From: a virus
Direction: 5' to 3' (one strand)
Length of the DNA stretch: 64,000 nucleotides
Virus record (IMG/VR): IMGVR_UViG_3300038427_000657
Span: 1 to 64,000 of that record
In this document: piece after piece, positions 1 through 64,000 of the stretch
How the letters are laid out: every line of letters starts with the position of its first letter
Numbering within the stretch: position 1 is the stretch's first letter
The notes under the pieces: generated by a model
Database searches by the model: none
What the model saw: the letters and a program-made list of their open reading frames with translations, nothing else
Told to the model about the DNA's origin: nothing
Position numbers and translations under genes: made by a program

Positions 1-1449
1 TTAAGAAGATATGTCAACATTTTTTAAAAATGATGTATCAAACACTTCTGGAATTCCAAAGTAAAATCTATGATATATATTTTTTAAATTTTTATACCAT
101 TCCGATTTTGAAATAAATATGATATATGAAAAAACCTTACCATATGGAAGCCCGTTTGTATTCTTATCCCAATACTTCTTAAAGTCATCACACAAATTAT
201 CCTCAATTCCAACTACTGGCACACATCTGTTGGCTCCCGGACCACTATTTCTATTTACATCATAATCACAAAATCCAAAATAATCCGTTGAATTGGAACT
301 GGGATTACCCGGAAAATAAAAAGAAGGGCATGGATTACTATTCAATATGTAAACGAAAGAAGACTTTTTCAAAAATTCATGTCTAAAATAAAATCTTTTT
401 TCATTTCTATGTTGAATTGGTTTATAATTTTCTAAATCTTCAAATAAATGATAATCGAATCCGTTTAATTTTTTTATTTCATGTATATATTCAATCAATT
501 TTTTTATTTTGTTTGCGCTACCCCTTTTTACACTTCTAATATGTTGATTTCCATCAAATGTGAGCAAATCTTTCAATGTTTCGCAAGTAATAACTGTATC
601 TGGATGAAATATTTTGATCAGTCTATTTTTAAATTGTATTTTTGATTCATCTGAAATAGACAAAAATAGACTTTCACATGGTACCGACCCCAAATATGTT
701 TTCTTGAATATATTTTGAAAAGTTATATACTGTGTATTATTACCATAAAACTCATCAACCAATTTGATTTCTCCATTATATTTAAATGAATTATTATTAG
801 AACGGTTATTGTCAATTTCCATTGATACGAAAACAAGTTTTTGATTCACATCTGGAAATTTATTTATATCCCAAACCTGTAATAACTTGACATATTTTTT
901 CAAAAATAATATAAAAGATTCACACCTTGTAGAATTATTCTGAAATATGGATTTTGGCAAAATATAATGAATAAATCCTTTAACCCTATGTGTAAGAATT
1001 AAATGAATCGTGTTTATTAGAAAAAACACAGATTCTTCTTTTATACCTTTGATAGAATATATTTCCATCAATTGTTGAATGCGTGAGCGATGTGTTTTTA
1101 GAGAGGCGGCAGGACTTCTAAACGGGGGATTTCCAATAAACGTAACATCTCTTGGTGTGGAAAAATCATACTCATAATCATAATCATAAAAATTTTTTAC
1201 TAAAATTGTTTCTTTACCTGTATATTGTTTTGCTAATTCTGCGTCTAATTCTATCCCTATAATTTGATGATTATCAGACGTTGCACATCTTATAGCATTT
1301 AAAAATGCACCATTTCCACAACTAGGTTCTATTATTAAGTTGGTATTTATTTGAATTTTGTCCAAACAAAAATTTACTAAATTGGGTGGTGTTAAGAATT
1401 GTCCTAATCTTTTCTTTTTAGAAGATATGTCTTTATCAACTACATTCAT
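1..1449 (-). CDS. DNA adenine-type methyltransferase of a restriction-modification pair
   Basis: A 482-aa class I SAM-dependent DNA methyltransferase. Residues 15-25 (GQFLTPP) match the N-terminal signature of N6-adenine methyltransferases; EPSCGNGAFL (41-50) is the SAM-binding motif I and NPPF (107-110) the catalytic motif IV. The roughly 370 residues after the catalytic core probably hold target recognition. It overlaps the upstream gene by 4 nt (ATGA), and that gene looks like the partner nuclease. Family knowledge predicts methylation of adenine in a specific site; the site cannot be read from sequence. The gene is complete, with its stop at the window edge. Confidence 0.85.
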   Translation of the reverse strand: MNVVDKDISSKKKRLGQFLTPPNLVNFCLDKIQINTNLIIEPSCGNGAFLNAIRCATSDNHQIIGIELDAELAKQYTGKETILVKNFYDYDYEYDFSTPRDVTFIGNPPFRSPAASLKTHRSRIQQLMEIYSIKGIKEESVFFLINTIHLILTHRVKGFIHYILPKSIFQNNSTRCESFILFLKKYVKLLQVWDINKFPDVNQKLVFVSMEIDNNRSNNNSFKYNGEIKLVDEFYGNNTQYITFQNIFKKTYLGSVPCESLFLSISDESKIQFKNRLIKIFHPDTVITCETLKDLLTFDGNQHIRSVKRGSANKIKKLIEYIHEIKKLNGFDYHLFEDLENYKPIQHRNEKRFYFRHEFLKKSSFVYILNSNPCPSFYFPGNPSSNSTDYFGFCDYDVNRNSGPGANRCVPVVGIEDNLCDDFKKYWDKNTNGLPYGKVFSYIIFISKSEWYKNLKNIYHRFYFGIPEVFDTSFLKNVDISS

Positions 1450-2132
1450 TGTAAATAATCTCCCAAATTTCTAAGAGAGATATTATTATTATGAATTAAT
1501 TCGAACATAATAAATTTTTCTGGCTTAGCGTGAATATTTCTTAACAAAAGGTGTCCTTCCTTCGGATTCCTATGTTGCGGCACAAGATTTATCCTATCAC
1601 TAACTTCACCAATGGTATGTGCAATATTCTCAGATGGAATAACATACACTCTGACTTTGTCCAAGAAAAATACAAACCCTATAAAAATATCAAATTCCGA
1701 TGGGTTCGTTTGCTGAAATGACGTATTACTTAAAGATTGACATTTACCATTTTTATCAAGTCCATGACTAAAATCATCATCTATTGACCTCAATGCACGA
1801 CTATTGAATGTGTTCTTTGTAGGAGAGCTTATTACACAATTCGTTGGTCTTACCTTTTTTGATGATGCTCGAATAACTTTAATTTCAAGTTTGTTATCAT
1901 CACACTTCTTGTCATAATGTGGATTTTCGCCACACACAATACCTTCAAAAACTTTTTCTACATATTCATTGGCAACCCAATGTCCAAATTCTACACCATT
2001 TGGATTCTCAAAATATTTTTCTCCATTAATTTCATCTGGTATAATTTCGTCTGATATAGTTATTAAATCGCTTATTTCAGCAACTGTATTTTTAAGTTCA
2101 TCGTCAAACATTGTAACTATTGTTTCATTCAT
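1446..2132 (-). CDS. Probable restriction endonuclease (PD-(D/E)XK-like)
   Basis: A 228-aa protein translationally coupled (ATGA) to the downstream methyltransferase. LEIKV at residues 82-86 is a plausible E-x-K half of a PD-(D/E)XK nuclease centre, with acidic residues just upstream. The pairing with a methyltransferase is the main argument for function. I do not recognise a named family. No TATTTAT box or early promoter lies immediately upstream; tRNA-Cys starts 107 nt upstream, so it may be read from the tRNA transcript. A later in-frame Met (residue 8) is an alternative start. Confidence 0.6.
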   Translation of the reverse strand: MNETIVTMFDDELKNTVAEISDLITISDEIIPDEINGEKYFENPNGVEFGHWVANEYVEKVFEGIVCGENPHYDKKCDDNKLEIKVIRASSKKVRPTNCVISSPTKNTFNSRALRSIDDDFSHGLDKNGKCQSLSNTSFQQTNPSEFDIFIGFVFFLDKVRVYVIPSENIAHTIGEVSDRINLVPQHRNPKEGHLLLRNIHAKPEKFIMFELIHNNNISLRNLGDYLQ

Positions 2133-2164
2133 ATTCTTGTTTTGTGTTTATAATTCAATTATTA

Positions 2165-2239
2165 TGGAGGCATGTCAGGGAATCGAACCCTGTTCTTTCG
2201 TTTTGCAGACGAACGTATGAGCCATTCTACCACCACGCC
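2165..2239 (-). tRNA. tRNA-Cys(GCA)
   Basis: Cloverleaf with acceptor GGCGTG/CATGCC, anticodon loop CTGCAAA on a TTCGT/ACGAA stem, T-arm with TTCGATT loop, and an encoded CCA end. Anticodon GCA. It heads a minus-strand tRNA cluster. Confidence 0.93.
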
Positions 2240-2243
2240 ATTA

Positions 2244-2308
2244 AGATTCAGACTGGATTAGAGCCAGCGTTTGTCATTTGACTGTTCTACCACTAAACTA
2301 CTGAATCT
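2244..2308 (-). tRNA. tRNA-like element, degenerate or non-canonical
   Basis: A 65-nt element with a perfect 7-bp acceptor-like stem (AGATTCA/TGAATCT), a normal D-arm (GTTTAGTGGTAGAAC) and a T-like hairpin CTGG-CTCTAAT-CCAG whose loop lacks TTCRA. The anticodon arm cannot be folded canonically; GTC-AAAT-GAC is the only local hairpin. No CCA is encoded. It lies 4 nt upstream of tRNA-Cys. It is either a decayed tRNA or a tRNA-shaped processing or decoy element. Confidence 0.5.
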
Positions 2309-2352
2309 CTAAATATAATATATCATAAAAACAAGAAATGGCAACAAATAAT

Positions 2353-2673
2353 TTACTGTATATATTCTTTACTACAAACTAAAACATCACCGACAATAGT
2401 ATCATTACCATACAATTGCGTTGCTCTTAAATTCACAGGCAATCTTTTTAATTTACCTTCTTCATTAAGTATCATTAATCTACCATCTCTAAGATAAACA
2501 ATTTCAATTGGCCCACCATTTGTGAATTCATATAATTCTTCCAAAGAAAAATCTTTTCCGTTTTTGGGTTTTACTGAAATTACTTTACCATCAGAATGTA
2601 TCCATATTGGACCGATGATTTGGCCAGCAAAAGAAATTTCATTTATTAATGATTTAAGACGGATATTTGCCAT
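2353..2673 (-). CDS. Hypothetical protein, TATTTAT-box gene
   Basis: A 106-aa protein of unknown function with no recognised motif; predicted mostly beta (repeated I/V-rich strands). A TATTTAT box at 2680-2686 ends 6 nt before the ATG, placing it in the putative late class. It sits between tRNA clusters. Confidence 0.7.
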   Translation of the reverse strand: MANIRLKSLINEISFAGQIIGPIWIHSDGKVISVKPKNGKDFSLEELYEFTNGGPIEIVYLRDGRLMILNEEGKLKRLPVNLRATQLYGNDTIVGDVLVCSKEYIQ

Positions 2674-2679
2674 AATAGA

Positions 2680-2686
2680 ATAAATA
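2680..2686 (-). promoter_or_regulatory. TATTTAT box (putative late promoter)
   Basis: TATTTAT on the minus strand, 6 nt before the ATG at 2673. Resembles the T4 late-promoter octamer in composition and position, but with a different core. Confidence 0.5.
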
Positions 2687-2706
2687 TATTCATCTTAATC
2701 ATAAGA

Positions 2707-2781
2707 TGGAGCCTGTTGTCAGAATCGAACTGACGCCTTTGCTTTACGAAAGCATCGTGCTGCCATTATCACCAAACAGGC
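2707..2781 (-). tRNA. tRNA-Thr(CGT)
   Basis: Acceptor GCCTGTT/AACAGGC, discriminator T, encoded CCA, T-loop TTCGATT. Anticodon loop TTCGTAA on a TGCT/AGCA stem gives CGU; pair 27-43 is a mismatch. Confidence 0.9.
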
Positions 2782-2855
2782 AAATCGTGGTGCGTATCAA
2801 GGTCATTCCCCATCTCCACACCCAAATGGGATTGAAACGAATCCCAAACCAAAAT

Positions 2856-2930
2856 TGGAGCCTCAGGATGGAGTCGAACCATCTCTTCGTCTTTACCAAA
2901 GACGTATGCTGCCGTTATCATTACAGAGGC
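2856..2930 (-). tRNA. tRNA-Thr(GGT)
   Basis: Perfect anticodon stem CGTCT/AGACG with loop TTGGTAA, TTCGACT T-loop, encoded CCA. The second Thr isoacceptor in the cluster. Confidence 0.92.
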
Positions 2931-2995
2931 ATTATGGAAGGATTTATTTTCCTTAACCTTCCATTTAACGGGCTATGGAAATAAGTCCCGTAAAT

Positions 2996-3072
2996 TGGTA
3001 CACCCGGCAGGAATCGAACCTGCTGTTCTCTACGTTCGAAGCGTAGAATGATTCCATTATCACCACGGGTGC
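2996..3072 (-). tRNA. tRNA-Arg(TCG)
   Basis: Anticodon stem CTACG/CGTAG with loop CTTCGAA, T-loop TTCGATT, encoded CCA. Acceptor GCACCCG/CGGGTGT includes one G-U pair. Confidence 0.92.
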
Positions 3073-3075
3073 ATT

Positions 3076-3252
3076 TCAAAAATCATCGCTAAATTGTTGT
3101 TCTTCTTGTCGTTTTTCTTCTGCTAAACGTTCTTGCTCTTCTGCCCATTGACGATAATAACCATCTTTACCGTAATCCATATCACCGTAACACATGGAAC
3201 AAACTTTTTGTCCATCAGGAATTGGACTTCCACAATTTGTGCAATATTTCAT
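3076..3252 (-). CDS. Small zinc-ribbon protein
   Basis: A 58-aa protein starting at the ATG 7 nt downstream of tRNA-Arg(ACG). Residues 4-7 (CTNC) and 18-21 (CSMC) form a CxxC-x10-CxxC zinc ribbon, followed by a charged Glu/Gln-rich helix. It is wedged between two tRNA genes (3 nt from tRNA-Arg(TCG)), so mRNA and tRNAs probably share a transcript. A longer reading frame upstream runs through the tRNA and is not credible. Confidence 0.75.
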   Translation of the reverse strand: MKYCTNCGSPIPDGQKVCSMCYGDMDYGKDGYYRQWAEEQERLAEEKRQEEQQFSDDF

Positions 3253-3258
3253 AAAATC

Positions 3259-3333
3259 TGGTACTCCACCGGGGAGTCGAACCCCGACTTTCGCTTCCGT
3301 AGAGCGACGTGATATCCATTTCACTAGCAGAGC
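3259..3333 (-). tRNA. tRNA-Arg(ACG)
   Basis: Stem TCGCT/AGCGA with loop CTACGGA gives ACG, which would need A34-to-I deamination (TadA) to read all CGN codons. T-loop TTCGACT, encoded CCA. Confidence 0.9.
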
Positions 3334-3336
3334 ATT

Positions 3337-3410
3337 TGGTGGCAATAAGCGGGGTCGAACCACTATCAAGACCTTATGAGAGTCCTGTCTTACCGTTAGA
3401 CGATACTGCC
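3337..3410 (-). tRNA. tRNA-Met(CAT), elongator or Ile2
   Basis: Acceptor GGCAGTA/TATTGCC, anticodon loop CTCATAA, encoded CCA. CAU could be elongator Met or lysidine-modified Ile(AUA). Pair 1-72 is intact, unlike the initiator at 39158-39234. Confidence 0.88.
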
Positions 3411-3465
3411 ATTAATACTAAATAACTATATCAGAAAAAATAAAAATGTCAAGCGTAACTACAAA

Positions 3466-3945
3466 TTATTGCCCACTAAGAAGATAAAGGCTTCCGGTTG
3501 AACCTTTTGACCCCGAATAAGATGCCACAAAATATCTTCTCCTACTTGAACCTGTTATTCTCATTAAACTTGAACTTACCGATGATGTTGAAACAAACGA
3601 AAATTCTCCAACAAAATTTAAACCATCAATTGAAGAAGACACATAAATACTACCCGTACCACCTACTGATGCTGTTACAAACGCTTGAAATGTATGATTA
3701 TTATAATCAGATACATCTACTGACGATGTTGTAGTCGTTGTAGTTCCATAATAAAGAAAAGAACCAACCGAACTTGTTACGGGATAAGAAAATGATATAA
3801 AAAATGGATTGATAAGCGTAGTTATAAATCCAAATCCTTGCTGTTGTATAACCGCACCATTAAGAGTACCATATGGAATTGGCGGATAATCAGCAATGTC
3901 AGTACTTCCTACGTTTTGTATTGGATTAGGTATATTAATTGGCAT
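3466..3945 (-). CDS. Ser/Thr-rich probable structural protein
   Basis: 159 aa, rich in Ser, Thr, Gly, Val and Tyr, including a TTTTTT run and repeated SSV/TSS segments, typical of extracellular or virion beta-fold proteins. I chose the ATG at 3945 because a TATTTAT box (3958-3964) overlaps the upstream in-frame ATG. No family is recognised. The TATTTAT class here includes the PKD and coiled-coil proteins, so a virion role is inferred. Confidence 0.7.
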   Translation of the reverse strand: MPINIPNPIQNVGSTDIADYPPIPYGTLNGAVIQQQGFGFITTLINPFFISFSYPVTSSVGSFLYYGTTTTTTSSVDVSDYNNHTFQAFVTASVGGTGSIYVSSSIDGLNFVGEFSFVSTSSVSSSLMRITGSSRRRYFVASYSGSKGSTGSLYLLSGQ

Positions 3946-3957
3946 ATGTTTCGCATA

Positions 3958-3964
3958 ATAAATA
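3958..3964 (-). promoter_or_regulatory. TATTTAT box
   Basis: TATTTAT 12 nt upstream of the ATG at 3945; it overlaps codons of the longer reading frame, supporting the shorter start. Confidence 0.5.
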
Positions 3965-3992
3965 TATGCCAATCACAAAAGAATATCAGATT

Positions 3993-4304
3993 TTATTTAG
4001 ATAATTGTCGACTCTTTAATTGTCTCTCATAAGCACAATCTTCACAAAGAAATTTAGTTTCTCCGGGAACACAAAAAAACATTCTGTTTTCCTTACAATC
4101 TTCACAAGTCAATTGAGACAATTCATATTCAAACTGATTTACCTTAGCAAAAGGTCTTAACATTTCAACCAATTGTGGAGAATATTCTACTAATACTGTT
4201 GCATAATTAGTTCCAATATATGCAGTTTTACCAAACTCCTTTGCCATTCTATCTTGAAAGGTTCGAAATTTATCAAATTCTCTTTGTGTGAATGTAACTT
4301 TCAT
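3993..4304 (-). CDS. Hypothetical zinc-binding protein
   Basis: 103 aa. CEDC near residue 70 and CEDC near residue 89 (CEDCKEN and FLCEDCAYE) form two CxxC knuckles, suggesting one bound zinc; basic residues at both ends would suit nucleic-acid binding. It has its own early promoter (4314-4341), which overlaps the end of the upstream GIY-YIG gene. Confidence 0.75.
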   Translation of the reverse strand: MKVTFTQREFDKFRTFQDRMAKEFGKTAYIGTNYATVLVEYSPQLVEMLRPFAKVNQFEYELSQLTCEDCKENRMFFCVPGETKFLCEDCAYERQLKSRQLSK

Positions 4305-4313
4305 AATATGGTA

Positions 4314-4341
4314 ATATTACCATAGAAATATAAAAAGTCAA
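4314..4341 (-). promoter_or_regulatory. Early-type promoter
   Basis: TTGACT, 16 bp, TAATAT. Drives the gene starting at 4304; its -35 box lies in the end of the upstream GIY-YIG gene. Confidence 0.7.
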
Positions 4342-4607
4342 GCCTTAAAATTTGGATGAATAGATTGAATGAGTTTTATTTTCTCTTTACGACCCATTCT
4401 TTTTATTTGAGATTCTTTTTGAGCAGCTTTTGCCCGTGTATCAAATTCTTCAACATATACCAGCTTCACAGGTCTGCGAGTTCTAGTGTATCTTGTTTTA
4501 CTACTACCATCATTATGTTCTTGTATTCTTCTCTCTAAATCTAACGTCCAACCTGTATAAAATGTACTATCATTACATTGAACAATATATGTGTATGATT
4601 TTTCCAT
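4338..4607 (-). CDS. GIY-YIG domain endonuclease (UPF0213-like)
   Basis: 89 aa, single-domain GIY-YIG nuclease. Residues 4-19 (SYTYIVQC...FYTGWT) carry the YIV/YTG form of the GIY-YIG motif; the conserved Arg (R26/R27) and the Glu in the KESQIK helix follow. Length and composition match stand-alone UPF0213/YhbQ-like proteins rather than large homing enzymes. Role unknown; could be DNA processing or a minimal mobile nuclease. Confidence 0.85.
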   Translation of the reverse strand: MEKSYTYIVQCNDSTFYTGWTLDLERRIQEHNDGSSKTRYTRTRRPVKLVYVEEFDTRAKAAQKESQIKRMGRKEKIKLIQSIHPNFKA

Positions 4608-4609
4608 GT

Positions 4610-4876
4610 TTAATATAATTCTGTATAATCTAACTTCATAGTTTTAGGATTTATTTTAACTATTGTTATTGAATTATCTTCTGGAAATTGAGACTTCAAT
4701 CTTCCAAACCATTCATATGCCTCATTTTCCGTTAAAATTTCTGCATTTTTCAGTATAGGTGTCAACTTTGGAATATTTTTGGAACGTTTATCTTCTAAAT
4801 ATACTTTTACATTACCAAGAGGCTTTCCGTTTTCTATGCTAAGTAATCTACTTTTTCTTTCTACTACATATTTCAT
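4610..4876 (-). CDS. Hypothetical protein
   Basis: 88 aa starting at the ATG 2 nt after the upstream HNH gene's stop, so co-transcribed with it. Lysine-rich, with a W-F-G segment near the middle. No family recognised. Confidence 0.65.
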   Translation of the reverse strand: MKYVVERKSRLLSIENGKPLGNVKVYLEDKRSKNIPKLTPILKNAEILTENEAYEWFGRLKSQFPEDNSITIVKINPKTMKLDYTELY

Positions 4877-4877
4877 A

Positions 4878-5174
4878 TTAATGATATTTATTTTTATCTC
4901 TAAACTTACCACGTTCAGATTTAAACAAAACTGTCGGTGGTTGTTTCAATCTCCATTTTAAAAATCTTTGAAATTGTTCTGTTTGAAGAATGGATTCTAT
5001 TGTGTTATATACATCACGGAGTTCATTATGAGTCCAAGTTTTATGAATAAATGATTCACATGTCTCGCAGGTAAGAACAATAGTATCACCACCTTTACTT
5101 TTTGGAATTACATGATGACCACGGGTTAAAGATGGTAATCCACAAAATTCACATTTGTTCATTTCTGCTGCCAT
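4878..5174 (-). CDS. Small HNH-family nuclease
   Basis: 98 aa. CEFC (residues 8-11) and CETC pair as zinc ligands around GHHVIPKSKGG, the HNH core with catalytic His, then a helical tail. Start chosen at 5174, directly downstream of an early promoter (5184-5212). It precedes the gene at 4610-4876. Likely a mobile or DNA-processing nuclease; target unknown. Confidence 0.8.
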   Translation of the reverse strand: MAAEMNKCEFCGLPSLTRGHHVIPKSKGGDTIVLTCETCESFIHKTWTHNELRDVYNTIESILQTEQFQRFLKWRLKQPPTVLFKSERGKFRDKNKYH

Positions 5175-5183
5175 AATTGGCAA

Positions 5184-5212
5184 ATAATACAATAACTAAT
5201 TAGAAAAGTCAA
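5184..5212 (-). promoter_or_regulatory. Early-type promoter
   Basis: TTGACT and TATTAT hexamers upstream of the HNH gene at 4878-5174; overlaps the stop of the gene at 5209-5592. Confidence 0.65.
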
Positions 5213-5592
5213 GAATGAATTCCGGCAAGAGTTTTAAATCTTTCGGTAACTTGTTGATTTTCTTGTTGTAAGGACAGAATATATTGCTGATATTGTTCTT
5301 GAGTAAAAATTCCTTTGGAATAGATGTCAACCAATTCAGGATGTTTTTCCAAATCAGGAGCAAGATTATTATTCATTTTTGCAGAATTAAATTTAATTCT
5401 AATCTCTTCATTATTATAACCATATTCTTTCATCATTTTTATATAATGACGAGGACAAAATCCGTGAGAAAATGTAACTTTCCCTTCTATACCATGTTGT
5501 CTCATAACATGTCTCATAGCAGCACCAACTTCATGAAATTCTACTTCACAATAACTACAAATTTTTACCAATACTTTTTTCTTATCTTCCAT
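5209..5592 (-). CDS. Hypothetical Cys/His-rich protein
   Basis: 127 aa. Near the N-terminus CSYC-x13-H-x4-H resembles a C2H2 zinc finger, followed by a second HGFCPRH cluster. TATTTAT box at 5600-5606, 7 nt before the ATG at 5592; an upstream ATG overlaps the box. C-terminal half is Gln-rich helix. Possibly a DNA- or RNA-binding virion or regulatory protein. Confidence 0.7.
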   Translation of the reverse strand: MEDKKKVLVKICSYCEVEFHEVGAAMRHVMRQHGIEGKVTFSHGFCPRHYIKMMKEYGYNNEEIRIKFNSAKMNNNLAPDLEKHPELVDIYSKGIFTQEQYQQYILSLQQENQQVTERFKTLAGIHS

Positions 5593-5599
5593 ATCTACT

Positions 5600-5606
5600 A
5601 TAAATA
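5600..5606 (-). promoter_or_regulatory. TATTTAT box
   Basis: TATTTAT 7 nt before the ATG at 5592. Confidence 0.5.
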
Positions 5607-6073
5607 TCAACCAAATTTGCGTATAAAGTATTTATCCTTTTGTTCTTGTGATATGCCTGTAAAAGAGTTTATGAAATCAACAAATCTCAATCCGTGTTCT
5701 TCCATACATCTTTTCTTTATTTTAAGCAATGATAATTTAAATATTCTATCATTTTTAATACTATCTATAGTAGATTGTAAAGGATAATACCAACCCCAAT
5801 TATTAGACCACCAATCACACATTTCTTCAACAATCATGCGAATAGTAAGTTCATAATTTATTTGACCATTTAGCAACGGTTCAATTTTTTTAAGTTGTTC
5901 GGATGTAAGATTTTTTTTACCGTAAGATTGGTAATCTCTGAATATTTTTTCAACTTCTTCGGTTGACTGAAAATCAGGATACCATCGTCTATCAATAAAG
6001 CCTATATAATGCTTTATTATTCTACGATGTCTGATTTGCTGGCGTTTAGCATTGTCATATTCACTTACTCCAA
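5607..6073 (-). pseudogene. Open frame lacking a start, abutting tRNA-Leu
   Basis: A protein-like frame runs from the 3' edge of the tRNA at 6076 to a stop at 5607, about 155 codons, with no ATG, GTG or TTG until a TTG at 5876. The part upstream of 5876 reads as ordinary protein (RRIIKHYIGFIDRRWYPDF) continuous with the later sequence. Either the 5' end was lost when the tRNA or a rearrangement arrived, leaving a remnant, or only the 89-aa TTG-initiated product is made. Function unknown; Trp- and Tyr-rich. Confidence 0.5.
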
Positions 6074-6075
6074 AT

Positions 6076-6153
6076 TGGTGCTACTCACAGGACTCGAACC
6101 TGTAAAAACCAAAGTTCTGAGCTTTGGATGACTTCCAATTGCATCAGAGTAGC
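6076..6153 (-). tRNA. tRNA with CAG anticodon (Leu by code), short variable loop
   Basis: Acceptor GCTACTC/GAGTAGC, anticodon stem CCAAAG/CTTTGG with loop CTCAGAA, T-arm ACAGG-TTCGAGT-CCTGT, encoded CCA. Anticodon CAG is Leu, but the variable region is only about 5 nt, whereas Leu tRNAs are class II with a long arm (compare the Leu at 6552-6637). Identity is therefore uncertain. Confidence 0.75.
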
Positions 6154-6180
6154 AAAAAATGCCGGTTATTTGACACCGGC
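6154..6180 (-). terminator. Rho-independent terminator
   Basis: Hairpin GCCGGT/ACCGGC followed on the minus strand by six T residues, ending directly before tRNA-Leu(CAG). It closes the RNA segment at 6181-6300. Confidence 0.65.
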
Positions 6181-6300
6181 AAACTAGGGCTGAGTAGCTT
6201 AAAGAAAATTTCTTTCGAGCCGACGCCTCCACCACTTAATTTTACGAATTAAGAAACGGCCCCAATAGTTGTGGGTGCCAGTTAATTTTAACAAACTAAC
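6181..6300 (-). ncRNA. Candidate small structured RNA
   Basis: About 120 nt without a good ORF between a small TM-peptide gene and a terminator. Contains perfect hairpins AAAGAAA-A-TTTCTTT (6201-6215) and CTTAATT-TTACG-AATTAAG (6235-6253) and GC-rich flanks. A TATAAT-like box near 6308-6313 could start it, or it is the 3' part of the tRNA-Ala transcript. No known family recognised. Confidence 0.4.
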
Positions 6301-6308
6301 AAAATTTA

Positions 6309-6392
6309 TTATAGCAAATTCTTATTTTTTTTCCAAAAAAGAGTTGCTATAATTATTCCGACCACAAGGCCGATGATTATTCCAGTTATCAT
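6309..6392 (-). CDS. 27-aa single-pass membrane peptide
   Basis: ATG at 6392, 5 nt after the tRNA-Ala 3' end; a hydrophobic stretch (IIIGLVVGIIIATLFW) followed by a positive KKNK tail, a classic small inner-membrane peptide with cytoplasmic C-terminus. No Shine-Dalgarno site is visible. Small size limits confidence. Confidence 0.5.
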   Translation of the reverse strand: MITGIIIGLVVGIIIATLFWKKNKNLL

Positions 6393-6396
6393 AAAT

Positions 6397-6472
6397 TGGT
6401 GGAGCCTACGGGATTCGAACCCGTCACCTGCTGAGTGCAAATCAGCCGCTCTCCCAAATGAGCTAAGACCCC
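6397..6472 (-). tRNA. tRNA-Ala(TGC)
   Basis: GCTGA/TCAGC stem with loop TTTGCAC, acceptor GGGGTCT/AGGCTCC, T-loop TTCGAAT, encoded CCA. The usual Ala G3-U70 identity pair is present as G3-T70. Confidence 0.93.
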
Positions 6473-6551
6473 ATATAATTTGTTCATGTTACCACTTAAA
6501 AATACGTTGGTGGAATATGGTTACCCGAACCCAACCACGAACAAATAAAAT

Positions 6552-6637
6552 TGGTGCTGGTAAAAGGAATCGAACCTTCACGGATTACTCCACAAGATCC
6601 TAAGTCTTGCGCGTCTGCCTAGTTCCGCCACACCAGC
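6552..6637 (-). tRNA. tRNA-Leu(TAG)
   Basis: Class II tRNA with long variable arm; CAAGA/TCTTG stem, loop CTTAGGA, T-loop TTCGATT, encoded CCA. Confidence 0.93.
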
Positions 6638-6650
6638 AATATCGACTATA

Positions 6651-6678
6651 ACTATACACAACTTTGAAAAAAAGTCAA
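6651..6678 (-). promoter_or_regulatory. Early-type promoter for the Leu-Ala tRNA unit
   Basis: TTGACT, 16 bp, TATAGT immediately upstream of tRNA-Leu(TAG). Confidence 0.75.
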
Positions 6679-6715
6679 GCCTTTTACTTCTCGATCCTAA
6701 TTTTAATATCGGCTT

Positions 6716-7384
6716 TCATATATTTTGCGGTTCTAGAATTAAGGTATTCTCAGTTACCGTGGGCAACGTTTTTGCAAAATGAACAAATCTTTTATTTAAC
6801 TCATCATCCCAAGGAGACGGTATTCTGTAATCTTTACACCAACGATTAAAATGTTCATCACTTTTATCAACGTTAATAGTAAGGGACATTTCTTCTCCGT
6901 GGGTGTGGCTTTTTCCTGCCTTACAAAGAACCAATTCACGTTCCATATCAGAATGTGTAAGTTTAAAAAAATAGATAGTTGGATTAGCCGCAACTCTCAT
7001 ATCTACACCTAAAATATTGTAGTCACATCCTTGCCACATACGAACCTGCCTTATATTAATACTTGGGTTAGTCAAAGTAATTAATGAAACTTTTATTTCC
7101 TGATCCTTATCATTTCCAAAAGCATCCCCAGCATCCTTGTTTCTTGGGGGACCATAACCCATATCTTTTATTATTCTCTTTTGAATTAGAAAACCATATT
7201 TCTGCGAAGTCATAAAGTACAAAGATTGAAAAAAACTAATTATTGGAAGTTCTAATAACATCTTCTCATTTCTTCTATTATATATAATATCACGCAGTTC
7301 TATATAGCGGGGGTCGGGGGTACTTAGTTCATTTAGTAATTCTATCACCTTTATTGGATCTGCTGATGTTCTTGTATGTTTCAT
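6716..7384 (-). CDS. Probable type II restriction endonuclease
   Basis: 222 aa. D84/D87 followed by QEIKVSL (95-101) fits the PD-(D/E)XK catalytic core, and WQGCDYN downstream resembles the strand after it. It directly follows a DNA methyltransferase on the same strand (gap 64 nt) and has its own early promoter (7424-7452), which would allow it to be timed separately from the methyltransferase. Specific cut site not inferable. Confidence 0.65.
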   Translation of the reverse strand: MKHTRTSADPIKVIELLNELSTPDPRYIELRDIIYNRRNEKMLLELPIISFFQSLYFMTSQKYGFLIQKRIIKDMGYGPPRNKDAGDAFGNDKDQEIKVSLITLTNPSINIRQVRMWQGCDYNILGVDMRVAANPTIYFFKLTHSDMERELVLCKAGKSHTHGEEMSLTINVDKSDEHFNRWCKDYRIPSPWDDELNKRFVHFAKTLPTVTENTLILEPQNI

Positions 7385-7423
7385 TTCATATTTAGTATAT
7401 TTTAATTTACATCAATAATAATT

Positions 7424-7452
7424 ATTATCGTAAATTAAATATAAAAGGTCAA
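7424..7452 (-). promoter_or_regulatory. Early-type promoter
   Basis: TTGACC and GATAAT hexamers upstream of the nuclease gene at 6716-7384; overlaps the methyltransferase stop. Confidence 0.65.
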
Positions 7453-8195
7453 GAAAAAAAACGGTTATATATTTCTTCGTCTAATGCTTTCTTGGCTTTC
7501 TGAAAATATGTCTTATCAATCTCAATTCCAATGAATTTTCGATTTAGATTTCGACATGCTATACCTGTTGTTCCTGCACCCATACAATTGTCCATCACAA
7601 CATCTCCTACGTTTGTATAAGTTTTTATCAAATACTCCAATAATTTTATTGGCTTTTGAGTCGGATGTCCATCTTTCATTCTTGGATTTGGAATCTTAAT
7701 CACACTTCGAGCATGCCTAAACCCGTCATTTTTTTTAGATGACGGTCTTTGAGGATTATAACTTCCCGCTTTATATTTTCCTGTACGATTAATTTCATAA
7801 GGAGTACCCTTTGTCCGTTGTTCGTTATAAGTTGGAAGTTTTTTATAGAAGACCAAAATCAATTCATGGCTTCGAAGTGGTTGATTATTTATATTCATTT
7901 GTCCCGATGAAATAGTTTTTTCCCAAACTATATCATATCTAAAAAATTTAAGATTACTCATAACAAGTCGGCTAGCAAATGGCTGAGTTGCTGTAAATAC
8001 CATGGCACCATTGGGTTTAATAATTCTATGATATTGTTCCCACAATTTATCGAATGGTATTATAATATCCCACTTATTCTGTGTAATCCCATAGGGTAAA
8101 TCAACTAAAATCATATTCACAGATTCATCAAATACTTTTTCCGGCATAATTTTAAGACAATCACCTTCATAAATTGTAATAGTTTTTTCTACCAT
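7449..8195 (-). CDS. DNA methyltransferase (DPPY-type, beta order)
   Basis: 248 aa. DLPYG (32-36) is a variant of the catalytic DPPY motif; near the C-terminus MDNCMGAGTTG is the SAM-binding FxGxG-type motif, giving the permuted (beta) order of N4-cytosine/N6-adenine methyltransferases. HPTQKP precedes it, as in that family. Pairs with the nuclease downstream. Upstream lie a near-consensus sigma70 promoter (8202-8229) and, inside it, a TATTTAT box. Confidence 0.88.
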   Translation of the reverse strand: MVEKTITIYEGDCLKIMPEKVFDESVNMILVDLPYGITQNKWDIIIPFDKLWEQYHRIIKPNGAMVFTATQPFASRLVMSNLKFFRYDIVWEKTISSGQMNINNQPLRSHELILVFYKKLPTYNEQRTKGTPYEINRTGKYKAGSYNPQRPSSKKNDGFRHARSVIKIPNPRMKDGHPTQKPIKLLEYLIKTYTNVGDVVMDNCMGAGTTGIACRNLNRKFIGIEIDKTYFQKAKKALDEEIYNRFFS

Positions 8196-8201
8196 AGTAA
8201 T

Positions 8202-8229
8202 ATTATATAGTATAAATACTAATTGTCAA
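8202..8229 (-). promoter_or_regulatory. Near-consensus sigma70 promoter with internal TATTTAT box
   Basis: TTGACA, 16 bp, TATAAT; a TATTTATA box lies at 8211-8218. Dual control of the methyltransferase is possible. Confidence 0.7.
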
Positions 8230-8263
8230 TTTATATCATATTGCAATTTTTAGTCAACATTTC

Positions 8264-8291
8264 GAAAAAAAATACGCCTAAACATTTAGGC
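8264..8291 (-). terminator. Rho-independent terminator
   Basis: GCCTAAA-TG-TTTAGGC hairpin followed on the minus strand by a run of eight T. Probably ends the giant RNA upstream; a weaker T-tract makes it partly bidirectional. Confidence 0.75.
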
Positions 8292-8302
8292 ATATTTTAT
8301 AA

Positions 8303-8332
8303 ATTATCATTAAAGTTCACAAAAAATGTCAA
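8303..8332 (-). promoter_or_regulatory. Early-like promoter ahead of a terminator
   Basis: TTGACA and GATAAT with 18-bp spacing. Anything started here would meet the terminator at 8264-8291 within about 40 nt. Confidence 0.4.
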
Positions 8333-8334
8333 GG

Positions 8335-9431
8335 ATTATCACGAAACGTTCCCCGAAGGTCTATCTCGACAATTTTGTGATTTACTTTGAGTGAGAATAC
8401 CTCATTGTGTACCGGCCTTCTAAGATTATCGCTACCTTGCGGATAGCCTTCCTTTTCATCCAAATCCACCGTTGCGGGCAACGTATGGTTTATCCGGTAA
8501 GCCTGCCTGTTTTAGTTGGTGGCGTTTCCAACCTGACGATGACGTATTCCGTATTTCATCTAACGTCTGCCTTGCGAGCAGTAAGAGGGGCTAACCTCTC
8601 CGTTATCTTCAACGCGAACAACTTTCGCCTTGCGAGCTACGGTTGCCTGAATTACCTTACGGCTCCAGAATTAAGACTTTTTCAGTTATCGCGGGCACCG
8701 GCTTTGCGTTTTCTAATAGATAACCGGGTTTGACCCCAGTAGCCTACTGTGTATAATACAGTTGCTCTACCTTGAGCTATATCAACCTAACAAACTTGTG
8801 CGGTGCCTGTGGATTCATACCTTTTGGAGATACAAAATGCCACACAAGTCCTAACTTTCCCTTGCGAGTACTTATTCATCTTTCAAGATTCCGTCCTTGG
8901 TATGAGCCGTGGCCGGTTTCTATCAGATTGTCGTGAAGCTTTTGGTTGCTGGCCTCAAACCTCACTACTTTGCTTAAATCTTAACTCTCACTGTTGCGCT
9001 TGGCAGATGGTAGTGCTCGACGGCATCGTTAGTAGATATCTTACAGTGTTACCCTCAGATACCATTTTCCATCCCAGCTTTAAGTGTAACACCATCTTTT
9101 GGATGATATTTACAGATTTCGCTCGTTGTATCGGTGTCCAACCTTGCGATTGGTGAGTGGCCGTTAGGGGCCATCCCTTTGGCCGTATTGCTACGGTTTA
9201 TCTTTATGAAGTCACCTTGCGGCAACTCCAACGGAGACGATACTCCCCGTTAAATCTACTGACAAAGAACAAATATTCATAGTGTGAACAACTATAGTGT
9301 TGTTTACTTACGCCGTCATTACATCGGCACACATGATACGGTTGACTGAACAACTACTACCTTTCGGCGTTTCGTACCGTATGAACACAAACCATTATGA
9401 TTTCATTCGAAAGCGTTCCGAATTCAATCGT
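8335..9431 (-). ncRNA. Giant structured RNA 1 (GOLLD/ROOL-like candidate)
   Basis: About 1.1 kb with no credible ORF, started by an early-type promoter (9438-9465) and followed by a terminator. Four strong hairpins crowd 9138-9251: CCAATC-GCAA-GGTTGG, CCGTA-GCAA-TACGG, AGTTGCC-GCAA-GGTGACT and an 8-bp AACGGGGA/TCTCCGTT stem. Three have GNRA loops. A tRNA-Ile-like module (8716-8786) is embedded. Large ornate phage RNAs next to or containing tRNAs are known (GOLLD, ROOL); membership needs a covariance search. The plus-strand frames here are shadows. Confidence 0.75.
8716..8786 (-). tRNA. tRNA-Ile(TAT)-like module inside giant RNA 1
   Basis: Normal D-arm (TAGCTCAAGGTAGAGCA), perfect anticodon arm ACTGT-ATTATAC-ACAGT with anticodon TAT, and a T-arm CTGGG-GTCAAAC-CCCGG-like hairpin. 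The acceptor pairs only through about 4 bp (GATA/TATC) and there is no CCA, so it is probably a structural domain rather than a charged tRNA. Confidence 0.55.
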
Positions 9432-9437
9432 GAATAC

Positions 9438-9465
9438 ATTTTATCATATCCACACTTTTTGTCAA
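9438..9465 (-). promoter_or_regulatory. Early-type promoter of giant RNA 1
   Basis: TTGACA, 16 bp, TAAAAT; predicted start near 9431. Confidence 0.7.
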
Positions 9466-9514
9466 GCCTCTCTCCGATGTTTCGGCATCTTGTTGAAGAT
9501 AGCCTTGACTAAAT

Positions 9515-9591
9515 TGGTCAGAATGGTGAGATTCGAACTCACGCTCTCAAGCTCCCGAAGCTTGCGCTTTCCCAAACTAAGCTACATTCTG
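9515..9591 (-). tRNA. tRNA-Pro(CGG)
   Basis: Acceptor CAGAATG/CATTCTG, anticodon stem CAAGC/GCTTG with loop TTCGGGA, T-loop TTCGAAT, encoded CCA. Confidence 0.92.
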
Positions 9592-9683
9592 ATTTCAAGA
9601 TACCGATTTACTCTTTTCTGAGGGACCTTTTTATGTTGTTTCCTACAACTAGACAATTTTTTATTGCTGTGTGTATCTTAAAT

Positions 9684-9757
9684 TGGTGGGCAATATAAGA
9701 ATTGAACTTATCTCTATACCGTGTCGAGGTATTATTCTGCCGATAAACTAACTGCCC
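9684..9757 (-). tRNA. tRNA-Val(GAC) with C33
   Basis: Acceptor GGGCAGT/ATTGCCC, stem ATACC/GGTAT, loop TCGACAC, encoded CCA. Position 33 is C instead of the near-universal U; T-loop is TTCAATT. Between it and tRNA-Pro lies a 92-nt spacer with a GTTGT/ACAAC hairpin. Confidence 0.8.
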
Positions 9758-9770
9758 ATAATCAGCAATA

Positions 9771-9798
9771 ACTATATCAGATTTTTGGAAAACGTCAA
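9771..9798 (-). promoter_or_regulatory. Early-type promoter for the Val-Pro tRNA unit
   Basis: TTGACG, 16 bp, TATAGT, ending 13 nt before the tRNA-Val 5' end. Confidence 0.75.
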
Positions 9799-9821
9799 GC
9801 CTCTTTAATATTTTGCGTAAA

Positions 9822-9876
9822 TGGCGGGCGGGCAACGACTTGAACGTTGTGAGACGGCAAAACCGCCATCCCGCCC
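9822..9876 (-). tRNA. 55-nt minimal tRNA-like element
   Basis: Perfect 7-bp acceptor GGGCGGG/CCCGCCC with GCCA end and a perfect T-arm CAACG-TTCAAGT-CGTTG, but only one small hairpin (GGCGGTTTTGCC) in place of the D- and anticodon arms. One base separates it from the next tRNA. Likely still recognised by RNase P and the CCA end machinery, but cannot decode normally. Confidence 0.6.
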
Positions 9877-9877
9877 G

Positions 9878-9947
9878 TGGTGGTCAAGAGTGGGTTTGAA
9901 CGCACTACTTTCCCGTAAAGGATGTTCTGCTTTTAAATTACTTGACC
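9878..9947 (-). tRNA. Degenerate tRNA, possible Val(TAC)
   Basis: Acceptor GGTCAAG/CTTGACC, discriminator A, CCA present. D-arm weak, anticodon region TCC-TTTACG-GGA could present TAC, and the T-arm AGTGCG/CCCACT has a C-C mismatch with a 6-nt loop. 70 nt overall. Identity low confidence. Confidence 0.5.
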
Positions 9948-9951
9948 AAAA

Positions 9952-10026
9952 TGGCGCTTCATAAGGGACTTGAACCCTTATAAGGCGGTTTAGGGGCGCC
10001 TGTTCTTGCCATTGAACTAATGAAGC
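9952..10026 (-). tRNA. Putative amber suppressor tRNA (CTA anticodon, C33)
   Basis: Acceptor GCTTCAT/ATGAAGC with discriminator G and CCA, T-arm AAGGG-TTCAAGT-CCCTT. The 17-nt anticodon arm is GGCGC-CCCTAAA-CCGCC: anticodon CTA, C at position 33 and a C-C mismatch at 31-39. By code it would read UAG. UAG still ends several genes here (for example 45721-45723), so wholesale recoding is unlikely. Confidence 0.65.
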
Positions 10027-10117
10027 GAAAATGTGAATATTTGAAGATAGAATGAATGAATTAATGATTTTGTCATTTTCCGAAATCTATGTAAAGATGT
10101 TCTTCATTCTGGTTATA

Positions 10118-10145
10118 AGTATATCAAACTTTTGGAAAGTGTCAA
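10118..10145 (-). promoter_or_regulatory. Early-type promoter for the aberrant tRNA trio
   Basis: TTGACA, 16 bp, TATACT; its transcript would carry the CTA tRNA, the degenerate Val and the 55-nt element. Confidence 0.75.
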
Positions 10146-10162
10146 GCCTTTTTATTTTCGCA

Positions 10163-10200
10163 TAAAAAACCCGCTGGAGTTTTAATTCAGCGGATTTTTT
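10163..10200. terminator. Bidirectional terminator
   Basis: Stem CCGCTG/CAGCGG flanked by A- and T-tracts on both sides; ends the barrel-protein gene at 10234-10785. Confidence 0.8.
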
Positions 10201-10233
10201 CTATAACTTGTAACCTGAGTTTTTAAGTAACTC

Positions 10234-10785
10234 TTAGAACAGAACTTGAAGACCAATTGTATAGCTAAGTTTATTTTCAAATCTACCAAATGTATCATTA
10301 GCAGCATTAAGGTCAAATGGAGCTTCAATACGACCAAAAAGGTTGACATCTTTCTTCAAATAAAATCTAAGGTCAGCCTCAGGAGCAGCAGTCCATTTTA
10401 ACGGTTGATCACCATAAGCAGCACCAATGTTAACACCTGCATCAGATTGCAAATTACCTATTCTAAACAATCTTGGATCCAAGTATGCTTTTGTAGATAA
10501 TGCCCAACTACTATCGGTAACATCTGAATAACTTATACCTTGGCGAATACCGCCCTCAATAGGGAGAAGCAACTTACCAGTATGACCAAGTTCAAGATTA
10601 AGACCGACAGTAGAATTATTTAATTTATCGTTATTAATTGCCGATGAACCACCACCGCTTAGAGCAAATGTCCACGGACCTACAGCAGCTGCGTTGGTTG
10701 ATAAGTCAACAGCAGAAACTGCGGTTACTGATAACAATAATGCTATAGCAAATAACGCACCAACTAATGTTTTAATATATTTCAT
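10234..10785 (-). CDS. Secreted outer-membrane beta-barrel-like protein
   Basis: 183 aa with a clear Sec signal peptide (MKYIKTLVGALFAIALLLS, cleavage near AVSA-VD) and a mature domain of alternating polar/hydrophobic strands ending in Phe (GLQVLF), the hallmark of outer-membrane barrels. It has a real ribosome-binding site (AAGGAAAAATC-ATG), a roughly 120-nt leader, its own promoter (10906-10933) and a strong terminator, unlike most neighbours. Possibly captured from a Gram-negative host; might alter the cell surface or exclude other phages. Confidence 0.8.
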   Translation of the reverse strand: MKYIKTLVGALFAIALLLSVTAVSAVDLSTNAAAVGPWTFALSGGGSSAINNDKLNNSTVGLNLELGHTGKLLLPIEGGIRQGISYSDVTDSSWALSTKAYLDPRLFRIGNLQSDAGVNIGAAYGDQPLKWTAAPEADLRFYLKKDVNLFGRIEAPFDLNAANDTFGRFENKLSYTIGLQVLF

Positions 10786-10905
10786 GATTTTTCCTTTTTT
10801 ATTTTTTACATTTTCATTATAACCGTTTTAATGATTAATAACTATTCTTCAAAAGCTATTTTCAATCAATAAAATTTCTATAATTATTTTCTAACATTAG
10901 ATTAT

Positions 10906-10933
10906 ACTATAACAAATCTATCAAAAAAGTCAA
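10906..10933 (-). promoter_or_regulatory. Promoter of the barrel-protein gene
   Basis: TTGACT, 16 bp, TATAGT, about 120 nt upstream of the ATG. Confidence 0.65.
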
Positions 10934-10944
10934 CGAATTTCTTT

Positions 10945-11793
10945 TCAGATTATAAAATCCTTATAAGATTCATGATATTCTCCAATAGTATAATAAAATT
11001 TGTTTATTAACTCAATTATTTCAGGCGTCAACCTTTGTTTTGCTTTATCAATTGTGGATTGAGGAATAGAACGAACACCATAAAATGCTTCGGCAATGGA
11101 ACCTGCAATGGCTGCAATAGTATCAGTATCACCCTTGGTATAAACTGCATTACGAATGGCTGACTCATAATCCGTGGATTCCATAAAGCATATTAATGCT
11201 TGAGGAGCGGTTACATCACATCTGATAGTAGTTTTTGGTAACAATCGTAGTTCTTCAACAGTCATATTCAACATATGACCAAAACTCTTTTCCACATATG
11301 ATTTAATTTGTAATTTTGACTTTCCATGCAATGCCATATAAATGGCAGAAACAATTGATTGAATTCCACGAGCCGATTCTGGAGAATTATGTGTCATTCT
11401 GATACTTTCTAATGCTACAGATTTTGCTATATTAAAATCGTCATAGTATAAACCAATAGGACTACAACGCATCATACATCCATTTGCATAACTATTCTTT
11501 ACTGTAATTCCGCCTTCACTAACCCATTCATAAAATCCACTTCCATATCCTTTATTTGGATATTTTGACGCCCACTTTTTGTATAATTCTGCAAATGGAG
11601 GATAACCTATAGGCGAATCATTAATAGTAAATGTTTGTAAAATTGCATCAGCAGTAGCGCAAGTAAGAACGGTATCATCCGTAAAACGTGAATTTCTTCC
11701 ATCAAACAAAGAAAAATTTCTATCATCTACAAAATTAAGACCAGCACCTTCGTAGGGTGAACCGACTATATCTCCTATAATTGCTCCAATCAT
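10945..11793 (-). CDS. ADP-ribosylglycohydrolase (DraG/ARH family) 1
   Basis: 282 aa, full length for the family. GAIIGDIVGSPYE (3-15), FTDDTVLTCATADAIL near 37-52 and GDTDTIAAIAG near 235 supply the Asp/Thr residues that hold the two catalytic metals. Removes ADP-ribose from proteins or nucleic acids in known members. Last gene of a four-gene operon, 3 nt after a second ARH-like gene. Host or phage target is unknown. Confidence 0.9.
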   Translation of the reverse strand: MIGAIIGDIVGSPYEGAGLNFVDDRNFSLFDGRNSRFTDDTVLTCATADAILQTFTINDSPIGYPPFAELYKKWASKYPNKGYGSGFYEWVSEGGITVKNSYANGCMMRCSPIGLYYDDFNIAKSVALESIRMTHNSPESARGIQSIVSAIYMALHGKSKLQIKSYVEKSFGHMLNMTVEELRLLPKTTIRCDVTAPQALICFMESTDYESAIRNAVYTKGDTDTIAAIAGSIAEAFYGVRSIPQSTIDKAKQRLTPEIIELINKFYYTIGEYHESYKDFII

Positions 11794-11796
11794 AAA

Positions 11797-12993
11797 TTAT
11801 TTTTCTTTTATATTGTTCAGTATGTCTTTTATAGCATCTTTATTAACATTGTATTCTGTTCTTTTTCTTTGTGTTGTAATTTCAGGCAACGGGTCACCCA
11901 TTACTCCTTCCATTGGTTGACAATATCTTATCCATTTTTCAGGTGGAGAACTGATAATTCCAATCATACCACCAACAATAGCACAATTTGTATCAACATC
12001 ACCAAAACATTTACAAGTATCAATTAAAACCTTTTCATACATTTCATCTAATGGATATAAGGATAATGCCTGTATTGTTAAAAATACACATAATGGAACT
12101 GTATCTTGACAAGTAACATATGTTCCATTTCCTAAAATTTCAATCAGTTTCATCAAAGGTATGTCCAATGGAAGTTCCTTTGCTTTAAGAATACCTTTTT
12201 TTACTTGGCTATCAGGAATAAATTCCAAGATGTAATCATAGATTTTCTTGGTATCCATATCTGTGACATAATTTGTATTCAACACCTTTTCCGATTTATA
12301 TACCCATTCAGACAACGAAATACACTTTGCTAATGATGCAATAGCAATAGCACCAGCAATCCCTTCCGGATGACAATGAGTTGGTTCTGCTGATAACGTT
12401 GCTTGTTTAACAACTTCTTCAATTGGAGAAAGATAAAAATACGCACCCAATGGAGGAATTCTCATAGCAGACCCATTACCACACGAACCAACTTTTTGTG
12501 GAAGAAATTTTTGACTACCATCTTTTCTTAATTCCGATAAAGCATCTTTGACAGATTTACCATGCGCAATATCACCTATTAACACATCAATGTTTGATGG
12601 ACTTTCGCCTCTCTGAAATGTTAAATTTGCTTCTCTCCAAGGTTTACCCTCATAAATATCTTTTAACACTTTCCTAGTCATCAATCCGTAACCATAAATT
12701 TCACCATCAGGGTCACGGGTATAATATCTAGTTGCCCATTCCATCGCTAACTTATCTTGTAAAATTTTCTTGTTGTTAAACAAGTGATTTACCAAAACGA
12801 TTGCCTCTTCCGTGTCATCGGAATATTGGAATGATTTTCCCATAGGGTCTATGTTATCTATCCCAAATTTAGCAATTCCTTCATCCAACGCTTTTAATAT
12901 GTCTTGAGCGTAATAAAACTGTCCAACATTTCCAATACAATCACCAACCCACAAACCTTTGAGGGATTTTACCATTAATTCTATATTATTCAT
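11797..12993 (-). CDS. ADP-ribosylglycohydrolase-like protein 2
   Basis: 398 aa, larger than ARH 1. SLKGLWVGDCIGN (9-21), YSDDTEEA and the late GDVDTNCAIVGG metal-binding motif identify the DraG fold; SCGNGSAMRIPPLG and EPTHCHPEG match conserved family segments. The first SDDT motif follows the family pattern, so activity is plausible. Central gene of the DUF1152-ARH-ARH operon. Confidence 0.85.
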   Translation of the reverse strand: MNNIELMVKSLKGLWVGDCIGNVGQFYYAQDILKALDEGIAKFGIDNIDPMGKSFQYSDDTEEAIVLVNHLFNNKKILQDKLAMEWATRYYTRDPDGEIYGYGLMTRKVLKDIYEGKPWREANLTFQRGESPSNIDVLIGDIAHGKSVKDALSELRKDGSQKFLPQKVGSCGNGSAMRIPPLGAYFYLSPIEEVVKQATLSAEPTHCHPEGIAGAIAIASLAKCISLSEWVYKSEKVLNTNYVTDMDTKKIYDYILEFIPDSQVKKGILKAKELPLDIPLMKLIEILGNGTYVTCQDTVPLCVFLTIQALSLYPLDEMYEKVLIDTCKCFGDVDTNCAIVGGMIGIISSPPEKWIRYCQPMEGVMGDPLPEITTQRKRTEYNVNKDAIKDILNNIKEK

Positions 12994-13032
12994 AATATCA
13001 TTATATTCCAGCTACAATTTTGATTCCCATAT

Positions 13033-13923
13033 TTAATACGGTATTGATTGAGACATTCTTGTAGGAATTGACATTTCCTCAATAGTCGATATTGACTCCG
13101 CAAAAGTAAAATGATTCTCCAATAGAGGAATAATATTATTCTTTTTAATAACAACATCTCCATCAAAAAACCACATGATACCCATTAATGGGGATAAGAA
13201 TACTAAAACTTCAGGATATATAGATGACTCATTTTGATACCATTTTTCTCCAACCAATCCTTCTATGGAAGGTATTATTCTTGGATGAATATGACTTTTT
13301 CTATAATTTGGAAGATTTGCTATGTTTTCATAGGCAGATTTGTAAAATTGAAATGATGACATATTTTTAGTAAGAGAACAAGAACCAAGAAATGCATCAT
13401 CTTTTATCAATTCTGCCATATTTTCCAACGCATGATAATGAGAAATTTGTTCTTCAACTTCACAACCAAATCCAAAAACAACCAACCACTTTTTTATTGG
13501 AATGTTTTTAAAAGCTGCAAGAGCCACAAAATCTTCTCCTACAGTTCCTTTAAACTCTTCATCACCATGCATTAAAGAATCCACACCACAATCAACCATA
13601 ATAACATGGTCAATATTATGTTTTTCAATTATCTTTTCATAACTTTTTCGGAGAATAGAAGGACCAACTCTACCATCAATATAAATAGGTTTCTTTATAA
13701 ATTTGGCAAGTGGAATTTCAGGCAAAAAAGATGAACTATCATGTTCATTCTCATCAACTATTGAAGAAACTAAATGGGAAAATTGATGACTATGAAAGAA
13801 ACAATTCATGCCCATTCTTGTTAACGTGTAATAAATAGGTAATGTTCCGTAAATATCAAAACCACCACCCATACCACACAGCAGAACGTTAGCACCCTCT
13901 ACTTTACTAGGTAGATTTAACAT
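13033..13923 (-). CDS. DUF1152-like protein
   Basis: 296 aa. The N-terminal CGMGGGFDIYGTLPIY glycine-rich signature matches DUF1152, whose members are mostly of unknown function. A VDCGVDSLMHGDEE segment in the middle is also conserved-looking. Placed between a small protein and two ADP-ribosylglycohydrolases, it may act on the same metabolite or modification; that is inference. Confidence 0.8.
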   Translation of the reverse strand: MLNLPSKVEGANVLLCGMGGGFDIYGTLPIYYTLTRMGMNCFFHSHQFSHLVSSIVDENEHDSSSFLPEIPLAKFIKKPIYIDGRVGPSILRKSYEKIIEKHNIDHVIMVDCGVDSLMHGDEEFKGTVGEDFVALAAFKNIPIKKWLVVFGFGCEVEEQISHYHALENMAELIKDDAFLGSCSLTKNMSSFQFYKSAYENIANLPNYRKSHIHPRIIPSIEGLVGEKWYQNESSIYPEVLVFLSPLMGIMWFFDGDVVIKKNNIIPLLENHFTFAESISTIEEMSIPTRMSQSIPY

Positions 13924-14074
13924 AGTTATTTTTAATCAACCTTTCCAATTTCTTAAGAGCATATTTCGTCAGAGGCATTGTTTTCTGTAATTGTAACAAA
14001 GCTTCCTTTTCTGTTGTTAAAGGATTGTTTAACCTACCTTCCAATGTTGGCCAATTCAGAACATTTTTTTTCAT
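13907..14074 (-). CDS. Small 55-aa protein, first gene of the ADP-ribose operon
   Basis: Starts at the ATG 9 nt downstream of an early promoter and overlaps the start of the DUF1152 gene by 17 nt, implying translational coupling. Lys/Leu-rich and helical (ALLQLQKTMPLTKYALKKL). No family recognised. Confidence 0.65.
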   Translation of the reverse strand: MKKNVLNWPTLEGRLNNPLTTEKEALLQLQKTMPLTKYALKKLERLIKNNYVKST

Positions 14075-14082
14075 ATCATTTT

Positions 14083-14110
14083 ATGATACCACAAGTTTAG
14101 AAAAAGTCAA
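14083..14110 (-). promoter_or_regulatory. Early-type promoter of the ADP-ribose operon
   Basis: TTGACT, 16 bp, TATCAT, upstream of the genes from 14074 down to 10945. Confidence 0.75.
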
Positions 14111-14118
14111 GCGTATGA

Positions 14119-14745
14119 TTATTTTTTATTTTCAACAAACTTGTAGAATTTATTAGCAACTAACAAAACATCTTCTTCTGTGGGAACAGGAGAATTAATA
14201 TTTTCAAAACTTCGTTTATATTGAATCCATGCTAATGATTGTCCAAGAATATCGGCACGGATTTCATAAGCATTTTTGTTAACTGATTTTACTTCCGATG
14301 AAGGTATAATTTTTTTGGTATTGGTAGGTAAATATTCCATTTCCTCAGAAGTTAATACATTAGTAAGAATATTCTTTTCTGTACCATTTTTTATATCAGA
14401 AGATTCTTTATTGACACCACCAAAACAATTCTTTGATTCAGTGGATGTATTTTCATTCACAATTACTTCAAAATCTTCCAATCCTCCAAATATTTCTTGT
14501 TTAAACCAATTTTTAGCAGCTTCTATCCAACGTATCTGTTTATCTTTTTCAATATTACTTAATTCTCTATTTCTTCTATTCCAATTAATATTCCATCCAC
14601 TATCCGAGCCATCACTCGGATACCATTCATCTATTTTTTTAATTATTGCAGCTGCATTTTTAATTTTAAGTTCTACTTTACCTTTTTTTAGAATGATGAT
14701 GGGAGTTGAATCTGAATCCTTGTAGTTTGATTCGCTTTTATTCAT
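14119..14745 (-). CDS. Hypothetical protein
   Basis: 208 aa, charged, with a central low-complexity Asn/Thr/Ser/Lys stretch and an ordered C-terminus (SLAWIQYKRSFENIN). Preceded by AGAAAGG, a plausible ribosome-binding site 10 nt before the ATG. No clear promoter of either class. Confidence 0.65.
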   Translation of the reverse strand: MNKSESNYKDSDSTPIIILKKGKVELKIKNAAAIIKKIDEWYPSDGSDSGWNINWNRRNRELSNIEKDKQIRWIEAAKNWFKQEIFGGLEDFEVIVNENTSTESKNCFGGVNKESSDIKNGTEKNILTNVLTSEEMEYLPTNTKKIIPSSEVKSVNKNAYEIRADILGQSLAWIQYKRSFENINSPVPTEEDVLLVANKFYKFVENKK

Positions 14746-14822
14746 AACGTAAACCTTTCTGTGTGTGTTGTTGTAGAATTCTTTTGAATTCCAACAATAT
14801 ATATTAACACGAAAGAGAAAGT

Positions 14823-15161
14823 TTATTTTTTATTTTCTATTTGTTTTCTTAAATTCTTTACAAATTCATGAAGTTTATAATTGTATTTGATAGGCATTTC
14901 ATAAAGTAATTCTTCCTTGGAAAGAACCCAGTCACCTTTTGCTGTAGGGTCAATTCTAGCACCGACAGAAGTTTTTCCTGATTCTGCATCAGTTCTATAT
15001 GTAAATGCTAATAAACCTTTTCTATTCAAAGTATTCTTGACAACTTCTTCAATCCTTTTTTTATCTTCATCAGAAATGTCAAAATCATCAACAAGTTTAA
15101 TACCATTTAAAAATCCAATAACGGATTCAGTTATAATTTTTTTTACTTCAAATTTTTTCAT
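14823..15161 (-). CDS. Hypothetical protein with VKKxIxES N-terminus
   Basis: 112 aa. Start set at 15161, 2 nt after the upstream gene, with GAAAGAAAT before it. N-terminus KFEVKKIITESVIGFL resembles those of the proteins at 17405 and 18772 (hydrophobic-basic helix). Possibly a shared capsid-targeting or prohead-entry signal; inference. Confidence 0.65.
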   Translation of the reverse strand: MKKFEVKKIITESVIGFLNGIKLVDDFDISDEDKKRIEEVVKNTLNRKGLLAFTYRTDAESGKTSVGARIDPTAKGDWVLSKEELLYEMPIKYNYKLHEFVKNLRKQIENKK

Positions 15162-15162
15162 A

Positions 15163-16002
15163 TTATATTTCTTTCTTACCAAATCCAGAATCAAGACCTA
15201 TTTTAAATAATTCATCAACTGATTCTCTGGTTACATCAAAAATTTCATTCAAATGTTCAAGTTCATTTAAAGCATTGATATAATTTTCATAATCTCTAAT
15301 ATTAGTAATTGCATTATTTCCTTGCCTAGAAATTTCTTTAAAATGACCACGAAGTTCATTCATTACTCTTTCCACATCATCTTTTCTTTCAGGCGCTTTT
15401 TCATAAATTTTTTGAGCCCAATAATCTAAAAATTGGAGTAATGATTCACGATGATTTAAAAATAAATCACTTGCACCGTTGACTACTAATTTATTTTTTT
15501 TCAAATATGCCTCTACCATCAATTTTATATCATTTATCATAGCTATTAATACCTCATGAGAGTGTTTATGACCTTCACTTATATTAACAAACGATGAATG
15601 TTCTTCCACTTCTTCTTGTATCTCTTTAATAACAAATTTTATGAGTGGTTTTAATACAGACTTATTTACAAATACTTCTTCTTGTAATCTCTCCAAAGCT
15701 TGTTTAAGTTTTTCAACCAACAAATCATAATCTGCATCCCCATGTCCAAATCTAAGTTTCAAGGTATCATAAGCTTTTTGTAAAGCTTTAAAAATATCCA
15801 ATCTATCTTCTGTTTTCAATGCTTTGTAAACAAATTGAACTGCAACTTCAATTTGTATTATATAATCCGCACCCGGCAGGCTCATCCCCGACGCTTGAAA
15901 GCTATAATTCGGCACGTCCAACAACCGCTGACCAATAACACTGTGCAGTTCTATTAATTGTGTTTGTGTTTCTTCCAATAATAATCTGGTATAATCTTCC
16001 AT
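15163..16002 (-). CDS. Coiled-coil protein, probable virion or scaffold component
   Basis: 279 aa, almost entirely amphipathic helix rich in Glu, Lys, Leu and Gln. A TATTTAT box (16010-16016) lies 7 nt before the ATG at 16002; the longer frame upstream is promoter sequence. Downstream gene follows after 2 nt. No family recognised. Confidence 0.7.
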   Translation of the reverse strand: MEDYTRLLLEETQTQLIELHSVIGQRLLDVPNYSFQASGMSLPGADYIIQIEVAVQFVYKALKTEDRLDIFKALQKAYDTLKLRFGHGDADYDLLVEKLKQALERLQEEVFVNKSVLKPLIKFVIKEIQEEVEEHSSFVNISEGHKHSHEVLIAMINDIKLMVEAYLKKNKLVVNGASDLFLNHRESLLQFLDYWAQKIYEKAPERKDDVERVMNELRGHFKEISRQGNNAITNIRDYENYINALNELEHLNEIFDVTRESVDELFKIGLDSGFGKKEI

Positions 16003-16009
16003 GTGTATT

Positions 16010-16016
16010 ATAAATA
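16010..16016 (-). promoter_or_regulatory. TATTTAT box
   Basis: CTATTTATAATACACATG context; 7 nt before the ATG at 16002. Confidence 0.5.
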
Positions 16017-16048
16017 GAGAAAGAAATGATAGAAGAAGGTACAAAAAA

Positions 16049-16452
16049 TGGTGGACGTGACGGGAATTGAACCCGTGTTTTTACCATTACACCCATCCAG
16101 CACTACATGTTTATCAACTTTAAACTTCGGTTTAATATCAAAATTTGAGAAAATTATCAAACCTAGATTGAGAACTGCCCAATCTAACCAGTCCTGTAAT
16201 TTTAACCACAAGCAGTTTTCTCACGGTTTTACGCCATTATTGAATTAGTGAGAATCACTCAACATGACGGAGCGGAAACTAGGCCGCTACAGCGACTTCC
16301 TCAAAGGTATTAACCTCAAAAGCAAAGTCAGCATTTACCAATCGATTTAGATTAGCATTTAGTTTAGTCTTCGTTTTTTAAGAGGCCACAGATGACCAAT
16401 CCTCTACATGCTCTGTATGACTGTTATGATAAATCGATACCATTACACGCCC
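16049..16452 (-). ncRNA. ssrA: tmRNA (transfer-messenger RNA)
   Basis: 404 nt. The ends form a tRNA-like domain: acceptor GGGCGTG/CACGTCC, discriminator A, encoded CCA, T-arm ACGGG-TTCAATT-CCCGT. An internal frame (16279-16356) starts at GCT and ends EEVAVAA-stop, the hydrophobic Ala-rich tail of proteolysis tags. An early-type promoter (16469-16496) starts about 10 nt upstream. Frees stalled ribosomes and tags the products. Tag length is 25 codons from the first GCT, or 17 if the second GCT resumes; both follow TAAAT. Confidence 0.9.
16279..16356 (-). other. tmRNA tag reading frame
   Basis: Begins ANLNR and ends EEVAVAA followed by TAG. Longer than the typical 10-15 residues. An alternative resume codon within it (ADFAF) would give 17 residues. 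Confidence 0.75.
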
Positions 16453-16468
16453 ACATCAAGTAAAAATA

Positions 16469-16496
16469 AATATACCACATTTACAAAAAATGTCAA
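16469..16496 (-). promoter_or_regulatory. Early-type promoter of tmRNA
   Basis: TTGACA, 16 bp, TATATT, divergent from the PKD gene. Confidence 0.75.
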
Positions 16497-16516
16497 GCGA
16501 TTGAATTTAATAAAAA

Positions 16517-16523
16517 TATTTAT
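16517..16523 (+). promoter_or_regulatory. TATTTAT box
   Basis: 4 nt before the ATG at 16528. Confidence 0.5.
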
Positions 16524-16527
16524 AAAC

Positions 16528-17346
16528 ATGAATTATTTGATAGAACCATATAATGCTTATCAGAAACCACCCAAAAAGAAACACTGGATGGAAATTGCTG
16601 AAGAAGAGGCACTTTATCACCAAATAGCAATAGACCAATTAGCAAGAGAACAAATGTTGCTTAAAGAACAGAGTGCTCTTAAACAAAGTCAAAATTTAGC
16701 ATTACTTTCCCAAGTACCTCAACCACCTTCACAACAAGTTCAAGATGGGCAATTTGGCGCAAATTCTGGTGCTGGTGGCGTAGTACCTGTCGATGTACTT
16801 ATCTATCAAGAGGAACAATCAGAAACGGCTTCATTCTCTACAACACCTTCATCTGGTGTAGGTCCTTTAACAGTAACTTTCTTGAATTTAACCTTTACAC
16901 CAGAAAATGATACATTCTACTGGAATTTAGGCAGTGGCTCATTGACAAGTACAGCTATAAATCCACCAGCAGTTACTTATACACAAACAGGAAGTTATAC
17001 AGTAGCATTACAAGAAACAAGTTCAACAGGTGCATCTTCATCAATTTCTAAAACAATTACTGTGAACGCACCAACATTGACAGCAGCTTTTACCGTTATT
17101 AGCAGTTCCGCAAATACAGCTCATAAATTCACAGCTTCATTTACGGGGTCAGTAACTTATAATAGTATTGGAACTCTATCAGGACTTTGGACATTTGGTG
17201 ATGCAACTTCTTCGGCATATACAACCAATAATCCGTTTACTCATAGTTATACCACAGGTAGTTATACAGCTTCATTAGCGGTGACGGAAAGTTTATATAA
17301 CATTATAGCTACGTCTTCAAATGCTTATATCAGTCAATCAACTTAA
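16528..17346 (+). CDS. PKD-domain protein, probable virion surface component
   Basis: 272 aa. N-terminal 70 residues are helical and Gln-rich; two PKD-like beta domains follow: FTPENDTFYWNLGSGS...YTVALQE near 125-165 and GLWTFGDATSS...YTASLAV near 235-260, with the W-x-F-G-D signature. Such domains are common in phage tail or capsid decoration proteins. TATTTAT box 4 nt before the start. Signal peptide absent, so not secreted by Sec. Confidence 0.8.
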   Translation: MNYLIEPYNAYQKPPKKKHWMEIAEEEALYHQIAIDQLAREQMLLKEQSALKQSQNLALLSQVPQPPSQQVQDGQFGANSGAGGVVPVDVLIYQEEQSETASFSTTPSSGVGPLTVTFLNLTFTPENDTFYWNLGSGSLTSTAINPPAVTYTQTGSYTVALQETSSTGASSSISKTITVNAPTLTAAFTVISSSANTAHKFTASFTGSVTYNSIGTLSGLWTFGDATSSAYTTNNPFTHSYTTGSYTASLAVTESLYNIIATSSNAYISQST

Positions 17347-17404
17347 CCTTATTATTTATAAGTATTCTAATTTTATAGATAAGAATAATAGTTAATTAAA
17401 AAAT

Positions 17405-18100
17405 TTAATGCTTCAATGTTCCAAGACCCAATCTTGGCATAACTTGACCAGTTTTACTCTTTTTATAGCTTGGCCTGTATCCTTTACCTGATGGTGTTTC
17501 TTCCGGATGTTCCCTATTCCAAATATCCCAATCCCTATCTGTCCACAAACTTGTATCATTGGGGTCATAAGTTCCTGCAGCTATTTTTGCTTTTTTCAAT
17601 TCAGCTTTTTTTCTATTTTCTTCTCTTTCCTGCTTTTCCATTGCTTTCCATTCAGCTGCTTTTTCACCCGGTTTTATTAGTGCTAATCTTTCTTCTGGTG
17701 TCATTTCATCTGGGTCTTTTGGTTCTGCTGCTAATTCTCTGTCTATATCTGCTTCAGTTGGTGTAATTCTTCTTAATTCTGGTTCATCGATAGCTAATAC
17801 CGACTTTCCTTGCTTTTGTATATCTGCATTGATAACTTTCAAATCATTCATTTTAGCTTCATATGCAGCTTGTGCAATAAAATCTTTTATTATATGAATA
17901 GCATTTTTATTTACACCACCAAGTTTTAATCTAACAATGGTGTCACTTAATGTTCCATATTCCCTTTCATGACCTAGAGAATGTTTCATGCCTATATCAG
18001 GAGCTTTGGGTTCTTCTTGCTCTTCTACCGCTTCAGCTAATATTTTTTTTGTTTCGCGGATGACTTCTTTAATCAATATTTTGAGTTCGTATATGTTCAT
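17405..18100 (-). CDS. Charged helical protein with LIKEV N-terminus
   Basis: 231 aa beginning IYELKILIKEVIRETKKIL, the hydrophobic-basic amphipathic helix also seen at 14823 and 18772. The middle is very Glu/Lys/Pro-rich, the C-terminus basic (YKKSKTG). TATTTAT box at 18110-18116, 9 nt before the ATG. Resembles small internal or prohead-core proteins in composition; inference only. Confidence 0.7.
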   Translation of the reverse strand: MNIYELKILIKEVIRETKKILAEAVEEQEEPKAPDIGMKHSLGHEREYGTLSDTIVRLKLGGVNKNAIHIIKDFIAQAAYEAKMNDLKVINADIQKQGKSVLAIDEPELRRITPTEADIDRELAAEPKDPDEMTPEERLALIKPGEKAAEWKAMEKQEREENRKKAELKKAKIAAGTYDPNDTSLWTDRDWDIWNREHPEETPSGKGYRPSYKKSKTGQVMPRLGLGTLKH

Positions 18101-18109
18101 ATATGCTAA

Positions 18110-18116
18110 ATAAATA
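18110..18116 (-). promoter_or_regulatory. TATTTAT box
   Basis: 9 nt before the ATG at 18100, back to back with the plus-strand box at 18143-18149. Confidence 0.5.
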
Positions 18117-18142
18117 TAGTTTAATTTATACCAAAGCATAAC

Positions 18143-18149
18143 TATTTAT
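18143..18149 (+). promoter_or_regulatory. TATTTAT box
   Basis: 8 nt before the ATG at 18158. Confidence 0.5.
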
Positions 18150-18157
18150 ACGCTTAT

Positions 18158-18775
18158 ATGAGTTTCAATAAACAGGAATTCCACATACCTTCTATTGATG
18201 AACCGGTGAATTTTTCAATACAAGAAAGGCAATTTTTACTGGATTTATCTAGAATGACATTGATAAATATAATAAATAGCAATATATCAAATATGGACCT
18301 CAAGGATATTCCACCAAGATTAACTGATATAAAAGCATGTTTTGTAACACTAACAAAGAATGACATTTTAAGAGGTTGTATTGGTAATATTATTCCAAGA
18401 GAACCACTTTATCAATCAGTTATAAATAATACACAACATGCAGCCATTCGTGATTGGCGTTTTTTGCCGGTCCAATCTAATGAACTGGATAAAATCAAAA
18501 TTGAAATCAGCATATTGACCGAACCAAAACCATTAAATTTCAATTCACCAGAAGATTTATTAAATAAATTACAACCTTACAAGGATGGCGTAATATTAAA
18601 AATTGATTCTCACAATGCTACATTTTTACCGCAAGTATGGAAACAACTTCCCGATAAAGTTGAATTCTTGAATCGGTTGTCAGAAAAAGCCTGTCTTGAC
18701 CCGTTAGTATGGAGAGATAAAGGAACTTCTGTTTCTATTTATTATGTGGAATCATTTGAAGAAATCAAAACATGA
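18158..18775 (+). CDS. AMMECR1-domain protein
   Basis: 205 aa. The segment ACFVTLTKNDILRGCIGNI (65-83) is the AMMECR1 signature (xFVTLxxxGxLRGCIG), and HAAIRDWRFLPV plus KIKIEISILTEPKPL match later conserved blocks; DGVILK is also retained. Cellular roles of the family are unresolved; in bacteria it occurs next to Memo and radical-SAM genes, absent here. Overlaps the next gene by ATGA. Rare cargo for a phage. Confidence 0.88.
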   Translation: MSFNKQEFHIPSIDEPVNFSIQERQFLLDLSRMTLINIINSNISNMDLKDIPPRLTDIKACFVTLTKNDILRGCIGNIIPREPLYQSVINNTQHAAIRDWRFLPVQSNELDKIKIEISILTEPKPLNFNSPEDLLNKLQPYKDGVILKIDSHNATFLPQVWKQLPDKVEFLNRLSEKACLDPLVWRDKGTSVSIYYVESFEEIKT

Positions 18776-19608
18776 ATGCGGTTAAAGTAAAAAAGTTAAT
18801 TAAAGAGTATATAATTGCTAAAGCAATAGGTCAATCTCACATAATTAAGGAAACTGCCACTCCAACAAGAATACCACTAAAAATGTATCATGGCACCATT
18901 GAAAGTAGAGCTAATCGAGCTTGGAAGTATGGGTTGGACCCAATGCATAATAAAAATTATGCTTGGGCACAAAAAGGTATATATCTTACAACAAATCCAT
19001 CCACAGCAAAGTATTTTGGTGCCTCTGGAAATTATCCTCCCGAAGATAAGAGTGGAAAAAGTAAGAGAGCTATGCCATTTGGTATAGGTGGCAGGGAAGA
19101 TGTAATTGTCATTACTATAAGCACACAAGGATTAGACCCAAAAAAATTCAAAGTTGACTCAAGGGTAAAAGATTCATTGATTTATTTTGGATCCATTCCA
19201 GCAAAAAATATTATTGATTGGGATAAAATGGAATCTATTGATGAAATATCCAGAGAAGATTTTGCAAAAAGTCTTAATAAAGTCAAACAAATGAGCACAA
19301 TTCAAGCAAGAATGACCACTCGAATAAAAGATAGAATAAAAAACTCATTGATTAGAAAAGACCATATAAATCGAGGTAAATGTATTCATGATGAAAATGA
19401 TGCATATGAATATCCAAATAAAATGAAATCTCTCATTTGCAAGCATTGCATTGAAACAAGATACGAACCAAAAAGAAGTAAAGCGATTCTTGCAGGTAAA
19501 TGTCCAAAGTGTATGACATATGGCTTGTATGTAATCAAACGTTACAATAATAGAATATCAGTCCTTTGCCAAATTTGTAATGAAAGAAGAGCAGGAAAAA
19601 GAAGGTAA
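18772..19608 (+). CDS. ADP-ribosyltransferase-like protein with zinc ribbons
   Basis: 278 aa. N-terminus VKVKKLIKEYIIAKA matches the shared helix of neighbouring genes. Residues 40-100 (YHGTIESRANRAWKYGLDP...KGIYLTTNPSTAKYFG) resemble the H-Y-[EDQ]-type ADP-ribosyltransferase fold: LYHGT-like strand, then YLT-x-AKYF. The C-terminus carries three CxxC pairs (CKHC, CPKC, CQIC) plus CIHD, likely zinc ribbons. Enzyme assignment is inferred; catalytic Glu not pinned. Coupled to AMMECR1. Confidence 0.6.
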   Translation: MNAVKVKKLIKEYIIAKAIGQSHIIKETATPTRIPLKMYHGTIESRANRAWKYGLDPMHNKNYAWAQKGIYLTTNPSTAKYFGASGNYPPEDKSGKSKRAMPFGIGGREDVIVITISTQGLDPKKFKVDSRVKDSLIYFGSIPAKNIIDWDKMESIDEISREDFAKSLNKVKQMSTIQARMTTRIKDRIKNSLIRKDHINRGKCIHDENDAYEYPNKMKSLICKHCIETRYEPKRSKAILAGKCPKCMTYGLYVIKRYNNRISVLCQICNERRAGKRR

Positions 19609-19621
19609 ATATTAAAATAGT

Positions 19622-20146
19622 TTAACTCTTGAATTCAGGAATCCTATAAATTGTTTTTCTATAACCAGAAATATTAAGTGAAGTGGGATAACTGTAATAA
19701 TACAACATATGGAATTTTATGAAATTTAACTGATCGCTTATACACATGCGTTCCATATCCTCATTGGGTAATCCCAAATATTGAGGACTGACATATTCTC
19801 CACTGTCAAATTCATATTCACATCCTAAAAACAATGCACCACGCCTCAAAGATTCTTCAAATAATGATTCTTCAAGAGATTTGTCATCCTCACTGTCTTT
19901 TTCAATGGTATAATATCGCAGACTTGCCCATATTACACATCCTGCCAATTCCACAGAATCCAAGATACAATCCGTTTGGTCAATTTTTACATAATAATGA
20001 ACACAAGGCGTGTCAAACATTTTGTCGGTAAACTCTTTTAAAGCTTGCTTTACGATTGCTTCATTTTTTCCGGTTATGTAAAAGTTCGGTTGTCCATTGT
20101 TACCAATCCGGACTTCGGTTATAGTGGTTAAAAATTTACCATTCAT
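19622..20146 (-). CDS. Member of a three-gene tandem family (1)
   Basis: 174 aa, unknown function. Shares with the next two upstream genes the layout of a beta-rich core, a long helix and a conserved [G/C]-E-Y-E-[F/L]-D... segment (CEYEFDSGEY) followed by a strand and an N-rich loop. Overlaps the upstream gene by 11 nt. Confidence 0.65.
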   Translation of the reverse strand: MNGKFLTTITEVRIGNNGQPNFYITGKNEAIVKQALKEFTDKMFDTPCVHYYVKIDQTDCILDSVELAGCVIWASLRYYTIEKDSEDDKSLEESLFEESLRRGALFLGCEYEFDSGEYVSPQYLGLPNEDMERMCISDQLNFIKFHMLYYYSYPTSLNISGYRKTIYRIPEFKS

Positions 20147-20873
20147 TTTGTTTATATAATTGTTCCCTTATATTCCTAATTCGGTTGACATAACCAAAAG
20201 ATTCGATTTTCATGTCGGTTATGTGCTCTTCTGTTTCATCCAATTCATATTCACCCAAGATGAAAAATTCACAAGTTCGGTTGATTTCATTCAAAATGTT
20301 AAGACTTTCTATAGTATTAAATTCATCATAGGCATCATCGTAATAGATAAATGAAGCGGTTATTTTAATATCATCAAATATTAAACCATAAAATAACAAT
20401 TCAATATCTTTTCCGGTATTCAAAGAAACACAACCACTCTTAATAATGAATCGGGGAAGTGTTTGGTTATAATACTTTTTAATATTATCATTAAATGTCT
20501 TAATTGCTGTTTGAATCACATAACGGTTAAATGACAAATAAAGGAGTTTATCAGAAGAATTGACAACAAAATTTTTATTGTTGTTATTGTTTTGTTTGGG
20601 ACTTCCAATGATTACATCAAACATTATAGGAATTACATTCGGTTTTTGAACCTTTGGTTGTGGTTGAGTTGCCCCGACAACTGCTGCTTCATCCTTTGCT
20701 GCTTTTGCTACTGACTGTGAAATCAAACTACGGTAAGGCCAACTTGAAGGACGAGATACGGACAAATCTTTATAATCATCATCAAAATCATCAAAAAAAG
20801 CTTTATCTGCATCATTTTTTAGTGACATAACCTGATAATATTTGTAAAATTTTGCGGATGGTGATACTTTCAT
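20136..20873 (-). CDS. Member of a three-gene tandem family (2)
   Basis: 245 aa; about 60 extra N-terminal residues, acidic then Pro/Ala-rich. The core ends FFILGEYELDETEEHITDMK...FGYVN, matching its neighbours. Function unknown. Confidence 0.65.
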   Translation of the reverse strand: MKVSPSAKFYKYYQVMSLKNDADKAFFDDFDDDYKDLSVSRPSSWPYRSLISQSVAKAAKDEAAVVGATQPQPKVQKPNVIPIMFDVIIGSPKQNNNNNKNFVVNSSDKLLYLSFNRYVIQTAIKTFNDNIKKYYNQTLPRFIIKSGCVSLNTGKDIELLFYGLIFDDIKITASFIYYDDAYDEFNTIESLNILNEINRTCEFFILGEYELDETEEHITDMKIESFGYVNRIRNIREQLYKQNEW

Positions 20874-20878
20874 AAAAT

Positions 20879-21406
20879 TTACTTATTGGACAAAAGAACT
20901 TGTTCCTGATTTGATACAATTGTGTCATTTATATAACAAAGGGAATCAACCCTGAAATCAGTTATATGATTATTTTCCAAAAATACAACAGTAGTATTAT
21001 TATTGGACACATTCTCAAGCTCTGCATCGCCGGTAACATAAAAGAAACCATCATTGTTTATCTGATGGTATATCTCTGGAATAGTTGAGATAATTTTCAA
21101 TCTTACAAGTAACGGAGAACTTATAATTCGCCCGCCATCTCTTGGAAAAATACCAAAATGAATCAATTGAAGATAATATGTGTGTGAAGACACATCATTT
21201 CCTCTAATAAAAAATTTATCATCATGATTTAAATGAAGCCTACAAAATATATCAAAACCATCAAGAACTTTTGTCAGGTCATCTTTCCTATTTTTATTAT
21301 GCCATGCATGACATATACATTCCATTATCTTATTATTACAACTCTGGTTTTTGCCAATCCACAAAGGAAAGTCATAATCATAAAATTCTTTTTTTATAAA
21401 TGCCAT
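20879..21406 (-). CDS. Member of a three-gene tandem family (3)
   Basis: 175 aa; C-terminal GDAELENVSNNNTT...ITDFRVDSLCYIND corresponds to the conserved segment of genes 1 and 2. A (TAA)12 microsatellite lies 7 nt upstream of its ATG, so expression of the cluster could vary with repeat number. Confidence 0.65.
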   Translation of the reverse strand: MAFIKKEFYDYDFPLWIGKNQSCNNKIMECICHAWHNKNRKDDLTKVLDGFDIFCRLHLNHDDKFFIRGNDVSSHTYYLQLIHFGIFPRDGGRIISSPLLVRLKIISTIPEIYHQINNDGFFYVTGDAELENVSNNNTTVVFLENNHITDFRVDSLCYINDTIVSNQEQVLLSNK

Positions 21407-21412
21407 TTGTGT

Positions 21413-21451
<39 letters not shown>

Positions 21452-21688
21452 TTATGTTGTGTTAAGTTTAAATAAGTAAAAAAACAAGTTGGCTAAAATA
21501 GCCCATATTCCTATTACCATCGAATAAGCCAAGAAAATTGACAAAATACCAAGTGGTAATAATGGAGTAAAGCAAAGAATTATTCCCAGAACACCAAAGA
21601 AGAGGAATATGCCTAATGCTAAAGGAACTAAGCAACAAGCAATTATAAGGAATATACATAATTTTAACATATAACAAAGACAGTTCAT
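21452..21688 (-). CDS. Small membrane protein
   Basis: 78 aa, nearly wholly hydrophobic with two or three TM helices (IFLIIACCLVPLALGIFLFF, GILSIFLAYSMVIGIWAIL). Early promoter (21697-21725) upstream. Function unknown. Confidence 0.75.
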   Translation of the reverse strand: MNCLCYMLKLCIFLIIACCLVPLALGIFLFFGVLGIILCFTPLLPLGILSIFLAYSMVIGIWAILANLFFYLFKLNTT

Positions 21689-21696
21689 ATTTTTAT

Positions 21697-21725
21697 ATGA
21701 TACAGGAAAATGCTTAAATTGTCAA
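21697..21725 (-). promoter_or_regulatory. Early-type promoter
   Basis: TTGACA, 17 bp, TATCAT; drives the membrane protein and probably the tandem family. Confidence 0.7.
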
Positions 21726-21872
21726 GTTCTTTTGTGCTTTCCGACATTATAAGAGCTAAAATTGTGTTAAGAGTTTTGTTGTGTGTAAAGCACATGAGAA
21801 TATAAAGCGCATGTAAATACGTATTTTATTTCTTAAGAAAAAATGGAGTTCCCGTCGCAGACTAACATGCGC

Positions 21873-21990
21873 GGGGTAGCAGCCCCCTTTTGATCCCCAT
21901 GATCAGAAGGGCACCCCACACCTGCTAGGGTGGGGTAATGGGGTGGTTAAGTCAACCTAATAAGCCCAGCCCGCGTAGGCTAGGGCTTAT
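21873..21990. ncRNA. Hairpin array, candidate structured RNA
   Basis: Four successive hairpins in a 270-nt stretch without a gene: GGGG-TAGCAG-CCCC (21873-21886); a 10-bp CCTTTTGATC/GATCAGAAGG stem (21886-21910); ACCCCAC/GTGGGGT (21913-21936); and ATAAGCCC-AGCC/GGCT-GGGCTTAT (21960-21990). The last may end the minus-strand gene at 21998, but no T-run follows. GC content is far above the flanks. Strand not resolved. Confidence 0.5.
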
Positions 21991-21997
21991 GGTGTTA

Positions 21998-22186
21998 TTA
22001 CTTGGTGGAAGAAGGTGAACCAAATCTCCAAGGTTCTTTACGAAAGTTTTCCAATCGGATACCTTGTTCTCCTAACCGTCTTCCGTTCAATTCATTTTGG
22101 ATATAAATGAACGTCTTGGTTTTGCGAACGGTAGTCGTTATGGTATCTTTACCGGCTGTAAGTTTGCTGGTGTATGTCTTTGCCAT
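21998..22186 (-). CDS. Hypothetical basic protein
   Basis: 62 aa, Lys/Arg/Thr-rich. Early promoter at 22220-22247. The 5' leader (AAACAAACAATAACACAATATG) lacks a ribosome-binding site and is shared with the genes at 25732 and 44077. Confidence 0.65.
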   Translation of the reverse strand: MAKTYTSKLTAGKDTITTTVRKTKTFIYIQNELNGRRLGEQGIRLENFRKEPWRFGSPSSTK

Positions 22187-22219
22187 ATTGTGTTATTGTT
22201 TGTTTTAACTAACAAAGAC

Positions 22220-22247
22220 AGTTTATCGAATATTTATAGAAAGTCAA
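22220..22247 (-). promoter_or_regulatory. Early-type promoter
   Basis: TTGACT, 16 bp, TAAACT. Confidence 0.7.
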
Positions 22248-22564
22248 GCCTTTAAGTTTAATATGGTTTTCTTGAAAAACCTGTCTGACAATGTTTCAAC
22301 ACGGTCAATTTCTTCACGCATTCTGCCAATTTCTTGACGTAAGGCGTGATAAGCCATATACTTTACCGAAGGAATCCAATATTCGGTTAGCTCAAATTTA
22401 ACCTGCTTACCGCCACGAATAGTAACGTATGATGTTCCGTTTTCCCAAACAAGTATGTAAACGTCACCAAACCATCCACCCATTGCTGAACCTGAATGAA
22501 CTTCTTCAAATCCAAGTTCTTTGAGTGTTTGACGGGATTTTGCTGTCAGAACTATTCTTGCCAT
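22244..22564 (-). CDS. Hypothetical protein
   Basis: 106 aa, start at the ATG following the TM-protein gene. Beta-strand core (GDVYILVWENGTSYVTI) then a Glu/Arg-rich helix. Ends in Ala with its TGA inside the next promoter's -35 box. Confidence 0.65.
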   Translation of the reverse strand: MARIVLTAKSRQTLKELGFEEVHSGSAMGGWFGDVYILVWENGTSYVTIRGGKQVKFELTEYWIPSVKYMAYHALRQEIGRMREEIDRVETLSDRFFKKTILNLKA

Positions 22565-22569
22565 AAGGT

Positions 22570-22728
22570 TTACCACACTTTACTAAGAAAGTGAATAGCA
22601 ACATAGATACCAGCACCAACAAGAGGCAGTGAACCGATGACACCGATTATCCAAATGGCGATGATGAAGTTTCTGGCGCGGTTGAATGACTTATCAAAAT
22701 CATCGTTGTTAGGAAATAATCTGTTCAT
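22570..22728 (-). CDS. 52-aa membrane protein
   Basis: N-terminal 20 polar residues, then one long TM segment (FIIAIWIIGVIGSLPLVGAG). Directly after an early promoter (22735-22762) and 5 nt before the next gene. Confidence 0.6.
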   Translation of the reverse strand: MNRLFPNNDDFDKSFNRARNFIIAIWIIGVIGSLPLVGAGIYVAIHFLSKVW

Positions 22729-22734
22729 AAAAGT

Positions 22735-22762
22735 AGTTTACCGTTTATTTAAGAAATGTCAA
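22735..22762 (-). promoter_or_regulatory. Early-type promoter
   Basis: TTGACA, 16 bp, TAAACT; -35 overlaps the stop of the upstream gene. Confidence 0.7.
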
Positions 22763-23112
22763 GCGTTCTCAATTCGTACCCATACCGTATTTTCAATAGC
22801 GCTGGGACAAGTTTCATTGATAAGTTTGTCCACGACTCTGCCATGAAAATAATGAATACAGGAATGACATGGAAAAAGTGACGCGAATGGTTCGGAGTCA
22901 ATGAACCACTTCCAATAATCTCCAGATGTGGAACGCTGTAAACGAACTTTGGTGAACCCTTTATTTTTTGGATTTTTGAGGCGAACTATCAACCGGCAAC
23001 TTCTACCCCTTGCGCCGAGCTTGGAGAGAACGGAATCACAAAATGCTAGAAATCCTTTTGACCATAGCCTTCCACTGAATTTCTCTTCATTCAAAGTGAG
23101 TGGAATAATCAT
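22759..23112 (-). CDS. Hypothetical protein
   Basis: 117 aa, basic, containing CHSC-x2-H-x3-H (FPCHSCIHYFHG), a possible zinc site near residue 80. Own early promoter. Unknown function. Confidence 0.65.
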   Translation of the reverse strand: MIIPLTLNEEKFSGRLWSKGFLAFCDSVLSKLGARGRSCRLIVRLKNPKNKGFTKVRLQRSTSGDYWKWFIDSEPFASLFPCHSCIHYFHGRVVDKLINETCPSAIENTVWVRIENA

Positions 23113-23118
23113 ATAATC

Positions 23119-23146
23119 AATTTACCAAAGTTTTATTGAAGGTCAA
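23119..23146 (-). promoter_or_regulatory. Early-type promoter
   Basis: TTGACC, 16 bp, TAAATT. Confidence 0.65.
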
Positions 23147-23430
23147 GCCTTCGACGGTGTTATGTGAACCGATGGGAAATGTCTGCTCATCTGTAAACTG
23201 AATTGTTCAACATCACCTTCGACTTGTACCAGTTCCATTTTGTAAATGTATTCCATGATGAAATAAAATTCAGCACAATGGAAAAACAAATGATACACTT
23301 CACGGTCATTGGATATGGCCAAATGAAAATTTCCAAAGGAATGAAGGAGATTGCTATGCGGTGTTCCGTAGTTGCGGAAATCTCGAAGAATTTGAGCAAA
23401 ATCTACGTTGGTAATAGTGAAAAATTTCAT
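23143..23430 (-). CDS. Hypothetical protein
   Basis: 95 aa, aromatic- and His-rich (YHLFFHCAEFYF). Own early promoter (23437-23464). Ends in Ala-TGA within the next promoter. Confidence 0.65.
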   Translation of the reverse strand: MKFFTITNVDFAQILRDFRNYGTPHSNLLHSFGNFHLAISNDREVYHLFFHCAEFYFIMEYIYKMELVQVEGDVEQFSLQMSRHFPSVHITPSKA

Positions 23431-23436
23431 ATCTTT

Positions 23437-23464
23437 AACTTACCAAATGTTTATAGAAAGTCAA
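23437..23464 (-). promoter_or_regulatory. Early-type promoter
   Basis: TTGACT, 16 bp, TAAGTT. Confidence 0.7.
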
Positions 23465-23694
23465 GCGTTCTCTAAATGACGTTGTGAACGAACTATAGCA
23501 GAGAAAGCATCAGTGTATCTTTTCATTGCTTCTTTTCTGGAAATACGGGTGAAACTATCAGGATGTATTCGATAGTTAGCGATTGAATTATACCACGCTG
23601 AACCACTGAAGTACTGGAATAGTTTAGGATTTTCCGACTCACGGCAAAGTATCTCGCTAAGTGATACCCAATAAATATATCGGATTTTTTTCAT
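23461..23694 (-). CDS. Hypothetical protein
   Basis: 77 aa, basic, aromatic-rich N-terminus (KKIRYIYWVSLSE). Own early promoter. Ends Asn-Ala-TGA inside the next -35 box. Confidence 0.65.
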   Translation of the reverse strand: MKKIRYIYWVSLSEILCRESENPKLFQYFSGSAWYNSIANYRIHPDSFTRISRKEAMKRYTDAFSAIVRSQRHLENA

Positions 23695-23700
23695 GGTATT

Positions 23701-23728
23701 AACCTACCATTATTTTAAGAAATGTCAA
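23701..23728 (-). promoter_or_regulatory. Early-type promoter
   Basis: TTGACA, 16 bp, TAGGTT. Confidence 0.65.
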
Positions 23729-23734
23729 GCGTTC

Positions 23735-24073
23735 TTAATCTGTTCCCCATTCAAGTAAGTCTAAGCGACCTATTGAACGGAGATAAGCAGGCGTCAATTC
23801 AGGTTTGCCACTTGTATCCACGGGGATTGATTCTTTGGTTTCAGATATGATTGCGTCTTTTCTTTCTTGTGGTAAAGACTCAAAAATTTCTTGATGAATT
23901 TGGTCAAGTAAAGTTGAACTAGCTTCGGAAAGTTTTTCTCCAATCCAGTTATCCACCGTTTCAACATCGGCCAATTTTCCATTGGTCCCGAGAGCACGCC
24001 GTTGGTGTGAAAGTGTGGGATTTTCAGTGAGAAATTGGAGTAATTCGTCAATGGCAGTAGTAAAATCTTTCAT
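23735..24073 (-). CDS. Hypothetical acidic protein
   Basis: 112 aa, Glu-rich helices (LLQFLTENPTL; EIFESLPQERKDAIISE). CACAATATG start context and early promoter at 24086-24113. Confidence 0.65.
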   Translation of the reverse strand: MKDFTTAIDELLQFLTENPTLSHQRRALGTNGKLADVETVDNWIGEKLSEASSTLLDQIHQEIFESLPQERKDAIISETKESIPVDTSGKPELTPAYLRSIGRLDLLEWGTD

Positions 24074-24085
24074 ATTGTGGCGTAA

Positions 24086-24113
24086 AGTTTACACCACATT
24101 AAAAATCCGTCAA
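24086..24113 (-). promoter_or_regulatory. Early-type promoter
   Basis: TTGACG, 16 bp, TAAACT. Confidence 0.7.
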
Positions 24114-24119
24114 GCCTCG

Positions 24120-24332
24120 TTACTTATGTTGTTCAATAGCAGGTAGTTGTGGCGTGTCATGCAAATGTTGCCACGAAGCACCACAAGCAATTGTCAAAAA
24201 AATACCAATGACAAGAAAAATGAATGCGTCACAAATGTAATTATTTTTTCCATTTGTTATCGCCGACAACAGATAGGCGAATAAGAATAAACACCAAACA
24301 AGAATGGTAGCTCCAATTAAAAAAGGATTCAT
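24120..24332 (-). CDS. Small membrane protein
   Basis: 70 aa with two TM helices (LIGATILVWCLFLFAYLLS and AFIFLVIGIFLTIACGAS). Early promoter at 24342-24369. Confidence 0.7.
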   Translation of the reverse strand: MNPFLIGATILVWCLFLFAYLLSAITNGKNNYICDAFIFLVIGIFLTIACGASWQHLHDTPQLPAIEQHK

Positions 24333-24341
24333 AGTATTTGT

Positions 24342-24369
24342 AATTTATACCACAATAGAACTTTGTCAA
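24342..24369 (-). promoter_or_regulatory. Early-type promoter
   Basis: TTGACA, 16 bp, TAAATT. Confidence 0.7.
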
Positions 24370-24380
24370 GCGTCACTGTT

Positions 24381-24599
24381 TTATTCCACTAACTGATTGA
24401 ACCATGATTGAGAACGGTGTTCAGCGCAACCTTTTAGCCATTGATTGATATGATGATTGATAGTTTTGCTGTGAAATTTGTTAGTTCTATAAAATTTGTT
24501 ACCAACCTTTGCAGCAACTGGAATTGAGTAAGAAAAAAGAACAGTTTTATTGCCCATTACCAATTCCGATTGATTAGGCCCTATGATTTTTACCTTCAT
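24381..24599 (-). CDS. Hypothetical protein
   Basis: 72 aa, basic. Start moved to 24599 because the upstream in-frame ATG lies within the promoter (TTGACA, 17 bp, TAAATT), whose -35 contains the preceding gene's stop. Unknown function. Confidence 0.6.
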   Translation of the reverse strand: MKVKIIGPNQSELVMGNKTVLFSYSIPVAAKVGNKFYRTNKFHSKTINHHINQWLKGCAEHRSQSWFNQLVE

Positions 24600-24631
24600 A
24601 GGACCAAATTTACTTGACTTTTGTAGGGTTG

Positions 24632-24874
24632 TCAAGTTTCTATAAGTTTTCCATCTTTGAGAATATTCTCGTCAATGGCTCTATCACGGGCATCGTAAAA
24701 GTAAAGTGGTCGACCGTTTATTTCAATCCAAATAGCAGTTTCCAACACTTGATATGATAAACCTTCACCGTTTAAGTGTTTTTGAACCCAATTGAACATA
24801 GCGGTAAAAGCTTCCTTGAAGGAGTTACATTTTACAGGTTCTTGGTCCAAAGCAATAAAAGTGTAGTTTTCCAT
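24632..24874 (-). CDS. Hypothetical protein
   Basis: 80 aa from the ATG at 24874, 4 nt after a short upstream ORF's stop; a longer start at 24934 in the same frame is possible. Contains WVQKHLNGEG and a beta strand IWIEING. Confidence 0.55.
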   Translation of the reverse strand: MENYTFIALDQEPVKCNSFKEAFTAMFNWVQKHLNGEGLSYQVLETAIWIEINGRPLYFYDARDRAIDENILKDGKLIET

Positions 24875-24878
24875 AACA

Positions 24879-24953
24879 TTACTTTCGTTTGTAGAACCGC
24901 ACTGACATGCGAACCATGTTGGTACTTCGTTCAATGTAAAATCGTATTGTCAT
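24879..24953 (-). CDS. 24-aa leader or small peptide
   Basis: Begins in a CACAATG context just after the promoter and ends 4 nt before the next ATG. Arg/Lys-rich (VRMSVRFYKRK). May be a leader peptide setting downstream translation. Confidence 0.35.
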   Translation of the reverse strand: MTIRFYIERSTNMVRMSVRFYKRK

Positions 24954-24995
24954 TGTGAGTTGAATTTATCAAACATTCAAGAAATGTCAAGCGTG

Positions 24996-25310
24996 TCAGT
25001 CAGTGAAACTGAAACACTCCGGACATAATCCCTGATATTTATACCACGTTGTTTTTGAAACTTGTTCACCACACTCTTCGTTTTGACAGTGATATGTCTT
25101 TTCGACTTTCCGATAGTCAGACGGATTTGTTGAACCTTGAATGGTTGGATTGGCACGCCAAGCCGAAGCCGGCGTCTTGTAACCAAGCTGTATGTGATTA
25201 TTGTAAATGCGACAAAAGGATTCAAATTCAGTAAAGTCTTTATACTGGTCTTGTAGTTTCCCTTGCCATCCCATCAAACCAGATTTACAAATAACAGATT
25301 TTCTTTTCAT
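24996..25310 (-). CDS. Hypothetical zinc-ribbon protein
   Basis: 104 aa. Start at 25310 in CACAATATG context; the longer frame reads through the promoter. C-terminal CQNEEC and CPEC pairs form a zinc ribbon. Confidence 0.7.
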   Translation of the reverse strand: MKRKSVICKSGLMGWQGKLQDQYKDFTEFESFCRIYNNHIQLGYKTPASAWRANPTIQGSTNPSDYRKVEKTYHCQNEECGEQVSKTTWYKYQGLCPECFSFTD

Positions 25311-25352
25311 ATTGTGATGGAAGTTTACATTTCTTTTAGCAAATGTCAAGCG

Positions 25353-25508
25353 TCACACAATGATACTGGCTACTTTGAGATTTGCGATTGTGTCCTTGGT
25401 GTTCCGGCCCCTTGAAACATTAGCAATCCTCGCAATGTTTCGGAGTTGTTCCCTTGTAAGGGATGGATGTTTAAATGATTGTCGCCAGTAATTGTAAAGT
25501 ATTTTCAT
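25353..25508 (-). CDS. 51-aa basic protein
   Basis: Starts in CACAATATG context downstream of an early promoter; helical, with LTREQLRNIARIANVSRGR resembling a small helix-turn-helix or SAP-like nucleic-acid-binding unit. Its TGA sits beside the next promoter. Confidence 0.6.
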   Translation of the reverse strand: MKILYNYWRQSFKHPSLTREQLRNIARIANVSRGRNTKDTIANLKVASIIV

Positions 25509-25563
25509 ATTGTGATTGTAGTTTATATGAAAAATTCAATTTGTCAAGCCTCACTGTCAACGC

Positions 25564-25591
25564 TTGACAATTTTTAAAGTTATGTTATTAT
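25564..25591 (+). promoter_or_regulatory. Early-type promoter of ncRNA copy 1
   Basis: TTGACA, 16 bp, TATTAT on the plus strand. Confidence 0.7.
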
Positions 25592-25607
25592 TTTCTCATA
25601 ATAAACG

Positions 25608-25712
25608 ATGTGGCTGAAAGATGCCGGAGAGTAGGGGACTGGAGTCTGCGGTGATTCCTTTAACGTTATCTGAAAACAACCGCAAGAGTCAGGTGAGCCG
25701 AAGCCCACCTAA
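25608..25712 (+). ncRNA. Dispersed small RNA family, copy 1
   Basis: Conserved core: GGC/GCC hairpin, AGAGTAGGGGAC, TGGAGTCTGCGGTGATTCC, then TTTAACGTTA. Followed by a stable AGGTGAGC-CGAA-GCCCACCT hairpin (about 25693-25712). No ORF. Related copies at 27123, 30090, 36391 and 46457. Confidence 0.6.
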
Positions 25713-25731
25713 CTCCCACAATATGACCAAC

Positions 25732-26289
25732 TTACCGACTTACCAATTCCAAAGTGTCGCCGTTCACTTTGACTTGTGCGATTTGTGACGAGTCAAGAGC
25801 GAACTCGCGGAACTTGCTGACGGTTAGCATATTGCGGATTTTGTTTTGTTCAATCGTCAGCGGCCGGCTGTTCACTGTCGGGTAAATCCCTTCAACCAAT
25901 ACCGTTTTTGCGTGAGACAATCCGAAAAGTTGAATTGTATTGTCGGCGGTGTTCAAGTTCACGCCGTTACCAATCGGAATGTATTGGCCCCTTTTCGTGT
26001 AATCTTCGTTTTGTTCCCCGCGGGCGTGTGCCTCCAGAGTCTTTTTGAGGCTGGCCATGACATTTGCGGCTGCCTGTTTGGTTAATTCATTCCACGTTGC
26101 GGAGTTTTCCGCCGTGAGAATTTCCAGTTCAGTAACGGATTTTTCAACCGCTCGGTGGTAGGAAAACCCGACATTGATAGTGTGACGGGCCAATTCCCCA
26201 CTTTTCTTTGCCAAGTAGGTAATGGAAACAAACTGGTTTCCTTTAATGGCCGTCAGAGCCTTTGTAATTTCTGCGACTAAGTTTGTCAT
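25732..26289 (-). CDS. Hypothetical protein
   Basis: 185 aa, higher GC than neighbours. An N-terminal alpha/beta part carries the basic segment KKSGELARHTINVGFSYHRAVEK, and a C-terminal part ends in beta strands. Early promoter and the same ribosome-site-free A-rich leader as 21998 and 44077. No family recognised. Confidence 0.7.
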   Translation of the reverse strand: MTNLVAEITKALTAIKGNQFVSITYLAKKSGELARHTINVGFSYHRAVEKSVTELEILTAENSATWNELTKQAAANVMASLKKTLEAHARGEQNEDYTKRGQYIPIGNGVNLNTADNTIQLFGLSHAKTVLVEGIYPTVNSRPLTIEQNKIRNMLTVSKFREFALDSSQIAQVKVNGDTLELVSR

Positions 26290-26354
26290 ATTTTGTGTTT
26301 TTGTTTATGTTTGTTTCAACCAACAAAAACAGTTTATATTTGTTTTAAAAATTG

Positions 26355-26555
26355 TCAAGCCTTGTGGAACCGATGTTGCGGATTCGGGGGATTAGGCGAA
26401 ACATTGGTTTTCAAAGGAAAACCGGAAATTCTGACAGTCACAGGTTTCGGTTTCAATCCGTTACCGGCGCCGGTTTTGTCACTCGGAGTGCGGTGACACA
26501 TAGGGCAACAACGTTCGTTTTCGTCGTATTCAGTTTGACAGTAGTGGCAAATCAT
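26355..26555 (-). CDS. Small zinc-ribbon protein
   Basis: 66 aa: CHYC (3-6) and CPMC (17-20) form a zinc ribbon, followed by a Pro/Gly-rich basic tail. Own early promoter. Confidence 0.7.
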   Translation of the reverse strand: MICHYCQTEYDENERCCPMCHRTPSDKTGAGNGLKPKPVTVRISGFPLKTNVSPNPPNPQHRFHKA

Positions 26556-26592
26556 AATGGTATTTTATACTTGTTTTAGAATTTGTCAAGCG

Positions 26593-26850
26593 TCAATCGT
26601 CAAGGTGATTGACGATGCGAGATTGAACTTTGGCAGCATCGTGAAATACTTTGTGCATATTGACTCGGCCAAGATTATCCATCGTGCCAGACCGTTTCAC
26701 AGCACCATTGATGATGCGTGCCACTTTGTCAGCCGTTGCCCGACCACCGGGCATAAGCGGCGTAACGTATTCGTAATTTGGTGCGGTGAATTTCCAGCGG
26801 CGCCCTGCGGCTCCGTAGGTAACGTTTTCGTGAATATATGTTTTTGTCAT
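26593..26850 (-). CDS. Hypothetical protein
   Basis: 85 aa; start at 26850 after the promoter-derived extension. Arg/Lys-rich, with MPGGRATADKVARIINGAVKR near the centre. Unknown. Confidence 0.6.
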   Translation of the reverse strand: MTKTYIHENVTYGAAGRRWKFTAPNYEYVTPLMPGGRATADKVARIINGAVKRSGTMDNLGRVNMHKVFHDAAKVQSRIVNHLDD

Positions 26851-26885
26851 ATCGTGCCGGTAGTTTATATTACTTTTAAGAAATG

Positions 26886-27074
26886 TCAAGCCTCAATTTT
26901 TATTGGGGCGTCAACAATTTGAAAAGTGCTGTCAACAAAAGAAATGTTGTTATCAACTAAGACGTTTTCAATTTGTTCTTCTATAAGAGGAACGTTGCTT
27001 GTAATTTCGTAAATTTTGGGAGAAGGAATTGACTCAGATTCCTCAACGAGAACAAAATATTTGTGTTTTTTCAT
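26886..27074 (-). CDS. Hypothetical acidic protein
   Basis: 62 aa; start at 27074 behind an early promoter. Weakly similar in layout to the protein at 28974 (short strand, acidic loop, NxLVDxxISF-like helix-strand). Ends in Ala-TGA in the next -35. Confidence 0.6.
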   Translation of the reverse strand: MKKHKYFVLVEESESIPSPKIYEITSNVPLIEEQIENVLVDNNISFVDSTFQIVDAPIKIEA

Positions 27075-27122
27075 ATTGTAGTAACAATTTATATTAGTTT
27101 TAGAAAATGTCAAGCGTCACTT

Positions 27123-27198
27123 TTTAACGATAAAGTAATCAACGCACTCTCTGGTCCCTTACTCTTGGCGCTTTTCAGTCGGCCTCAAACTTTATTGT
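27123..27198 (-). ncRNA. Dispersed small RNA family, copy 5 (minus strand)
   Basis: Reads AAGAGTAAGGGACCAGAG, TGCGTTGATTACTTTATCGTTA on the minus strand, preceded by a GGC/GCC hairpin. Directly downstream of an early promoter (27205-27232); no ORF. Confidence 0.6.
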
Positions 27199-27204
27199 AA
27201 GAAA

Positions 27205-27232
27205 ATTTTACCATTGTTTTAAGAAATGTCAA
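27205..27232 (-). promoter_or_regulatory. Early-type promoter of ncRNA copy 5
   Basis: TTGACA, 16 bp, TAAAAT. Confidence 0.7.
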
Positions 27233-27243
27233 GCCTTCGTCTT

Positions 27244-27552
27244 TCAACGAAGATACGCCGGTCCATAAGGTCCCATGCTGCCCAATCCGTTAAAAGTATC
27301 AAAAATGTTGCCTCTTGCGTGTTTGGCGGGTGCTTTCCATGATGCCGGTTTAAGCACGTCGCCGTTGGTGCGGTCAATGAAAGCATGAGCGGAATTGTCT
27401 CGCATGACACGAATATATCGACTGCCTTCGGTAGCCGTTATTGTGGGCACATCCAATGATGGAAAACTTGCGGCCATGTAGGCCCTGTTTTTATCGATGA
27501 TGCCCTGCATCCATGATTTGAATTCGGGCGTTTCAAGAGTGACGTTAATCAT
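27244..27552 (-). CDS. Hypothetical protein
   Basis: 102 aa starting in CACAATATG context at 27552. Contains HAFIDRTNGDVLKPASWKAP, reminiscent of small phage proteins with DxxNGDVLK..W. A DUF with unknown role is possible. Confidence 0.65.
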   Translation of the reverse strand: MINVTLETPEFKSWMQGIIDKNRAYMAASFPSLDVPTITATEGSRYIRVMRDNSAHAFIDRTNGDVLKPASWKAPAKHARGNIFDTFNGLGSMGPYGPAYLR

Positions 27553-27587
27553 ATTGTGATGGTAGTTTATATTTCTTTTTAGAAATG

Positions 27588-27986
27588 TCAAGCCTTCCGA
27601 ACAATTCGACATTGTTCTCGTAAACATCCACTAACAAGATAAGGTTGATGCGTCACAACATAAACACGTTTGAACTTTTTCGCGTCGGGATTTTCCTGCA
27701 ATGCACATTCAAACTCCATTGCTTCTCCGGGTACCATCCAACGGTCAGGAAAAACAAAATAATGTGGTCCTGCACCAATCGGTTGACGTTTCAACACTCT
27801 TTCAATCAATCCCATTCCTGCGTCACGAATGTATTCCCACCGTTCATCCCGTGGACCGGGTGAATCAATACGACCACAAACAGCCATTAAGTAATCAAAC
27901 GGCTGATTATATTCCGCTGGGCGAACATAATCCTTAAACATTTCGTCAATTTGATTAAACGGATTTGTAACAATGATTTTACCCAT
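27588..27986 (-). CDS. Hypothetical protein
   Basis: 132 aa, start at 27986 behind an early promoter. Mixed alpha/beta; GAGPHYFVFPDRWMVPGEA near residue 75. No family recognised. Confidence 0.65.
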   Translation of the reverse strand: MGKIIVTNPFNQIDEMFKDYVRPAEYNQPFDYLMAVCGRIDSPGPRDERWEYIRDAGMGLIERVLKRQPIGAGPHYFVFPDRWMVPGEAMEFECALQENPDAKKFKRVYVVTHQPYLVSGCLREQCRIVRKA

Positions 27987-28026
27987 AATTTTATTTAATA
28001 TCAATTTACCAAAAAAATTGTTTCTG

Positions 28027-28464
28027 TCAAGCCCCGTAAATCCTTGACCAACATTCTGGTCCGATACCACGGCGAATTGATTCCGGGACTGTTAGAGTGC
28101 GGCCACAGCAGCCACATTTCCCTTCATGGTGAATCGTTCCATTTTTTAACGTCATTCCGTTAAATACACCTTGCATAACCCACTTAAAGATAATGACATC
28201 GGAGGAATTTTCATTTCGTTTGCTTTTGGATGTCAGGCGGAAGAAACCGGTGGCCTTGTCAACCATTCCGATATACGCGTAACTATTTTCGTTGTCAGGA
28301 CCGGCCAACAAAAAGACACCATAAGAAGGATTATGAAACCGTTCGGTTTTCTTGAAGCGGCGAATTTTATACGTTCGCCACGCGTGAGTCACGTCTGATT
28401 CAACAGTGAAAGTTGCGTTACCACCGAAGAAGAAATTTTTGTTTAATTCAATTGTGTTTGTCAT
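28027..28464 (-). CDS. DUF6011-like zinc-motif protein
   Basis: 145 aa. C-terminus GKCGCCGRTLTVPESIRRGI then GPEC matches the CGxCGRxLxxPxSxxxGIGPxC motif of DUF6011-like phage proteins, binding zinc. Start in CACAATATG context at 28464. Confidence 0.75.
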   Translation of the reverse strand: MTNTIELNKNFFFGGNATFTVESDVTHAWRTYKIRRFKKTERFHNPSYGVFLLAGPDNENSYAYIGMVDKATGFFRLTSKSKRNENSSDVIIFKWVMQGVFNGMTLKNGTIHHEGKCGCCGRTLTVPESIRRGIGPECWSRIYGA

Positions 28465-28509
28465 ATTGTGATGACATGATACAATTGTTTTAACAAATGT
28501 CAAGCTTTG

Positions 28510-28761
28510 TTAGGGGTATTTAATCGTTGTCGGTAACATCAAATGGTTAAGATAGTTACATTCAACATCATGGGAAATCATCCGGCGACATGACATTATT
28601 GTTGGAAAATCAAAACGATAAGCTGCCCAATTACGACTGCGGAAAATTTCACAATTTTTCTTTTCTTCGTGAAAAGCTTTGTCAGCAGCTTCGGGTGTAT
28701 GATACCATTCAACCCCGTTACCGTCCCTGCTTTCCCATGCTACAACGTAAACTTTTTTCAT
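28510..28761 (-). CDS. Hypothetical protein
   Basis: 83 aa; an N-terminal VYVVAWESRDGNGVEWYHTPEAA strand-turn-strand suggests a small alpha/beta fold. Own early promoter. Confidence 0.65.
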   Translation of the reverse strand: MKKVYVVAWESRDGNGVEWYHTPEAADKAFHEEKKNCEIFRSRNWAAYRFDFPTIMSCRRMISHDVECNYLNHLMLPTTIKYP

Positions 28762-28803
28762 ATTGTAAAATCAGTTTACATTTGTTTTGAGAAATGTCAA
28801 GCT

Positions 28804-28959
28804 TCACTCATCACGGCCAAAATCCCTTGTCAAATTTTCTTCCACGGAAGAAACAATAAAATCTGTTAATTCTTTTTCCGTAGTAGGTTCATCGTAACCA
28901 CTGATTCCAACTTGACGTTGAATGCGTTCAATCAATTTGTCAGGAATTTCAATTTTCAT
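28804..28959 (-). CDS. 51-aa acidic protein
   Basis: Complete small ORF with ATG at 28959; helical and Glu/Asp-rich (LIERIQRQVGISGYDEPTTE). Similar in layout to antitoxin-like or DUF-type small regulators, but unassigned. Confidence 0.55.
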   Translation of the reverse strand: MKIEIPDKLIERIQRQVGISGYDEPTTEKELTDFIVSSVEENLTRDFGRDE

Positions 28960-28973
28960 AACGTTAATTGTTA

Positions 28974-29180
28974 TTAGAAACGTTGACCAATTAAACCTTG
29001 TGCTTCAACGGGTTTAACAGCACGAATTTCGGAATAACCAACCTTGTGGTCCATTAGCATAGTATTCACAAGCCGGTCATTGTTAGCAGGAGTAGCAATC
29101 AGTTGCTCGTGTTTTACATTGTTGCGATACCACACAACAATACACATTTTCGTTATCGGAAGCTTAAAGTGTGTTTTCAT
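28974..29180 (-). CDS. Hypothetical protein
   Basis: 68 aa; start at 29180 in a CACAATATG context. Strand-rich with YSEIRAVKPVEA near the end. May be a distant relative of 26886-27074. Confidence 0.6.
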   Translation of the reverse strand: MKTHFKLPITKMCIVVWYRNNVKHEQLIATPANNDRLVNTMLMDHKVGYSEIRAVKPVEAQGLIGQRF

Positions 29181-29215
29181 ATTGTGATTGAAGTTTATAC
29201 AATGTTTATAAAATG

Positions 29216-29440
29216 TCAAGCCACTTTCACGGCATTGGCTTTGATTTCAGCAACATAAACGTCGCCCATTTCACCATTGGGACAAATGGGAGTGACAACA
29301 TTACAAAACCACCGTGCATAAGGTTTGTTATCGTCTGCCTGCCATTTTTTCAGAACATTCCACGTCCATGTTCCATCAAATGAACGCCATACTTCGTAAG
29401 GTTTGTCCTTTGGTCGCGTCTTACCACAAAGATTTTTCAT
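29216..29440 (-). CDS. Hypothetical CPNGE-family protein (1)
   Basis: 74 aa. W/Y-rich, with ICPNGEMGDVYVAEIKA at the C-terminus, paralleled by LCPNGEIRKVCCDVLK in the protein at 31279-31590, so the two look paralogous. Confidence 0.65.
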   Translation of the reverse strand: MKNLCGKTRPKDKPYEVWRSFDGTWTWNVLKKWQADDNKPYARWFCNVVTPICPNGEMGDVYVAEIKANAVKVA

Positions 29441-29470
29441 AACAATAATTTACCAAAAAAGTTGAAACTG

Positions 29471-29968
29471 TCAAGCCTCTTTAACGCCAGTGAATATTGG
29501 TTTATTTCCCATGCCAAGGGTATGTGAAAAAACAGGTATATCGTCTCTATTATTTTTGCCAGAAAAAGGCATAGACCGTTCCGACCTGTAAAGAAATATA
29601 CCAACACAGTTTGGTTCGGTTTCATTCTCAAATTCATAATGGTCTTTAATAGTATCCAGTATTGATTGAATCGTTTTGCCGGAAGAAATAAAATCATCAA
29701 AAATGATATATTTTTTCATTCCAACATGGCCTTCGAGACGGCCGCAACCGGCGTGAGAATCATCAGAAGGTTTTCTGCAAATGGTGACAAATTTTTCAAG
29801 TTGATGAGCAACTATCGGAGCCATAAGAGCACCCGACATTCCCCGAAAAACAATAGTATCAAATTCAATTTTAGACAATTCAATTAATTTGATTACTCCG
29901 TCAATTGTCGCGTGAGACTTTTTCGGGTCCAATGCGACATCCAGATAACTTGTTGAAATGTTGCTCAT
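29471..29968 (-). CDS. Phosphoribosyltransferase-family protein
   Basis: 165 aa. YIIFDDFISSGKTI (around residues 107-120) is the type I PRTase PRPP-binding loop (DD-x-x-[ST]-G-x-T), and FRGMSGAL earlier fits the first phosphate loop. Probably acts in nucleotide salvage or modification; substrate not inferable. Start at 29968 in CACAATATG-like context. Confidence 0.85.
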   Translation of the reverse strand: MSNISTSYLDVALDPKKSHATIDGVIKLIELSKIEFDTIVFRGMSGALMAPIVAHQLEKFVTICRKPSDDSHAGCGRLEGHVGMKKYIIFDDFISSGKTIQSILDTIKDHYEFENETEPNCVGIFLYRSERSMPFSGKNNRDDIPVFSHTLGMGNKPIFTGVKEA

Positions 29969-30022
29969 ATTGTGATACCACTTTATCAATTTCTTTTAGA
30001 AAGTCAAGCGTTGCGGTGGCGC

Positions 30023-30050
30023 TTGACATTTCTTAAAACAATGGTAAAAT
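30023..30050 (+). promoter_or_regulatory. Early-type promoter of ncRNA copy 2
   Basis: TTGACA, 16 bp, TAAAAT. Confidence 0.7.
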
Positions 30051-30056
30051 GTTTTC

Positions 30057-30154
30057 AGAAATTGGGAATGGGTTGGCGGCGACACCGAAAGCCAGACTAG
30101 CGAAGAAAGCGAAGGGTAGGGGACCGGAGCCTGCGATGATTCCTTTAACGTTAA
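30057..30154 (+). ncRNA. Dispersed small RNA family, copy 2
   Basis: Core GTAGGGGACCGGAGCCTGCG then ATGATTCCTTTAACGTTA at 30115-30153. A longer GC-rich 5' part precedes it than in other copies. No ORF; a second plus-strand promoter follows at 30164. Confidence 0.6.
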
Positions 30155-30163
30155 TGGTCACGC

Positions 30164-30192
30164 TTGACAATAATTGAATTTTATGTTAAATT
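30164..30192 (+). promoter_or_regulatory. Early-type promoter without an obvious gene
   Basis: TTGACA, 17 bp, TAAATT. Its transcript runs into the 3' end of the minus-strand HNH gene at 30233, so it may make a short RNA or antisense transcript. Confidence 0.5.
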
Positions 30193-30232
30193 CGTGGTAA
30201 GCGTAAAGTAGTGTGCTCAAAAATAGGTGATA

Positions 30233-30781
30233 TTATGCGATATGATGATTGACTATATTTTGACAGAATGAGAAAAATTCAGCATCGGACATAGTGTGTT
30301 TTGCTGTATTAACGGCTCTTGTCACCAATCTTAGATTTTCTAATATATTGGTGCCGCCCTTGCTTCGTGGTATAATGTGGTCAACCGAAATGTTTTCAAT
30401 GGTTAATTTTTCTCCAGAAATTGGGCAGCGCAGTCCCTGTTTTTTTGCGAGGCTCCATAAGTCTAAAGCAGTTATCTTACCAATCTTACATAATCGGTTA
30501 GTATGTCTAGCCATTAGTTGAAATGTATGACATTTATATCTTTGATAACCCATCTTCTTTTGCCAATAGGGAGATTTACTGCGCCTCTCCATTTTCTTTT
30601 CTCTTGATATTACTGTAATTTTTTCATAGTAGCGCTTCCATTTTTTTCTTAATTTTTCATAACGAATAGGGTCATTCCTAATTCTTTTTATTTTTCGTTT
30701 ATATGCTTCTTTACGCTTCTGTTTGTAGTGTTTATACCGTTTTGAGTCTTGTTTCAGTTTTTCTTTTAACTCTTTCCTCAT
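30233..30781 (-). CDS. Free-standing HNH homing-type endonuclease
   Basis: 182 aa. The N-terminal 80 residues are Lys/Arg/Tyr-rich helix (DNA binding); CPISGEKLTIENISVDHIIP-RSKGG-N (116-141) is the HNH core, with catalytic His in DHIIP and N in LENLR. Paralogue of 49135-49587. A TATTTAT box (30787-30793) lies 5 nt before the ATG; the longer upstream frame is non-coding. Confidence 0.85.
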   Translation of the reverse strand: MRKELKEKLKQDSKRYKHYKQKRKEAYKRKIKRIRNDPIRYEKLRKKWKRYYEKITVISREKKMERRSKSPYWQKKMGYQRYKCHTFQLMARHTNRLCKIGKITALDLWSLAKKQGLRCPISGEKLTIENISVDHIIPRSKGGTNILENLRLVTRAVNTAKHTMSDAEFFSFCQNIVNHHIA

Positions 30782-30786
30782 ACCCC

Positions 30787-30793
30787 ATAAATA
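30787..30793 (-). promoter_or_regulatory. TATTTAT box
   Basis: 5 nt before the HNH ATG at 30781. Confidence 0.5.
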
Positions 30794-30844
30794 TCTTTTG
30801 CGGCACCAAAACGCAGAAAAATAGCGCGGGGGGTCCTTAATTTT

Positions 30845-30884
30845 ATTTTCCGCTGGGGGTACTATCCCGCCCACTATAGGGTTA
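30845..30884. repeat. Dispersed intergenic hairpin (GGGGGTACTAT type)
   Basis: GGGGGTACTATCCC plus CTATAGGG; one of seven related intergenic hairpins. Confidence 0.5.
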
Positions 30885-30927
30885 ATGGAGTTAAAAATTC
30901 CACCAAAGCCAAGCATGAATTCTTGGA

Positions 30928-31017
30928 TTACAAGCTAGTGTAAGTCTTCTTGGAAACCAATACTTCAATACTACTCTGAATGGTCTTGTAGGTTTCTTTA
31001 ATACCATTTTCACAAAA
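30928..31017 (-). other. In-frame continuation after a TAA stop
   Basis: 29 codons directly after and in frame with the stop of the gene at 31018-31245, reading FCENGIKETYKTIQSSIEVL..., which looks coding but has no start codon. Possible read-through extension or split-gene remnant. Confidence 0.4.
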
Positions 31018-31245
31018 TTAAAGTGTTTCAAGATAAAGCCATTCACGGTCTTTCTTTGTCCAATAGTAACGACTGTAATTCAACCCAGTTTTAAGTTCCA
31101 CCAAAACAGTATCATAAATAACACCAATACCGAATAGTTTATCGATATCGTCACGATTGACCAAAAGACAATTCTGGCGAGCTTCGGTTCGGACTTCAAG
31201 TTCCGTAAACCATTTCTGGGCTCGTTCCAATGCCATATTGTTCAT
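31018..31245 (-). CDS. Hypothetical protein
   Basis: 75 aa (or 72 from the second Met in AACAATATG context). Alpha/beta with VYD-x-VLVELKTGLNYSRYYW. Followed in frame by a plausible C-terminal extension beyond TAA. Confidence 0.65.
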   Translation of the reverse strand: MNNMALERAQKWFTELEVRTEARQNCLLVNRDDIDKLFGIGVIYDTVLVELKTGLNYSRYYWTKKDREWLYLETL

Positions 31246-31278
31246 AATGGCTTAAATATACGAAACTTTTAGAAAATG

Positions 31279-31590
31279 TCAAGCGGCGATTTGAGGAAAA
31301 ATCTTTTGTTGACGTTTAAAGTATGTATCAGTATTCCTTGGTTTCAGAACATCACAACAAACTTTTCGTATTTCACCATTCGGGCAAAGAACAAAAGATG
31401 TCCAATATAATCCATTCCAAAATCGACTGGGAGCGGCTTCGGGGTCTTTATATTTCCTTACTTCTGTTCCCACCAGTAAACCGGGGTTCTCATTACTAGA
31501 AATCTCAGCAATGACAAAATAACTGTGAGAAGCTACTACTGATGCAGCTTGGGTATGGCGGTCAATGTGAGATTTGATAGACTTGGGCAT
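31279..31590 (-). CDS. Hypothetical CPNGE-family protein (2)
   Basis: 103 aa; FVLCPNGEIRKVCCDVLK links it to 29216-29440. Overlaps the upstream gene by 29 nt, so coupled. Ends Ala-Ala-TGA within the next -35 box. Confidence 0.65.
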   Translation of the reverse strand: MPKSIKSHIDRHTQAASVVASHSYFVIAEISSNENPGLLVGTEVRKYKDPEAAPSRFWNGLYWTSFVLCPNGEIRKVCCDVLKPRNTDTYFKRQQKIFPQIAA

Positions 31591-31846
31591 AATCGTTTGG
31601 TCCTTTTAGACGAATAATTTTTGCAGTTATTTTGTCAATTGAGTCATCAAGTTTAAGAACATCATCTGCGGTGAAATATATTGCAAAATCTGTACTTTGA
31701 AAATGAAAACCAAGAGGATATTTTTCAGGCAATACCGTTAACTGACCAACCCATGAATCACTTTGCGTTCCAAATCCATCCCGAACAATAACAATGGTTT
31801 TACCATTGAGTAAATTCAACTCATGTTCCATTAATTCTACATTCAC
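31562..31846 (-). CDS. Hypothetical protein
   Basis: 94 aa, beta-rich N-terminus (GKTIVIVRDGFGTQSDSWVG) and FYFTADDVLKLDD later. Early promoter upstream, divergent from the plus-strand block. Confidence 0.65.
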   Translation of the reverse strand: MNVELMEHELNLLNGKTIVIVRDGFGTQSDSWVGQLTVLPEKYPLGFHFQSTDFAIYFTADDVLKLDDSIDKITAKIIRLKGPNDYAQVYQISH

Positions 31847-31892
31847 AATATCAATTTACCATAGATTTTTTAAATGTCAAGCATCCAAACGC

Positions 31893-31920
31893 TTGACATT
31901 TTATAGAATCGTGATAACGT
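31893..31920 (+). promoter_or_regulatory. Early-type promoter, start of plus-strand block
   Basis: TTGACA, 16 bp, TAACGT; divergent from the promoter of 31562-31846. Confidence 0.65.
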
Positions 31921-31926
31921 AACGCC

Positions 31927-32109
31927 ATGATTAAAAATCGTTTTGAAGTTGGTGAAGCAGTTATGGTTACTCCAAAAGCCGAAGATGATTGGCATGAGTT
32001 TTTGGGAACGGTGAAAATAATCCGTCACGATGGCCTTTTAATCACAGTTGAGGACCAAAAGGGAGATTGTTTTGATTGTGACCCTGACCAAGTTAATTTA
32101 TTGGAATAA
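31927..32109 (+). CDS. Hypothetical small beta protein
   Basis: 60 aa, likely small barrel (FEVGEAVMVTPKAED, GTVKIIRHDGLLITVED), similar in feel to SH3/KOW-like folds. Followed after 3 nt by the next ORF. Confidence 0.65.
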   Translation: MIKNRFEVGEAVMVTPKAEDDWHEFLGTVKIIRHDGLLITVEDQKGDCFDCDPDQVNLLE

Positions 32110-32112
32110 ATA

Positions 32113-32259
32113 ATGAAATCAGATTCAGAAGAAATTGACATAGAAGAGGAACGACTTCCTGATTCTGTAGAAGTATTAGAAGAACTTAACAAATTACCTG
32201 CTTATCGAGAATTCCTTCGTGAACGCAATGATGAATCATTAACATACGGTGATACATAA
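32113..32259 (+). CDS. 48-aa acidic protein
   Basis: Very acidic (SDSEEIDIEEERLPDSVEVL), helical. Start 3 nt after the upstream stop. Confidence 0.55.
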   Translation: MKSDSEEIDIEEERLPDSVEVLEELNKLPAYREFLRERNDESLTYGDT

Positions 32260-32262
32260 AAT

Positions 32263-32337
32263 ATGGAACCTTATACCGTTGTTTTAGCTGGATTTGGTAT
32301 TGTAGTCATAATTCTTATTCTTCGTCAAAAGGCTTGA
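32263..32337 (+). CDS. 24-aa membrane peptide
   Basis: Single TM segment (VVLAGFGIVVIILIL) then RQKA; the TGA stop lies inside the next promoter's -35 box (32334-32339). Confidence 0.5.
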   Translation: MEPYTVVLAGFGIVVIILILRQKA

Positions 32338-32361
32338 CTTTTTCTAATTCCACAGTAAGAT
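32334..32361 (+). promoter_or_regulatory. Early-type promoter
   Basis: TTGACT, 16 bp, TAAGAT. Confidence 0.65.
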
Positions 32362-32368
32362 ATAAAAT

Positions 32369-32545
32369 ATGACACCGTTACCATTGAATCCAAAAGTGCT
32401 AATTCTTATTGACCCTAAAACGGGTGAACGGTTAGCAACCGCATCAAATATTGACCCGAAACTTTTCGTGAATATTACAGATAACCCAGATTATTTCAAG
32501 GAACAAGCTAAAGGGTTGCCATTCAACGAACTTCAGCCTAATTAA
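32369..32545 (+). CDS. 58-aa hypothetical protein
   Basis: Begins PLPLNPKVLILIDPKTGERL; complete ORF behind its own promoter. Unknown. Confidence 0.6.
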   Translation: MTPLPLNPKVLILIDPKTGERLATASNIDPKLFVNITDNPDYFKEQAKGLPFNELQPN

Positions 32546-32560
32546 GTCATCAATAAGCGC

Positions 32561-32588
32561 TTGACTTTTTTTCATATCCTTCTATAGT
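32561..32588 (+). promoter_or_regulatory. Early-type promoter
   Basis: TTGACT, 16 bp, TATAGT. Confidence 0.7.
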
Positions 32589-32589
32589 T

Positions 32590-32811
32590 ATGGATGATAT
32601 GAAAAAAGTGAAATTTTTAAAGTTGACCACGGTTGACTATGATGAAGGTAACGATATGCCGGGTGAAAAAACCTTTTACCCGAATGATACCATTGACGTT
32701 TATTCCATAGAAGAAACTCAGGGACGAAGTTTCGTTGACATTTGGCTGGAAAACGATTCTGTTTTATTGGATGTTCCAAAAACTTCATTTGAAGTGATTC
32801 AAAACATTTGA
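32590..32811 (+). CDS. Hypothetical protein
   Basis: 73 aa (70 from the second Met). Beta-rich, with KKVKFLKLTTVDYDEGND. The ATG lies directly at the promoter's predicted start, so the message may be nearly leaderless. Confidence 0.6.
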   Translation: MDDMKKVKFLKLTTVDYDEGNDMPGEKTFYPNDTIDVYSIEETQGRSFVDIWLENDSVLLDVPKTSFEVIQNI

Positions 32812-32835
32812 CAATTTTATAAAAACGTGTAAAAT
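32808..32835 (+). promoter_or_regulatory. Early-type promoter
   Basis: TTGACA, 16 bp, TAAAAT; -35 contains the upstream stop. Confidence 0.7.
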
Positions 32836-32845
32836 ATCATTCAAC

Positions 32846-33499
32846 ATGAAACATTTATCAAAATTTTTAGGAACTCTTCTATCATTAGTAATAGTTCTAA
32901 CTTCAACCACTGAAAGTGCTACTCTTACCGTAGGATGGAACAAAAGTGTAAATCCAGCTGTAGCTGGTTATAAAGTTTATTACGGTACTATTTTAGGAAT
33001 TTATACAAGTGTTATCACTAATAGTAACGCAAGTATAACAAACCAAACAATTTCTAATTTATTACCAAAAACAGTTTATTATTTTGTAATCAGTTCTTAT
33101 GATATAAATAAACTTGAAGGTTCATTTTCACCAACAATACATTATTCAACAGATTTTCAATTGTTATCTACACCAAATCTTCGAGTTAATATAACAACAA
33201 ATTTAGTAGGCTACTGGCAAACTAATTATAGTCCTGTTTTACATAGAACTAATATATTTTACATACCAGTAGGATATACATGGACAAATTATCCAATAAC
33301 TAATTTAACTATTTCATTACCGTGGATACCAACAAATGCAACATCGTGGACATTGTGGGCTTCAACCAATCTTGGTAATCCATTATGGTCTATTTATGCA
33401 AGTAATCATAATAATACTCCACTTGCAAGTGTAAACGCACCTATTGGACCCGGTTATCCCCCTATTGAATTTTTCAGATTTTCATATAGAACCAACTAA
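32846..33499 (+). CDS. Secreted fibronectin type III-like protein
   Basis: 217 aa with signal peptide (FLGTLLSLVIVLTSTTESA) and an Fn3 domain (LTVGWNKSVNPAVAGYKVYYG...YYFVISSYDI, about 26-100), then a Thr/Asn-rich tail with more strands. Probably exported or membrane-tethered in the host; adhesion or superinfection roles possible. Confidence 0.8.
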   Translation: MKHLSKFLGTLLSLVIVLTSTTESATLTVGWNKSVNPAVAGYKVYYGTILGIYTSVITNSNASITNQTISNLLPKTVYYFVISSYDINKLEGSFSPTIHYSTDFQLLSTPNLRVNITTNLVGYWQTNYSPVLHRTNIFYIPVGYTWTNYPITNLTISLPWIPTNATSWTLWASTNLGNPLWSIYASNHNNTPLASVNAPIGPGYPPIEFFRFSYRTN

Positions 33500-33502
33500 C
33501 GC

Positions 33503-33530
33503 TTGACAATTCTATAAAAAGATATAAAAT
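33503..33530 (+). promoter_or_regulatory. Early-type promoter
   Basis: TTGACA, 16 bp, TAAAAT. Confidence 0.7.
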
Positions 33531-33539
33531 ATCATCATT

Positions 33540-33839
33540 ATGGCAAGAAAAGAAAAAGGTTACTCACACAAAAAGGCCGATGTTCGCAAGGCTCGGAAAC
33601 GGGAAGAAGCCGAAACTCGGCAACTCAAATATAACAGACTATCACGAGCAGACAAAATTACTCTTGTTACCAACCGTGGTGGAAGTCAACGAGAACTTGC
33701 TCGGCTTATACAATTGAAGGAAAAGCAACCTGCTCAAGCACCAGTAGCAACGGTGACTGAAAAAGAAACGTCACCAAGGCGGACATCAAAGTCCGAAGTG
33801 GTAAGAGCTGCTAAAACAAAGCGGCCAAGCAGGTCATAA
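33540..33839 (+). CDS. Highly basic protein
   Basis: 99 aa, about one third Lys/Arg (ARKEKGYSHKKADVRKARKR), plus a PAQAPVATVTE linker and basic tail. Likely binds nucleic acid. Followed by the structured RNA at 33848. Confidence 0.7.
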   Translation: MARKEKGYSHKKADVRKARKREEAETRQLKYNRLSRADKITLVTNRGGSQRELARLIQLKEKQPAQAPVATVTEKETSPRRTSKSEVVRAAKTKRPSRS

Positions 33840-33847
33840 GATTTTAA

Positions 33848-34034
33848 ACGGGGTAACCGAACAGTATAAAGTTTGAGTGGCGGCGAAGGCCCATAAGCTT
33901 CGTGTAGTAGGAACCCCGTCAATTTAATGGCCAGAGCCGTAAAAGGCGGATGCTGACTAAATCGTAGGGAGTGCTTGGATTTGACTACGATTGACCAAGA
34001 GGCGTTGGTAACTGGAGAAGACCCAGACTGGCCA
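33848..34034 (+). ncRNA. Multi-branched structured RNA
   Basis: 187-nt non-coding interval with two closed domains. Domain 1: ACGGGGT 33848-33854 pairs ACCCCGT 33913-33919, enclosing CGAAG/CTTCG. Domain 2: TGGCCAG 33928-33934 pairs CTGGCCA 34028-34034, enclosing GCC/GGC, ATCGTAG/CTACGAT (33961-33991), ACCAA/TTGGT (33994-34009) and CTGG/CCAG (34012-34026). It ends 7 nt before a 48-aa ORF, so it could be a cis-regulator or an independent RNA. No known family recognised. Confidence 0.7.
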
Positions 34035-34041
34035 CCAATTT

Positions 34042-34188
34042 ATGGGTAAAAGTTACAGACATGACAGTAAGAATGAACGTTGGCGCAAAGCCAAACAGCA
34101 AAAGTCTCGTAAATCAAACAAATTGAAACTTCAACCTTTTGTTGATGATGACCCCCGACAGTATCCTAATTTTGAAGGTGGTTCGTAG
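34042..34188 (+). CDS. 48-aa basic protein
   Basis: Begins GKSYRHDSKNERWRKAKQQK, strongly basic N-half and acidic C-half. Starts 7 nt after the multi-branched RNA. Confidence 0.6.
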   Translation: MGKSYRHDSKNERWRKAKQQKSRKSNKLKLQPFVDDDPRQYPNFEGGS

Positions 34189-34194
34189 AAAGGC

Positions 34195-34222
34195 TTGACT
34201 TCTATAAAATCTTTGATAAATT
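34195..34222 (+). promoter_or_regulatory. Early-type promoter
   Basis: TTGACT, 16 bp, TAAATT. Confidence 0.7.
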
Positions 34223-34228
34223 ACCGCC

Positions 34229-34495
34229 ATGATAAACACCTTTGAAGTCACTCTAAAAGTTATAGTTCATTCCGATGAAAAAAGCGGATTTCTGGACGAA
34301 AATTCAATTAAAGGATTGATCAATCAAGGAATGGAAACCATAGCTGAGAGATTTGATGGTCTGACTATCGTTGGTGATAAAAATGAGACTTCACCTAATT
34401 CTATCAATGTTCAAGTAACCAGCCTCAAAGTTGGTGGAAAAAAACGAAATCCTGATACTTTTGGAACCGATGATATTCCTTGGGGCCGGGACTAA
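34229..34495 (+). CDS. Hypothetical phage protein
   Basis: 88 aa, alpha/beta (TFEVTLKVIVHSDEKSGFLD), acidic tail. Own promoter. No family recognised. Confidence 0.65.
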   Translation: MINTFEVTLKVIVHSDEKSGFLDENSIKGLINQGMETIAERFDGLTIVGDKNETSPNSINVQVTSLKVGGKKRNPDTFGTDDIPWGRD

Positions 34496-34498
34496 GGC

Positions 34499-34526
34499 TT
34501 GACTTCTATAAAAAGTGTGGTATAAG
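34499..34526 (+). promoter_or_regulatory. Early-type promoter
   Basis: TTGACT, 16 bp, TATAAG. Confidence 0.65.
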
Positions 34527-34532
34527 AATACC

Positions 34533-34655
34533 ATGAACATTCTAAAATTAGTTGGATTTGTATTTCTTTGTATTACATTTCCATTATGGGTTGGGCCGTT
34601 AGTTGTTGTAATTCTTGTGGCTACCATAATTGATGGTATTACTTTTGAACACTAA
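34533..34655 (+). CDS. 40-aa membrane protein
   Basis: Two short hydrophobic stretches (LKLVGFVFLCITF; GPLVVVILVATII). Confidence 0.55.
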   Translation: MNILKLVGFVFLCITFPLWVGPLVVVILVATIIDGITFEH

Positions 34656-34666
34656 AATAGAGTTGT

Positions 34667-34945
34667 ATGACCAACTTGGAATCTTTTGGCTCTATTCGTC
34701 ATTACAAACTTTTAATCCTTAGAGTCAAGGATGATAAGATTTTGTGGCGAAAAGTTTCCAACATTCTCAATAATCTTCGCCGTGACCTTCGCCCTTGGCA
34801 AGTAGTTGACCGAACAAATCAATTACGAGAAGGTGAAAAATACGCAATTCAGGCTCTTCGAGACACAAAACTTCCCCGCGATGTGAAAATCTACATGATT
34901 ACGGGAATGATGTCTGAATTCGGTTTTACCTTTGAGAACGCTTGA
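34667..34945 (+). CDS. Hypothetical basic protein
   Basis: 92 aa, Arg/Leu-rich helices (WRKVSNILNNLRRDLRPW). Ends Asn-Ala-TGA in the next -35 box. Confidence 0.65.
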   Translation: MTNLESFGSIRHYKLLILRVKDDKILWRKVSNILNNLRRDLRPWQVVDRTNQLREGEKYAIQALRDTKLPRDVKIYMITGMMSEFGFTFENA

Positions 34946-34969
34946 CTTTCTACAAAATTTTAGTAAATT
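34942..34969 (+). promoter_or_regulatory. Early-type promoter overlapping a stop
   Basis: TTGACT, 16 bp, TAAATT; the TGA of 34667-34945 lies within the -35. Confidence 0.7.
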
Positions 34970-34975
34970 ACCGTT

Positions 34976-35377
34976 ATGAGTTTAAAACAAACAATTGATA
35001 AAGCCATTAAACAAATTGTGGCCGATGCTGAAACTCACGGTAAACTTTCTTATGGTGATGGAATTAAATGGCGTGAAGAATTGACATTACTGGAAAATCG
35101 ACTGGCAACTTTAGATATGGCAAACCGTCCCGGTCTAAACCCCGGACGCCATATCAAATTCCAAGTTGCAGATGGTTACGCAAATTGTATCGTCACAAAA
35201 GTTCTAAAAAACATTGTTCACGTTGTTCATGTTCCCATTCTTGACGGTTATCACTTCAACGGAATATATCAAGACGAAAGAGGGCACCTTTGCCTTCCCC
35301 GTCCTGTTGCTCAACGGTCAATAGATTGGGACGAAAAAATGGAAATTCTTTTCAAAAAGAAAGATACCACAGTATGA
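34976..35377 (+). CDS. Hypothetical protein
   Basis: 133 aa; N-terminal helices then a beta-rich domain (KFQVADGYANCIVTKVL; HVPILDGYHFNGIYQ). Overlaps the next ORF by ATGA. Confidence 0.65.
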   Translation: MSLKQTIDKAIKQIVADAETHGKLSYGDGIKWREELTLLENRLATLDMANRPGLNPGRHIKFQVADGYANCIVTKVLKNIVHVVHVPILDGYHFNGIYQDERGHLCLPRPVAQRSIDWDEKMEILFKKKDTTV

Positions 35378-35514
35378 TTAAATTAAATCCAAAAATACTG
35401 AAAAGAATATGGGTTAAATTTCGTCTTAATTTAATCAACACTTGTAAAGCACCCAAACCTTATCAAGTTTCCAGTTTCTTCTACAAAGCATTAAGAGAAG
35501 GTTTTATCCAATAA
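35374..35514 (+). CDS. 46-aa basic protein
   Basis: Starts inside the upstream stop (ATGA). Basic helix (LNPKILKRIWVKFRLNL). Confidence 0.55.
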   Translation: MIKLNPKILKRIWVKFRLNLINTCKAPKPYQVSSFFYKALREGFIQ

Positions 35515-35517
35515 AGC

Positions 35518-35545
35518 TTGACAAAATCTAAACATCCGATATAAT
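35518..35545 (+). promoter_or_regulatory. Early-type promoter
   Basis: TTGACA, 16 bp, TATAAT. Confidence 0.75.
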
Positions 35546-35552
35546 TATTATC

Positions 35553-35759
35553 ATGAACAGATTGGAAATTTTGGTTCTGAATAAATCAGCAGAAGTTTAC
35601 ACTCGTTATTGCTCAATTGATGATACTATATCATTTCTCCGCAGAGTTAGAATTCATAATTTCAGTATTGTTGCTCATAAAGGAAGAAAAGCAATTTTCA
35701 TCGAACGGATTGACCCATCAACTTTGGTTAAAGAATTAACCGATTTCCAAAATCAGTGA
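35553..35759 (+). CDS. Hypothetical protein
   Basis: 68 aa, alpha/beta. Its TGA overlaps the GTG of the next gene. Confidence 0.6.
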   Translation: MNRLEILVLNKSAEVYTRYCSIDDTISFLRRVRIHNFSIVAHKGRKAIFIERIDPSTLVKELTDFQNQ

Positions 35760-36154
35760 GTAATCGAACACTCAAAGAGGAATTACACAAAAAAGACCCC
35801 CGTTGTCATTGGTGCAGAAGAGTCACAAAACTTATATGTGAACCTACAATAAAGGGGCAGCCTGACCCACTCATGGCAACAATTGACCATGTGGTTTCCC
35901 GTTATAATGTCCATCGATGGGTAAAGAAAAAAAAGAGAAGTCAAAAACGCAAAGTGTTGGCATGTTTTGAGTGTAATCATAACAGGTCTGTAAGAGAAAC
36001 CCTTTCTTTATCTCGTGCTGAAATCTTAAAACGAAGTCAGGGATTTTCCTTATCTCCCCGTGGTAAACCGAAGATTATTAAACCATTATCCACCGTTCGT
36101 GAAGTGCTTGCCAAACTAAAACCTTCTGATAATATAAAAACTGTATATGGATGA
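35756..36154 (+). CDS. HNH-family endonuclease
   Basis: 132 aa from a GTG. CHWC (17-20) and CFEC near residue 73 are zinc pairs around ATIDHVVSRY, the HNH core (DH), with N in CNHNRS. Basic C-terminus. Mobile or packaging-linked nuclease; context gives no choice. Confidence 0.8.
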   Translation: MSNRTLKEELHKKDPRCHWCRRVTKLICEPTIKGQPDPLMATIDHVVSRYNVHRWVKKKKRSQKRKVLACFECNHNRSVRETLSLSRAEILKRSQGFSLSPRGKPKIIKPLSTVREVLAKLKPSDNIKTVYG

Positions 36155-36353
36155 AAAAGAATTTTCCGAATTCTTAAGCAAAATTTTCAAACTTAAACCA
36201 GACCAACTGGAACAAATGTTTGTTTGTCTTGCTGATAATTTTCGTTGCAATAGGGGCAAAGATATAAATTACCCAGCTCTTGCGTGGCGTTGCAAACAAG
36301 CATATCAGATTATCCAGCACCGCACTCCACCAAAGTCAAGAAGCAACGCTTGA
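36147..36353 (+). CDS. Hypothetical protein
   Basis: 68 aa; overlaps the HNH gene by 8 nt and ends Asn-Ala-TGA inside the promoter of ncRNA copy 3. Confidence 0.6.
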   Translation: MDEKEFSEFLSKIFKLKPDQLEQMFVCLADNFRCNRGKDINYPALAWRCKQAYQIIQHRTPPKSRSNA

Positions 36354-36377
36354 CATTTCTTAAAACAATGGTAATAT
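36350..36377 (+). promoter_or_regulatory. Early-type promoter of ncRNA copy 3
   Basis: TTGACA, 16 bp, TAATAT. Confidence 0.7.
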
Positions 36378-36390
36378 TTCCCCATAGTAA

Positions 36391-36455
36391 AGATGTGGCT
36401 GAAAAACGCCGGAGAGTGGGGGACCGGAGGATCTTTAAATTACTTTATCGTTATA
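36391..36455 (+). ncRNA. Dispersed small RNA family, copy 3
   Basis: GATGTGGCTGAAAAACGCC hairpin, then GGAGAGTGGGGGACCGGAG, and TTACTTTATCGTTA. The 3' half is closest to copy 5. No ORF. Confidence 0.6.
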
Positions 36456-36468
36456 AAATTATCAACGC

Positions 36469-36496
36469 TTGACAAATCCAATTTCTTTGATAAATT
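36469..36496 (+). promoter_or_regulatory. Early-type promoter
   Basis: TTGACA, 16 bp, TAAATT. Confidence 0.7.
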
Positions 36497-36502
36497 ATCC
36501 GC

Positions 36503-36763
36503 ATGTCAGGTAAAATTATTTATCATTTTGATGAAAATGATAATGTAACTTCCTCAATTTATGACGGTGAATTGAAGGATGGAGATTATGGCATCTGGAC
36601 TAAATTTAATGGCATGTATGTTACTTCAAAGGAATTTCTACTTAACTGGAGAATAAAATGTGAACTGGAAGATTATCAAGTCACTCGGTCACAAATTCTT
36701 GTAGAATTCAAACGTAAGCGAACTTTGGTTGCAAAACTCAATAGTCAACTTTCCAGCGCTTGA
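36503..36763 (+). CDS. Hypothetical protein
   Basis: 86 aa, acidic beta-rich N-half (YHFDENDNVTSSIYDGEL), basic C-half. Ends Ala-TGA in the next -35. Confidence 0.65.
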   Translation: MSGKIIYHFDENDNVTSSIYDGELKDGDYGIWTKFNGMYVTSKEFLLNWRIKCELEDYQVTRSQILVEFKRKRTLVAKLNSQLSSA

Positions 36764-36787
36764 CTTCTATAAAAATTCTGTTAAGTT
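36760..36787 (+). promoter_or_regulatory. Early-type promoter
   Basis: TTGACT, 16 bp, TAAGTT. Confidence 0.65.
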
Positions 36788-36797
36788 ATCATCCACA

Positions 36798-37667
36798 ATG
36801 ATTGAATCAATGAAATCATTTATGGAGTCAGTATTAAACCGCAACGGTTTCAATGCAGACAAAGATACACTGAAATTCGGCGAACGCAATCTAAAACTGG
36901 ATGACGTTATCACTCTTTCACTTCCGGCAGGTCATAGTTGTCCCTTTGCAAAAGATTGCCGGAGTTGCGCCATTCATAATCCCCGAAAACGTCACGATGT
37001 TGGCGACAGACGCAAATACATTATTCAAGACGGTCCGGAAACGAAATACCGTTGTTTCACCGCCATCGATGAAGTGTTGCGGCCTAACGTCAGACTTGCA
37101 CGGTGGCATAACTTCTTTTTACTTTTGGCTGCGTGCCGAAAAAGTAAGTCCGCAGTGGTTAGATTAATAGAAGCATCGTTACCACCGGCAAAATGGGGCA
37201 GACCAACCCGCGCACACGTTGCGGGAGATTTTTTCAATCAAACTTATTTTGATGCATGGATGGAAATTGCAAGACGCCATCCAAATCGTTTATTCTACGC
37301 TTACACAAAGGCGTTGCCATTTTGGATTAAACGACTCAAAACCATACCGAAAAATTTCAAATTAACAGCTTCTTATGGTGGCACGCATGATGATTTAATC
37401 AAAAAATATAAGCTTCGCTATTCGGTAGTCGTTTCTTCATTAGAAGAAGCAAAAAAACTTCGTTTACCAATAGACCATGACGATAGCCACGCTTACGGTA
37501 ACGGTGGCAACTTCGCACTGTTACTTCACGGAACACAGCCGGAAGGCAGTTTCTTTGCCAAAGCGTGGAAAAAACTTATAGATATAGGCATGGGCGGTTA
37601 TGGTAAACAGAAAATTATTCGAATGGGGTCCAAAACTGTAAGTGTCAAGACTGGCTACTTTTCGTAA
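36798..37667 (+). CDS. gp88-family phage protein
   Basis: 289 aa. Features of the phage gp88 (Gene product 88) family: LSLPAGHSCPFAKDC and CRSCA near residues 38-57, RHDVGDRRKYIIQDG, ARWHNFFLLL, HVAGDFFNQTYFDAW and GGHxxGNGGNF-like blocks. Cys clusters at the N-terminus could hold a metal or Fe-S centre. Function not established in the family. Starts in a CCACAATG context. Confidence 0.8.
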   Translation: MIESMKSFMESVLNRNGFNADKDTLKFGERNLKLDDVITLSLPAGHSCPFAKDCRSCAIHNPRKRHDVGDRRKYIIQDGPETKYRCFTAIDEVLRPNVRLARWHNFFLLLAACRKSKSAVVRLIEASLPPAKWGRPTRAHVAGDFFNQTYFDAWMEIARRHPNRLFYAYTKALPFWIKRLKTIPKNFKLTASYGGTHDDLIKKYKLRYSVVVSSLEEAKKLRLPIDHDDSHAYGNGGNFALLLHGTQPEGSFFAKAWKKLIDIGMGGYGKQKIIRMGSKTVSVKTGYFS

Positions 37668-37673
37668 GTGCTC

Positions 37674-37690
37674 GGGGAGTACTACTCCCC
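37674..37690. repeat. Dispersed intergenic hairpin (GTACTAC family)
   Basis: GGGGAGT-ACT-ACTCCCC, 7-bp stem, between the gp88 stop and the next promoter. Confidence 0.6.
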
Positions 37691-37702
37691 ACCGTATAAG
37701 GC

Positions 37703-37730
37703 TTGACATTTATAAAAATTTTGTTAAAAT
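37703..37730 (+). promoter_or_regulatory. Early-type promoter
   Basis: TTGACA, 16 bp, TAAAAT. Confidence 0.75.
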
Positions 37731-37736
37731 AAATTT

Positions 37737-38150
37737 ATGATGAATTACACATACCGTTATGAAATTCAGGGTGGTGGCAGCGCTCACTATGTTAAACTGG
37801 TTTTTGACCGTGTTCTTTCCGGCAACAGTGTTTACCGAAGTGGAATTCTTCGGGAAAAAGCATCTCCAAAAGTCTGTGAGTTAATGGATGCTATTGCGGA
37901 CACTCCAAATGTTATAAAAACGCGTGATAATGATTTTACCGGGCCTTCGGAATTAATTCACGTATCGGGTTGTGAAATTTTAGTTGCCGTTGCGCCATTC
38001 ATTGGAGGCGTCAATATTCCCGAAGTCGCCAATCAGATTATCAAGAAAGTCCAGCGCCGTTTTGCCAAGGGTGAAAATCGTAAACGCATTCTTTACAAAG
38101 ATTTGGAAGCAAAACAGAAGGCTCTTAATCTCAAGACTTGGGGAGACTAA
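37737..38150 (+). CDS. Hypothetical protein
   Basis: 137 aa (second Met adjacent). Alpha/beta with a basic C-terminus (VQRRFAKGENRKRILYKDL). Unknown. Confidence 0.7.
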   Translation: MMNYTYRYEIQGGGSAHYVKLVFDRVLSGNSVYRSGILREKASPKVCELMDAIADTPNVIKTRDNDFTGPSELIHVSGCEILVAVAPFIGGVNIPEVANQIIKKVQRRFAKGENRKRILYKDLEAKQKALNLKTWGD

Positions 38151-38172
38151 GGGGTGGTAGTACTACCCTCTA
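38151..38172. repeat. Dispersed intergenic hairpin (GTACTAC family)
   Basis: GGGGTGGTAGTACTACCCTC, containing the palindrome GGTAGTACTACC, between a stop and the next promoter. Confidence 0.6.
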
Positions 38173-38184
38173 CCATATAAAGGC

Positions 38185-38212
38185 TTGACTTTTGTAAAAA
38201 TTTCGGTAAAAT
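38185..38212 (+). promoter_or_regulatory. Early-type promoter
   Basis: TTGACT, 16 bp, TAAAAT. Confidence 0.7.
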
Positions 38213-38221
38213 AACAAAAAT

Positions 38222-38659
38222 ATGAAAATTCCAGATAACTATCGAAAACTTAAATCGGATGAAATAATTCGTGAAGGTGACATTTATCAAAACATAATCA
38301 ATCCTTCAATAATCGCGAAGACTCATAACTCCATTGGAAAACCAGTCCGCCATTATACTAATTATATTTTCTTCCGCAGACGCCATACGAAGCAATCAGT
38401 TTCAAGAGCAGTAATCACTACCAAACCCGATGCAACAAAAAAACCAATTGTAATTGTATCATTTCGTTATCCTCACCGTGGAGATTGGGACAAGTTCCGT
38501 ATTGTTCAAGTTATTTCATTGAATGAAAAATATCTGGTTGGATTGGAGCGGACTGAAGAAGATAACGGTAAGTATAGTTATCAATTCAAGAAATTCCTAC
38601 GCAATCGCATCTCCAGTTCAGGAGCAATTCAACTTGAATCTTACAACCCACCAGCCTAA
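38222..38659 (+). CDS. Hypothetical protein
   Basis: 145 aa, last of the plus-strand block. Early segments YRKLKSDEIIREGDIYQN and FFRRR resemble small DNA-associated phage proteins; unassigned. Converges on the minus-strand tRNA unit. Confidence 0.65.
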   Translation: MKIPDNYRKLKSDEIIREGDIYQNIINPSIIAKTHNSIGKPVRHYTNYIFFRRRHTKQSVSRAVITTKPDATKKPIVIVSFRYPHRGDWDKFRIVQVISLNEKYLVGLERTEEDNGKYSYQFKKFLRNRISSSGAIQLESYNPPA

Positions 38660-38693
38660 AACAAAATTAATGTGGGGCACCCGTAGTATAGGG

Positions 38694-38772
38694 TGGTAGC
38701 CCCACGGGGATTTGAACCCACGTTCTCAAGCTTGAAGGGCTTGCGACCTATCCAATTAGTCTATATAGGGCC
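38694..38772 (-). tRNA. tRNA-Glu(TTC) with C33
   Basis: CAAGC/GCTTG stem with loop CCTTCAA: anticodon TTC, C at position 33. T-loop TTCAAAT, encoded CCA. A GTACTAC-family-like GC-rich segment overlaps its 3' side. Confidence 0.85.
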
Positions 38773-38776
38773 ATTG

Positions 38777-38849
38777 TGGAGCGAACTAAAGGAATCGAAC
38801 CTTTCCCTGCAAGCTGGAAGCCTGCCGTGCTCCAGAACACCAAGTCCGC
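38777..38849 (-). tRNA. tRNA-Gly(TCC)
   Basis: GCAGG/CTTGC stem, loop CTTCCAG, T-loop TTCGATT, encoded CCA. Confidence 0.9.
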
Positions 38850-38899
38850 ACATGAATAAGTAGTCCCCGGAAGATGAAAACTACAAAAATTTTAATGAG

Positions 38900-39085
38900 T
38901 TACAGCTCGTCAATTTCTTCTCGAATTTCTTCGCTATCCTTTTGAAGACGTTTCAATCGTTGACTCGTATAAGTCTCTTCTTCATCGGTGCACAACCCAC
39001 CAAGAGTTACTGCATCTTTCGCAACTTCAATGGGCGCTGTTACCACATCGAAGCCGGTTTTTAATAATTTTCCGAATAATCCCAT
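38900..39085 (-). CDS. Small conserved-looking phage protein
   Basis: 61 aa: GLFGKLLKTGFDVVTAPIEV amphipathic helix, AVTLGG, then a charged coiled coil (RLKRLQKDSEEIREEIDEL). Short proteins of this shape recur in tailed phages but have no known role. Confidence 0.7.
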   Translation of the reverse strand: MGLFGKLLKTGFDVVTAPIEVAKDAVTLGGLCTDEEETYTSQRLKRLQKDSEEIREEIDEL

Positions 39086-39087
39086 AA

Positions 39088-39147
39088 AAAGGGCGCCGGT
39101 GATAGGGAGCGCAAATAACTAACACCGACTGCTGCTTCTACCTATCA
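39088..39147 (-). terminator. Long-loop hairpin and T-run
   Basis: CGGTGATAGG and CCTATCACCG form a 10-bp stem with about 40-nt loop, followed by GGCGCCCTTTTT on the minus strand. Likely ends the giant RNA 2/tRNA-fMet transcript or acts in the leader of 38900-39085. Confidence 0.55.
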
Positions 39148-39157
39148 CCGACAAAAT

Positions 39158-39234
39158 TGGTTGCGGGGGCTGGATTTGAACCAGCGACCTTCACGTTATG
39201 AGCGTGACGAGCTACCGAGCTGCTCCACCCCGCT
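39158..39234 (-). tRNA. Initiator tRNA-fMet(CAT)
   Basis: GCGGGG/CCCCGC acceptor with unpaired position 1 (A-A), CACG-CTCATAA-CGTG anticodon arm, T-arm GCTGG-TTCAAAT-CCAGC, encoded CCA. The 1-72 mismatch marks an initiator. Lies 5 nt after giant RNA 2. Confidence 0.93.
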
Positions 39235-39239
39235 ATTCA

Positions 39240-40122
39240 AATGCGTTCCGGAAGGATTCGCTTGTTACCTTCGACTATTCTTACCTTTCAGTTATTCAGT
39301 CAGTTGGAACCCGTCGATTCCTAAACCACGCCGTTATGGCTTATTAGCGTGATTACAAAGGATTTTTCAGTTGGCCTACTTAGTCATCCTTTACCTTACT
39401 TACTCCGGCTACTTTCGTATCCATAAAGATTCTTCACCTTCATGTTACTTTACTGCTAACGGTAGCAGTTACTCAGTCACGGAACACAAAATTATTCAAA
39501 GAACGTCTTTTATTGATGGAGAGTTTTAGAGGAAACAATATCGTCTTGCATTACCCTCGCAGCAGCTTACTGTTTTCACCAACAAAAAATTATCTTATCA
39601 CAACTTAATAGATTATCAAGCTTTGTTGGTGGTTCACGGTAGCAGGTAGGAATCTTTAAGGGTTTGAGCCAACCTAAATGTCCTTATTCAGGAACCTATA
39701 TGCCAACAAAAAATTCATGGGCTGGATGATTGGTTATGAAAGTTGCCGCTTTCAGCCAATCGGCAATACAGCCTCTACAATTTCATCTGGTCATCCTCAG
39801 AAACTTAGACCGGCATGGACCAAGTTTCTTACTTAGCCGACTCCAGACGGCCCCTTTCGGAGCATTCATTTCTTTCCACATTACCATCAGCATTACGCCG
39901 ATACGTTGTAGTCTCAACCTTCGGGTCGCTTAGCGGCCACGAGTAATCTTCTTACTCTCTTTTCCTAACAATTGGGTTTCAACTGTCTCCGGTGTTTCGG
40001 TATTTGTTCCCGGCGCTTTTATTTAAGCTAAGAACGCTTTACTGTCACGTTCTAGTCATCTCCCAGCTTTGGCTAATTCCAATGGGAACATCGCTCACCG
40101 GCGACTTTTACCACTGGACAAC
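39240..40122 (-). ncRNA. Giant structured RNA 2 (GOLLD/ROOL-like candidate)
   Basis: About 880 nt without a credible ORF, from an early-type promoter (40129-40156) to tRNA-fMet. Clear hairpins: GCTCC-GAAA-GGGGC (39850-39863), CGACC-CGAA-GGTTG (39915-39929), ACTGCTA-CCGT-TAGCAGT (39452-39469) and AGAACG/CGTTCT (40031-40053). Architecture (own promoter, tRNA neighbour, no ORF) parallels giant RNA 1, but the two sequences are not obviously alike. Confidence 0.75.
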
Positions 40123-40128
40123 GAATAA

Positions 40129-40156
40129 ATAGTATCAAAGAACCAAAAAATGTCAA
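40129..40156 (-). promoter_or_regulatory. Early-type promoter of giant RNA 2
   Basis: TTGACA, 16 bp, TACTAT; overlaps the 3' end of the gene at 40153. Confidence 0.75.
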
Positions 40157-40344
40157 GCCTCTGATTTTCCTAATTCCCTCAATCTCTGGTCACCAGAACC
40201 TACAATTTTACCTTCACGCGTTCTGGTTCGATTATCACCCTTATCATGTCTAGCAACAAGCTTTCCACTACCATCACGAAGCCAATTGCCATCTTGGCGA
40301 CCAATGATTTTACCTTCGCGGTTTCTTATGAAATTATCTGGCAT
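40153..40344 (-). CDS. Short-repeat protein
   Basis: 63 aa made of three imperfect about 18-residue repeats (R-x-R-E/D-G-K-I/L-I/V-G/A-R), e.g. REGKIIGRQDGNWLRDGSGK. Such repeats form beta-hairpin stacks. Ends Glu-Ala-TGA in the next promoter. Confidence 0.65.
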   Translation of the reverse strand: MPDNFIRNREGKIIGRQDGNWLRDGSGKLVARHDKGDNRTRTREGKIVGSGDQRLRELGKSEA

Positions 40345-40427
40345 AACTAATCTTCAATCTTTAGTATCGGCAAAAAATTGTGAAAGTCCGGTCTTTCAAT
40401 AACCCTATCAGACAAGGGAATAAAATT

Positions 40428-40814
40428 TTACCTGTTTGTTACCACCGTGACACTGGTAATCAAATAACTTGTGTTTCTTCGGAATGGATTATACAAAAGT
40501 GTTTGATGATATTTCAAAGAAACCATGTTACCATTATCCACCGCAGACTCAAGAGCAGGGACCAATGACTGATTTAAGCAACTGAATTCCCAAACGTTAG
40601 CCGATGCTGACTTACCTTGAATAACACCGCCCAAAATCAATTCACCCTCATGCGATTTGACAAAGATGCCTTTGTTACTGAATTTTGAAATGGTGCCTGT
40701 TCTTGTTCCATCACTGACACTACAACCGCCGCTACCACCAACAACAATAGCAGCCAAAAGACCAAGGATTGCAACAACAATCATTAACTCAATCAACGTG
40801 AATGCTTTTTTCAT
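40428..40814 (-). CDS. Type IV prepilin-like signal fused to a phage-type beta domain
   Basis: 128 aa. The N-terminus KKAFTLIELMIVVAILGLLA is a textbook prepilin/pseudopilin motif including Glu5. The rest (GTISKFSNKGIFVKSHEGEL...NVWEFSCLN...NTSYLITSV) resembles a small soluble domain in phage and plasmid proteins. Early promoter and CATTATG start. If processed by a host prepilin peptidase it could join or block pili or secretion pseudopili. Confidence 0.8.
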   Translation of the reverse strand: MKKAFTLIELMIVVAILGLLAAIVVGGSGGCSVSDGTRTGTISKFSNKGIFVKSHEGELILGGVIQGKSASANVWEFSCLNQSLVPALESAVDNGNMVSLKYHQTLLYNPFRRNTSYLITSVTVVTNR

Positions 40815-40867
40815 AATGTTATGATTTTACACAGTTTTTATATTTTGTCAAGCGATGAAGTTATTAT

Positions 40868-41032
40868 TTAATAATACCGTTCAGGATGAAGAGCAATCTC
40901 CGATGGCTTCCAAACAGCCTTTGAATAATTAGCGAAAGCTTCTCTCGAAGAAACTGGCTTACCGTCAATTTCCCAGTAACCAAATGACGGAAATACTACA
41001 AATATCTTTTCATGTTCAGGCACATTCTTCAT
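40868..41032 (-). CDS. 54-aa hypothetical protein
   Basis: Complete ORF with ATG at 41032, in order after 41039-41254. Aromatic-rich (FVVFPSFGYWEID; WKPSEIALHPERYY). Confidence 0.6.
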   Translation of the reverse strand: MKNVPEHEKIFVVFPSFGYWEIDGKPVSSREAFANYSKAVWKPSEIALHPERYY

Positions 41033-41038
41033 AAAATC

Positions 41039-41254
41039 TTATATTGTTATCAGTTCCCTTAAAGGAGATACTGCGTTTGCTTTAATTCTTGCCCATAATT
41101 CGGGATATTGTAAAGCAAAAATTGTTTGTTGCAACTTCCAGATTGATTCATCTTGTTCATCAATTATTTGATGTGCTTCGTCTAGGGATTGTCTCAATCC
41201 ATGACTTTTTTCCATTTCACAGAGCAACAAATCATTAGCTGTTTGTAAAATCAT
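41039..41254 (-). CDS. Hypothetical coiled-coil protein
   Basis: 71 aa, Gln/Glu-rich heptads (SLDEAHQIIDEQDESIWKLQ). Starts 7 nt downstream of tRNA-Arg(TCT). Confidence 0.6.
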   Translation of the reverse strand: MILQTANDLLLCEMEKSHGLRQSLDEAHQIIDEQDESIWKLQQTIFALQYPELWARIKANAVSPLRELITI

Positions 41255-41260
41255 AAATTT

Positions 41261-41337
41261 TGGTACAGGAGCCGGGACTTGAACCCGGAACCATCTGCTT
41301 AGAAGGCAGATGCTCTATCCAGTTGAGCTACTCCTGC
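41261..41337 (-). tRNA. tRNA-Arg(TCT)
   Basis: TCTGC/GCAGA stem, loop CTTCTAA, T-arm CCGGG-TTCAAGT-CCCGG, encoded CCA. The mRNA frame at 41315 overlaps its first 23 nt. Confidence 0.93.
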
Positions 41338-41488
41338 GTTCATCGGGAATGACATGATAAGGCCCTACCATAAAACTGTCAGGCCTTTCACCGCACTTTT
41401 GGCAATTCATGTGAATTGAATGTAAATCTGCCCACCAAGGCGGTAACATAATAAACCATTCATGTCCATTCTTACACTTCACTTTCAT
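41315..41488 (-). CDS. Small zinc protein overlapping a tRNA
   Basis: 57 aa from the ATG at 41488 (a GTG 15 nt upstream is alternative). CKNGHEW and CQKC with intervening His fit a zinc site. The last 8 codons and stop lie inside the tRNA-Arg gene. TATTTAT box at 41506-41512. Confidence 0.6.
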   Translation of the reverse strand: MKVKCKNGHEWFIMLPPWWADLHSIHMNCQKCGERPDSFMVGPYHVIPDERRSSSTG

Positions 41489-41505
41489 TTGTGGAATGTT
41501 CACAA

Positions 41506-41512
41506 ATAAATA
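41506..41512 (-). promoter_or_regulatory. TATTTAT box
   Basis: 17 nt before the ATG at 41488, or 2 nt before the alternative GTG. Confidence 0.4.
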
Positions 41513-41522
41513 CTACCATGAA

Positions 41523-41738
41523 TTACTTTTTCGTCAAGCCTCTCGAAACTTTCATATATGGTTTATATGTTATAAGATACCATAATGATTTCCAAAGACC
41601 AAACTTTTTTTCGGGGTCAGGGTCAGGTGATTTTATCCATCCTTCCGCAGTGCAACGATTACAGATATAAGGTTGGTCTGCTCCATTCACTGGTCGACCA
41701 CATATCAAACATTTCTTAAAATAATATTTGGCACCCAT
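41523..41738 (-). CDS. Small zinc-ribbon protein
   Basis: 71 aa; CLIC (10-13) and CNRC (26-29) zinc ribbon, then basic tail. TATTTAT box at 41744-41750, 5 nt before the ATG. Confidence 0.7.
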   Translation of the reverse strand: MGAKYYFKKCLICGRPVNGADQPYICNRCTAEGWIKSPDPDPEKKFGLWKSLWYLITYKPYMKVSRGLTKK

Positions 41739-41743
41739 GCGAA

Positions 41744-41750
41744 ATAAATA
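41744..41750 (-). promoter_or_regulatory. TATTTAT box
   Basis: 5 nt before the ATG at 41738. Confidence 0.5.
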
Positions 41751-41755
41751 CCTTA

Positions 41756-43204
41756 TCAGATATTCATTCCTTTGGCAAATCTGAATAATCTTTCCGTAGG
41801 GATTAAATCAGCATCCGATAAGGTGCCGTCATTCAGAGCAGTAACAAAACGGTTTCTATCATTAAACCGTCTGCAAACATTTTCTTCAATCGTTCTCGCT
41901 GCGTATAAGAATCTTTGATAAACATCCGAAAGAGCATAAGCTCTATCAATTCGTCCGGCTGACTGGAGAACAGCAATTGCTGACCATGATGGATTGATGA
42001 CCGATGAACGCGGGCGATTGCCCAAAATATCATGCAAATTAATACATTGGCCACCAGCAGCAAGATTTGCCACCATGAAATGTTTTTTGTCAGCTTGAAA
42101 CTCGTCTATGTCTTGAAGCCGTTGCTTCATCGATTGTTCACCGTAAATTTTTCCGACCAAAGCAGGATTAAATTCTTTCCCAAGGCGTAAAACGATTGCT
42201 TCAATGGTATCAGTAAAATTAACAAAAATAACTGCTGAACGGCCTTCTGTATTATAGTCTGCCACCATTTCAACGATAGTAGGAACTTTTAACATTTCAG
42301 CTTTTCGTCTTGCCTTTATGATGGCAGCAAGAACATGGTCTTTGTAAGATTCACACCGTTTCTCCAGTAAATCTAATTCTGATTCCATTTCATCATAAAC
42401 TTCCTGAATCTTATCGGATGCGGTGCCCATGTCATAAGCTTCAGCCACAACTTGTGTAGGCGGAAAAATATCCTTCATGTCCCTTCGAGTGAGACGCGAC
42501 CCTACTTTTCTGAAATTATAAAGATGTTCACGAACAGCTTGAATTTTTGCCATTGATTCTGTATTTTCCGAATCAAAATATTGTCGTCCCCATTTACCAA
42601 TCCACTGCGCACCAGCAGATTCAGCAAACTTCTTAAATTCCTTCATTTGACCATTGTGAAGGTTCATTGCAAAACCGAATGCTCTCATGTCCAGCGGAGA
42701 CGTTGCTTGTGTCGCTGACATTAAGTGACATTTATATCCTTGCATCTTAATATTAAAAAGAATTCCAGCATTCAAAGAGTCAACGCCCTTCATCTTATGA
42801 CTCTCATCCAATACAATTAGCCAGTCTTTTGGAATCTTGAACATTGCCCGAAGAAATTCAGGGACTTCAATATCCTTGCCAATGTTGTAGAGTTTCTTAT
42901 ACTTCTTTTGAGAAATTCTTTTGTAAAATGAAGTGTTACCACGGGCTAATTTCTCATAATTAATGATGAATTCAGGTTTTAGACCAAAGGATTCAAGCAC
43001 TAACTTCCATGTAGGAATACCAAGTTTAGGACAGATAACTACGAACTTACATTTAAGATGACGAAGGATAGCACAAGCTGCATAAGTTTTACCTGTGCCA
43101 GTTGCGGAACCATCCCATGCAATACCGTTTTGCTCAAGAGAATTGACAAGAAATTCAGCATGTTTAAATTGCGGCTGTAATAAACCGGTTGTGTCAAAAT
43201 TCAT
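41756..43204 (-). CDS. Superfamily 2 (SNF2-like) helicase/ATPase
   Basis: 482 aa. Walker A GSATGTGKTYAA (32-43), motif II VLDESHK, motif III LMSATQATS, and motif VI QSAGRIDRAY near the C-terminus define an SF2 ATPase; no extra domain is visible. Likely a DNA-remodelling or replication/recombination helicase comparable in size to T4 UvsW-type enzymes, though the exact class is unresolved. Early-type promoter upstream. Confidence 0.88.
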   Translation of the reverse strand: MNFDTTGLLQPQFKHAEFLVNSLEQNGIAWDGSATGTGKTYAACAILRHLKCKFVVICPKLGIPTWKLVLESFGLKPEFIINYEKLARGNTSFYKRISQKKYKKLYNIGKDIEVPEFLRAMFKIPKDWLIVLDESHKMKGVDSLNAGILFNIKMQGYKCHLMSATQATSPLDMRAFGFAMNLHNGQMKEFKKFAESAGAQWIGKWGRQYFDSENTESMAKIQAVREHLYNFRKVGSRLTRRDMKDIFPPTQVVAEAYDMGTASDKIQEVYDEMESELDLLEKRCESYKDHVLAAIIKARRKAEMLKVPTIVEMVADYNTEGRSAVIFVNFTDTIEAIVLRLGKEFNPALVGKIYGEQSMKQRLQDIDEFQADKKHFMVANLAAGGQCINLHDILGNRPRSSVINPSWSAIAVLQSAGRIDRAYALSDVYQRFLYAARTIEENVCRRFNDRNRFVTALNDGTLSDADLIPTERLFRFAKGMNI

Positions 43205-43241
43205 AACCGAATTATACCAAACAATTACGGAAAGTCAAGCG

Positions 43242-43541
43242 TCAATCATTAAATACCGTTGCCTTGAAAGAAGAATATACGGGATATTGGCGAATACTTT
43301 CCTCAGTAAGAACATATTCCCATGATGTAATATCACCCCCTTTATCCTTCACAACTTTTGATAATACGAAGGTAACGATTTCATCTGTAAACAATTTAAC
43401 CGCAAATCCAACATCACAAGCATCGTTATAAATGCGCTGAAGATGGCGGTCATCCATATCTGATGCTTCACTTGTGAAGGTAAAAGTATGCTTATCATAA
43501 GTGAATCTATCACTCGGAAACGCAATTAAATTAAATTTCAT
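43242..43541 (-). CDS. Hypothetical protein
   Basis: 99 aa, alpha/beta. Overlaps the upstream gene by ATGA. Unknown. Confidence 0.65.
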   Translation of the reverse strand: MKFNLIAFPSDRFTYDKHTFTFTSEASDMDDRHLQRIYNDACDVGFAVKLFTDEIVTFVLSKVVKDKGGDITSWEYVLTEESIRQYPVYSSFKATVFND

Positions 43542-43735
43542 AGTTGGTCAATAGTGTTTTCTGCACATTCCTTGACACTTGGAATGTCATTTCGATACGG
43601 AGAACAGTCAACATACTCTCCATCTGCATCTGCAATGGAAGCATAGTAACCTTCACTATGATCACAGATATAAATGGTGTAGCCCTTGTATTGGTAAGCT
43701 GTGATAACATTACTCTTTTTCTTTTTCCGTTTCAT
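43538..43735 (-). CDS. Hypothetical protein
   Basis: 65 aa, basic start (KRKKKKSNVITAYQYKGYTI) and aromatic strands. Behind an early promoter near 43740-43770. Confidence 0.6.
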   Translation of the reverse strand: MKRKKKKSNVITAYQYKGYTIYICDHSEGYYASIADADGEYVDCSPYRNDIPSVKECAENTIDQL

Positions 43736-43772
43736 GTGGGTATTTTATCAAACATTTAAGAAATGTCAAGCG

Positions 43773-43973
43773 TTAGGACAAAATCGTTTTAATGATGACG
43801 AAGACCAGACGACACCAATAATAACCCCTATAACAAAATTTCTGCCATAATGTCAGCTTTACACCCGTTATGGCTTTTAAATAAGCAGGCAGGAAGAAAA
43901 GGAAATACATCACTATTAATGAAAATAATAGTACACTGAAAACGATTACAAGTATTCCTAACAAATTCATCAT
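43773..43973 (-). CDS. Small membrane protein
   Basis: 66 aa with two TM segments (LGILVIVFSVLLFSLIVMYF; WCRLVFVIIKTIL). Early promoter upstream. Confidence 0.65.
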   Translation of the reverse strand: MMNLLGILVIVFSVLLFSLIVMYFLFFLPAYLKAITGVKLTLWQKFCYRGYYWCRLVFVIIKTILS

Positions 43974-44024
43974 GGTAATATTCTACCAAACATTTGAAAA
44001 ATGTCAAGCCCTGAAAAGGAAACA

Positions 44025-44052
44025 GGGCTCGTATCATTGACTACACGAGCCC
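44025..44052 (-). terminator. Terminator of 44077-44595
   Basis: GGGCTCGT/ACGAGCCC stem followed by TGTTT. Confidence 0.6.
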
Positions 44053-44076
44053 CGTTTTGTATTGTATTTCAACAGC

Positions 44077-44595
44077 TTAACCAACAGCCGGCTGAATCGC
44101 CGGAGCGGTTTCAGCTGCCGGAGAGGAAACTGGTTCACTCACTGCGGGTGCTGACTGAGCAGGCGGGGGAGCAGTGGTAGAAGCAGCTTCGGCGGGTGCT
44201 GCCGTTGTGGGTGCGGCCGGTGCAACTGCTACAGACGCCGGAGCGGCTGCGACAGGGGTAGAAACGGGAGCCACCTTGGTTTTCTTCACCTTGGCGGTTG
44301 CCAAAGTCATGGTGCTTTTGTCGTAGTTTTCCTTCAATACGAAAACAGACTTCGGGCGGCCAACCGCACCGTGAGCTTGTTTCTTCGACTGGAGCTCCAG
44401 AATTGTTCCATCCTTCACGCCGGCATCCACCTTGTTTCGGAGTGACAATTCGCACTGATGCTCATTGCGACTGAACAAAGTAGCCATCGTGAATGGCCGT
44501 TTGGGCCAGTTGGTTTTCTTCGGGGGTGCTCCAATATGGCCCCATTCACCCTTTTGACTCTTGCCCTTGCGAGCGTTCTTTGCGTTTTTACTCAT
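44077..44595 (-). CDS. Winged-helix-like protein with Pro/Ala-rich tail (1)
   Basis: 172 aa. Basic N-terminus, then a domain with PFTMATLFSRNEHQCELSLR...GRPKSVFVL resembling a small winged helix, then a 65-residue Ala/Pro/Ser/Thr tail. Divergently paired with a similar protein at 44786. Likely a DNA-binding or nucleoid-like protein. Uses the ribosome-site-free A-rich leader. Confidence 0.65.
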   Translation of the reverse strand: MSKNAKNARKGKSQKGEWGHIGAPPKKTNWPKRPFTMATLFSRNEHQCELSLRNKVDAGVKDGTILELQSKKQAHGAVGRPKSVFVLKENYDKSTMTLATAKVKKTKVAPVSTPVAAAPASVAVAPAAPTTAAPAEAASTTAPPPAQSAPAVSEPVSSPAAETAPAIQPAVG

Positions 44596-44751
44596 ATTTA
44601 CTTATGGTTTTTGATTTGTTTTTGTTTTATGTTTGTTTCGATTGTGAAAACATTTTACATCATTTCTATAAGAAGTCAAGCCCTGTAAAAACTTCTTTGG
44701 AGAATATCAATATTGAAAACTTTAACGATATTTGAGAAATTCAATTAACGC

Positions 44752-44779
44752 TTGACTTTTTATAGAATGCTGATAAACT
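44752..44779 (+). promoter_or_regulatory. Early-type promoter
   Basis: TTGACT, 16 bp, TAAACT. Confidence 0.7.
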
Positions 44780-44785
44780 AGCTTT

Positions 44786-45493
44786 ATGAATAAAACACCA
44801 TTAAAATTTCCAAGTGGAGTTTTCACCCACACGGAATTAGCGAAGTTCAATAATCAAACCAACCAGCAAGTCTGGATACGGTATCAAGAAGCCATCAAAA
44901 GTGGCGTAATCGTGACTGCCGGAAACCGGCCATCTGCCGGAAAAGGAAAACCGTCAAAATTGTGGAAATTGGCAGACGGTCAACCTGTTCCTATCGTCAC
45001 CCCTTCACCAGCACCTGTAACACCAACACCAGCCGTTATTCCGCCAACTGTTCCAACTGAACCCGTAATTGTTCCCGCAGCTGAATCACCAAAATTACTA
45101 TCCGAGTCAACCGAAACTGCCAAGGTGGAAGCGAAACCTGACACAACGCCAACCGTTGAAATTCCTTTGGTAGTGGAAGTTTTGAAGGTTGAACCAACCG
45201 GTATCACTCCGTCAGTGAAAGTCAAAATTGACCCTGTGGTAGAAGTCAAAAAGATTGTCGAAGATGCCCGCACCTTGAAAGAAACGTGTCCTATTTGTAA
45301 TCATCCATTGCTTGCCATAAACGATGCAACCGGCATCATGGTTTGGTGTCCTCAACCATCCGAAATTTGCCCGTCAGCAGAAAATCCGTTTGGTCACGGT
45401 AAAACTGAGCAGGAAGCTTATTTCAAGCTTATCGAAAGGTGGACTCGTAAATCATCCATTGTATCGGTAGGTAGTAACAGACTCCAATCCTAA
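44786..45493 (+). CDS. Winged-helix-like protein with Pro-rich linker and zinc domain (2)
   Basis: 235 aa. The N-terminal domain (FPSGVFTHTELAKFNNQTN...SAGKGKPSKLWKL) matches the one at 44077 in layout; a Pro/Thr/Val-rich linker follows, and the C-terminus has CPIC (about 170) and CPQPSEIC, a possible zinc finger. Opposite strand to gene 1, so the pair is divergent. Confidence 0.65.
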   Translation: MNKTPLKFPSGVFTHTELAKFNNQTNQQVWIRYQEAIKSGVIVTAGNRPSAGKGKPSKLWKLADGQPVPIVTPSPAPVTPTPAVIPPTVPTEPVIVPAAESPKLLSESTETAKVEAKPDTTPTVEIPLVVEVLKVEPTGITPSVKVKIDPVVEVKKIVEDARTLKETCPICNHPLLAINDATGIMVWCPQPSEICPSAENPFGHGKTEQEAYFKLIERWTRKSSIVSVGSNRLQS

Positions 45494-45503
45494 TTGACAA
45501 CGC

Positions 45504-45531
45504 TTGACTCTTTTCATATCTTTGATAAATT
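45504..45531 (+). promoter_or_regulatory. Early-type promoter
   Basis: TTGACT, 16 bp, TAAATT. Confidence 0.7.
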
Positions 45532-45540
45532 ACCATTTAT

Positions 45541-45723
45541 ATGGCACTAACATATCAAGAACTGTTGGAAAAACTTTACGAAATGTCACCGTTGGAATTG
45601 AAGCAACCCGTTCAGCTTCGTGACTACGGGAACGAAGAAACTCACGAAGCTATAGACTTCATTCCCCTTGCTATTGGTAGCAAACCCCAAATTTTCCAAA
45701 TTGGATTTCACGAAAGAGAATAG
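45541..45723 (+). CDS. Hypothetical protein
   Basis: 60 aa, ends in TAG one base before the next ATG. Pro/Leu/Glu-rich (EKLYEMSPLELKQPVQLRDYG). Confidence 0.65.
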   Translation: MALTYQELLEKLYEMSPLELKQPVQLRDYGNEETHEAIDFIPLAIGSKPQIFQIGFHERE

Positions 45724-45724
45724 C

Positions 45725-46420
45725 ATGAATTCTTTGCTCGATTATAACCGGGCTGACTCTTCTCTGATGGACCGATGCTTTCGCAATCTCGTTGACAAGA
45801 TGTTTGAGATTGAAGCACAAAAAGCCAATGAAACAATCGGTGAAACTGCTGACCAAAAATATCAGCGTCATGTGGATGCTGATAGTGGATATAAATGCAT
45901 CCATCTTGGAATAAACGATTTCATTCAACAACTCCAATTTGTTGTCAAAGAGTTACATTTGACATCTACACAAATATCCAAAATAAAATTTCTCGATGTT
46001 GGTTGTGGCGTTGGGCAAAAAGTGTTTTTAGCCAGTTGTTTTGGATTTGACGCTTTCGGTTTGGAATTGAGGAAAGAACTGATTGAAGCTGGACGAGGGT
46101 TGTTTAGTAAGCTAAATGCAGACTATATTTTTCGTCAATATGGTTCTTGCCGTTGTGACCGTGATTTTTTCATTCAAGGAAACGCACTAACTTATACAGG
46201 ATATAATCAATTTGACATTCTTTATTTCTATTGTCCTCTTCACAAGAACGAGCTGGAAATAGAATTAGAAAAGAAACTCGCTCAAGATGCTAAACCCGGC
46301 ACTATTATTTTGGCAAATTTACCAAAATATTTTTACCATTATGATGAACCTTGCAAAGCTCCCGAAGGATGGCAACGACTCATCGATTCCACTGGCGGGC
46401 TTGTCTATCAAAAGATTTAG
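45725..46420 (+). CDS. SAM-dependent methyltransferase-like protein
   Basis: 231 aa. FLDVGCGVGQKVFLA (about 84-98) is motif I of class I methyltransferases; GFDAFGLELRKELIEAGRGL follows with the acidic ribose ligand, and ILYFYCPLHKNE takes the place of motif IV. The LELRKE spacing resembles DOT1-like enzymes. Substrate unknown (DNA, RNA or protein). Confidence 0.75.
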   Translation: MNSLLDYNRADSSLMDRCFRNLVDKMFEIEAQKANETIGETADQKYQRHVDADSGYKCIHLGINDFIQQLQFVVKELHLTSTQISKIKFLDVGCGVGQKVFLASCFGFDAFGLELRKELIEAGRGLFSKLNADYIFRQYGSCRCDRDFFIQGNALTYTGYNQFDILYFYCPLHKNELEIELEKKLAQDAKPGTIILANLPKYFYHYDEPCKAPEGWQRLIDSTGGLVYQKI

Positions 46421-46421
46421 C

Positions 46422-46449
46422 TTGACTTTTATAAAAACTTTGTTAGACT
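46422..46449 (+). promoter_or_regulatory. Early-type promoter of ncRNA copy 4
   Basis: TTGACT, 16 bp, TAGACT; starts at the methyltransferase stop. Confidence 0.7.
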
Positions 46450-46456
46450 ATTACCG

Positions 46457-46576
46457 TTGTGGAGATAAACCTCCAGAGAGTAGGGGACCGGAGCCTGCGA
46501 TGATTCCTTTATCGATAATTATTATAAACGCACGTGAACGGCGCCGACTTTACTATCGTCAGCGCCGTTACTTTTT
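46457..46576 (+). ncRNA. Dispersed small RNA family, copy 4, with terminator
   Basis: GGAG-ATAAAC-CTCC (same hairpin as GGC/GCC in other copies), AGAGAGTAGGGGACCGGAG, CCTGCGATGATTCCTTTA, then AACGGCGC/GCGCCGTT stem and T5 (46537-46576), a rho-independent terminator. About 120 nt; no ORF. Confidence 0.7.
46537..46576 (+). terminator. Terminator of ncRNA copy 4
   Basis: 8-bp AACGGCGC/GCGCCGTT stem, T5. Confidence 0.7.
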
Positions 46577-46680
46577 ACCAGAGTTTGGCTTTCCACGGAG
46601 CCAATACCGTCTAACTTACCCATCCCCCATGTCAGCTTTTTGGTAGTTTGCTAACGAACCCCCGACTGGCCGGTCACCGA
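46540..46680 (-). ncRNA. Convergent minus-strand RNA candidate
   Basis: An early promoter (46682-46709) faces into a GC-rich stretch with no ORF (contains GGTGACCGGCC), running into the terminator of copy 4. Possible antisense or independent RNA. Confidence 0.4.
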
Positions 46681-46681
46681 A

Positions 46682-46709
46682 ACGTTACCACCATTTTAGA
46701 AAAAGTCAA
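46682..46709 (-). promoter_or_regulatory. Early-type promoter
   Basis: TTGACT, 16 bp, TAACGT; no gene downstream, faces copy 4. Confidence 0.6.
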
Positions 46710-46951
46710 GCGCTGAAGAAAGGAAGATTGTAACTTGCAGACCTTTGCCATGTAATGTTTCCCCCTGTGTCAACCACTCGTAATTCAGGCTTCACTCCGT
46801 TTATTGAACCATTGATAAATGTATGAAGTGCGCCTGACGCAATCTCCTGAACAAGAACATAGTTGCCTACTTCATAACGTTTACCGCTAAAAGCATCCTT
46901 CTCTATTTTTGAAGGAACCACTTTAACAACGATTGCGGGTATTTTTTCCAT
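46706..46951 (-). CDS. Hypothetical protein
   Basis: 81 aa, beta-rich (IPAIVVKVVPSKIEKD). Second gene after the TM protein 46973; ends Ala-TGA in the promoter at 46682-46709. Confidence 0.65.
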   Translation of the reverse strand: MEKIPAIVVKVVPSKIEKDAFSGKRYEVGNYVLVQEIASGALHTFINGSINGVKPELRVVDTGGNITWQRSASYNLPFFSA

Positions 46952-46972
46952 ATTGTTTGTTATACTAAATAG

Positions 46973-47131
46973 TTAAAAAAGCCAATTAAAAAGAGACAAC
47001 AGAATAAATGATAGAATACCGGCTAATCCACCAATGAACAAACCTTTCTTTACATTATGTTGTAAAATTCCGTAAATGACAAAGTTTCCACAAAATACAC
47101 CGAGGGCTAATCCTAATGGTAGTATAATCAT
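46973..47131 (-). CDS. 52-aa membrane protein
   Basis: Two TM segments (LPLGLALGVFCGNFVIYGIL; LFIGGLAGILSFILLSLF). Early promoter upstream. Confidence 0.6.
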   Translation of the reverse strand: MIILPLGLALGVFCGNFVIYGILQHNVKKGLFIGGLAGILSFILLSLFNWLF

Positions 47132-47162
47132 ATTTTTAATTTACCAAAATTTTTATAAAAGT

Positions 47163-47189
47163 CAAGCCCCAAGGTTTCCCCTAGGGCTT
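47163..47189 (-). terminator. Hairpin sharing the next promoter's -35
   Basis: AAGCCCTAGG-GGAAA-CCTTGGGGCTT; its 3' arm is the GGGGCTTGAC of the promoter for 46973. Confidence 0.5.
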
Positions 47190-47208
47190 GGCTATGACCG
47201 GTCTTGAA

Positions 47209-48102
47209 TTATTCCATAGAACCAGAATGCGCTGCTTCGGGGCCCGGAATTGCCGGAGCCGTAATTATTTCATCATGTAAAACCACAGCAGGTTGAGCTT
47301 CGGCTACGACGACTTCCGTTTGTGTTACCGGCGTCACTTCAGCAGTGGTATCAATTACCAAGCCGGCATAATCATCACAAATTTTGTGAAGTCTGCCAGT
47401 GCGAGCAGGTAGTGTCCACAAACCACTTGCCTTTGACTCAGCACGGGGCTTGAGATTTTCCGTCACTGAATTGAACAACGCCCACAAATTTTTCTTGCCG
47501 AATTCAGGATGGCGGGGATTCTTGAATTCCTTGTAAATATCCCCAAATTTCTGCCACGGAAAAACATCGCCAGCAATTTCTGCTAACAGCCAAGCAGCAT
47601 CCTTGTCACTCAGCGCTGTAGCCTTGTAAGTGTCAATCCGTTTGCCTTGGTCATTGTATCGCTTTGAGAGCTGGCCAATAGCAGTGTCAACCATCCGCGG
47701 AATATCCTCTTCGATATTCTTGGTTGACTTGCGGTGAAAAACGATTTCAGAGCTGAAAGCCAAGTTATCACACACAAAGACACTTGAGCCAACAGCCAAG
47801 CCCCGTGAAAGTGATTTATCAATGGACCCGCGAATTCCAATTACATAAGCGTAGTCAACGCTATCTTGACCATTGGCAATCTGAAGTAACCCGAACATTC
47901 GAGCGTTACCTTCAGTTACTCCGTAAGCTTCAACGACAATTTTCATGCCAGAAGCGGCTAATGAACGTTCAACTTCTTGCACCAATCGAATATGTGGGAT
48001 TGGATGCCATGTTTCCGTTGCCTGTGGGCAAGGAATGAGTGATAGAGTTTGGCGGTCAATTGCTCGAGCGCCACAATGAAGAACTAAGTTTGTTTTATTC
48101 AT
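47209..48102 (-). CDS. DUF932 phage/plasmid protein
   Basis: 297 aa. Pattern of the DUF932 family: an N-terminal alpha/beta block, FVCDNLAFSSEIVFHRKS near residue 110 (G-x-x-V-F-V-C-D-N-L), and a helix RMVDTAIGQL. A Pro/Val-rich tail follows. Members lie in phage and plasmid early regions; function unclear (nucleoid or plasmid maintenance proposals). Early promoter upstream. Confidence 0.8.
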   Translation of the reverse strand: MNKTNLVLHCGARAIDRQTLSLIPCPQATETWHPIPHIRLVQEVERSLAASGMKIVVEAYGVTEGNARMFGLLQIANGQDSVDYAYVIGIRGSIDKSLSRGLAVGSSVFVCDNLAFSSEIVFHRKSTKNIEEDIPRMVDTAIGQLSKRYNDQGKRIDTYKATALSDKDAAWLLAEIAGDVFPWQKFGDIYKEFKNPRHPEFGKKNLWALFNSVTENLKPRAESKASGLWTLPARTGRLHKICDDYAGLVIDTTAEVTPVTQTEVVVAEAQPAVVLHDEIITAPAIPGPEAAHSGSME

Positions 48103-48142
48103 AACGGTTTTAATTTATCAGAATTTTTATAGAAGTCAAGCC

Positions 48143-48364
48143 TCACTTGTTAAGTTCTTTCCTCAACTCCTGTTCAACCTTTTTAACAAGGTCCGCTCGT
48201 ATGCCACCGTCAAAAGGGTCATTCCAACTTTTACCGCATTGCTCCACTAACTGGAATTCACTTATGTAAATTGACATCTGGTTTTTCAATTTGTGAACAT
48301 TTGCACCAGTTGCCTTTAATTGGCAATCTGCCCAAAGTTTATGGTCAAAGATTGGCGGTTCCAT
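48143..48364 (-). CDS. Hypothetical protein
   Basis: 73 aa from the ATG at 48364; a start at 48406 overlapping the upstream gene is possible. Acidic/basic helical, C-terminal KKVEQELRKELNK. Confidence 0.6.
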   Translation of the reverse strand: MEPPIFDHKLWADCQLKATGANVHKLKNQMSIYISEFQLVEQCGKSWNDPFDGGIRADLVKKVEQELRKELNK

Positions 48365-48372
48365 TGAAGAAA

Positions 48373-48588
48373 TTAATATTCGTAAGCAAAATTTCTCTGA
48401 ATCCACTGCTTACCATCTTCAATCCAAATTTCCTTATATCCTCTGCCCAGAACTTCAACAGTTGCATGGTCGCCCTCTTTTAAGAGAAGAAAAAGAGCAT
48501 TGTAACTTTTACCCTCTTTATTTTCCAATTCAGGTAAATCAGTGTATTTGTGGTTAGCATCCAAATGGTATGCAGAAACGATTTTCAT
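48373..48588 (-). CDS. Hypothetical protein
   Basis: 71 aa, beta-rich; follows 48592-48936 after 3 nt. Confidence 0.6.
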   Translation of the reverse strand: MKIVSAYHLDANHKYTDLPELENKEGKSYNALFLLLKEGDHATVEVLGRGYKEIWIEDGKQWIQRNFAYEY

Positions 48589-48591
48589 AAA

Positions 48592-48936
48592 TCAATCCCA
48601 CCAAAGTCGATATGTCAACGGTATATCGCCACGAAATGTATATTCATCAGCATTGTATTTCCCTGCTAGTGTTTCCATAAATGAGACAAAATCCTTTGTG
48701 GTAATATTACCTGAATAATCTTTGACATATATTACTCTGCTTCCTTCATTTCCCACTAGAATTGTAGGTGAGTGAAAGCGCTGACATATTTCATTCACAA
48801 TATCAGCAATGTTTTCCGGTATATTGTTGTATATCCCCAAATTTAGAATACACTTGATTTCCGCAGGCGGTAATTCAATCAAATAATTCAGTTCATCATC
48901 CAACGTTTTTAAGAACTTTTCAGAGTGTTTTGCCAT
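48592..48936 (-). CDS. Hypothetical protein
   Basis: 114 aa, first of the 48143-48936 operon behind an early promoter near 48945-48972. Contains GSRVIYVKDYSGNI; acidic overall. Unknown. Confidence 0.65.
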   Translation of the reverse strand: MAKHSEKFLKTLDDELNYLIELPPAEIKCILNLGIYNNIPENIADIVNEICQRFHSPTILVGNEGSRVIYVKDYSGNITTKDFVSFMETLAGKYNADEYTFRGDIPLTYRLWWD

Positions 48937-48998
48937 AAGTTCAATATATCAAAACTTTATAAAAAGTCAAGCGCTGACATGAAAACACAGTTGAAGGC

Positions 48999-49026
48999 TT
49001 GACAAATATAAAAACTATGATATAAT
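48999..49026 (+). promoter_or_regulatory. Near-consensus early-type promoter
   Basis: TTGACA, 16 bp, TATAAT; followed by a 105-nt leader before the HNH start. Confidence 0.75.
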
Positions 49027-49123
49027 AAAATCACACCGAAGATCCCCTAATTCCTGAATTGTATAGTAATTTATGGCGCATACCACAATGTTATCAATTT
49101 GAGCGTAAACATTAATTGCGCTC

Positions 49124-49130
49124 TATTTAT
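49124..49130 (+). promoter_or_regulatory. TATTTAT box
   Basis: 4 nt before the HNH ATG at 49135; the same gene has an early promoter. Confidence 0.5.
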
Positions 49131-49134
49131 TGGT

Positions 49135-49587
49135 ATGAAAGAAACTTATATTGAAAAATTAAAAAGAGAAAATCCAGAAAAATACAATCAATACCGCCAA
49201 AAATGGAAAGTAAATTATTGGAAAAATAAGACAAATCCTCAAAGAAGAAACGGTGTAAATGAAAGTAGAAAGCGTTATTATTGGCGACATGCCTGTTTAA
49301 GAATAGCTTATTCTATAAAGAGAAAAGATAGAACATCAATTATTACAGGATGGGATATATGGAAATTAGCTAAACAACAAAAACTTATATGCGCATTAAC
49401 AGGTCGTAAATTGAGTGGTGGTAACGTTTCTCCTGACCATATTATTCCTTTGCGTAATGGTGGAACCAGTGATATTTCTAACATAAGATTGACCATAAAA
49501 GAAGCCAATATTGCTAAACACTATATGTCACATCCTGATTTTATAAATCTTTGTGTGGATATTGTAAAACATAACAGTAACGCTTGA
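49135..49587 (+). CDS. Free-standing HNH homing-type endonuclease
   Basis: 150 aa; the longer frame contains the TATTTAT box. Basic helical N-terminus (EKLKRENPEKYNQYRQKWK), HNH core CALTGRKLSG...SPDHIIPLRNGG...NIRLT. Clear paralogue of 30233-30781. Confidence 0.85.
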   Translation: MKETYIEKLKRENPEKYNQYRQKWKVNYWKNKTNPQRRNGVNESRKRYYWRHACLRIAYSIKRKDRTSIITGWDIWKLAKQQKLICALTGRKLSGGNVSPDHIIPLRNGGTSDISNIRLTIKEANIAKHYMSHPDFINLCVDIVKHNSNA

Positions 49588-49611
49588 CTTTCTATAAACA
49601 TTTGATAACAT
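49584..49611 (+). promoter_or_regulatory. Early-type promoter without a gene
   Basis: TTGACT, 16 bp, TAACAT, starting at the HNH stop. Confidence 0.65.
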
Positions 49612-49614
49612 ATC

Positions 49615-49810
49615 TATGTGAGGCGACCTACGGGCTCCGGAAGGTAGATACTACAATTCTTCAAATTTCTTCGCCATATTGGCATCCATATCTCACAATA
49701 CCATGCGCCGTGGCGTTTATACAAACATTTCAAAATCATTTCTTATTATTATCGTTAAAGATGAAACTGGCTGCGTTTTGCGCAGCGTTAACGATAAACT
49801 TCGCCAAACC
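49615..49810 (+). ncRNA. Structured non-coding RNA candidate
   Basis: Downstream of a lone promoter and without ORF. A CTAC/GTAG hairpin near 49630-49650, and a long stem TTATCGTTAA (about 49747-49756) pairing TTAACGATAA (about 49789-49798), enclosing a GCTGCG/CGCAGC hairpin. The TTATCGTTA string echoes the 3' end of the small RNA family. Confidence 0.5.
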
Positions 49811-49849
49811 CATCCTTTTCTATTATTTATAGAATCCTAAAAAGCGCTG

Positions 49850-50340
49850 TTCTCTGAAAAAATATTTTTAAGAGCTAAATCCTAATTTTTTTAGAATTAA
49901 GCGCTTTCTGAATATAAAATTTAAAAGCGCACAACGCAAAATAAAATAATTTTTTGGGCGATCATGATAGTACTTAGAAGTACTTCTGTACCTAGTTAAA
50001 TTATTAAAAGTACTTATAATTAATATTAAGTACAATTTTAAAAAGTACCTAGAAAGCCCTGTATAATAGTATAATCATGATCTAACCAGCATGGGGAAAT
50101 TCTGGCTCTTAGAGCTGTAACCAACCGACATTCATTCACACAATTACTTAAATTTAAGAGCCTGATTTTTACAATATTTTAAGAAAACGCACACACTATC
50201 TAGCTCTTTAAACTATCCTATTTCTACAAACAATCATTGTAGATATTCAGCCTCATTTAATCCACCAGTCACATAACGCTTTCGACGAGAACAGCGCTGG
50301 GGGTACTCACCCCTCAATAGGGCTAGAGAGTGATATGTAA
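49850..50340. other. AT-rich convergence region with AAGTACTT repeats
   Basis: 490 bp without a gene. Holds three AAGTACTT or near-AAGTACTT palindromes (49970-50050), two GTACCTAG, paired GATCATGAT/ATCATGATC sites (about 49963 and 50085) and several AGCGCT/AAGCGC words. Lies between the converging 49587 and 50345 genes. Could be a replication-initiation or protein-binding region. Confidence 0.45.
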
Positions 50341-50374
50341 ATATTTATACAAGTGAGGGTGGTACTACTCCCTC
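50299..50374. repeat. Two GTACTAC-family hairpins
   Basis: GGGGGTACTCACCCCTC (50299-50315) and GAGGGTGGTACTACTCCCTC (50355-50374), each with a nearby TAGGG word. Confidence 0.55.
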
Positions 50375-50518
50375 TGTGGATATAGGGATGGTTCCTTTGC
50401 CTTTACATTTCCAACAACCAATAGAGTAACATCCAACGTATATCTTGAACCTTCTTAGCTCACCTTTACCCTTGCATTCAGGACAAATCTGTTCAGGAAC
50501 TTGTTCATTTATTTTCAC
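50345..50518 (-). CDS. 57-aa DnaJ-type zinc-finger protein, or continuation of the next gene
   Basis: Possible GTG start at 50518. Two CxxCxGxG repeats (CPECKGKG; CWKCKGKG) as in DnaJ Cys-rich domains. The frame is continuous with the gene at 50543-50782 across its TAA, so a read-through product is possible. Confidence 0.5.
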   Translation of the reverse strand: MKINEQVPEQICPECKGKGELRRFKIYVGCYSIGCWKCKGKGTIPISTEGVVPPSLV

Positions 50519-50542
50519 AAATTTAGATACGTATTCAGCTAA

Positions 50543-50782
50543 TTATTGTGAGAAATTTAATTCATTTTCCCTAAAATTCGGCCACCAATATTCATTATAA
50601 TTATGCCAATAATCTTCTGTGTAAAGATAATCGCCTTGCTTCTCACCTTTATGCCAAAGAATGAACTGCACTTCGCCAGTGAATCGGTTTCGTCTGGCTG
50701 TTTGTGTATGTATATGTTTATCTTCTCCGCTTGTGCAGGTTCCATACACCCATTTCAGTTTATGAAAGAATTTTTTTAACAT
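50543..50782 (-). CDS. Hypothetical Trp/Tyr-rich protein
   Basis: 79 aa from the ATG at 50782; unusually aromatic (DYWHNYNEYWWPNF). TAA stop followed in frame by the zinc-finger ORF. Confidence 0.6.
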   Translation of the reverse strand: MLKKFFHKLKWVYGTCTSGEDKHIHTQTARRNRFTGEVQFILWHKGEKQGDYLYTEDYWHNYNEYWWPNFRENELNFSQ

Positions 50783-50805
50783 ACTATAACCATCTTTTGT
50801 TTTTA

Positions 50806-50907
50806 TTACAAAATTATACTTAATGCAGTCAGCAGAAAGGCAATTCCTGTCAGTAAAAATAAAACCCAAGGTGGCGTGTTATCTACAAATTCTAAAAGTT
50901 TTCTCAT
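50806..50907 (-). CDS. 33-aa membrane peptide
   Basis: Single TM helix (WVLFLLTGIAFLLTALSIIL). Between 50782 and 50924. Confidence 0.55.
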   Translation of the reverse strand: MRKLLEFVDNTPPWVLFLLTGIAFLLTALSIIL

Positions 50908-50923
50908 AATTCACTTATCATTT

Positions 50924-51328
50924 TTACAATACAAAAAATAACAAAGCTCCCACAGTAATCAATACGTCCCCAATGGATACGTATGAAATTCTAAAGTCAA
51001 TAATATCTCCAAACCACTTCAATCTTGTCTTTGGATTTATTAAGCAATGAGACAAATTATACGGTTCAATGTTACCATCAAAATTCTCTGATACCGGCAT
51101 TTTTCCCTTATTCAACGTTATTACCGAATAGTTCATCATACAACCTGATACCATCAGAAATGTTGGTATAATTAAAGAAAAATTCTCTTGTGAACATGCA
51201 CCTGAATAACTAAAGAAAATTAGTACAAACCAAAGAGGAAAAATTACATAGAAAAAGAATTTTCTGCTTTTCTTTTTAATAAGAAGCATTACCACAACTA
51301 TTGATAAAGTCATCAAAAATGTAATCAT
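50924..51328 (-). CDS. Four-TM membrane protein
   Basis: 134 aa with hydrophobic segments at residues 3-20, 24-42, 50-68 and 115-134. Unknown. Confidence 0.7.
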   Translation of the reverse strand: MITFLMTLSIVVVMLLIKKKSRKFFFYVIFPLWFVLIFFSYSGACSQENFSLIIPTFLMVSGCMMNYSVITLNKGKMPVSENFDGNIEPYNLSHCLINPKTRLKWFGDIIDFRISYVSIGDVLITVGALLFFVL

Positions 51329-51336
51329 ATCTGTTT

Positions 51337-51645
51337 TTATCCTTCTATAGCATTTACCACTTTTTTTACCGTTTCTGTAAGTTGTTCGTGAGTCATTATA
51401 GACGTTTTAACGTCTTTGGGTGGTTCACAGTAAATGGTTGTTACTCCGTGTTCATCGGTGCGCGTGCTAACTTTTGCACCTTGTTTGACAATGATTTTCA
51501 TTTTTGTTCCCCAACCACCCACTTCCACTTTGATGAAATTTTCAATAATTAGGTCAACCAAGTGTTTTGATAATGGCCTTTGTTTTGAGTTTTCGTATGT
51601 GGAATACGTTGCATCAAAACTGGCTGCTGGTCTTGTTTTGCTCAT
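51337..51645 (-). CDS. Hypothetical protein
   Basis: 102 aa, basic N-half and strand-rich middle (KVEVGGWGTKMKIIVKQGAKV). Operon with 51651-51845. Confidence 0.65.
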   Translation of the reverse strand: MSKTRPAASFDATYSTYENSKQRPLSKHLVDLIIENFIKVEVGGWGTKMKIIVKQGAKVSTRTDEHGVTTIYCEPPKDVKTSIMTHEQLTETVKKVVNAIEG

Positions 51646-51650
51646 ATCTT

Positions 51651-51845
51651 TTAACCTTCAACAGAACCGTTAAAAAGAGTCAATTCTTCTTCTTCAAACT
51701 TACAGCACCATCCTTCCAAAGTGTATGTAAATTTTTTAAGAAATTTGTCGTAAATGATGTAACTTACGCGGGCAATGGCCGTTATATTCTTTGGTGAGCC
51801 GTCAAATGTGACTACATCGTTTATCTTGAATTTTGGAGTTTTCAT
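51651..51845 (-). CDS. Hypothetical small beta protein
   Basis: 64 aa; KFKINDVVTFDGSPKNITA then a second strand pair, typical of small SH3-like barrels. Early promoter upstream (TTGACT, TATCAT). Confidence 0.65.
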   Translation of the reverse strand: MKTPKFKINDVVTFDGSPKNITAIARVSYIIYDKFLKKFTYTLEGWCCKFEEEELTLFNGSVEG

Positions 51846-51882
51846 TATTTCATGATACCATGCGCTTATAAAAAGTCAAGCC

Positions 51883-52110
51883 TCACTTCTTCTCACCGTC
51901 AGGATTTGGTGGAACAGGTGTATGTTCAACGATTGCTTTTGCTATTGATTTTCCTACCGCATACAATACCGTTGATTGTGAAAGAAAATGGATAGCAGTA
52001 TTTACATTATCCCCAACAATACTCATTCCATCATGGTAAAGCTTGTCTGCTTCTTCACCAACATTCTTCATAATACTTTCAGCAAATGCTTTTGTTTCTT
52101 GGTTTATCAT
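51883..52110 (-). CDS. Hypothetical helical protein
   Basis: 75 aa, amphipathic, C-terminal PVPPNPDGEKK. Last gene of an operon running from the promoter near 55085. Confidence 0.6.
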   Translation of the reverse strand: MINQETKAFAESIMKNVGEEADKLYHDGMSIVGDNVNTAIHFLSQSTVLYAVGKSIAKAIVEHTPVPPNPDGEKK

Positions 52111-52114
52111 ATTT

Positions 52115-52417
52115 TTATGTATGTTGAGTTTTATTCTTATTTACCGTATTCAATTTAATAAATTCTTCCAATGAAACTTCCATAAAGTCTGTCCATGTCA
52201 TATCACTTGCACCTACCACCATTTTGCAATCCTCATCGTAACCTGTAATAATCCACTCCCAATAACGTGTCATATCATTCCACCAGTGTCCATTTCTTAT
52301 GATATTGAAATCTCTTATTCTTCTTGTTTTTGTAAATACATAACCATATTTAAAAAGCGTGGTAAGAACCTTTTCAATTCTTTCTCTATTCCTACCAACA
52401 TGGATTTTATACTTCAT
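52115..52417 (-). CDS. Paralogous family A, member 1
   Basis: 100 aa. Shares with 53472-53753: R-x-E-x-I-x-K-V-L-x-x-L-F-x-x-G-Y-V-F, an R-[IL]-R-[DT]-x-x pattern, and a W-x-W-I-[IV] strand. Unknown function. Confidence 0.65.
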   Translation of the reverse strand: MKYKIHVGRNRERIEKVLTTLFKYGYVFTKTRRIRDFNIIRNGHWWNDMTRYWEWIITGYDEDCKMVVGASDMTWTDFMEVSLEEFIKLNTVNKNKTQHT

Positions 52418-52423
52418 ACTTAT

Positions 52424-52639
52424 TTATTTGTGTATTTTATTATATTTGTAATCAAATATAAAGTAATGAATATCTCCGGAAGTATCAATCGTTTGATACT
52501 CTTTTGCTTTTTGACAATACCATATATTGTTAAATGTTCTTATCAGATAAGCAAGTTCATCAGAGTTAACCATAAAGTATCGTTTGTTTCCTCTACAATA
52601 TATGCAAACACTTGGTTCATTGATTACCACTTCTGCCAT
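52424..52639 (-). CDS. Hypothetical protein
   Basis: 71 aa; CIYCRGNKRYFMVNSDELAYL, with CxxC and a Tyr-rich C-terminus. Confidence 0.6.
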   Translation of the reverse strand: MAEVVINEPSVCIYCRGNKRYFMVNSDELAYLIRTFNNIWYCQKAKEYQTIDTSGDIHYFIFDYKYNKIHK

Positions 52640-52642
52640 ATA

Positions 52643-52960
52643 TTATTTCTTTTTTTTATCACCGTCACTGAAAACCACGTTATTTTCTTGGATGTATTCA
52701 AGGACGCTTCTGATTCTTTTACGAATTGATTCTTGTTTATCTTCCAACCGTTCCAATTCTTCTTGTAGAAATTCCTTTGATGGTTTACTTACTTTTTTCC
52801 AGTTCACACCGCGATAGTGTTCACCAAATGACCAGTCGGAATTAATTCTATCAAAGTAATCTTTAACACTAGCTTTGGAATACCCTGTCAAATTGACAAA
52901 CAACCATTTACCTATTCCACTTGACCAACTGCCTCTATATTTGTATATTTGAAGTTTCAT
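52643..52960 (-). CDS. Hypothetical protein
   Basis: 105 aa; Trp/Gly-rich N-half (YRGSWSSGIGKWLFVNL), Glu/Lys helical C-half. Overlaps the upstream gene by ATGA. Confidence 0.65.
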   Translation of the reverse strand: MKLQIYKYRGSWSSGIGKWLFVNLTGYSKASVKDYFDRINSDWSFGEHYRGVNWKKVSKPSKEFLQEELERLEDKQESIRKRIRSVLEYIQENNVVFSDGDKKKK

Positions 52961-53466
52961 ATTCTTTCCCCAGCAGCATTGATAATTGGACCCTTTATTC
53001 TTGCCTTCTTAAAACTCTCACCGAACGTTTTTAAATCTTTAAGCAAACCATTCCATGAAGGTTGATTCACTACAGGCGATTGAACATTTATAAACTTTCC
53101 AACTTTTCCTATTTCTTCTAAAAGTTTCATTTGTTCTTGTCTGTGAGATTTGATATTTCTGGTGTAAGCTTTTTTCAACAATTTCAAGGTACTCTTTACT
53201 TTCTGTTCAAATTTTCTGGATAACCACCGTCTGTCAATTTCTGGCAATGGAGAAAGAGGTATAAAAGTATTACCATCTTCAGCAAATTTCCATCCAATGT
53301 TTATTGTTTCTTCTACAAAGTAACTGTAACCATCCATCCAAAAATCTCTTGTAATATACGTGTTACTTCTATCAGGTAAAATACCAACTCCACTTTGACC
53401 GTAACCATGATTTATACGAATTAATTTCTTTTTACCAAACACTTTTATGTAGATTCTTTTTTTCAT
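52957..53466 (-). CDS. Hypothetical basic protein
   Basis: 169 aa. Basic alpha/beta, with RIYIKVFGKKKLIRINHGYG at the start and helices SLKLLKKAYTRNIKSHR. Possible nucleic-acid binding; no family recognised. Confidence 0.65.
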   Translation of the reverse strand: MKKRIYIKVFGKKKLIRINHGYGQSGVGILPDRSNTYITRDFWMDGYSYFVEETINIGWKFAEDGNTFIPLSPLPEIDRRWLSRKFEQKVKSTLKLLKKAYTRNIKSHRQEQMKLLEEIGKVGKFINVQSPVVNQPSWNGLLKDLKTFGESFKKARIKGPIINAAGERI

Positions 53467-53471
53467 TTTAT

Positions 53472-53753
53472 TTATTTTAATTTTAATTCAATAAACGCTT
53501 CAGCGGTTGTTTCTATAAAACCGTAAGGTATATCATAATATGCGGTAACAACCGCTTTACACGTTGAATCAGTATTAAGAACAATCCACTTCCAATGTAT
53601 AAAATCACCATCATACCATTTGAGAAATGAATCTGTTGTTCTTAATCTTTTATTTGTATCAAAAACATAACCATGAGCAAAAAGGATTTTTAATACCTTT
53701 AAAATTTCACTTCTATTCTCATTTACTCTTATGGCATAAATGATAGGTGGCAT
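53472..53753 (-). CDS. Paralogous family A, member 2
   Basis: 93 aa; RSEILKVLKILFAHGYVF and HWKWIVLNTDSTCKAVV align with 52115-52417. Confidence 0.65.
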   Translation of the reverse strand: MPPIIYAIRVNENRSEILKVLKILFAHGYVFDTNKRLRTTDSFLKWYDGDFIHWKWIVLNTDSTCKAVVTAYYDIPYGFIETTAEAFIELKLK

Positions 53754-53754
53754 T

Positions 53755-54300
53755 TTATTGTTCGGTTGTAGTAATTATATCTTTTCTTGTGAAAATGTCA
53801 AATGAATATTTACACGCCAGACAGAAATTACAAATTTTCTTAAAATAAGGAAAAATATAACGTTTTTTTGCAGGAATGAGATTCAAGGCGTTTGCTTTCT
53901 GGAAGAACAACCTTTTTTCCAATCTAATTCTTTCAGTGACTTGATTCTTTTTAAAGAATTCCAAGTTAAGTTTACCATCAACAAGTTGTTCTGCATCCAT
54001 TTTTCTAATCACCATATCATTCTTGATAATATCTTTCACAATTTCTTCGGCCTCACTGATATTATCAAAAATCATTTGTCCAATCTTGATTTCCAAGACG
54101 TTGCACCCATATTTCAAATTATGACGTTTACAGTAATTGCTTAGAGAATGGTTGGAAACGATTCTTTCTTGGCGTGCCATCAGAAATTTAATAGGTATCT
54201 CAGAAGGGTATATTTTGGTTAGAATCAACCGAGCGACAAATAAAAGTGCAGCGTCTCCTTTCCACGCTAAAACGTTATTTTCGTGACGACAAAGTTTCAT
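53755..54300 (-). CDS. Hypothetical protein
   Basis: 181 aa, basic, helical with a C-rich C-terminus (KKICNFCLACKYS). Its stop adjoins the next start. Unknown. Confidence 0.65.
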   Translation of the reverse strand: MKLCRHENNVLAWKGDAALLFVARLILTKIYPSEIPIKFLMARQERIVSNHSLSNYCKRHNLKYGCNVLEIKIGQMIFDNISEAEEIVKDIIKNDMVIRKMDAEQLVDGKLNLEFFKKNQVTERIRLEKRLFFQKANALNLIPAKKRYIFPYFKKICNFCLACKYSFDIFTRKDIITTTEQ

Positions 54301-54678
54301 TTATCTTTTGAGTAAATCTTTATTCTCACCAATATTTCCGATTACTTTTATTTCATTGGGATTACAAATATTTTCGGGAGTAAATCGGTTTGCGTAATAT
54401 TTTACTTCAAAAATACTTTCCTCCCACGCAATTATAGCTTCTCCACATAATTCAACAATATCTCCTTCGTAAATCTCTTTGCTATTCTTGTCTTTTAAGC
54501 CAGTAAATTGTTGAACAATAAAGGTTTGGTTTCTTCCTATAAAGAAGGCAATAGAAATACCACCAGCAAGTTCTTTTGCACTTTCACCATGTAACCAGAA
54601 GTAAAGACCATTATCGGTATTCCAAAAGGTTTTTTCGGTTTTGTCCCAAACTCTGAATTTAATTATTCTATTTTTCAT
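54301..54678 (-). CDS. YopX-like phage protein
   Basis: 125 aa. IIKFRVWDKTEKTF at the N-terminus, QQFTGLKDKNSKEIYEGDIVEL and the late VIGNIGEN block are the YopX signature. Function unknown; common in phage early operons. Confidence 0.85.
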   Translation of the reverse strand: MKNRIIKFRVWDKTEKTFWNTDNGLYFWLHGESAKELAGGISIAFFIGRNQTFIVQQFTGLKDKNSKEIYEGDIVELCGEAIIAWEESIFEVKYYANRFTPENICNPNEIKVIGNIGENKDLLKR

Positions 54679-54911
54679 ATTTTAGTGGGTGGTTCAATCT
54701 TCCATCCGGCTTCTTTTCTCAACTCGTCATGAAAACGACAAAAGCAATACCAATGTAGGACAAAAATAATAGCAATGATTATACTAATCACTGCTCCAAG
54801 TTTTGGAAATCTTTGTGTCCATAAAGTTAAAGTGGATATGAACGCAAAAATGCCGGTAAAGCCAGTTGTTAAAACTATGAACAACGGTGTCAGTGGAGAT
54901 TTACATTTCAT
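54675..54911 (-). CDS. Small membrane protein
   Basis: 78 aa from the ATG at 54911, with two TM helices (LFIVLTTGFTGIFAFISTL; AVISIIIAIIFVLHWYCF) and cytoplasmic basic tail. Follows 54916-55074. Confidence 0.65.
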   Translation of the reverse strand: MKCKSPLTPLFIVLTTGFTGIFAFISTLTLWTQRFPKLGAVISIIIAIIFVLHWYCFCRFHDELRKEAGWKIEPPTKI

Positions 54912-54915
54912 AAAT

Positions 54916-55074
54916 TTAAATTTCTTTCCTTTCAAGATATTGACCAAGTGTTTCATTTTCTTGACCGTCAATGGCAAAAGCAATGCCGACCATTAAGATA
55001 GATGGAACGGATAATAAAGCCAACAAACAGGCTATTCCAAGAATAGGATAAACTATTAGGTTTTTCAATTTCAT
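54916..55074 (-). CDS. 52-aa membrane protein
   Basis: TM segment YPILGIACLLALLSVPSILM. First gene of the ten-gene operon down to 51883, early promoter near 55085-55114. Confidence 0.6.
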   Translation of the reverse strand: MKLKNLIVYPILGIACLLALLSVPSILMVGIAFAIDGQENETLGQYLERKEI

Positions 55075-55119
55075 AACCAATATAGTAGTTTATCATACTT
55101 CTATAAAAAGTCAAGCGCT

Positions 55120-55152
55120 AGTGGGAGTCCTACTACCACTATCCCTATAGGG
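55120..55152. repeat. GTACTAC-family hairpin
   Basis: AGTGG-GAGTCCTACTA-CCACT with palindrome CCCTATAGGG following. Confidence 0.5.
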
Positions 55153-55166
55153 TATATGATAAATTG

Positions 55167-55484
55167 TTAAGATTTAATCTTGTCAATAGAATCGGAGTTT
55201 TCTAAAAAATAATATTTTTCCGCAAGAAGGCTTACATATCCCACAAGAGCACCTAATAGAGAACCAAAAACAAATAGTATGTAACCTCCAATTAGTAAAG
55301 CAAAGTTTATTTGCCAAGTTACATGATGCACAACCATCCCAAACACGGAAAATACAAGGCAGGAAGGAAGCATACCTCCAAACACCACAAGAGCAACAAT
55401 CAAGTTAAAATACAATTTTTTGTGTTTTTGACGCCAGCCCTTAAACCACTGACAGCATTTTTTGCTAAAAATTATTATGTTCAT
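55167..55484 (-). CDS. Membrane protein
   Basis: 105 aa, two TM helices plus basic N-terminus (FSKKCCQWFKGWRQKHKK). Overlaps the upstream gene by 20 nt. Confidence 0.65.
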   Translation of the reverse strand: MNIIIFSKKCCQWFKGWRQKHKKLYFNLIVALVVFGGMLPSCLVFSVFGMVVHHVTWQINFALLIGGYILFVFGSLLGALVGYVSLLAEKYYFLENSDSIDKIKS

Positions 55485-55662
55485 GATTTTTGGAATTTTC
55501 GTATTTCTTTAATATATACCCGATAAAATTTTCTTTCTTATCAATTTGAGTCACAATCTGCCAACCAAATTTTCTCAAAATTGGATTAAATATTACCTTA
55601 AACCAACGTCTGTGGGAAATCAACTTTCCCTCTTTATCATATACTAGTTGGCCTTTCATCAT
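55465..55662 (-). CDS. Hypothetical protein
   Basis: 65 aa, basic/aromatic (SHRRWFKVIFNPILRKFGW). Unknown. Confidence 0.6.
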   Translation of the reverse strand: MMKGQLVYDKEGKLISHRRWFKVIFNPILRKFGWQIVTQIDKKENFIGYILKKYENSKNHEHNNF

Positions 55663-55665
55663 ATT

Positions 55666-55761
55666 TTACTTTTCTTTGGGAATCATATCATTTAACCATT
55701 TAAGAACTTCTTCCATCGTGGAATCTTTGTTAATCCAAAGACCGGGTGAAACTTGTTTCAT
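55666..55761 (-). CDS. 31-aa ORF, or C-terminus of a longer frame
   Basis: Has its own ATG at 55761. The same frame stays open back to the TAA of the gene at 55924, reading a coiled coil (KELEQERKEAEQERYKYAI), so it may be the end of a read-through product covering 55666-55923. Confidence 0.5.
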   Translation of the reverse strand: MKQVSPGLWINKDSTMEEVLKWLNDMIPKEK

Positions 55762-55923
55762 ATTTCTATGCTGTATTTCTTCACCTTTTTTAAGAAATTC
55801 GTCTATCAACTTTTTTATTTCTTTAAGTTGAATTATAGCATATTTGTACCGTTCTTGTTCGGCTTCTTTTCGTTCTTGTTCAAGTTCTTTCTGTATTTTA
55901 ATGTTATGATTATAAAACCACCA

Positions 55924-56127
55924 TTATATTATCAATTTTCCCCAATGATACATTCCTAATATTGAAAATAACACTACAACTATACACCATAATAAATGTG
56001 CTGACAAAGTAAGAGCAATACCACCACAAAATAAGAATAACATTATAATGAAGCCAGAGTACATTTCACACACTGGATTTTCAGGATTTTGTTCTTTTAA
56101 CCATTCTTTGTAATAACTACCGTTCAT
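55924..56127 (-). CDS. Small membrane protein
   Basis: 67 aa, start at 56127. TM helices FIIMLFLFCGGIALTLS and WCIVVVLFSILGMY. Its TAA is followed in frame by an 85-codon open stretch. Confidence 0.65.
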   Translation of the reverse strand: MNGSYYKEWLKEQNPENPVCEMYSGFIIMLFLFCGGIALTLSAHLLWCIVVVLFSILGMYHWGKLII

Positions 56128-56128
56128 A

Positions 56129-56449
56129 TTATTTATTTTTAAAAGAAACATCAACTGGTATTTCTGTAACATTATATTTTTTAATAATTGTCCAATAAGT
56201 ATAACTTAAATCAATTATTTCAGTCCTACCTATCCAGTTAGAAAAATATCTAGGAGAATCATCTCGTGTAATTTTTATGACATATTTTACATCATCATTA
56301 CTTTCATTTAAATTCAAAATAGTTTCAACTATGCCTTCGTGATAATAACTAGCATACGTGAAACCAATAGTATCGCCGACTTCAATAACTTTTGAATAAT
56401 CAATAGGAGTTAAGTTTCTTCTGAAAAATTTTTTAACAAATTCTAACAT
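56129..56449 (-). CDS. Hypothetical protein
   Basis: 106 aa from the ATG at 56449. Beta-rich (VGDTIGFTYASYYHEGIVE). Unknown. Confidence 0.65.
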   Translation of the reverse strand: MLEFVKKFFRRNLTPIDYSKVIEVGDTIGFTYASYYHEGIVETILNLNESNDDVKYVIKITRDDSPRYFSNWIGRTEIIDLSYTYWTIIKKYNVTEIPVDVSFKNK

Positions 56450-56453
56450 AATT

Positions 56454-56750
56454 TTATCTATTAAACCATAACACATGAGTTGCCCACGCAGGCGGTGTTA
56501 TTTTAAATTTTGTAATGTCAGAAGGGTGAATATGCAATCTACCTTTTATCCATACTCCATCAGCCCGTTTGAAAGAAAATACGCCATGGCCATCGTAATC
56601 AATAAAGCCAACACCTTCAACTTGTTCTATCCAATCTTTGATAGGTATTAAATCACCATTAGTTCCATCGTGGATTTCAAGACCACTATCCCACATATCA
56701 TACGCTTGTTCAAGGCGTTTTCTGTAATCTTCTATGGTTAATTCTCCCAT
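56454..56750 (-). CDS. Hypothetical protein
   Basis: 98 aa from the ATG at 56750; acidic helix (TIEDYRKRLEQAYDMWD) then aromatic strands. Confidence 0.65.
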   Translation of the reverse strand: MGELTIEDYRKRLEQAYDMWDSGLEIHDGTNGDLIPIKDWIEQVEGVGFIDYDGHGVFSFKRADGVWIKGRLHIHPSDITKFKITPPAWATHVLWFNR

Positions 56751-56755
56751 AAATC

Positions 56756-56944
56756 TTAAGTTGATTTTTCCAATACAACCGAACAAAGATAATTAACTTC
56801 GCTTCTACTCCACGTTTTATCATAATGAGAAGAAACAGAATTAATCATTGAACCGGGAACTACTTTCCATCCATCTTCAAGAAGTTGATTAACTTTTTCT
56901 TCAAAGATTCTTGGGCTTGTGCTTGTAACTATTTTTTGTGCCAT
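56756..56944 (-). CDS. Hypothetical protein
   Basis: 62 aa; basic N-half. The -VGxG- and Val-rich C-terminus is strand-like. Unknown. Confidence 0.6.
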   Translation of the reverse strand: MAQKIVTSTSPRIFEEKVNQLLEDGWKVVPGSMINSVSSHYDKTWSRSEVNYLCSVVLEKST

Positions 56945-56984
56945 ATTATTATTAATAATATGTAATAAGGCTTTCCTTCATACG

Positions 56985-57197
56985 TTACTTCCTTATAACA
57001 GTGTTTGTAATCCACTGAAATTCGCTATGAGGAAATTCATTATAAGGATTGTCTTTATTAATAGTGACAAAGTGAGCAACGCCAGCATTTATGGCATCAT
57101 ATCTCATATTGTTTTTACAAATTTCATATCCTACATAAAACCCCACCATAAATACAATTGATACAATAATGACAATTTTCCATTCACTTGTTTTCAT
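56985..57197 (-). CDS. Membrane-anchored protein
   Basis: 70 aa with an N-terminal TM anchor (IVIIVSIVFMVGFYVGYEI). Confidence 0.65.
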   Translation of the reverse strand: MKTSEWKIVIIVSIVFMVGFYVGYEICKNNMRYDAINAGVAHFVTINKDNPYNEFPHSEFQWITNTVIRK

Positions 57198-57228
57198 AAA
57201 CTAATTAATGATGAATATTATGGTAATT

Positions 57229-57807
57229 TTATCGGTGGTTAGTATTTTGATGACCTTGAATAGTGTCAATTACATATTCAATAATGTAAACTTTCGGTGC
57301 CACTTTGATTTTAACTATTTCAAATGCATTTGCACCAACACCAAATGTTATAAATAAACAGGCAACAACTGCTAATATCCACTTGAAAAGTGTAGTTACT
57401 TGGTGTTCAGATGGGTCGCCATAACTTTCTGTGCTCGCTTTTGATTGATATTTTTTTAGTTTATAGGAAAAAAACAGACAAACACCTGCTATAAATGTGA
57501 AAATAGAAGCCCAAGTTACTGCGCGGAACAATCGCCACATGAGAAATTGTTTAATCACGTCAGGAGCTTGTTCGGCAATAAAATCAACAGATTTGTGGAT
57601 TGCCTGTTTGGAAGCTCCATAAATTTCTCCACTGGCGTCTTTCACACCAGAAAGCATTTCAATAAGAACTTGGTTCAAGTTGGTTGATACCACGGCAGTT
57701 GCGGTATTCTTTACTTGTTCCAAAGTAGTAGGAGTATTGGTTTGAGCAAAAACCGGAACGGTCAATGCTAACAACGACATAACAACGATTGAGAATAGTG
57801 ATTTCAT
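57229..57807 (-). CDS. Paralogous membrane protein with signal peptide (1)
   Basis: 192 aa. Signal peptide (IVVMSLLALTVPVFAQ), helical region, then two TM helices. SGVKDASGEIYGASKQAIHK and SVDFIAEQAPDVIKQFLMW align closely with the protein at 59459. Probably an inner-membrane protein with periplasmic N-domain; a pore or inhibitor role is speculative. Early promoter upstream. Confidence 0.75.
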   Translation of the reverse strand: MKSLFSIVVMSLLALTVPVFAQTNTPTTLEQVKNTATAVVSTNLNQVLIEMLSGVKDASGEIYGASKQAIHKSVDFIAEQAPDVIKQFLMWRLFRAVTWASIFTFIAGVCLFFSYKLKKYQSKASTESYGDPSEHQVTTLFKWILAVVACLFITFGVGANAFEIVKIKVAPKVYIIEYVIDTIQGHQNTNHR

Positions 57808-57845
57808 AGTTTGATAAGTTTAGAATAGTTTTGTAAAAAGTCAAG

Positions 57846-58050
57846 CGTGGAGTTCCTATACATCCACTTACCGCTTTATAGAACAAACCTTGATAATTAT
57901 TTGGATTTACTGAATAATCCAAATCCCAAAATCTCAATTTGTAGCGTGTATCTATTGGAAAGTGAAAATCAAACTAACGTCCACATCTCTACAAGAGAGG
58001 TAGTTCTTTTTGATATTCTTCCCAACAAATCCAATAAATTCATCTTGACC
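57846..58050 (-). pseudogene. Possible frameshifted small gene
   Basis: Between 57807 and 58040. Two protein-like stretches in different frames (DEFIGFVGKNIKKNYLSCRD and PIDTRYKLRFWDLDYSVNPN) abut near 57960, consistent with one-base damage. No intact ORF of more than 35 codons. Confidence 0.35.
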
Positions 58051-58426
58051 AACCACATTTAAGACACTTTTCAATCCACGGAGATTCCTGAATCAAATTA
58101 AGTGTTGCACAATGAGGGCACAATGTTTTTTCTTTCTTTTTTTCAATCGATTTCTTTTTCTTTCCAAAAATTTTATCAAACCGTTCTCGGTAAACATTAC
58201 CCTTTACAGGTCGGGGTCTTGAACCTTTTCCACATTGTATTCTTTGTGATTTTTCATTCATAAAACGTAAAGAAATTATAGGTGTTGAAACTAAAAATGA
58301 AACAGTGAACAAATTGGGATATTCTTTGGCAATTTCCAAAGCGTTGTCAATGCCTTCTTTTTTTAATCCATCTGCAGTTCTTGGACAATTTGATAAGGCG
58401 TTTATTAGTTTTAATAAATTACGCAT
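58040..58426 (-). CDS. Hypothetical zinc-ribbon protein
   Basis: 128 aa from the ATG at 58426. C-terminal CPHC and CLKCGW zinc ribbon; central RPRPVKGNVYRERFDKIFG basic. Overlaps the upstream gene by 8 nt. Confidence 0.65.
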   Translation of the reverse strand: MRNLLKLINALSNCPRTADGLKKEGIDNALEIAKEYPNLFTVSFLVSTPIISLRFMNEKSQRIQCGKGSRPRPVKGNVYRERFDKIFGKKKKSIEKKKEKTLCPHCATLNLIQESPWIEKCLKCGWSR

Positions 58427-58778
58427 AAACGGTTTGAATTTGCCCAAATGCTTTGTATTCGGCAATTTGTTTGTTTGCCAATTTTACTCTTTCTTGTTGT
58501 TTTCTCAATTCTCGCTTTTCTTGTAAATATTGGTCGTGTAGCTTTTCCAATTCGGCCTTCTCACCTTCTTTGCGTGATTTGTAAAGAGTAATGAGTGAGG
58601 GGTCAGCGATATGAAATCTGTTAGATTGCAATGTTCCTAACTTCACACCTTTTTCCAAAGATATTAGAACAAAAGGATACAGAGGATTATTTTTACAAGG
58701 TTCAACCTTTACCTTGACAATTCTATTGGAAGGCCAAACGGCAATGTAACCGATTATTGGAAATTTTTGAGTTTTCAT
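58419..58778 (-). CDS. Hypothetical protein
   Basis: 119 aa: beta-rich N-half (IGYIAVWPSNRIVKVKVEP) and a Glu/Lys/Gln helix in the C-half. Unknown. Confidence 0.65.
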   Translation of the reverse strand: MKTQKFPIIGYIAVWPSNRIVKVKVEPCKNNPLYPFVLISLEKGVKLGTLQSNRFHIADPSLITLYKSRKEGEKAELEKLHDQYLQEKRELRKQQERVKLANKQIAEYKAFGQIQTVYA

Positions 58779-58957
58779 TCCAATCCTTCTCTTGCTATTT
58801 TAGATATTAGAATAAATTTAGAATCGTTGTAATATATTTCTGACATTGCTAGAATAGTTTCAAGAGCCTTAGTAGCTTTATTTTCTCTAGTTTCCGCAGG
58901 AGAATTTTTTCGGAGTGCTCTCCGATTTCTCTTTTGTTTTGATAGCGTTCTTTTCAT
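58775..58957 (-). CDS. Hypothetical basic protein
   Basis: 60 aa, strongly basic N-terminus (RTLSKQKRNRRALRKN). Early promoter upstream. Confidence 0.6.
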   Translation of the reverse strand: MKRTLSKQKRNRRALRKNSPAETRENKATKALETILAMSEIYYNDSKFILISKIAREGLE

Positions 58958-59003
58958 TAGGAAAATAGTCTATCACGATTCTTTGAGAAAGTCAAGTTTT
59001 CTC

Positions 59004-59282
59004 TTACTCCAATTTTCGCCAACTTACATTAGACACGTCCCAACCAAAGCTATTCCACCGTCCAGTTGCTGGATGGTCAGCATGGTGCTTCCCATTTCCT
59101 TCGGTGAACCTAATCATTTGTATTGAAATTTCTGGAAGAGATGAATGATTTAAGCAATGTATTTCACGGTCTGCAAAAGCAGCATCTTCTTGTGTCAATG
59201 GTGTGCATCGGTCATATCGCATCATATCCACGGGAACAGGCCCAGTACCTGTTACCGTGAATTCGTTTGCATATTTAAGCAT
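59004..59282 (-). CDS. Hypothetical protein
   Basis: 92 aa, His-rich centre (HCLNHSS; KHHADHP). Unknown. Confidence 0.6.
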   Translation of the reverse strand: MLKYANEFTVTGTGPVPVDMMRYDRCTPLTQEDAAFADREIHCLNHSSLPEISIQMIRFTEGNGKHHADHPATGRWNSFGWDVSNVSWRKLE

Positions 59283-59451
59283 AAAGATAGTATAGTCGTA
59301 ATACTAAAAGAATCAGAAGGAGCAATATACCCATTGGTCTAAAATATAAAGAACAGATAATAAAGCCTGTAATGACTGATATGGCTAGTAAAAATCTGTA
59401 TGGCTCTCTTACTCTGTCATACCATTGATTAATTGACCGTATTATTTTCAC
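59275..59451 (-). CDS. Small membrane protein
   Basis: 58 aa from a GTG at 59451, with two TM segments (FLLAISVITGFIICSLYF; GILLLLILLVLRLYYL). A longer start overlapping 59459 is unlikely. Confidence 0.55.
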   Translation of the reverse strand: MKIIRSINQWYDRVREPYRFLLAISVITGFIICSLYFRPMGILLLLILLVLRLYYLYA

Positions 59452-59458
59452 AAAAATT

Positions 59459-60061
59459 TTAGTTATGGTGTTGCTGCATACCTTGTATGCTATTAACCAC
59501 GTATTCAATCAAATATACGCGGGGTGCCACCAAAATTTGAGTAATAGTCATACCATTTATTGAAAGATTAATCATTAATAAAATTATTCCTACAATTCTG
59601 AAAAACCACTTCCACCCTGCCAAATCGCCTTTGTCGGTAGTGTATTTGTCATTTTCGGGAATTTTGTCTGATTTAGCAAGAAGACGAGCTTTCCGAGCAA
59701 ACCAGAAGAAAGCTAATGACGGAATAATCCAAATGATAGCATAAATAACTGCTTGTGCCATCTTCCAGTGGAGAAATTCTTTTACCACCAACGGTGCCTG
59801 CTCCGAAGCAAAGTCAACTGACTTTATAATGGCAGTTTTGGAAGCGTCATAGATTTCACCACTGGCGGTTTTGACGCCTTGGAGCATACTGATAACAACT
59901 TCATTAAGATTGGTTGCTACAATCGTATGCGCTGTAGTTTTTGCCTGCTCCAATAATGATGGATTATTGGTAGCCGGAGTATTGGTTTCAGTGGCGAAAA
60001 CAGGAATCGCCGATGCGAATAGAGATATGAATGTTGCTACGATTAGTGTTTTTATTTTCAT
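59459..60061 (-). CDS. Paralogous membrane protein with signal peptide (2)
   Basis: 200 aa; signal peptide (VATFISLFASAIPVFAT), helical periplasmic region QGVKTASGEIYDASKTAIIK and SVDFASEQAPLVVKEFL, two TM helices. Close paralogue of 57229-57807. Confidence 0.75.
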   Translation of the reverse strand: MKIKTLIVATFISLFASAIPVFATETNTPATNNPSLLEQAKTTAHTIVATNLNEVVISMLQGVKTASGEIYDASKTAIIKSVDFASEQAPLVVKEFLHWKMAQAVIYAIIWIIPSLAFFWFARKARLLAKSDKIPENDKYTTDKGDLAGWKWFFRIVGIILLMINLSINGMTITQILVAPRVYLIEYVVNSIQGMQQHHN

Positions 60062-60065
60062 AATG

Positions 60066-60593
60066 TTAAGTTAGATCCCACATAAGTCTTACCAATCCGA
60101 ATACAATGATTAAAAGCAAGGAAGATATGACAAGCGTTCCACCTACCCAGTTCCAAATAAAGAAATAATTATTCAAATCATAACATCCTTGAAATACTGA
60201 TAACATTGGTCCAGCCTCACCTTGTTCTTGTGCGGTAATCTGTTGAATTGCGGTGTTATATTGAAAAGACGAAGGATCCATACTTTGAATTTCGGTCAAC
60301 CGTGCGGAAAGAGTTTCCAAAGCTTTCAGATTGGCGTCAAAATTGTTATTTGGTGTTTTGAGAAAAAGAGCATCGTATTCAGCAAAATCTCCATTTGTTT
60401 TACCTTGTTTTAGAGTATTGAGAAATTGGGAAATATATTGTTGTTTTGCTGGAATCGTTGAAGATTTTTCAGCCAATGACCACAGTTGAGAATAGTGTTT
60501 CTCATAGTTGTAACTGCTCAAAATACCCAATCGAATTTCACAGCTCAAAATTAAAATGCCGACAATGGATAGAATTAGCGATAGATTTTTCAT
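60066..60593 (-). CDS. Membrane protein with periplasmic domain
   Basis: 175 aa; N-terminal TM anchor (LILSIVGILILSC) and a C-terminal TM (TLVISSLLLIIVFGLVRL) flank a helical domain. Start at 60593 behind an early promoter. Neighbour of a paralogous signal-peptide protein; likely the same system. Confidence 0.7.
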   Translation of the reverse strand: MKNLSLILSIVGILILSCEIRLGILSSYNYEKHYSQLWSLAEKSSTIPAKQQYISQFLNTLKQGKTNGDFAEYDALFLKTPNNNFDANLKALETLSARLTEIQSMDPSSFQYNTAIQQITAQEQGEAGPMLSVFQGCYDLNNYFFIWNWVGGTLVISSLLLIIVFGLVRLMWDLT

Positions 60594-60645
60594 AATGTTG
60601 AATAGTTTATCAGGAATTTGTAAAAAGTCAAGCGTTAACACGTTA

Positions 60646-60879
60646 TCACACTTCCCATTCTGTGACAACTTTTTTCGGTTTTGGTATAACAAATTCACCA
60701 GCCATAATCAGAACGGACTTGGATGGAAAGTATTCTAAATCAATTTTCTCGGTGCCATCAAGAAAAGTATATCCTTCATATTCTCCACTTTGTAATTTTT
60801 TGTTTAATTCTGATTTTGTGACGACATCGTAACCGACTTCATCTTCACAACGACTAAGGATTAGGTATTTTTTATTCAT
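60646..60879 (-). CDS. Hypothetical protein
   Basis: 77 aa, acidic alpha/beta. Overlaps the upstream gene by ATGA. Confidence 0.6.
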   Translation of the reverse strand: MNKKYLILSRCEDEVGYDVVTKSELNKKLQSGEYEGYTFLDGTEKIDLEYFPSKSVLIMAGEFVIPKPKKVVTEWEV

Positions 60880-61163
60880 AGATTTATTTCTTTGTAAAAT
60901 TTTCTCAAATTTTTACCACCGTTTAGAAATGTATTGGTGATTTCTCTAAAAATTGTGAACTTTCCTTTAACTTCCCATGTTTCCACTGTCTTTTTAATGG
61001 GTCCGAATGTAATCACTTCTGCTTCGTTTTTGTGTTTATCACAAAATTTCTTTATTTCTTCCAATAATTGTTTTCGTGTAGGTGCTGAAATTGTTCCACC
61101 ATATACACCACCAGAAATGAAATAAACGCTGTGTGGCGTAGAATAAGTAATAGATTGTTTCAT
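60876..61163 (-). CDS. Hypothetical protein
   Basis: 95 aa; strand-rich with GTISAPTRKQLLEEIKKFCD. Unknown. Confidence 0.65.
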   Translation of the reverse strand: MKQSITYSTPHSVYFISGGVYGGTISAPTRKQLLEEIKKFCDKHKNEAEVITFGPIKKTVETWEVKGKFTIFREITNTFLNGGKNLRKFYKEINL

Positions 61164-61166
61164 AAA

Positions 61167-61484
61167 TTAACCGTTGTTAGCTAAATGTGCCGCAGAAGCA
61201 TATTCTTCAAATTCATAAACAGTATCACCGTTATCAATTGCACATTGGATTAATTCTTGCAAAGTATCAAATTTGCCTCCGCCCAAACAACTTTCAATAT
61301 GAGGATTAATCCACTGAACGAAATACCATTTATCATTTCTTTGAACGGCAATATCAAAATTACTAACTGCCTGACGAGGCGAACGACTAAGATAAACATG
61401 GTCTGTATCCAGTTTTTCTACACGAACGTAGTTTTGCCCTTTTTTATTTCTACTTATTACTACTTTTCCGTAATGCTTTTCCAT
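61167..61484 (-). CDS. Hypothetical protein
   Basis: 105 aa from the ATG at 61484. Strand-rich with a helical C-terminus. Unknown. Confidence 0.65.
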   Translation of the reverse strand: MEKHYGKVVISRNKKGQNYVRVEKLDTDHVYLSRSPRQAVSNFDIAVQRNDKWYFVQWINPHIESCLGGGKFDTLQELIQCAIDNGDTVYEFEEYASAAHLANNG

Positions 61485-61488
61485 ATTA

Positions 61489-61740
61489 TTATTTGTTTTG
61501 AGAATTAAATGCGTTGTAAATAAGTTCGTATTCTTTTTCTGTTGCTTTTCGTGGTGGTATTTGGGGTGTCTTAATAAACGCTCCACAATAATTCCATGCA
61601 CGAATTAAAAGGATTACTGATGATGCTTTTTGGAATCTACGATTTGTTGGAACTTTGTTGCCGGGAATGAACATTCCTTCAAATCCTTTGTATATGTATT
61701 CCATCGGTTCATCACAGATTTCAGGGATATTTAGTTTCAT
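61489..61740 (-). CDS. Hypothetical protein
   Basis: 83 aa, Pro- and aromatic-rich (WNYCGAFIKTPQIPP). Unknown. Confidence 0.6.
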   Translation of the reverse strand: MKLNIPEICDEPMEYIYKGFEGMFIPGNKVPTNRRFQKASSVILLIRAWNYCGAFIKTPQIPPRKATEKEYELIYNAFNSQNK

Positions 61741-61761
61741 ACAATTTTTACAACTTTGATG

Positions 61762-62031
61762 TCAATTTTTAAATGTAAATGTGTATTTTCCAGATAATCT
61801 ATCTAAATACCACTCAAATCCTTTATAGTGGTCATTTATAAATGATGCTAAAATTAAATCTCGTGGCATTTCAGATATCCCATATTTAGATTCGACATAA
61901 GTATAACGAAATTTTATTATTTTAATTTTCTTACTTTTTAGTGCTTTTAAGATTATACTACCAACCATTCCATCATTCGGGCGTGATTCATAGACTTTGG
62001 AAAAATCTAAGTTAACTGTAACTTGTTTCAT
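61762..62031 (-). CDS. Hypothetical protein
   Basis: 89 aa; basic strand-rich. Unknown. Confidence 0.6.
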   Translation of the reverse strand: MKQVTVNLDFSKVYESRPNDGMVGSIILKALKSKKIKIIKFRYTYVESKYGISEMPRDLILASFINDHYKGFEWYLDRLSGKYTFTFKN

Positions 62032-62035
62032 AAAA

Positions 62036-62296
62036 TCAAATTTTCACAAACTTTTTGAAATTCCACACATACGGCCAGAAAAATTCGTTTCTATCTTCAT
62101 AAAGAGGAATAATAATAAGTCCACTTTGTTTTGTGCCCATATCGTCAGTTATTCCATTCTCAACAATAACAGCGACTTCAAATTCCGTTTTAGTTGTGAT
62201 TTTCTTTGGAGTAGCAAAACCACAGGCTATATCGAAAGCATCTTTTTTGGATGCTGATTTTACTCTGTCACCAACTTTGAATTCATTATTTTTCAT
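62036..62296 (-). CDS. Hypothetical small beta protein
   Basis: 86 aa; KVGDRVKSASKKDAFDIA then repeated Val/Ile strands, barrel-like. Confidence 0.65.
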   Translation of the reverse strand: MKNNEFKVGDRVKSASKKDAFDIACGFATPKKITTKTEFEVAVIVENGITDDMGTKQSGLIIIPLYEDRNEFFWPYVWNFKKFVKI

Positions 62297-62308
62297 TACC
62301 CCAATTTG

Positions 62309-62593
62309 TTAAGCATAGTTAAAATTGATTTCACAAATGGGAGACTGCTTAGAAGTTACAGTAATTTCATATAACAATACCCAACTGTCCACTTCTTCAC
62401 AACTTCTTGGCTCTTTTTCAAAATCTTTTCGGAGAAACTTCATAAGAGTTATGTCCCATTTCATGGCGTCATGAATTTTATCTTCATGGTCTTGGATAGA
62501 TTTTGCAGCTTCTTCAAACGTATTGCCCGTGGCAATAGCCATGCCGCCGCAATAACCCCAAAATTTAGATGGTAAGAATACAAATAGTTTCAT
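62309..62593 (-). CDS. Hypothetical protein
   Basis: 94 aa, first of the 60646-62593 operon; early promoter near 62601-62625. Alpha/beta. Confidence 0.65.
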   Translation of the reverse strand: MKLFVFLPSKFWGYCGGMAIATGNTFEEAAKSIQDHEDKIHDAMKWDITLMKFLRKDFEKEPRSCEEVDSWVLLYEITVTSKQSPICEINFNYA

Positions 62594-62630
62594 GGTAAAA
62601 TTTTATCACACTTTTATAAAATGTCAAGCG

Positions 62631-62888
62631 TCACTTGGTTTTCTCCAATGTTTTAATAGGAATAAGTTTTCCGTATATTCCGTTATAATTGTAACGGTTA
62701 ATAAGAAGGAATCTAAAATATCCCCAGAATCGTTTATAGTTCATGTGATATTTTCTCCATAAATTTATTGCTATTTTTGTGCGGTGAACATTAGGAAGGT
62801 CTTGTGAAAATATACGAGTAAAACCAACGAAAGCATTATATCCATCATTATGCTTCCGAATAGAGAAAGAGCGATAAGATGATTTCAT
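62631..62888 (-). CDS. Hypothetical basic protein
   Basis: 85 aa, very basic/aromatic (NLWRKYHMNYKRFWGYFRF). Overlaps upstream by ATGA. Confidence 0.65.
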   Translation of the reverse strand: MKSSYRSFSIRKHNDGYNAFVGFTRIFSQDLPNVHRTKIAINLWRKYHMNYKRFWGYFRFLLINRYNYNGIYGKLIPIKTLEKTK

Positions 62889-63079
62889 TCTATTTTAGAA
62901 ATTAAATAAGAACAAAATGTTCCTGTTTTTAGAGAAACACTGAAATTATCAAAAATAAGACAATCATCATGAATAACAGAAAGTTTCCTCTGTTCATCCC
63001 TTGTGATTTTTCGGCCAATCAAGGAAGCCAACCTATTGTAGAGATTAGTCAATCCTAAAATTTCTTCTTGAGCGTTCAT
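62885..63079 (-). CDS. Hypothetical protein
   Basis: 64 aa, helical. Unknown. Confidence 0.6.
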   Translation of the reverse strand: MNAQEEILGLTNLYNRLASLIGRKITRDEQRKLSVIHDDCLIFDNFSVSLKTGTFCSYLISKIE

Positions 63080-63083
63080 TTTG

Positions 63084-63188
63084 TTATTTTTTCTTTGAAC
63101 GTTCCTTTAAAGATTTATACATCGTAAGAATTAAAGCAGCAGGAATAAATCTTACTGCTGCCCATAACCATTGAAAGAAATTTTTCAT
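63084..63188 (-). CDS. 34-aa membrane-associated peptide
   Basis: Amphipathic/TM helix (WLWAAVRFIPAALILTMY) and basic tail. Start coupled (TAATG) to the ligase stop. Confidence 0.55.
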   Translation of the reverse strand: MKNFFQWLWAAVRFIPAALILTMYKSLKERSKKK

Positions 63189-64000
63189 TATTTCATTTGT
63201 GATTTAAGAAAATTCTTATACATTTCTACAGTCTTTTTAGAAATAGCTTTCTTTACCGCATCGGATTCTACAATTTCACCTTTTGCCTCACGCAATACAT
63301 CTTCGGTCATTGCTGAAATAATTTCTCGCATTTTCTCCATACAATGACCGGGAATCTTGTCAATAACGTGTTGTAATCTTGTTGCTGTTACCCACTCATT
63401 TGCAATGGCGTTTGCGTCTTCCAACATTTTCAGTTTTGACGGGTCAACGACAGGTCGGGGAGTGGCGGTTTCCTTAAACTCTTCGCCTTTGTGTTTACAA
63501 ATTACTCGTTCACCATTATTCATAGTAAGTTCAATTAAAGGCCGAAGAACAACGCCTTCACGTTTCTTTCCTTTGCCTGCCATGTAATCTTCAGCAGTAG
63601 TAACACCGTTTCTAACGGATTGAACGCTACATGCATCTCTTTGTTGGTCAACACCGCTCAATGATGTTTCAACAATTAAAATACCAAGGCCATTTATTGT
63701 AGCTTTTGCCAAAGAAACTTTGATATAATGAACAAATTCAAGGCCCAATTTCTTAGCAACCTGTTCAGCATCGGGAACATTCAACCAACAATCGCCAATC
63801 TGAACATCAAATACAATAAATTTGAGATTTGGACCGTAAGTATGCGACATTCCTTGACATTTACCACCATAGGCTTCACCGTAAACAGTAACGGATTTAT
63901 CACAAGGAATACCAAGGTTATTAAAGGCTTTCAGTAGTTCTGCCTCGTTGAATAGTGATAAGAACTTATTGTGGCTCTCACCACCAGCGAAAAAGGTCAG
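63188..64000 (-). CDS. RNA ligase (Rnl2-like), 5'-truncated by window edge
   Basis: 271 residues visible, still open at the edge. VYGEAYGGKCQGM is motif III, FIVFDVQIGDCWL motif IIIa, EGVVLRPLIEL motif IV and ICKHKGEEF motif V of nucleotidyltransferase ligases; the C-terminal helical domain matches Rnl2-type enzymes. The N-terminal Lys-adenylation motif I lies outside. Seals nicked RNA, typically tRNA cleaved by host anticodon nucleases; fits the tRNA-rich genome. Confidence 0.85.
   Translation of the reverse strand: MTFFAGGESHNKFLSLFNEAELLKAFNNLGIPCDKSVTVYGEAYGGKCQGMSHTYGPNLKFIVFDVQIGDCWLNVPDAEQVAKKLGLEFVHYIKVSLAKATINGLGILIVETSLSGVDQQRDACSVQSVRNGVTTAEDYMAGKGKKREGVVLRPLIELTMNNGERVICKHKGEEFKETATPRPVVDPSKLKMLEDANAIANEWVTATRLQHVIDKIPGHCMEKMREIISAMTEDVLREAKGEIVESDAVKKAISKKTVEMYKNFLKSQMK

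Follow-up and report, generated by a model that had tools for sequence, protein, structure and literature searches.

Organization of the Locus

The window analyzed here is the whole 64-kb stretch taken from a large phage genome fragment (an IMG/VR record of 189 kb, which has an almost identical contig of 365 kb). Its minus strand carries, from 9431 to about 8262, a discrete, non-coding and highly structured RNA gene, in which a promoter, a boxA-like site, a structured 5′ domain, a tRNA-shaped linker insert, a conserved 3′ domain and a terminator follow one another, with about 1.1 kb between the promoter and the terminator. Judged from its sequence, the RNA belongs to the known GOLLD class. An initial annotation had placed a giant non-coding RNA at 8335–9431; these coordinates hold, and the strand, on which it was silent, is minus. 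Its statement that this kilobase lacks coding potential was also borne out: the longest overlapping ORF (117 aa) lies on the opposite strand, and none of the six overlapping ORFs has a Pfam match, so that a coding reading of 8335–9431 was dropped.

The gene has a sigma-70-like promoter of its own, as had been proposed. This promoter (TTGACA-16-TAAAAT with an upstream TG, minus strand, 9465–9438) shows 11 of 12 matches and contains GGCTTGAC, an octamer that occurs at 29 sites in the window against 0.9 expected and is apparently the early promoter signature of the phage; transcription would start near 9431. At the other end, the anticipated intrinsic terminator is present as the hairpin GCCUAAAUGUUUAGGC with a U-rich tail (minus strand, about 8291–8262; fold z −4.9), between the RNA and a DNA methyltransferase gene (7449–8195). 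A tRNA-Pro gene (9515–9591) lies directly upstream of the RNA gene, and across the whole window ARAGORN identifies a total of 16 tRNAs plus one tmRNA; a location in phages or prophages near tRNA genes is a trait of the GOLLD class, as is expression in the lytic cycle.

Several neighboring genes deserve separate mention. The tmRNA is phage-encoded (minus strand, 16049–16452) and specifies the tag ANLNRLVNADFAFEVNTFEEVAVAA. A tRNA with a CUA anticodon (minus strand, 9952–10026), which ARAGORN designates tRNA-Pyl, is a possible amber suppressor. Two ADP-ribosylglycohydrolase-family genes and then, upstream on the strand, a DUF1152 gene occupy 10945–13923 of the minus strand. A second candidate giant non-coding RNA is found beside a tRNA-Met at 39235–40130 (minus strand), with a promoter GGCTTGACA at 40159–40151 and a GTTCTTTGA motif at 39496–39504; this region has no substantial ORF on the minus strand and matches no Rfam family.

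Conserved 3′ Domain and Divergent 5′ Domain

The initial annotation had suggested an ornate phage RNA of the GOLLD or ROOL type. By cmscan, positions 8388–8852 of the minus strand match the GOLLD model RF02032 over its full length (model positions 1–416; 155.1 bits against a curated threshold of 150, E 1.6e-41), and 80 of the 97 consensus pairs are standard. Since the score exceeds the threshold by just 5 bits, whereas most of the relatives that we found score above 270, the window RNA is a divergent member. The ROOL model (RF03087) gave no match in the record of the window, and a ROOL identity was dropped; neither did it match in any of 34 records or in the controls scanned with them, so that the sensitivity of that search is unproven.

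RF02032 spans only the conserved 3′ half of GOLLD, and the assignment of the remainder depends on homologs. When the region was compared by blastn with 50,697 phage records, no match was returned; homologs were therefore sought with a motif pattern derived from the Rfam consensus and then verified with RF02032. The pattern retrieved 78 viral and eight genome contigs, and the model, applied to 85 records, gave 74 matches, 72 of them past the cut-off. A looser pattern added two true members (L275 and L276) among 21 new contigs, and L275, on a 58-kb contig, is the nearest relative found outside the window's own population. A blastn search among plasmids and phages for relatives of L246, an actinophage-like GOLLD, found none. 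The collection includes two previously unannotated GOLLDs situated in tRNA arrays, L277 (Acinetobacter phage AM24, 22907–28081) and L278 (vB_AciJM_313), which have neither a boxA nor a linker tRNA.

The 5′ domain extends over approximately 8853–9290 (minus strand), with a homology to L275 that becomes evident inwards of about 9205. When the two are aligned, the consensus fold reaches −71.1 kcal/mol against −21.9 (sd 4.3) for a column-shuffled null (z −11.4), and 27 pairs are changed on both sides, against a maximum of 13 in the null. In addition, the motif GAGGGTAACAC lies 594 nt before the 3′ anchor, which compares with 592–633 nt in other GOLLDs. Because the 5′ domain covaries with that of L275 and carries this motif at the spacing of the family, both halves of the RNA are GOLLD-like; a separate, less conserved structured 5′ domain and a total length above 800 nt are traits of the class. 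Covarying helices in homologs, which had been named as a test of the claim, are seen in the 3′ domain as well: against a second allele (L252), ten pairs change, of which six are kept, three are gained and none is broken, where the null breaks 3.05 on average (P 0.02).

The three GCAA-loop hairpins reported at 9138–9251 are also present on the minus strand, with stems of 10 bp (G–U allowed; 9207–9230), 5 bp (9183–9196) and 6 bp (9138–9153). One weaker hairpin raises the number to four, where 0.35 would be expected; in 500 shuffles this count was never attained. The minimum-energy fold also paired the two ends of the RNA in a long-range helix, which was no better than chance and was dropped.

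Two Alleles of the RNA

The 365-kb contig, IMGVR_UViG_3300038424_000251, can be compared with the window over its whole 64 kb. All 40 differences within GOLLD are confined to 8431–8932 (minus strand); the sole differences elsewhere are a 3-nt indel at 21450 and one substitution at 21659. A third contig, IMGVR_UViG_3300038429_000195, carries the allele of the window over 8431–8673, is flanked by other genes and breaks off within GOLLD.

The localized difference is either a recent exchange of a cassette or an assembly bubble, in which the GOLLD of a co-occurring phage was stitched into the contig. We consider the chance of the latter to be about even. All three contigs are metagenomic, and the third stops within the RNA gene in the manner of an assembly tangle, with the window allele set beside a different flank; on the other hand, both alleles are full-length and structure-preserving GOLLDs, and an exchange between related phages would leave the same picture. 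The identity of the RNA as GOLLD is unaffected by this choice.

The tRNA-Like Module in the Linker

The embedded tRNA-Ile-like module of the initial annotation corresponds to positions 8715–8786 of the minus strand, which match the tRNA model RF00005 (46.9 bits, threshold 29; E 7e-7) and present a UAU anticodon at 8753–8755, so that the designation Ile-like was correct. The module sits within the unpaired AU-rich stretch of RF02032, namely the variable linker of GOLLD, and 21 of its 22 cloverleaf pairs are standard; the acceptor stem has one mismatch. ARAGORN calls it at a relaxed threshold only. It combines a cloverleaf above the Rfam threshold with a 6-bp T-stem closed by a loop of 6 nt rather than the 7 nt of a functional tRNA, and it encodes no CCA.

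Tests of the linkers found such modules in six GOLLDs (the window, L252, L251, L247, L249 and L275), and most others have a short AT-rich linker without a tRNA. None of the six modules encodes CCA, which is present in all nine other tRNAs of L251 and, according to ARAGORN, in all 16 others of the window. The anticodons or their equivalents comprise UAU, UCA, CUA, GCA, a UGA lacking U33 (L249) and a 6-nt anticodon loop (L275). Degradation is uneven, and the modules of L251 (58.6 bits) and L249 (60.0 bits) are near-canonical. The linkers of L239 and L246 contain AGATATGGTAATCT, an element that resembles a D-arm and is not matched by the Rfam tRNA model; it may be what is left of a tRNA. That tRNAs are sometimes present in the GOLLD linker was already known (PMC12286853); what is new is that the inserts are defective and variable.

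Between the window and L252 the module differs by ten substitutions, and the second allele has a UCA anticodon and has lost one G of the D-loop. No cloverleaf pair is broken by these substitutions and two pairs are changed on both sides (joint P 0.0014 under a whole-cloverleaf null; a null restricted to the T-stem was uninformative, P 0.40). Because the substitutions spare the cloverleaf while the anticodons vary, the fold is probably under selection and the decoding identity is not. We infer that the module is a pseudo-tRNA which descends from a tRNA and is retained for the sake of its fold, not for decoding.

Three other accounts of the module have to be weighed against the pseudo-tRNA reading. 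The simplest, that it is a genuine tRNA processed from the transcript and reading AUA like other members of the phage tRNA cluster, would fit the Rfam score of the cloverleaf, the near-canonical modules of L251 and L249 and the tRNA genes that flank GOLLD. However, the missing CCA in the midst of CCA-encoding neighbors, the short T-loop and the acceptor-stem mismatch, the altered anticodon and D-loop of the second allele and the aberrant anticodon loops of L275 and L249 are all difficult to reconcile with it; excision would also split the two GOLLD domains apart, and for the pseudo-tRNA of a mycobacterial GOLLD no product could be detected (PMC6582537). We regard this account as very unlikely, and between a functional tRNA and a structural filler, a relic or a bait, the functional tRNA is the least likely.

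An inert relic is a better, if still rather unlikely, alternative. According to it, tRNA genes entered an unconstrained linker, by insertion or by capture, and are now decaying, which agrees with the disorder of the linker in the solved cage (PMC12286853), with the differences in anticodon and degree of decay among the modules, and with the linkers of L239 and L246, which by eye resemble an even more degraded D-arm. The allele substitutions, which spare the cloverleaf and include the two double changes, point instead to selection on the fold.

It is also tempting to speculate that a caged module serves as bait for host factors that recognize tRNAs, such as the anticodon nucleases of defence systems, so that the anticodon loop varies while the fold is kept. 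The change from UAU to UCA between two otherwise near-identical phage contigs with the fold maintained, the varied anticodons of the relatives (CUA, GCA and non-canonical) and the lack of CCA in all six modules of phages that also carry many tRNA genes would accord with such a role. Yet an interaction with host factors is purely conjectural here, and the predominance of short AT-rich linkers without a tRNA indicates that bait is not the general function of GOLLD; we consider the idea unlikely.

The boxA-Like Element

A boxA-like sequence, TGTTCTTTGT, is located on the minus strand at 9271–9262, some 160 nt downstream of the presumed start of transcription, and agrees with TGYTCTTTRA at 9 of 10 positions. 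Because about 8% of shuffled stretches reach this quality, the element of the window taken alone is suggestive. Its counterpart in L275, GTTCTTTGA, occupies a comparable place (−781 from the anchor, against −809 in the window). Across the family the enrichment is clear: 41 of 51 non-redundant GOLLDs have a motif with 9 or 10 matches of 10 at their 5′ end, compared with 3/51 on the antisense strand, 1/50 inside the gene and 9/51 downstream; shuffled sequences gave 4.3 on average. It is found in 7 of 12 clusters formed at 70% identity and also in the GOLLD of a 634-kb phage record, and it is absent from the tRNA-array GOLLDs (Acinetobacter phages AM24 and vB_AciJM_313; L239/L246). Of 13 Bacteroidota genomes, 12 likewise carry the GTTCTTTGA core ahead of the 16S gene, at a distance of 105–181 nt, which is the place of the rRNA boxA.

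BoxA serves antitermination in the leaders of rRNA and of CRISPR arrays (PMC5725501, PMC7862264). Our working inference is that transcription of GOLLD may use Nus-factor antitermination, as does that of rRNA and some CRISPR arrays. That the class as a whole carries a boxA of the host rRNA type, and that a polymerase modified by Nus factors accordingly synthesizes its long untranslated transcript, we consider slightly more probable than the contrary.

A Model for the Phage GOLLD Gene

In the most likely model, the boxA (Nus-factor) element would carry the host RNA polymerase across a structured, untranslated stretch of about 1.1 kb, and the RNA would then fold into two domains and, copy by copy, assemble into a hollow RNA-only cage like that of the solved GOLLD structure. 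By analogy with GOLLD env-38, the caps would be formed by the 5′ domains and the ring by the 3′ domains, and the linker, together with the tRNA-like module, would face the inside; for the window RNA, the assembly of a cage, the position of the module and any cargo are extrapolated from that structure. Taken as a whole, a phage GOLLD gene encoding a cage-forming RNA with a pseudo-tRNA in its linker and boxA antitermination at its 5′ end is a likely explanation of the locus. A far bolder version, in which the class combines boxA with a Nus-modified polymerase and the cage of one clade encloses a fold-keeping tRNA mimic that cannot mature as encoded and whose anticodon is swapped along with cassettes of the GOLLD core, appears improbable; if true, the GOLLD cage would be a decoy against tRNA-directed host defences.

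GOLLD is among the small number of natural RNAs that build cages of RNA alone, and the window contributes to this class a divergent copy whose gene layout is complete. Two testable handles on its function emerge, namely the rRNA-type antitermination element at the 5′ end of most relatives and the tRNA-shaped inserts that lack CCA and keep their fold. Class membership aside, the points of novelty are the association of GOLLD with boxA, tRNA inserts that are both defective and variable, and an allele difference confined to one segment.

Comparison with Known Systems

Like the boxA of rRNA and CRISPR leaders (PMC5725501, PMC7862264), the GOLLD element has a GTTCTTTRA core and belongs to the 5′ end of a long RNA that is not translated; unlike these, it is a candidate by sequence. 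In the literature searched, no report linked boxA to GOLLD or ROOL, and an earlier mention may stand in the original GOLLD, mycobacterial-array or ROOL papers. ROOL (RF03087) is likewise a giant, cage-forming phage RNA encoded near tRNAs, from which the window RNA differs in having no match to the Rfam ROOL model. The GOLLD of the mycobacterial tRNA array (PMC6582537) also harbors a pseudo-tRNA within its gene and has a tRNA cluster nearby, whereas the gene in the window has its own phage promoter and terminator.

With the RF02032 family, the window RNA shares the full-length match of the 3′ domain, a variable 5′ domain, a length above 800 nt, a phage site beside tRNA genes and a linker that sometimes holds a tRNA. 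It departs from the family in its divergence (155 bits, most relatives >270) and in a linker tRNA without CCA or a canonical T-loop, and its boxA-like 5′ element lies outside the model. GOLLD env-38 forms a 14-mer cage, solved by cryo-EM and held by kissing loops and A-minor contacts (PMC12286853). The window RNA, known from sequence alone, has the same 3′ domain model and the same two-domain-plus-linker layout; by contrast, the disordered linker of env-38 comprises nucleotides 497–538 only and is too short for a tRNA.

Follow-up and report, generated by a model that had tools for sequence, protein, structure and literature searches.

We propose that a block of four genes on the minus strand at 14074-10945 of the window, the 64,000-nucleotide stretch of viral DNA analysed here, may be the limb for erasure and recycling in an NAD+/ADP-ribose economy encoded by the phage itself, a reading that we give an even chance of being correct. 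The genes, their families, the metal-site residues and the recurring neighbourhoods on which the proposal is built are seen in the sequence. The window is a fragment of a jumbo phage genome of at least 365 kb, in line with the phage setting of the original prediction, and the block also occurs on another contig from this phage, at 99.7% identity across 12.9 kb. All four of the ORFs named originally, for a small protein, a DUF1152 protein and two ADP-ribosylglycohydrolases (ARG2 and ARG1), were found there, with families assigned by Pfam to all but the small protein.

The four genes are packed like an operon. The first is a 55-aa ORF (13907..14074, minus strand), a possible leader or small protein for which no match over cut-off was found in Pfam, PHROG, NCBIfam or PADLOC. 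It overlaps the start of the DUF1152 gene (13033..13923, minus strand; 296 aa) by 17 bases, 39 bases separate DUF1152 from ARG2 (11797..12993, minus strand; 398 aa) and 3 bases separate ARG2 from ARG1 (10945..11793, minus strand; 282 aa). A motif scan placed a candidate sigma-70-like promoter, TTGACT-16-TATCAT with a TG before the second hexamer, at 14083..14110 on the minus strand. However, the scan returned 20 promoter-type sites against 23.5 in shuffled sequence, such that the candidate is not above chance, and the site abuts the ATG at 14074, which would make the transcript nearly leaderless. For these two reasons, the single promoter originally predicted for the whole block is plausible at most. 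Upstream, an unrelated gene on the same strand, encoding a 208-aa protein without assigned function by Pfam (14119..14745, minus strand), stops 44 bases before the block; comparison with related-phage loci identifies it as the conserved upstream flank of a variable cassette. The downstream flank encodes a 183-aa putative secreted or outer-membrane-like protein taken from the ORF list (10234..10785, minus strand), which has a counterpart downstream of ARG1 in two sister loci (L136 and L139) as judged by eye. A tRNA-Pyl-like gene raised the question of stop-codon recoding, but TAG terminates 14 of the 272 long ORFs counted and was taken to be an ordinary rare stop.

Both hydrolases belong to the ADP_ribosyl_GH family (PF03747; curated cut-off 26.2 bits), with scores of 124.4 bits for ARG1, over profile positions 3-286 of 287, and 125.3 bits for ARG2 (E-values for the two, 4.9e-36 and 9.5e-36). 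At 21% identity they are indeed distinct enzymes. Their description as DraG-type is loose: the nearest solved relatives of both are ARH3-type, and both are without the DraG-specific Asp motif of other homologues. Loss of the catalytic Asp/Thr residues, which the original prediction regarded as fatal to it, was not seen, as the metal-binding Asp/Thr(Ser) residues are kept in both. In the alignment of ARG1 the dinuclear metal site is intact (T38-D39-D40 and D222-T-D224-T225) and is accompanied by E15, Y102 and H135; E15 aligns with the Glu-flap glutamate (Glu41 of human ARH3) and Y102 with the adenine-stacking tyrosine. ARG1 looks ARH3-like, albeit short for that branch at 282 aa. ARG2 also retains the metal site by alignment (S58-D59-D60 and D332-V-D334-T335) but departs further from the ARH3 branch: Ser replaces Thr in the first metal motif, Gln25 and Cys171 occupy the Glu-flap and Tyr positions, respectively, and ~40 residues are inserted. 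The Glu-flap glutamate is reported to be crucial in ARH3 but of minor effect in DraG (PMC7050489). Its loss therefore weakens the claim of ARG2 to ARH3-type catalysis and makes its activity uncertain, while membership of PF03747 is unaffected. Relatives of ARG1 occur in 16 further IMG/VR contigs. Neither ARG2 nor DUF1152 had a match among 50,697 named phage records; bacterial relatives of ARG2 carry an N-terminal cREC domain and are encoded beside DUF1152. A PADLOC match of ARG1 to mREase_II (17.4 bits, 67 residues) was deemed spurious.

The DUF1152 protein matches PF06626 well above the cut-off of 27 (69.6 bits, E 3.6e-19) and has 14/14 of the residues that are invariant in the family alignment of 68 sequences; it carries the motifs GxGGGFD and DxGxD...GDE. 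The family is spread over bacteria, archaea, phages and giant viruses. No mention of DUF1152 or PF06626 was found in the literature searched, we know of no member with an assigned activity, and sequence and profile searches against solved structures gave nothing credible. The predicted structure (pLDDT 92.8) is closest to the solved folds of the LmbE/PIG-L zinc N-deacetylases (PF02585; Z 9.3-11.9 over 172-186 residues, rmsd 3.1-4.3), the best match reaching Z 11.9 over 178 residues at rmsd 3.1 and the next fold Z 7.3. We predict an LmbE-like Rossmann fold, a likeness that shows no function. An LmbE deacetylase was considered and rejected, given that only the fold is alike: no HPDD(E) zinc motif follows strand 1, H-P-D-D giving way to G-G-G-F-D (the window protein reads GMGGGFD, the family alignment GxGGGFD throughout), and the DUF1152 and LmbE profiles show no similarity (probability 0.4%).

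DUF1152, left unexplained by the original prediction, has a traceable genomic context. It adjoins a macrodomain gene in two phages (L091 and L092) and lies beside PARG/macro, cREC-ARG and KptA genes in Verrucomicrobia (L038/L059), ARG and KptA in Inhella (L079), macro and KptA in Aquimarina (L029) and macro in Armatimonadetes (L027), while on a plasmid of the haloarchaeon Halalkalicoccus it lies beside Nudix, NAD kinase, NAPRT, isochorismatase and macro genes. Macro (5) and ARG (3) are its top direct-neighbour families among 115 proteins, to be read against a background of 42 macro and 52 ARG genes in about 129 Mb. Of 80 bacterial loci examined for DUF1152, most lack an ADP-ribose gene next door and a minority have one, and no partner predominated when the general neighbourhoods of 80 DUF1152 loci were clustered. 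The loci with such neighbours are scattered over the DUF1152 tree, and the three phage proteins form a single clade (support 0.94), suggesting that their lineage is established in phages. In L030 and L058, longer ORFs around DUF1152 were considered as domain fusions and rejected; they hold no second Pfam domain and are probably start-codon overcalls. We propose that DUF1152 is an NAD+/ADP-ribose enzyme. More tentatively, and with some doubt, it may found a new enzyme family with a zinc-less LmbE-like Rossmann fold, acting on an ADP-ribose or NAD+ derivative both in bacterial and archaeal NAD+ repair clusters and in a complete write-erase-recycle ADP-ribosylation system of jumbo phages and possibly giant viruses.

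Candidates for the rest of such a system are encoded elsewhere in the same phage. A PARP gene (G000:100216-101493) has the Pfam architecture WGR, PARP_reg and PARP, of which the PARP domain (PF00644; 74.1 bits, E 1.4e-20) and WGR (23.1 bits) are over their cut-offs and PARP_reg (24.8 bits) is slightly below its cut-off of 26.8. The solved structures closest to it are of PARP1, and the H-Y-E triad is present in the motifs HGT, GYTYG and DELIVY, the terminal Glu region aligning as NEYIVY/DELIVY. With ~87 kb between this gene and the operon, writer and erasers do not form one gene cluster; unlike in the DraT-DraG pair, no ART gene adjoins the ARG genes among the neighbouring ORFs searched with Pfam. 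A phage macrodomain is closest to 5m31/5m3i (E 4e-18), which we take to be DarG macrodomains, and appears DarG-like; macrodomains of this type reverse DNA ADP-ribosylation. For NAD+ metabolism, Pfam identified an NAPRTase (E 1.2e-50), PRPP synthetase, two Nudix proteins and a CN_hydrolase-NAD_synthase protein (NadE). The best solved relative of an isochorismatase-type protein is a nicotinamidase (E 2.6e-4), with a Pfam score under the cut-off (24.0 vs 27). Of the enzymes of a putative nicotinate route to NAD+, NAPRTase, NAD_synthase and CTP_transf_like are over their cut-offs, the last at superfamily level only, making adenylyltransferase specificity putative, and the NMNAT half of an NMNAT-Nudix protein was assigned purely by eye. 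Each step of NAD+ rebuilding has a candidate gene in the genome, which also encodes cREC, PNK and RNA-ligase families; with the queries used, searches of this phage for KptA and sirtuin homologues were negative. Surveys have recorded ARTs/PARPs, macrodomains, Nudix proteins, ARGs and NAD+ synthesis genes in jumbo phages, with ARGs in about 5% of them (PMC9503650, PMC7824862), and the enzyme classes are the same here. In contrast to the networks of PMC9503650, in which the principal phage NAD+ enzymes are NadV, NadM and NadR and NadE is not named, this phage has NAPRT, NadE, PRPP synthetase and a nicotinamidase-like gene together with a PARP and two ARGs.

Related phages retain part of the locus. 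One record of 215 kb (G026) encodes an ARG1 that is 65% identical, a PARP, NadE and NAPRT. The flanks and ARG1 are kept in sister loci, but there the DUF1152 slot is occupied by SIR2 (E-values 5e-44 and 3.7e-47) and an R2K ATP-grasp ligase, and ARG2 is present in some cassettes and absent from others. In L136-L140 the R2K ligase shares the cassette with ARG1/ARG2, reminiscent of some Firmicutes in which an ARG gene is flanked by two R2K ligase genes (PMC4431377); the phage cassettes differ in having an additional sirtuin or DUF1152 instead, and no R2K ligase is found at the window phage's own locus. In L142, an NAD_synthase gene lies near ARG1.

Based on these observations, we infer the following activities and their order. 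First, a phage PARP-type enzyme, or a sirtuin in sister phages, would consume NAD+ to ADP-ribosylate targets or form ADP-ribose derivatives. ARG1, as an ARH3-like metal hydrolase, and the divergent ARG2 would then release ADP-ribose from those conjugates or derivatives, and DUF1152 may act on a related ADP-ribose or NAD+ derivative beyond their reach. Nudix enzymes would cleave ADP-ribose to AMP and ribose-5-phosphate, and finally NAD+ could be remade by PRPP synthetase, the nicotinamidase-like enzyme, NAPRT, an adenylyltransferase and NadE.

The original prediction instead suggested that the operon might reverse host ADP-ribosylation, which the conserved metal sites make possible but which is incomplete, as it missed the phage's own PARP writer, macrodomain and NAD+ set. 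Given these genes, the Nudix proteins and the sister-phage sirtuin, the operon may just as well act on ADP-ribosylation by the phage itself, or on small molecules derived from NAD+. In the counter-defence form of the original idea, phage DNA, RNA or proteins would be ADP-ribosylated by host toxins or by defence ARTs, either DarT-like or protein-directed, and ARG1/ARG2 would strip the marks, with DUF1152 assisting. The metal sites of both ARGs, the macrodomain closest to 5m31/5m3i and a cassette that differs between sister phages are consistent with this, counter-defence loci being often variable. However, counter-defence does not require a writer or NAD+ rebuilding genes in the phage, and the constancy of ARG1 while its neighbours change fits a core role; we consider this explanation rather unlikely.

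Unlikely too, in our view, is that the three enzymes break down NAD+-derived metabolites or signals, such as O-acetyl-ADP-ribose, ADP-ribose 1''-phosphate or cyclic phosphate from RNA repair, or cyclic ADP-ribose signals, and return ADP-ribose to NAD+. The sirtuin of the sister cassette would be a source of O-acetyl-ADP-ribose, which ARH3 can degrade (PMC7050489, PMC9503650), a phage protein has been reported to break down signals of this kind and fuel NAD+ synthesis (PMC13232231), and the bacterial ARG2 relatives fused to cREC beside KptA and DUF1152, like the cREC, PNK and RNA-ligase families of the phage, are in keeping with this reading. Against it, the searches for KptA and sirtuin homologues in this phage were negative with the queries used, and ARGs have been argued to favour macromolecular conjugates (PMC9503650). 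That the genes are incidental metabolic cargo, acquired from hosts by a large phage and active with no common role, might account for a cassette that is variable among related phages and missing from most jumbo phages, and for the lack of matches to DUF1152 and ARG2 in named phage records, but the adjacency of DUF1152 to ADP-ribose enzymes in several unrelated lineages and the single phage clade make it highly improbable.

ARGs, PARPs and NAD+ genes of jumbo phages were already known, but separately. Here, one phage appears to combine a PARP writer with erasers (a macrodomain as well as two ARGs) and to hold a candidate for every step of NAD+ rebuilding. The exchange of a sirtuin in sister phages for DUF1152 in this one suggests chemistry to screen, and the recurrence of DUF1152 beside ADP-ribose enzymes offers a concrete, multi-lineage lead to the function of the family. 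If the phage does combine writer, erasers and NAD+ rebuilding in this way, it would provide a testable case for some phages running reversible ADP-ribosylation on their own cofactor supply.

The four ORFs at 14074-10945 on the minus strand, a 55-aa ORF followed by the DUF1152 protein (PF06626; 13033..13923, 296 aa) and the ADP-ribosylglycohydrolases (ARGs) ARG2 (11797..12993, 398 aa) and ARG1 (10945..11793, 282 aa), overlap or lie 3-39 bases apart, which makes their co-transcription likely. This arrangement agrees with the original prediction of an operon; a single promoter is plausible, the promoter-like site at 14110-14083 being, as a pattern, not above chance. The 55-aa ORF, which gave no over-cut-off match to any family, may be a leader. 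In the same window a tRNA-Pyl (CUA) gene is predicted at 9952-10026 (ARAGORN), TAG occurring in the phage only as a rare ordinary stop, and a tmRNA gene with the tag ANLNRLVNADFAFEVNTFEEVAVAA is predicted at 16049-16452. The IMG/VR record containing the window is 189 kb; a second contig of 365 kb is 99.7% identical across the 12.9 kb compared, which shows from sequence that the two are the same phage.

Both hydrolases match PF03747 at ~125 bits, share only 21% identity, and have mostly ARH3-type enzymes as their closest solved relatives. In sequence alignments ARG1 retains T38-D39-D40, D222-x-D224-T225, H135, Y102, and E15, which correspond to the metal site, the adenine-stacking Tyr, and the Glu flap of ARH3 (PMC7050489), and is a good candidate for an active hydrolase. 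ARG2 retains S58-D59-D60, D332-x-D334-T335, and H206, but Gln25 replaces the Glu-flap glutamate and Cys171 stands at the Tyr position; it is a divergent hydrolase whose activity is less sure. The metal-site motifs are kept in both; the loss of catalytic Asp/Thr that would speak against the predicted activity was not seen.

DUF1152 is not mentioned in the searched library, and no relatives were found in the PDB by sequence or profile search. Fourteen residues are invariant among 68 aligned sequences; these include residues of D111-x-G-x-D115...G120-x-E122 and of the GGG-x-D loop that follows strand 1. AlphaFold2 predicts the structure with high confidence (pLDDT 92.8, pTM 0.92), and the solved folds closest to this model are those of LmbE/PIG-L zinc deacetylases (Z up to 11.9, against 7.3 for the next unrelated fold); Foldseek alone gave no PDB match at E <= 0.001. 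Since the LmbE/PIG-L zinc motif is missing and hhalign found no profile similarity, the modelled likeness is one of fold only, and the chemistry of DUF1152 probably differs. Giant viruses of eukaryotes, Hyperionvirus (BFVD A0A3G5AD54, E 2.4e-20) and Klosneuvirus (A0A1V0SJT1), also encode DUF1152, with matching predicted folds.

Some DUF1152 genes have ADP-ribose genes as neighbours. In two other phages (L091, L092) a macrodomain gene lies directly upstream. An ARG2-like gene comes after DUF1152 in Verrucomicrobia (in L038 it is a fusion with a cREC domain), where DUF1152 also adjoins microbial PARG or macro, KptA, and a nicotinamidase-like gene; L038 also has NrtR-, NadR-, and PnuC-like genes, assigned by eye. 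ARG and KptA occur at the Inhella locus, macro and KptA in Aquimarina, and macro in Armatimonadetes; on a Halalkalicoccus plasmid, DUF1152 is surrounded by genes for macro, Nudix, isochorismatase, NAD kinase, and nicotinate phosphoribosyltransferase proteins. Among 115 direct neighbours scanned, Macro (5) and ARG (3) came top, with Lactamase_B likewise at 3. Because 20 of these genomes (~129 Mb) hold 42 macro and 52 ARG genes, by our own rough estimate chance alone would place ~0.1 of each in the flanking genes of 80 loci. Cases with such neighbours are scattered over the DUF1152 tree, in which the three phage proteins form one clade (support 0.94) adjoining Chloroflexi sequences (0.99). As the majority of loci lack such a neighbour, the signal is confined to a minority of them, but it recurs.

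Relatives of ARG1 occur on 16 other IMG/VR contigs, and several sister phages have a variable cassette bounded by the upstream 208-aa gene on one side and ARG1 on the other. This comprises a sirtuin, an R2K ATP-grasp ligase, and a 161-aa protein (L136:608-2774, L139:1460-4219), with ARG2 in L136 and L137 and without it in L138-L140; L141 has the 161-aa protein only, and L142 and L143 have none of the four. This sirtuin is of the canonical Sir2 type (E 5e-44), and an NAD-dependent deacetylase is its closest relative of solved structure (E 5.9e-46). Judging from gene order, DUF1152 holds the position of an NAD+-consuming enzyme in our phage, although a swap of position is no proof of a swap of function. 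Directly upstream of ARG1, on the opposite strand, several sister phages carry a zinc-finger/HNH-like ORF (L136:4315-4785, L139:4214-4822, L142:4211-4945, L143:4475-4945), probably a homing endonuclease.

Elsewhere the phage (record G000) encodes further NAD+/ADP-ribose genes, the following all on the same strand and confirmed by Pfam: a WGR + PARP_reg + PARP protein (100216-101493) that retains the H-Y-E motifs and has PARP1 as its best solved relatives, PRPP synthetase (102733-103728), polynucleotide kinase-phosphatase (104009-104947), NAPRT (104944-106107), an isochorismatase-type protein (111374-112186; best PDB match nicotinamidase, E 2.6e-4), two Nudix proteins (112674-113600, its N-terminal half adenylyltransferase-like by eye, and 113749-114243), a CTP_transf_like protein (117784-118275), and glutamine-dependent NAD synthetase (119424-121514). 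The phage also has members of the cREC and RNA-ligase families, and a related phage (G026) likewise encodes PARP, NadE, and NAPRT. The Pfam tally of the phage (L101-L103, L108-L111; records G000/G001) further lists three DruA-like proteins and two DNA-modification proteins of the Mom family.

Based on this gene content, we believe that the phage probably runs a write-erase-recycle scheme: the PARP would attach ADP-ribose, ARG1, ARG2, and a macrodomain (G000:177280-177855 = L103:13280-13855) would take it off, DUF1152 would process a further derivative, and the products would be recycled to NAD+. Alternatively, the operon enzymes could erase marks placed by the host, as first proposed, or clean up small molecules; each shares most of its evidence with the write-erase-recycle scheme. 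The macrodomain's closest PDB entries are 5m31/5m3i, which are DarG macrodomains, and it may serve as an antidote against host DNA ADP-ribosylation.

Such kinds of components are already known in jumbo phages (PMC9503650, PMC7824862), and a link between R2K and ARG has been reported from Firmicutes (PMC4431377). To judge from the searched library, the tie of DUF1152 to ADP-ribose metabolism and the alternation of sirtuin and DUF1152 beside ARGs are new.
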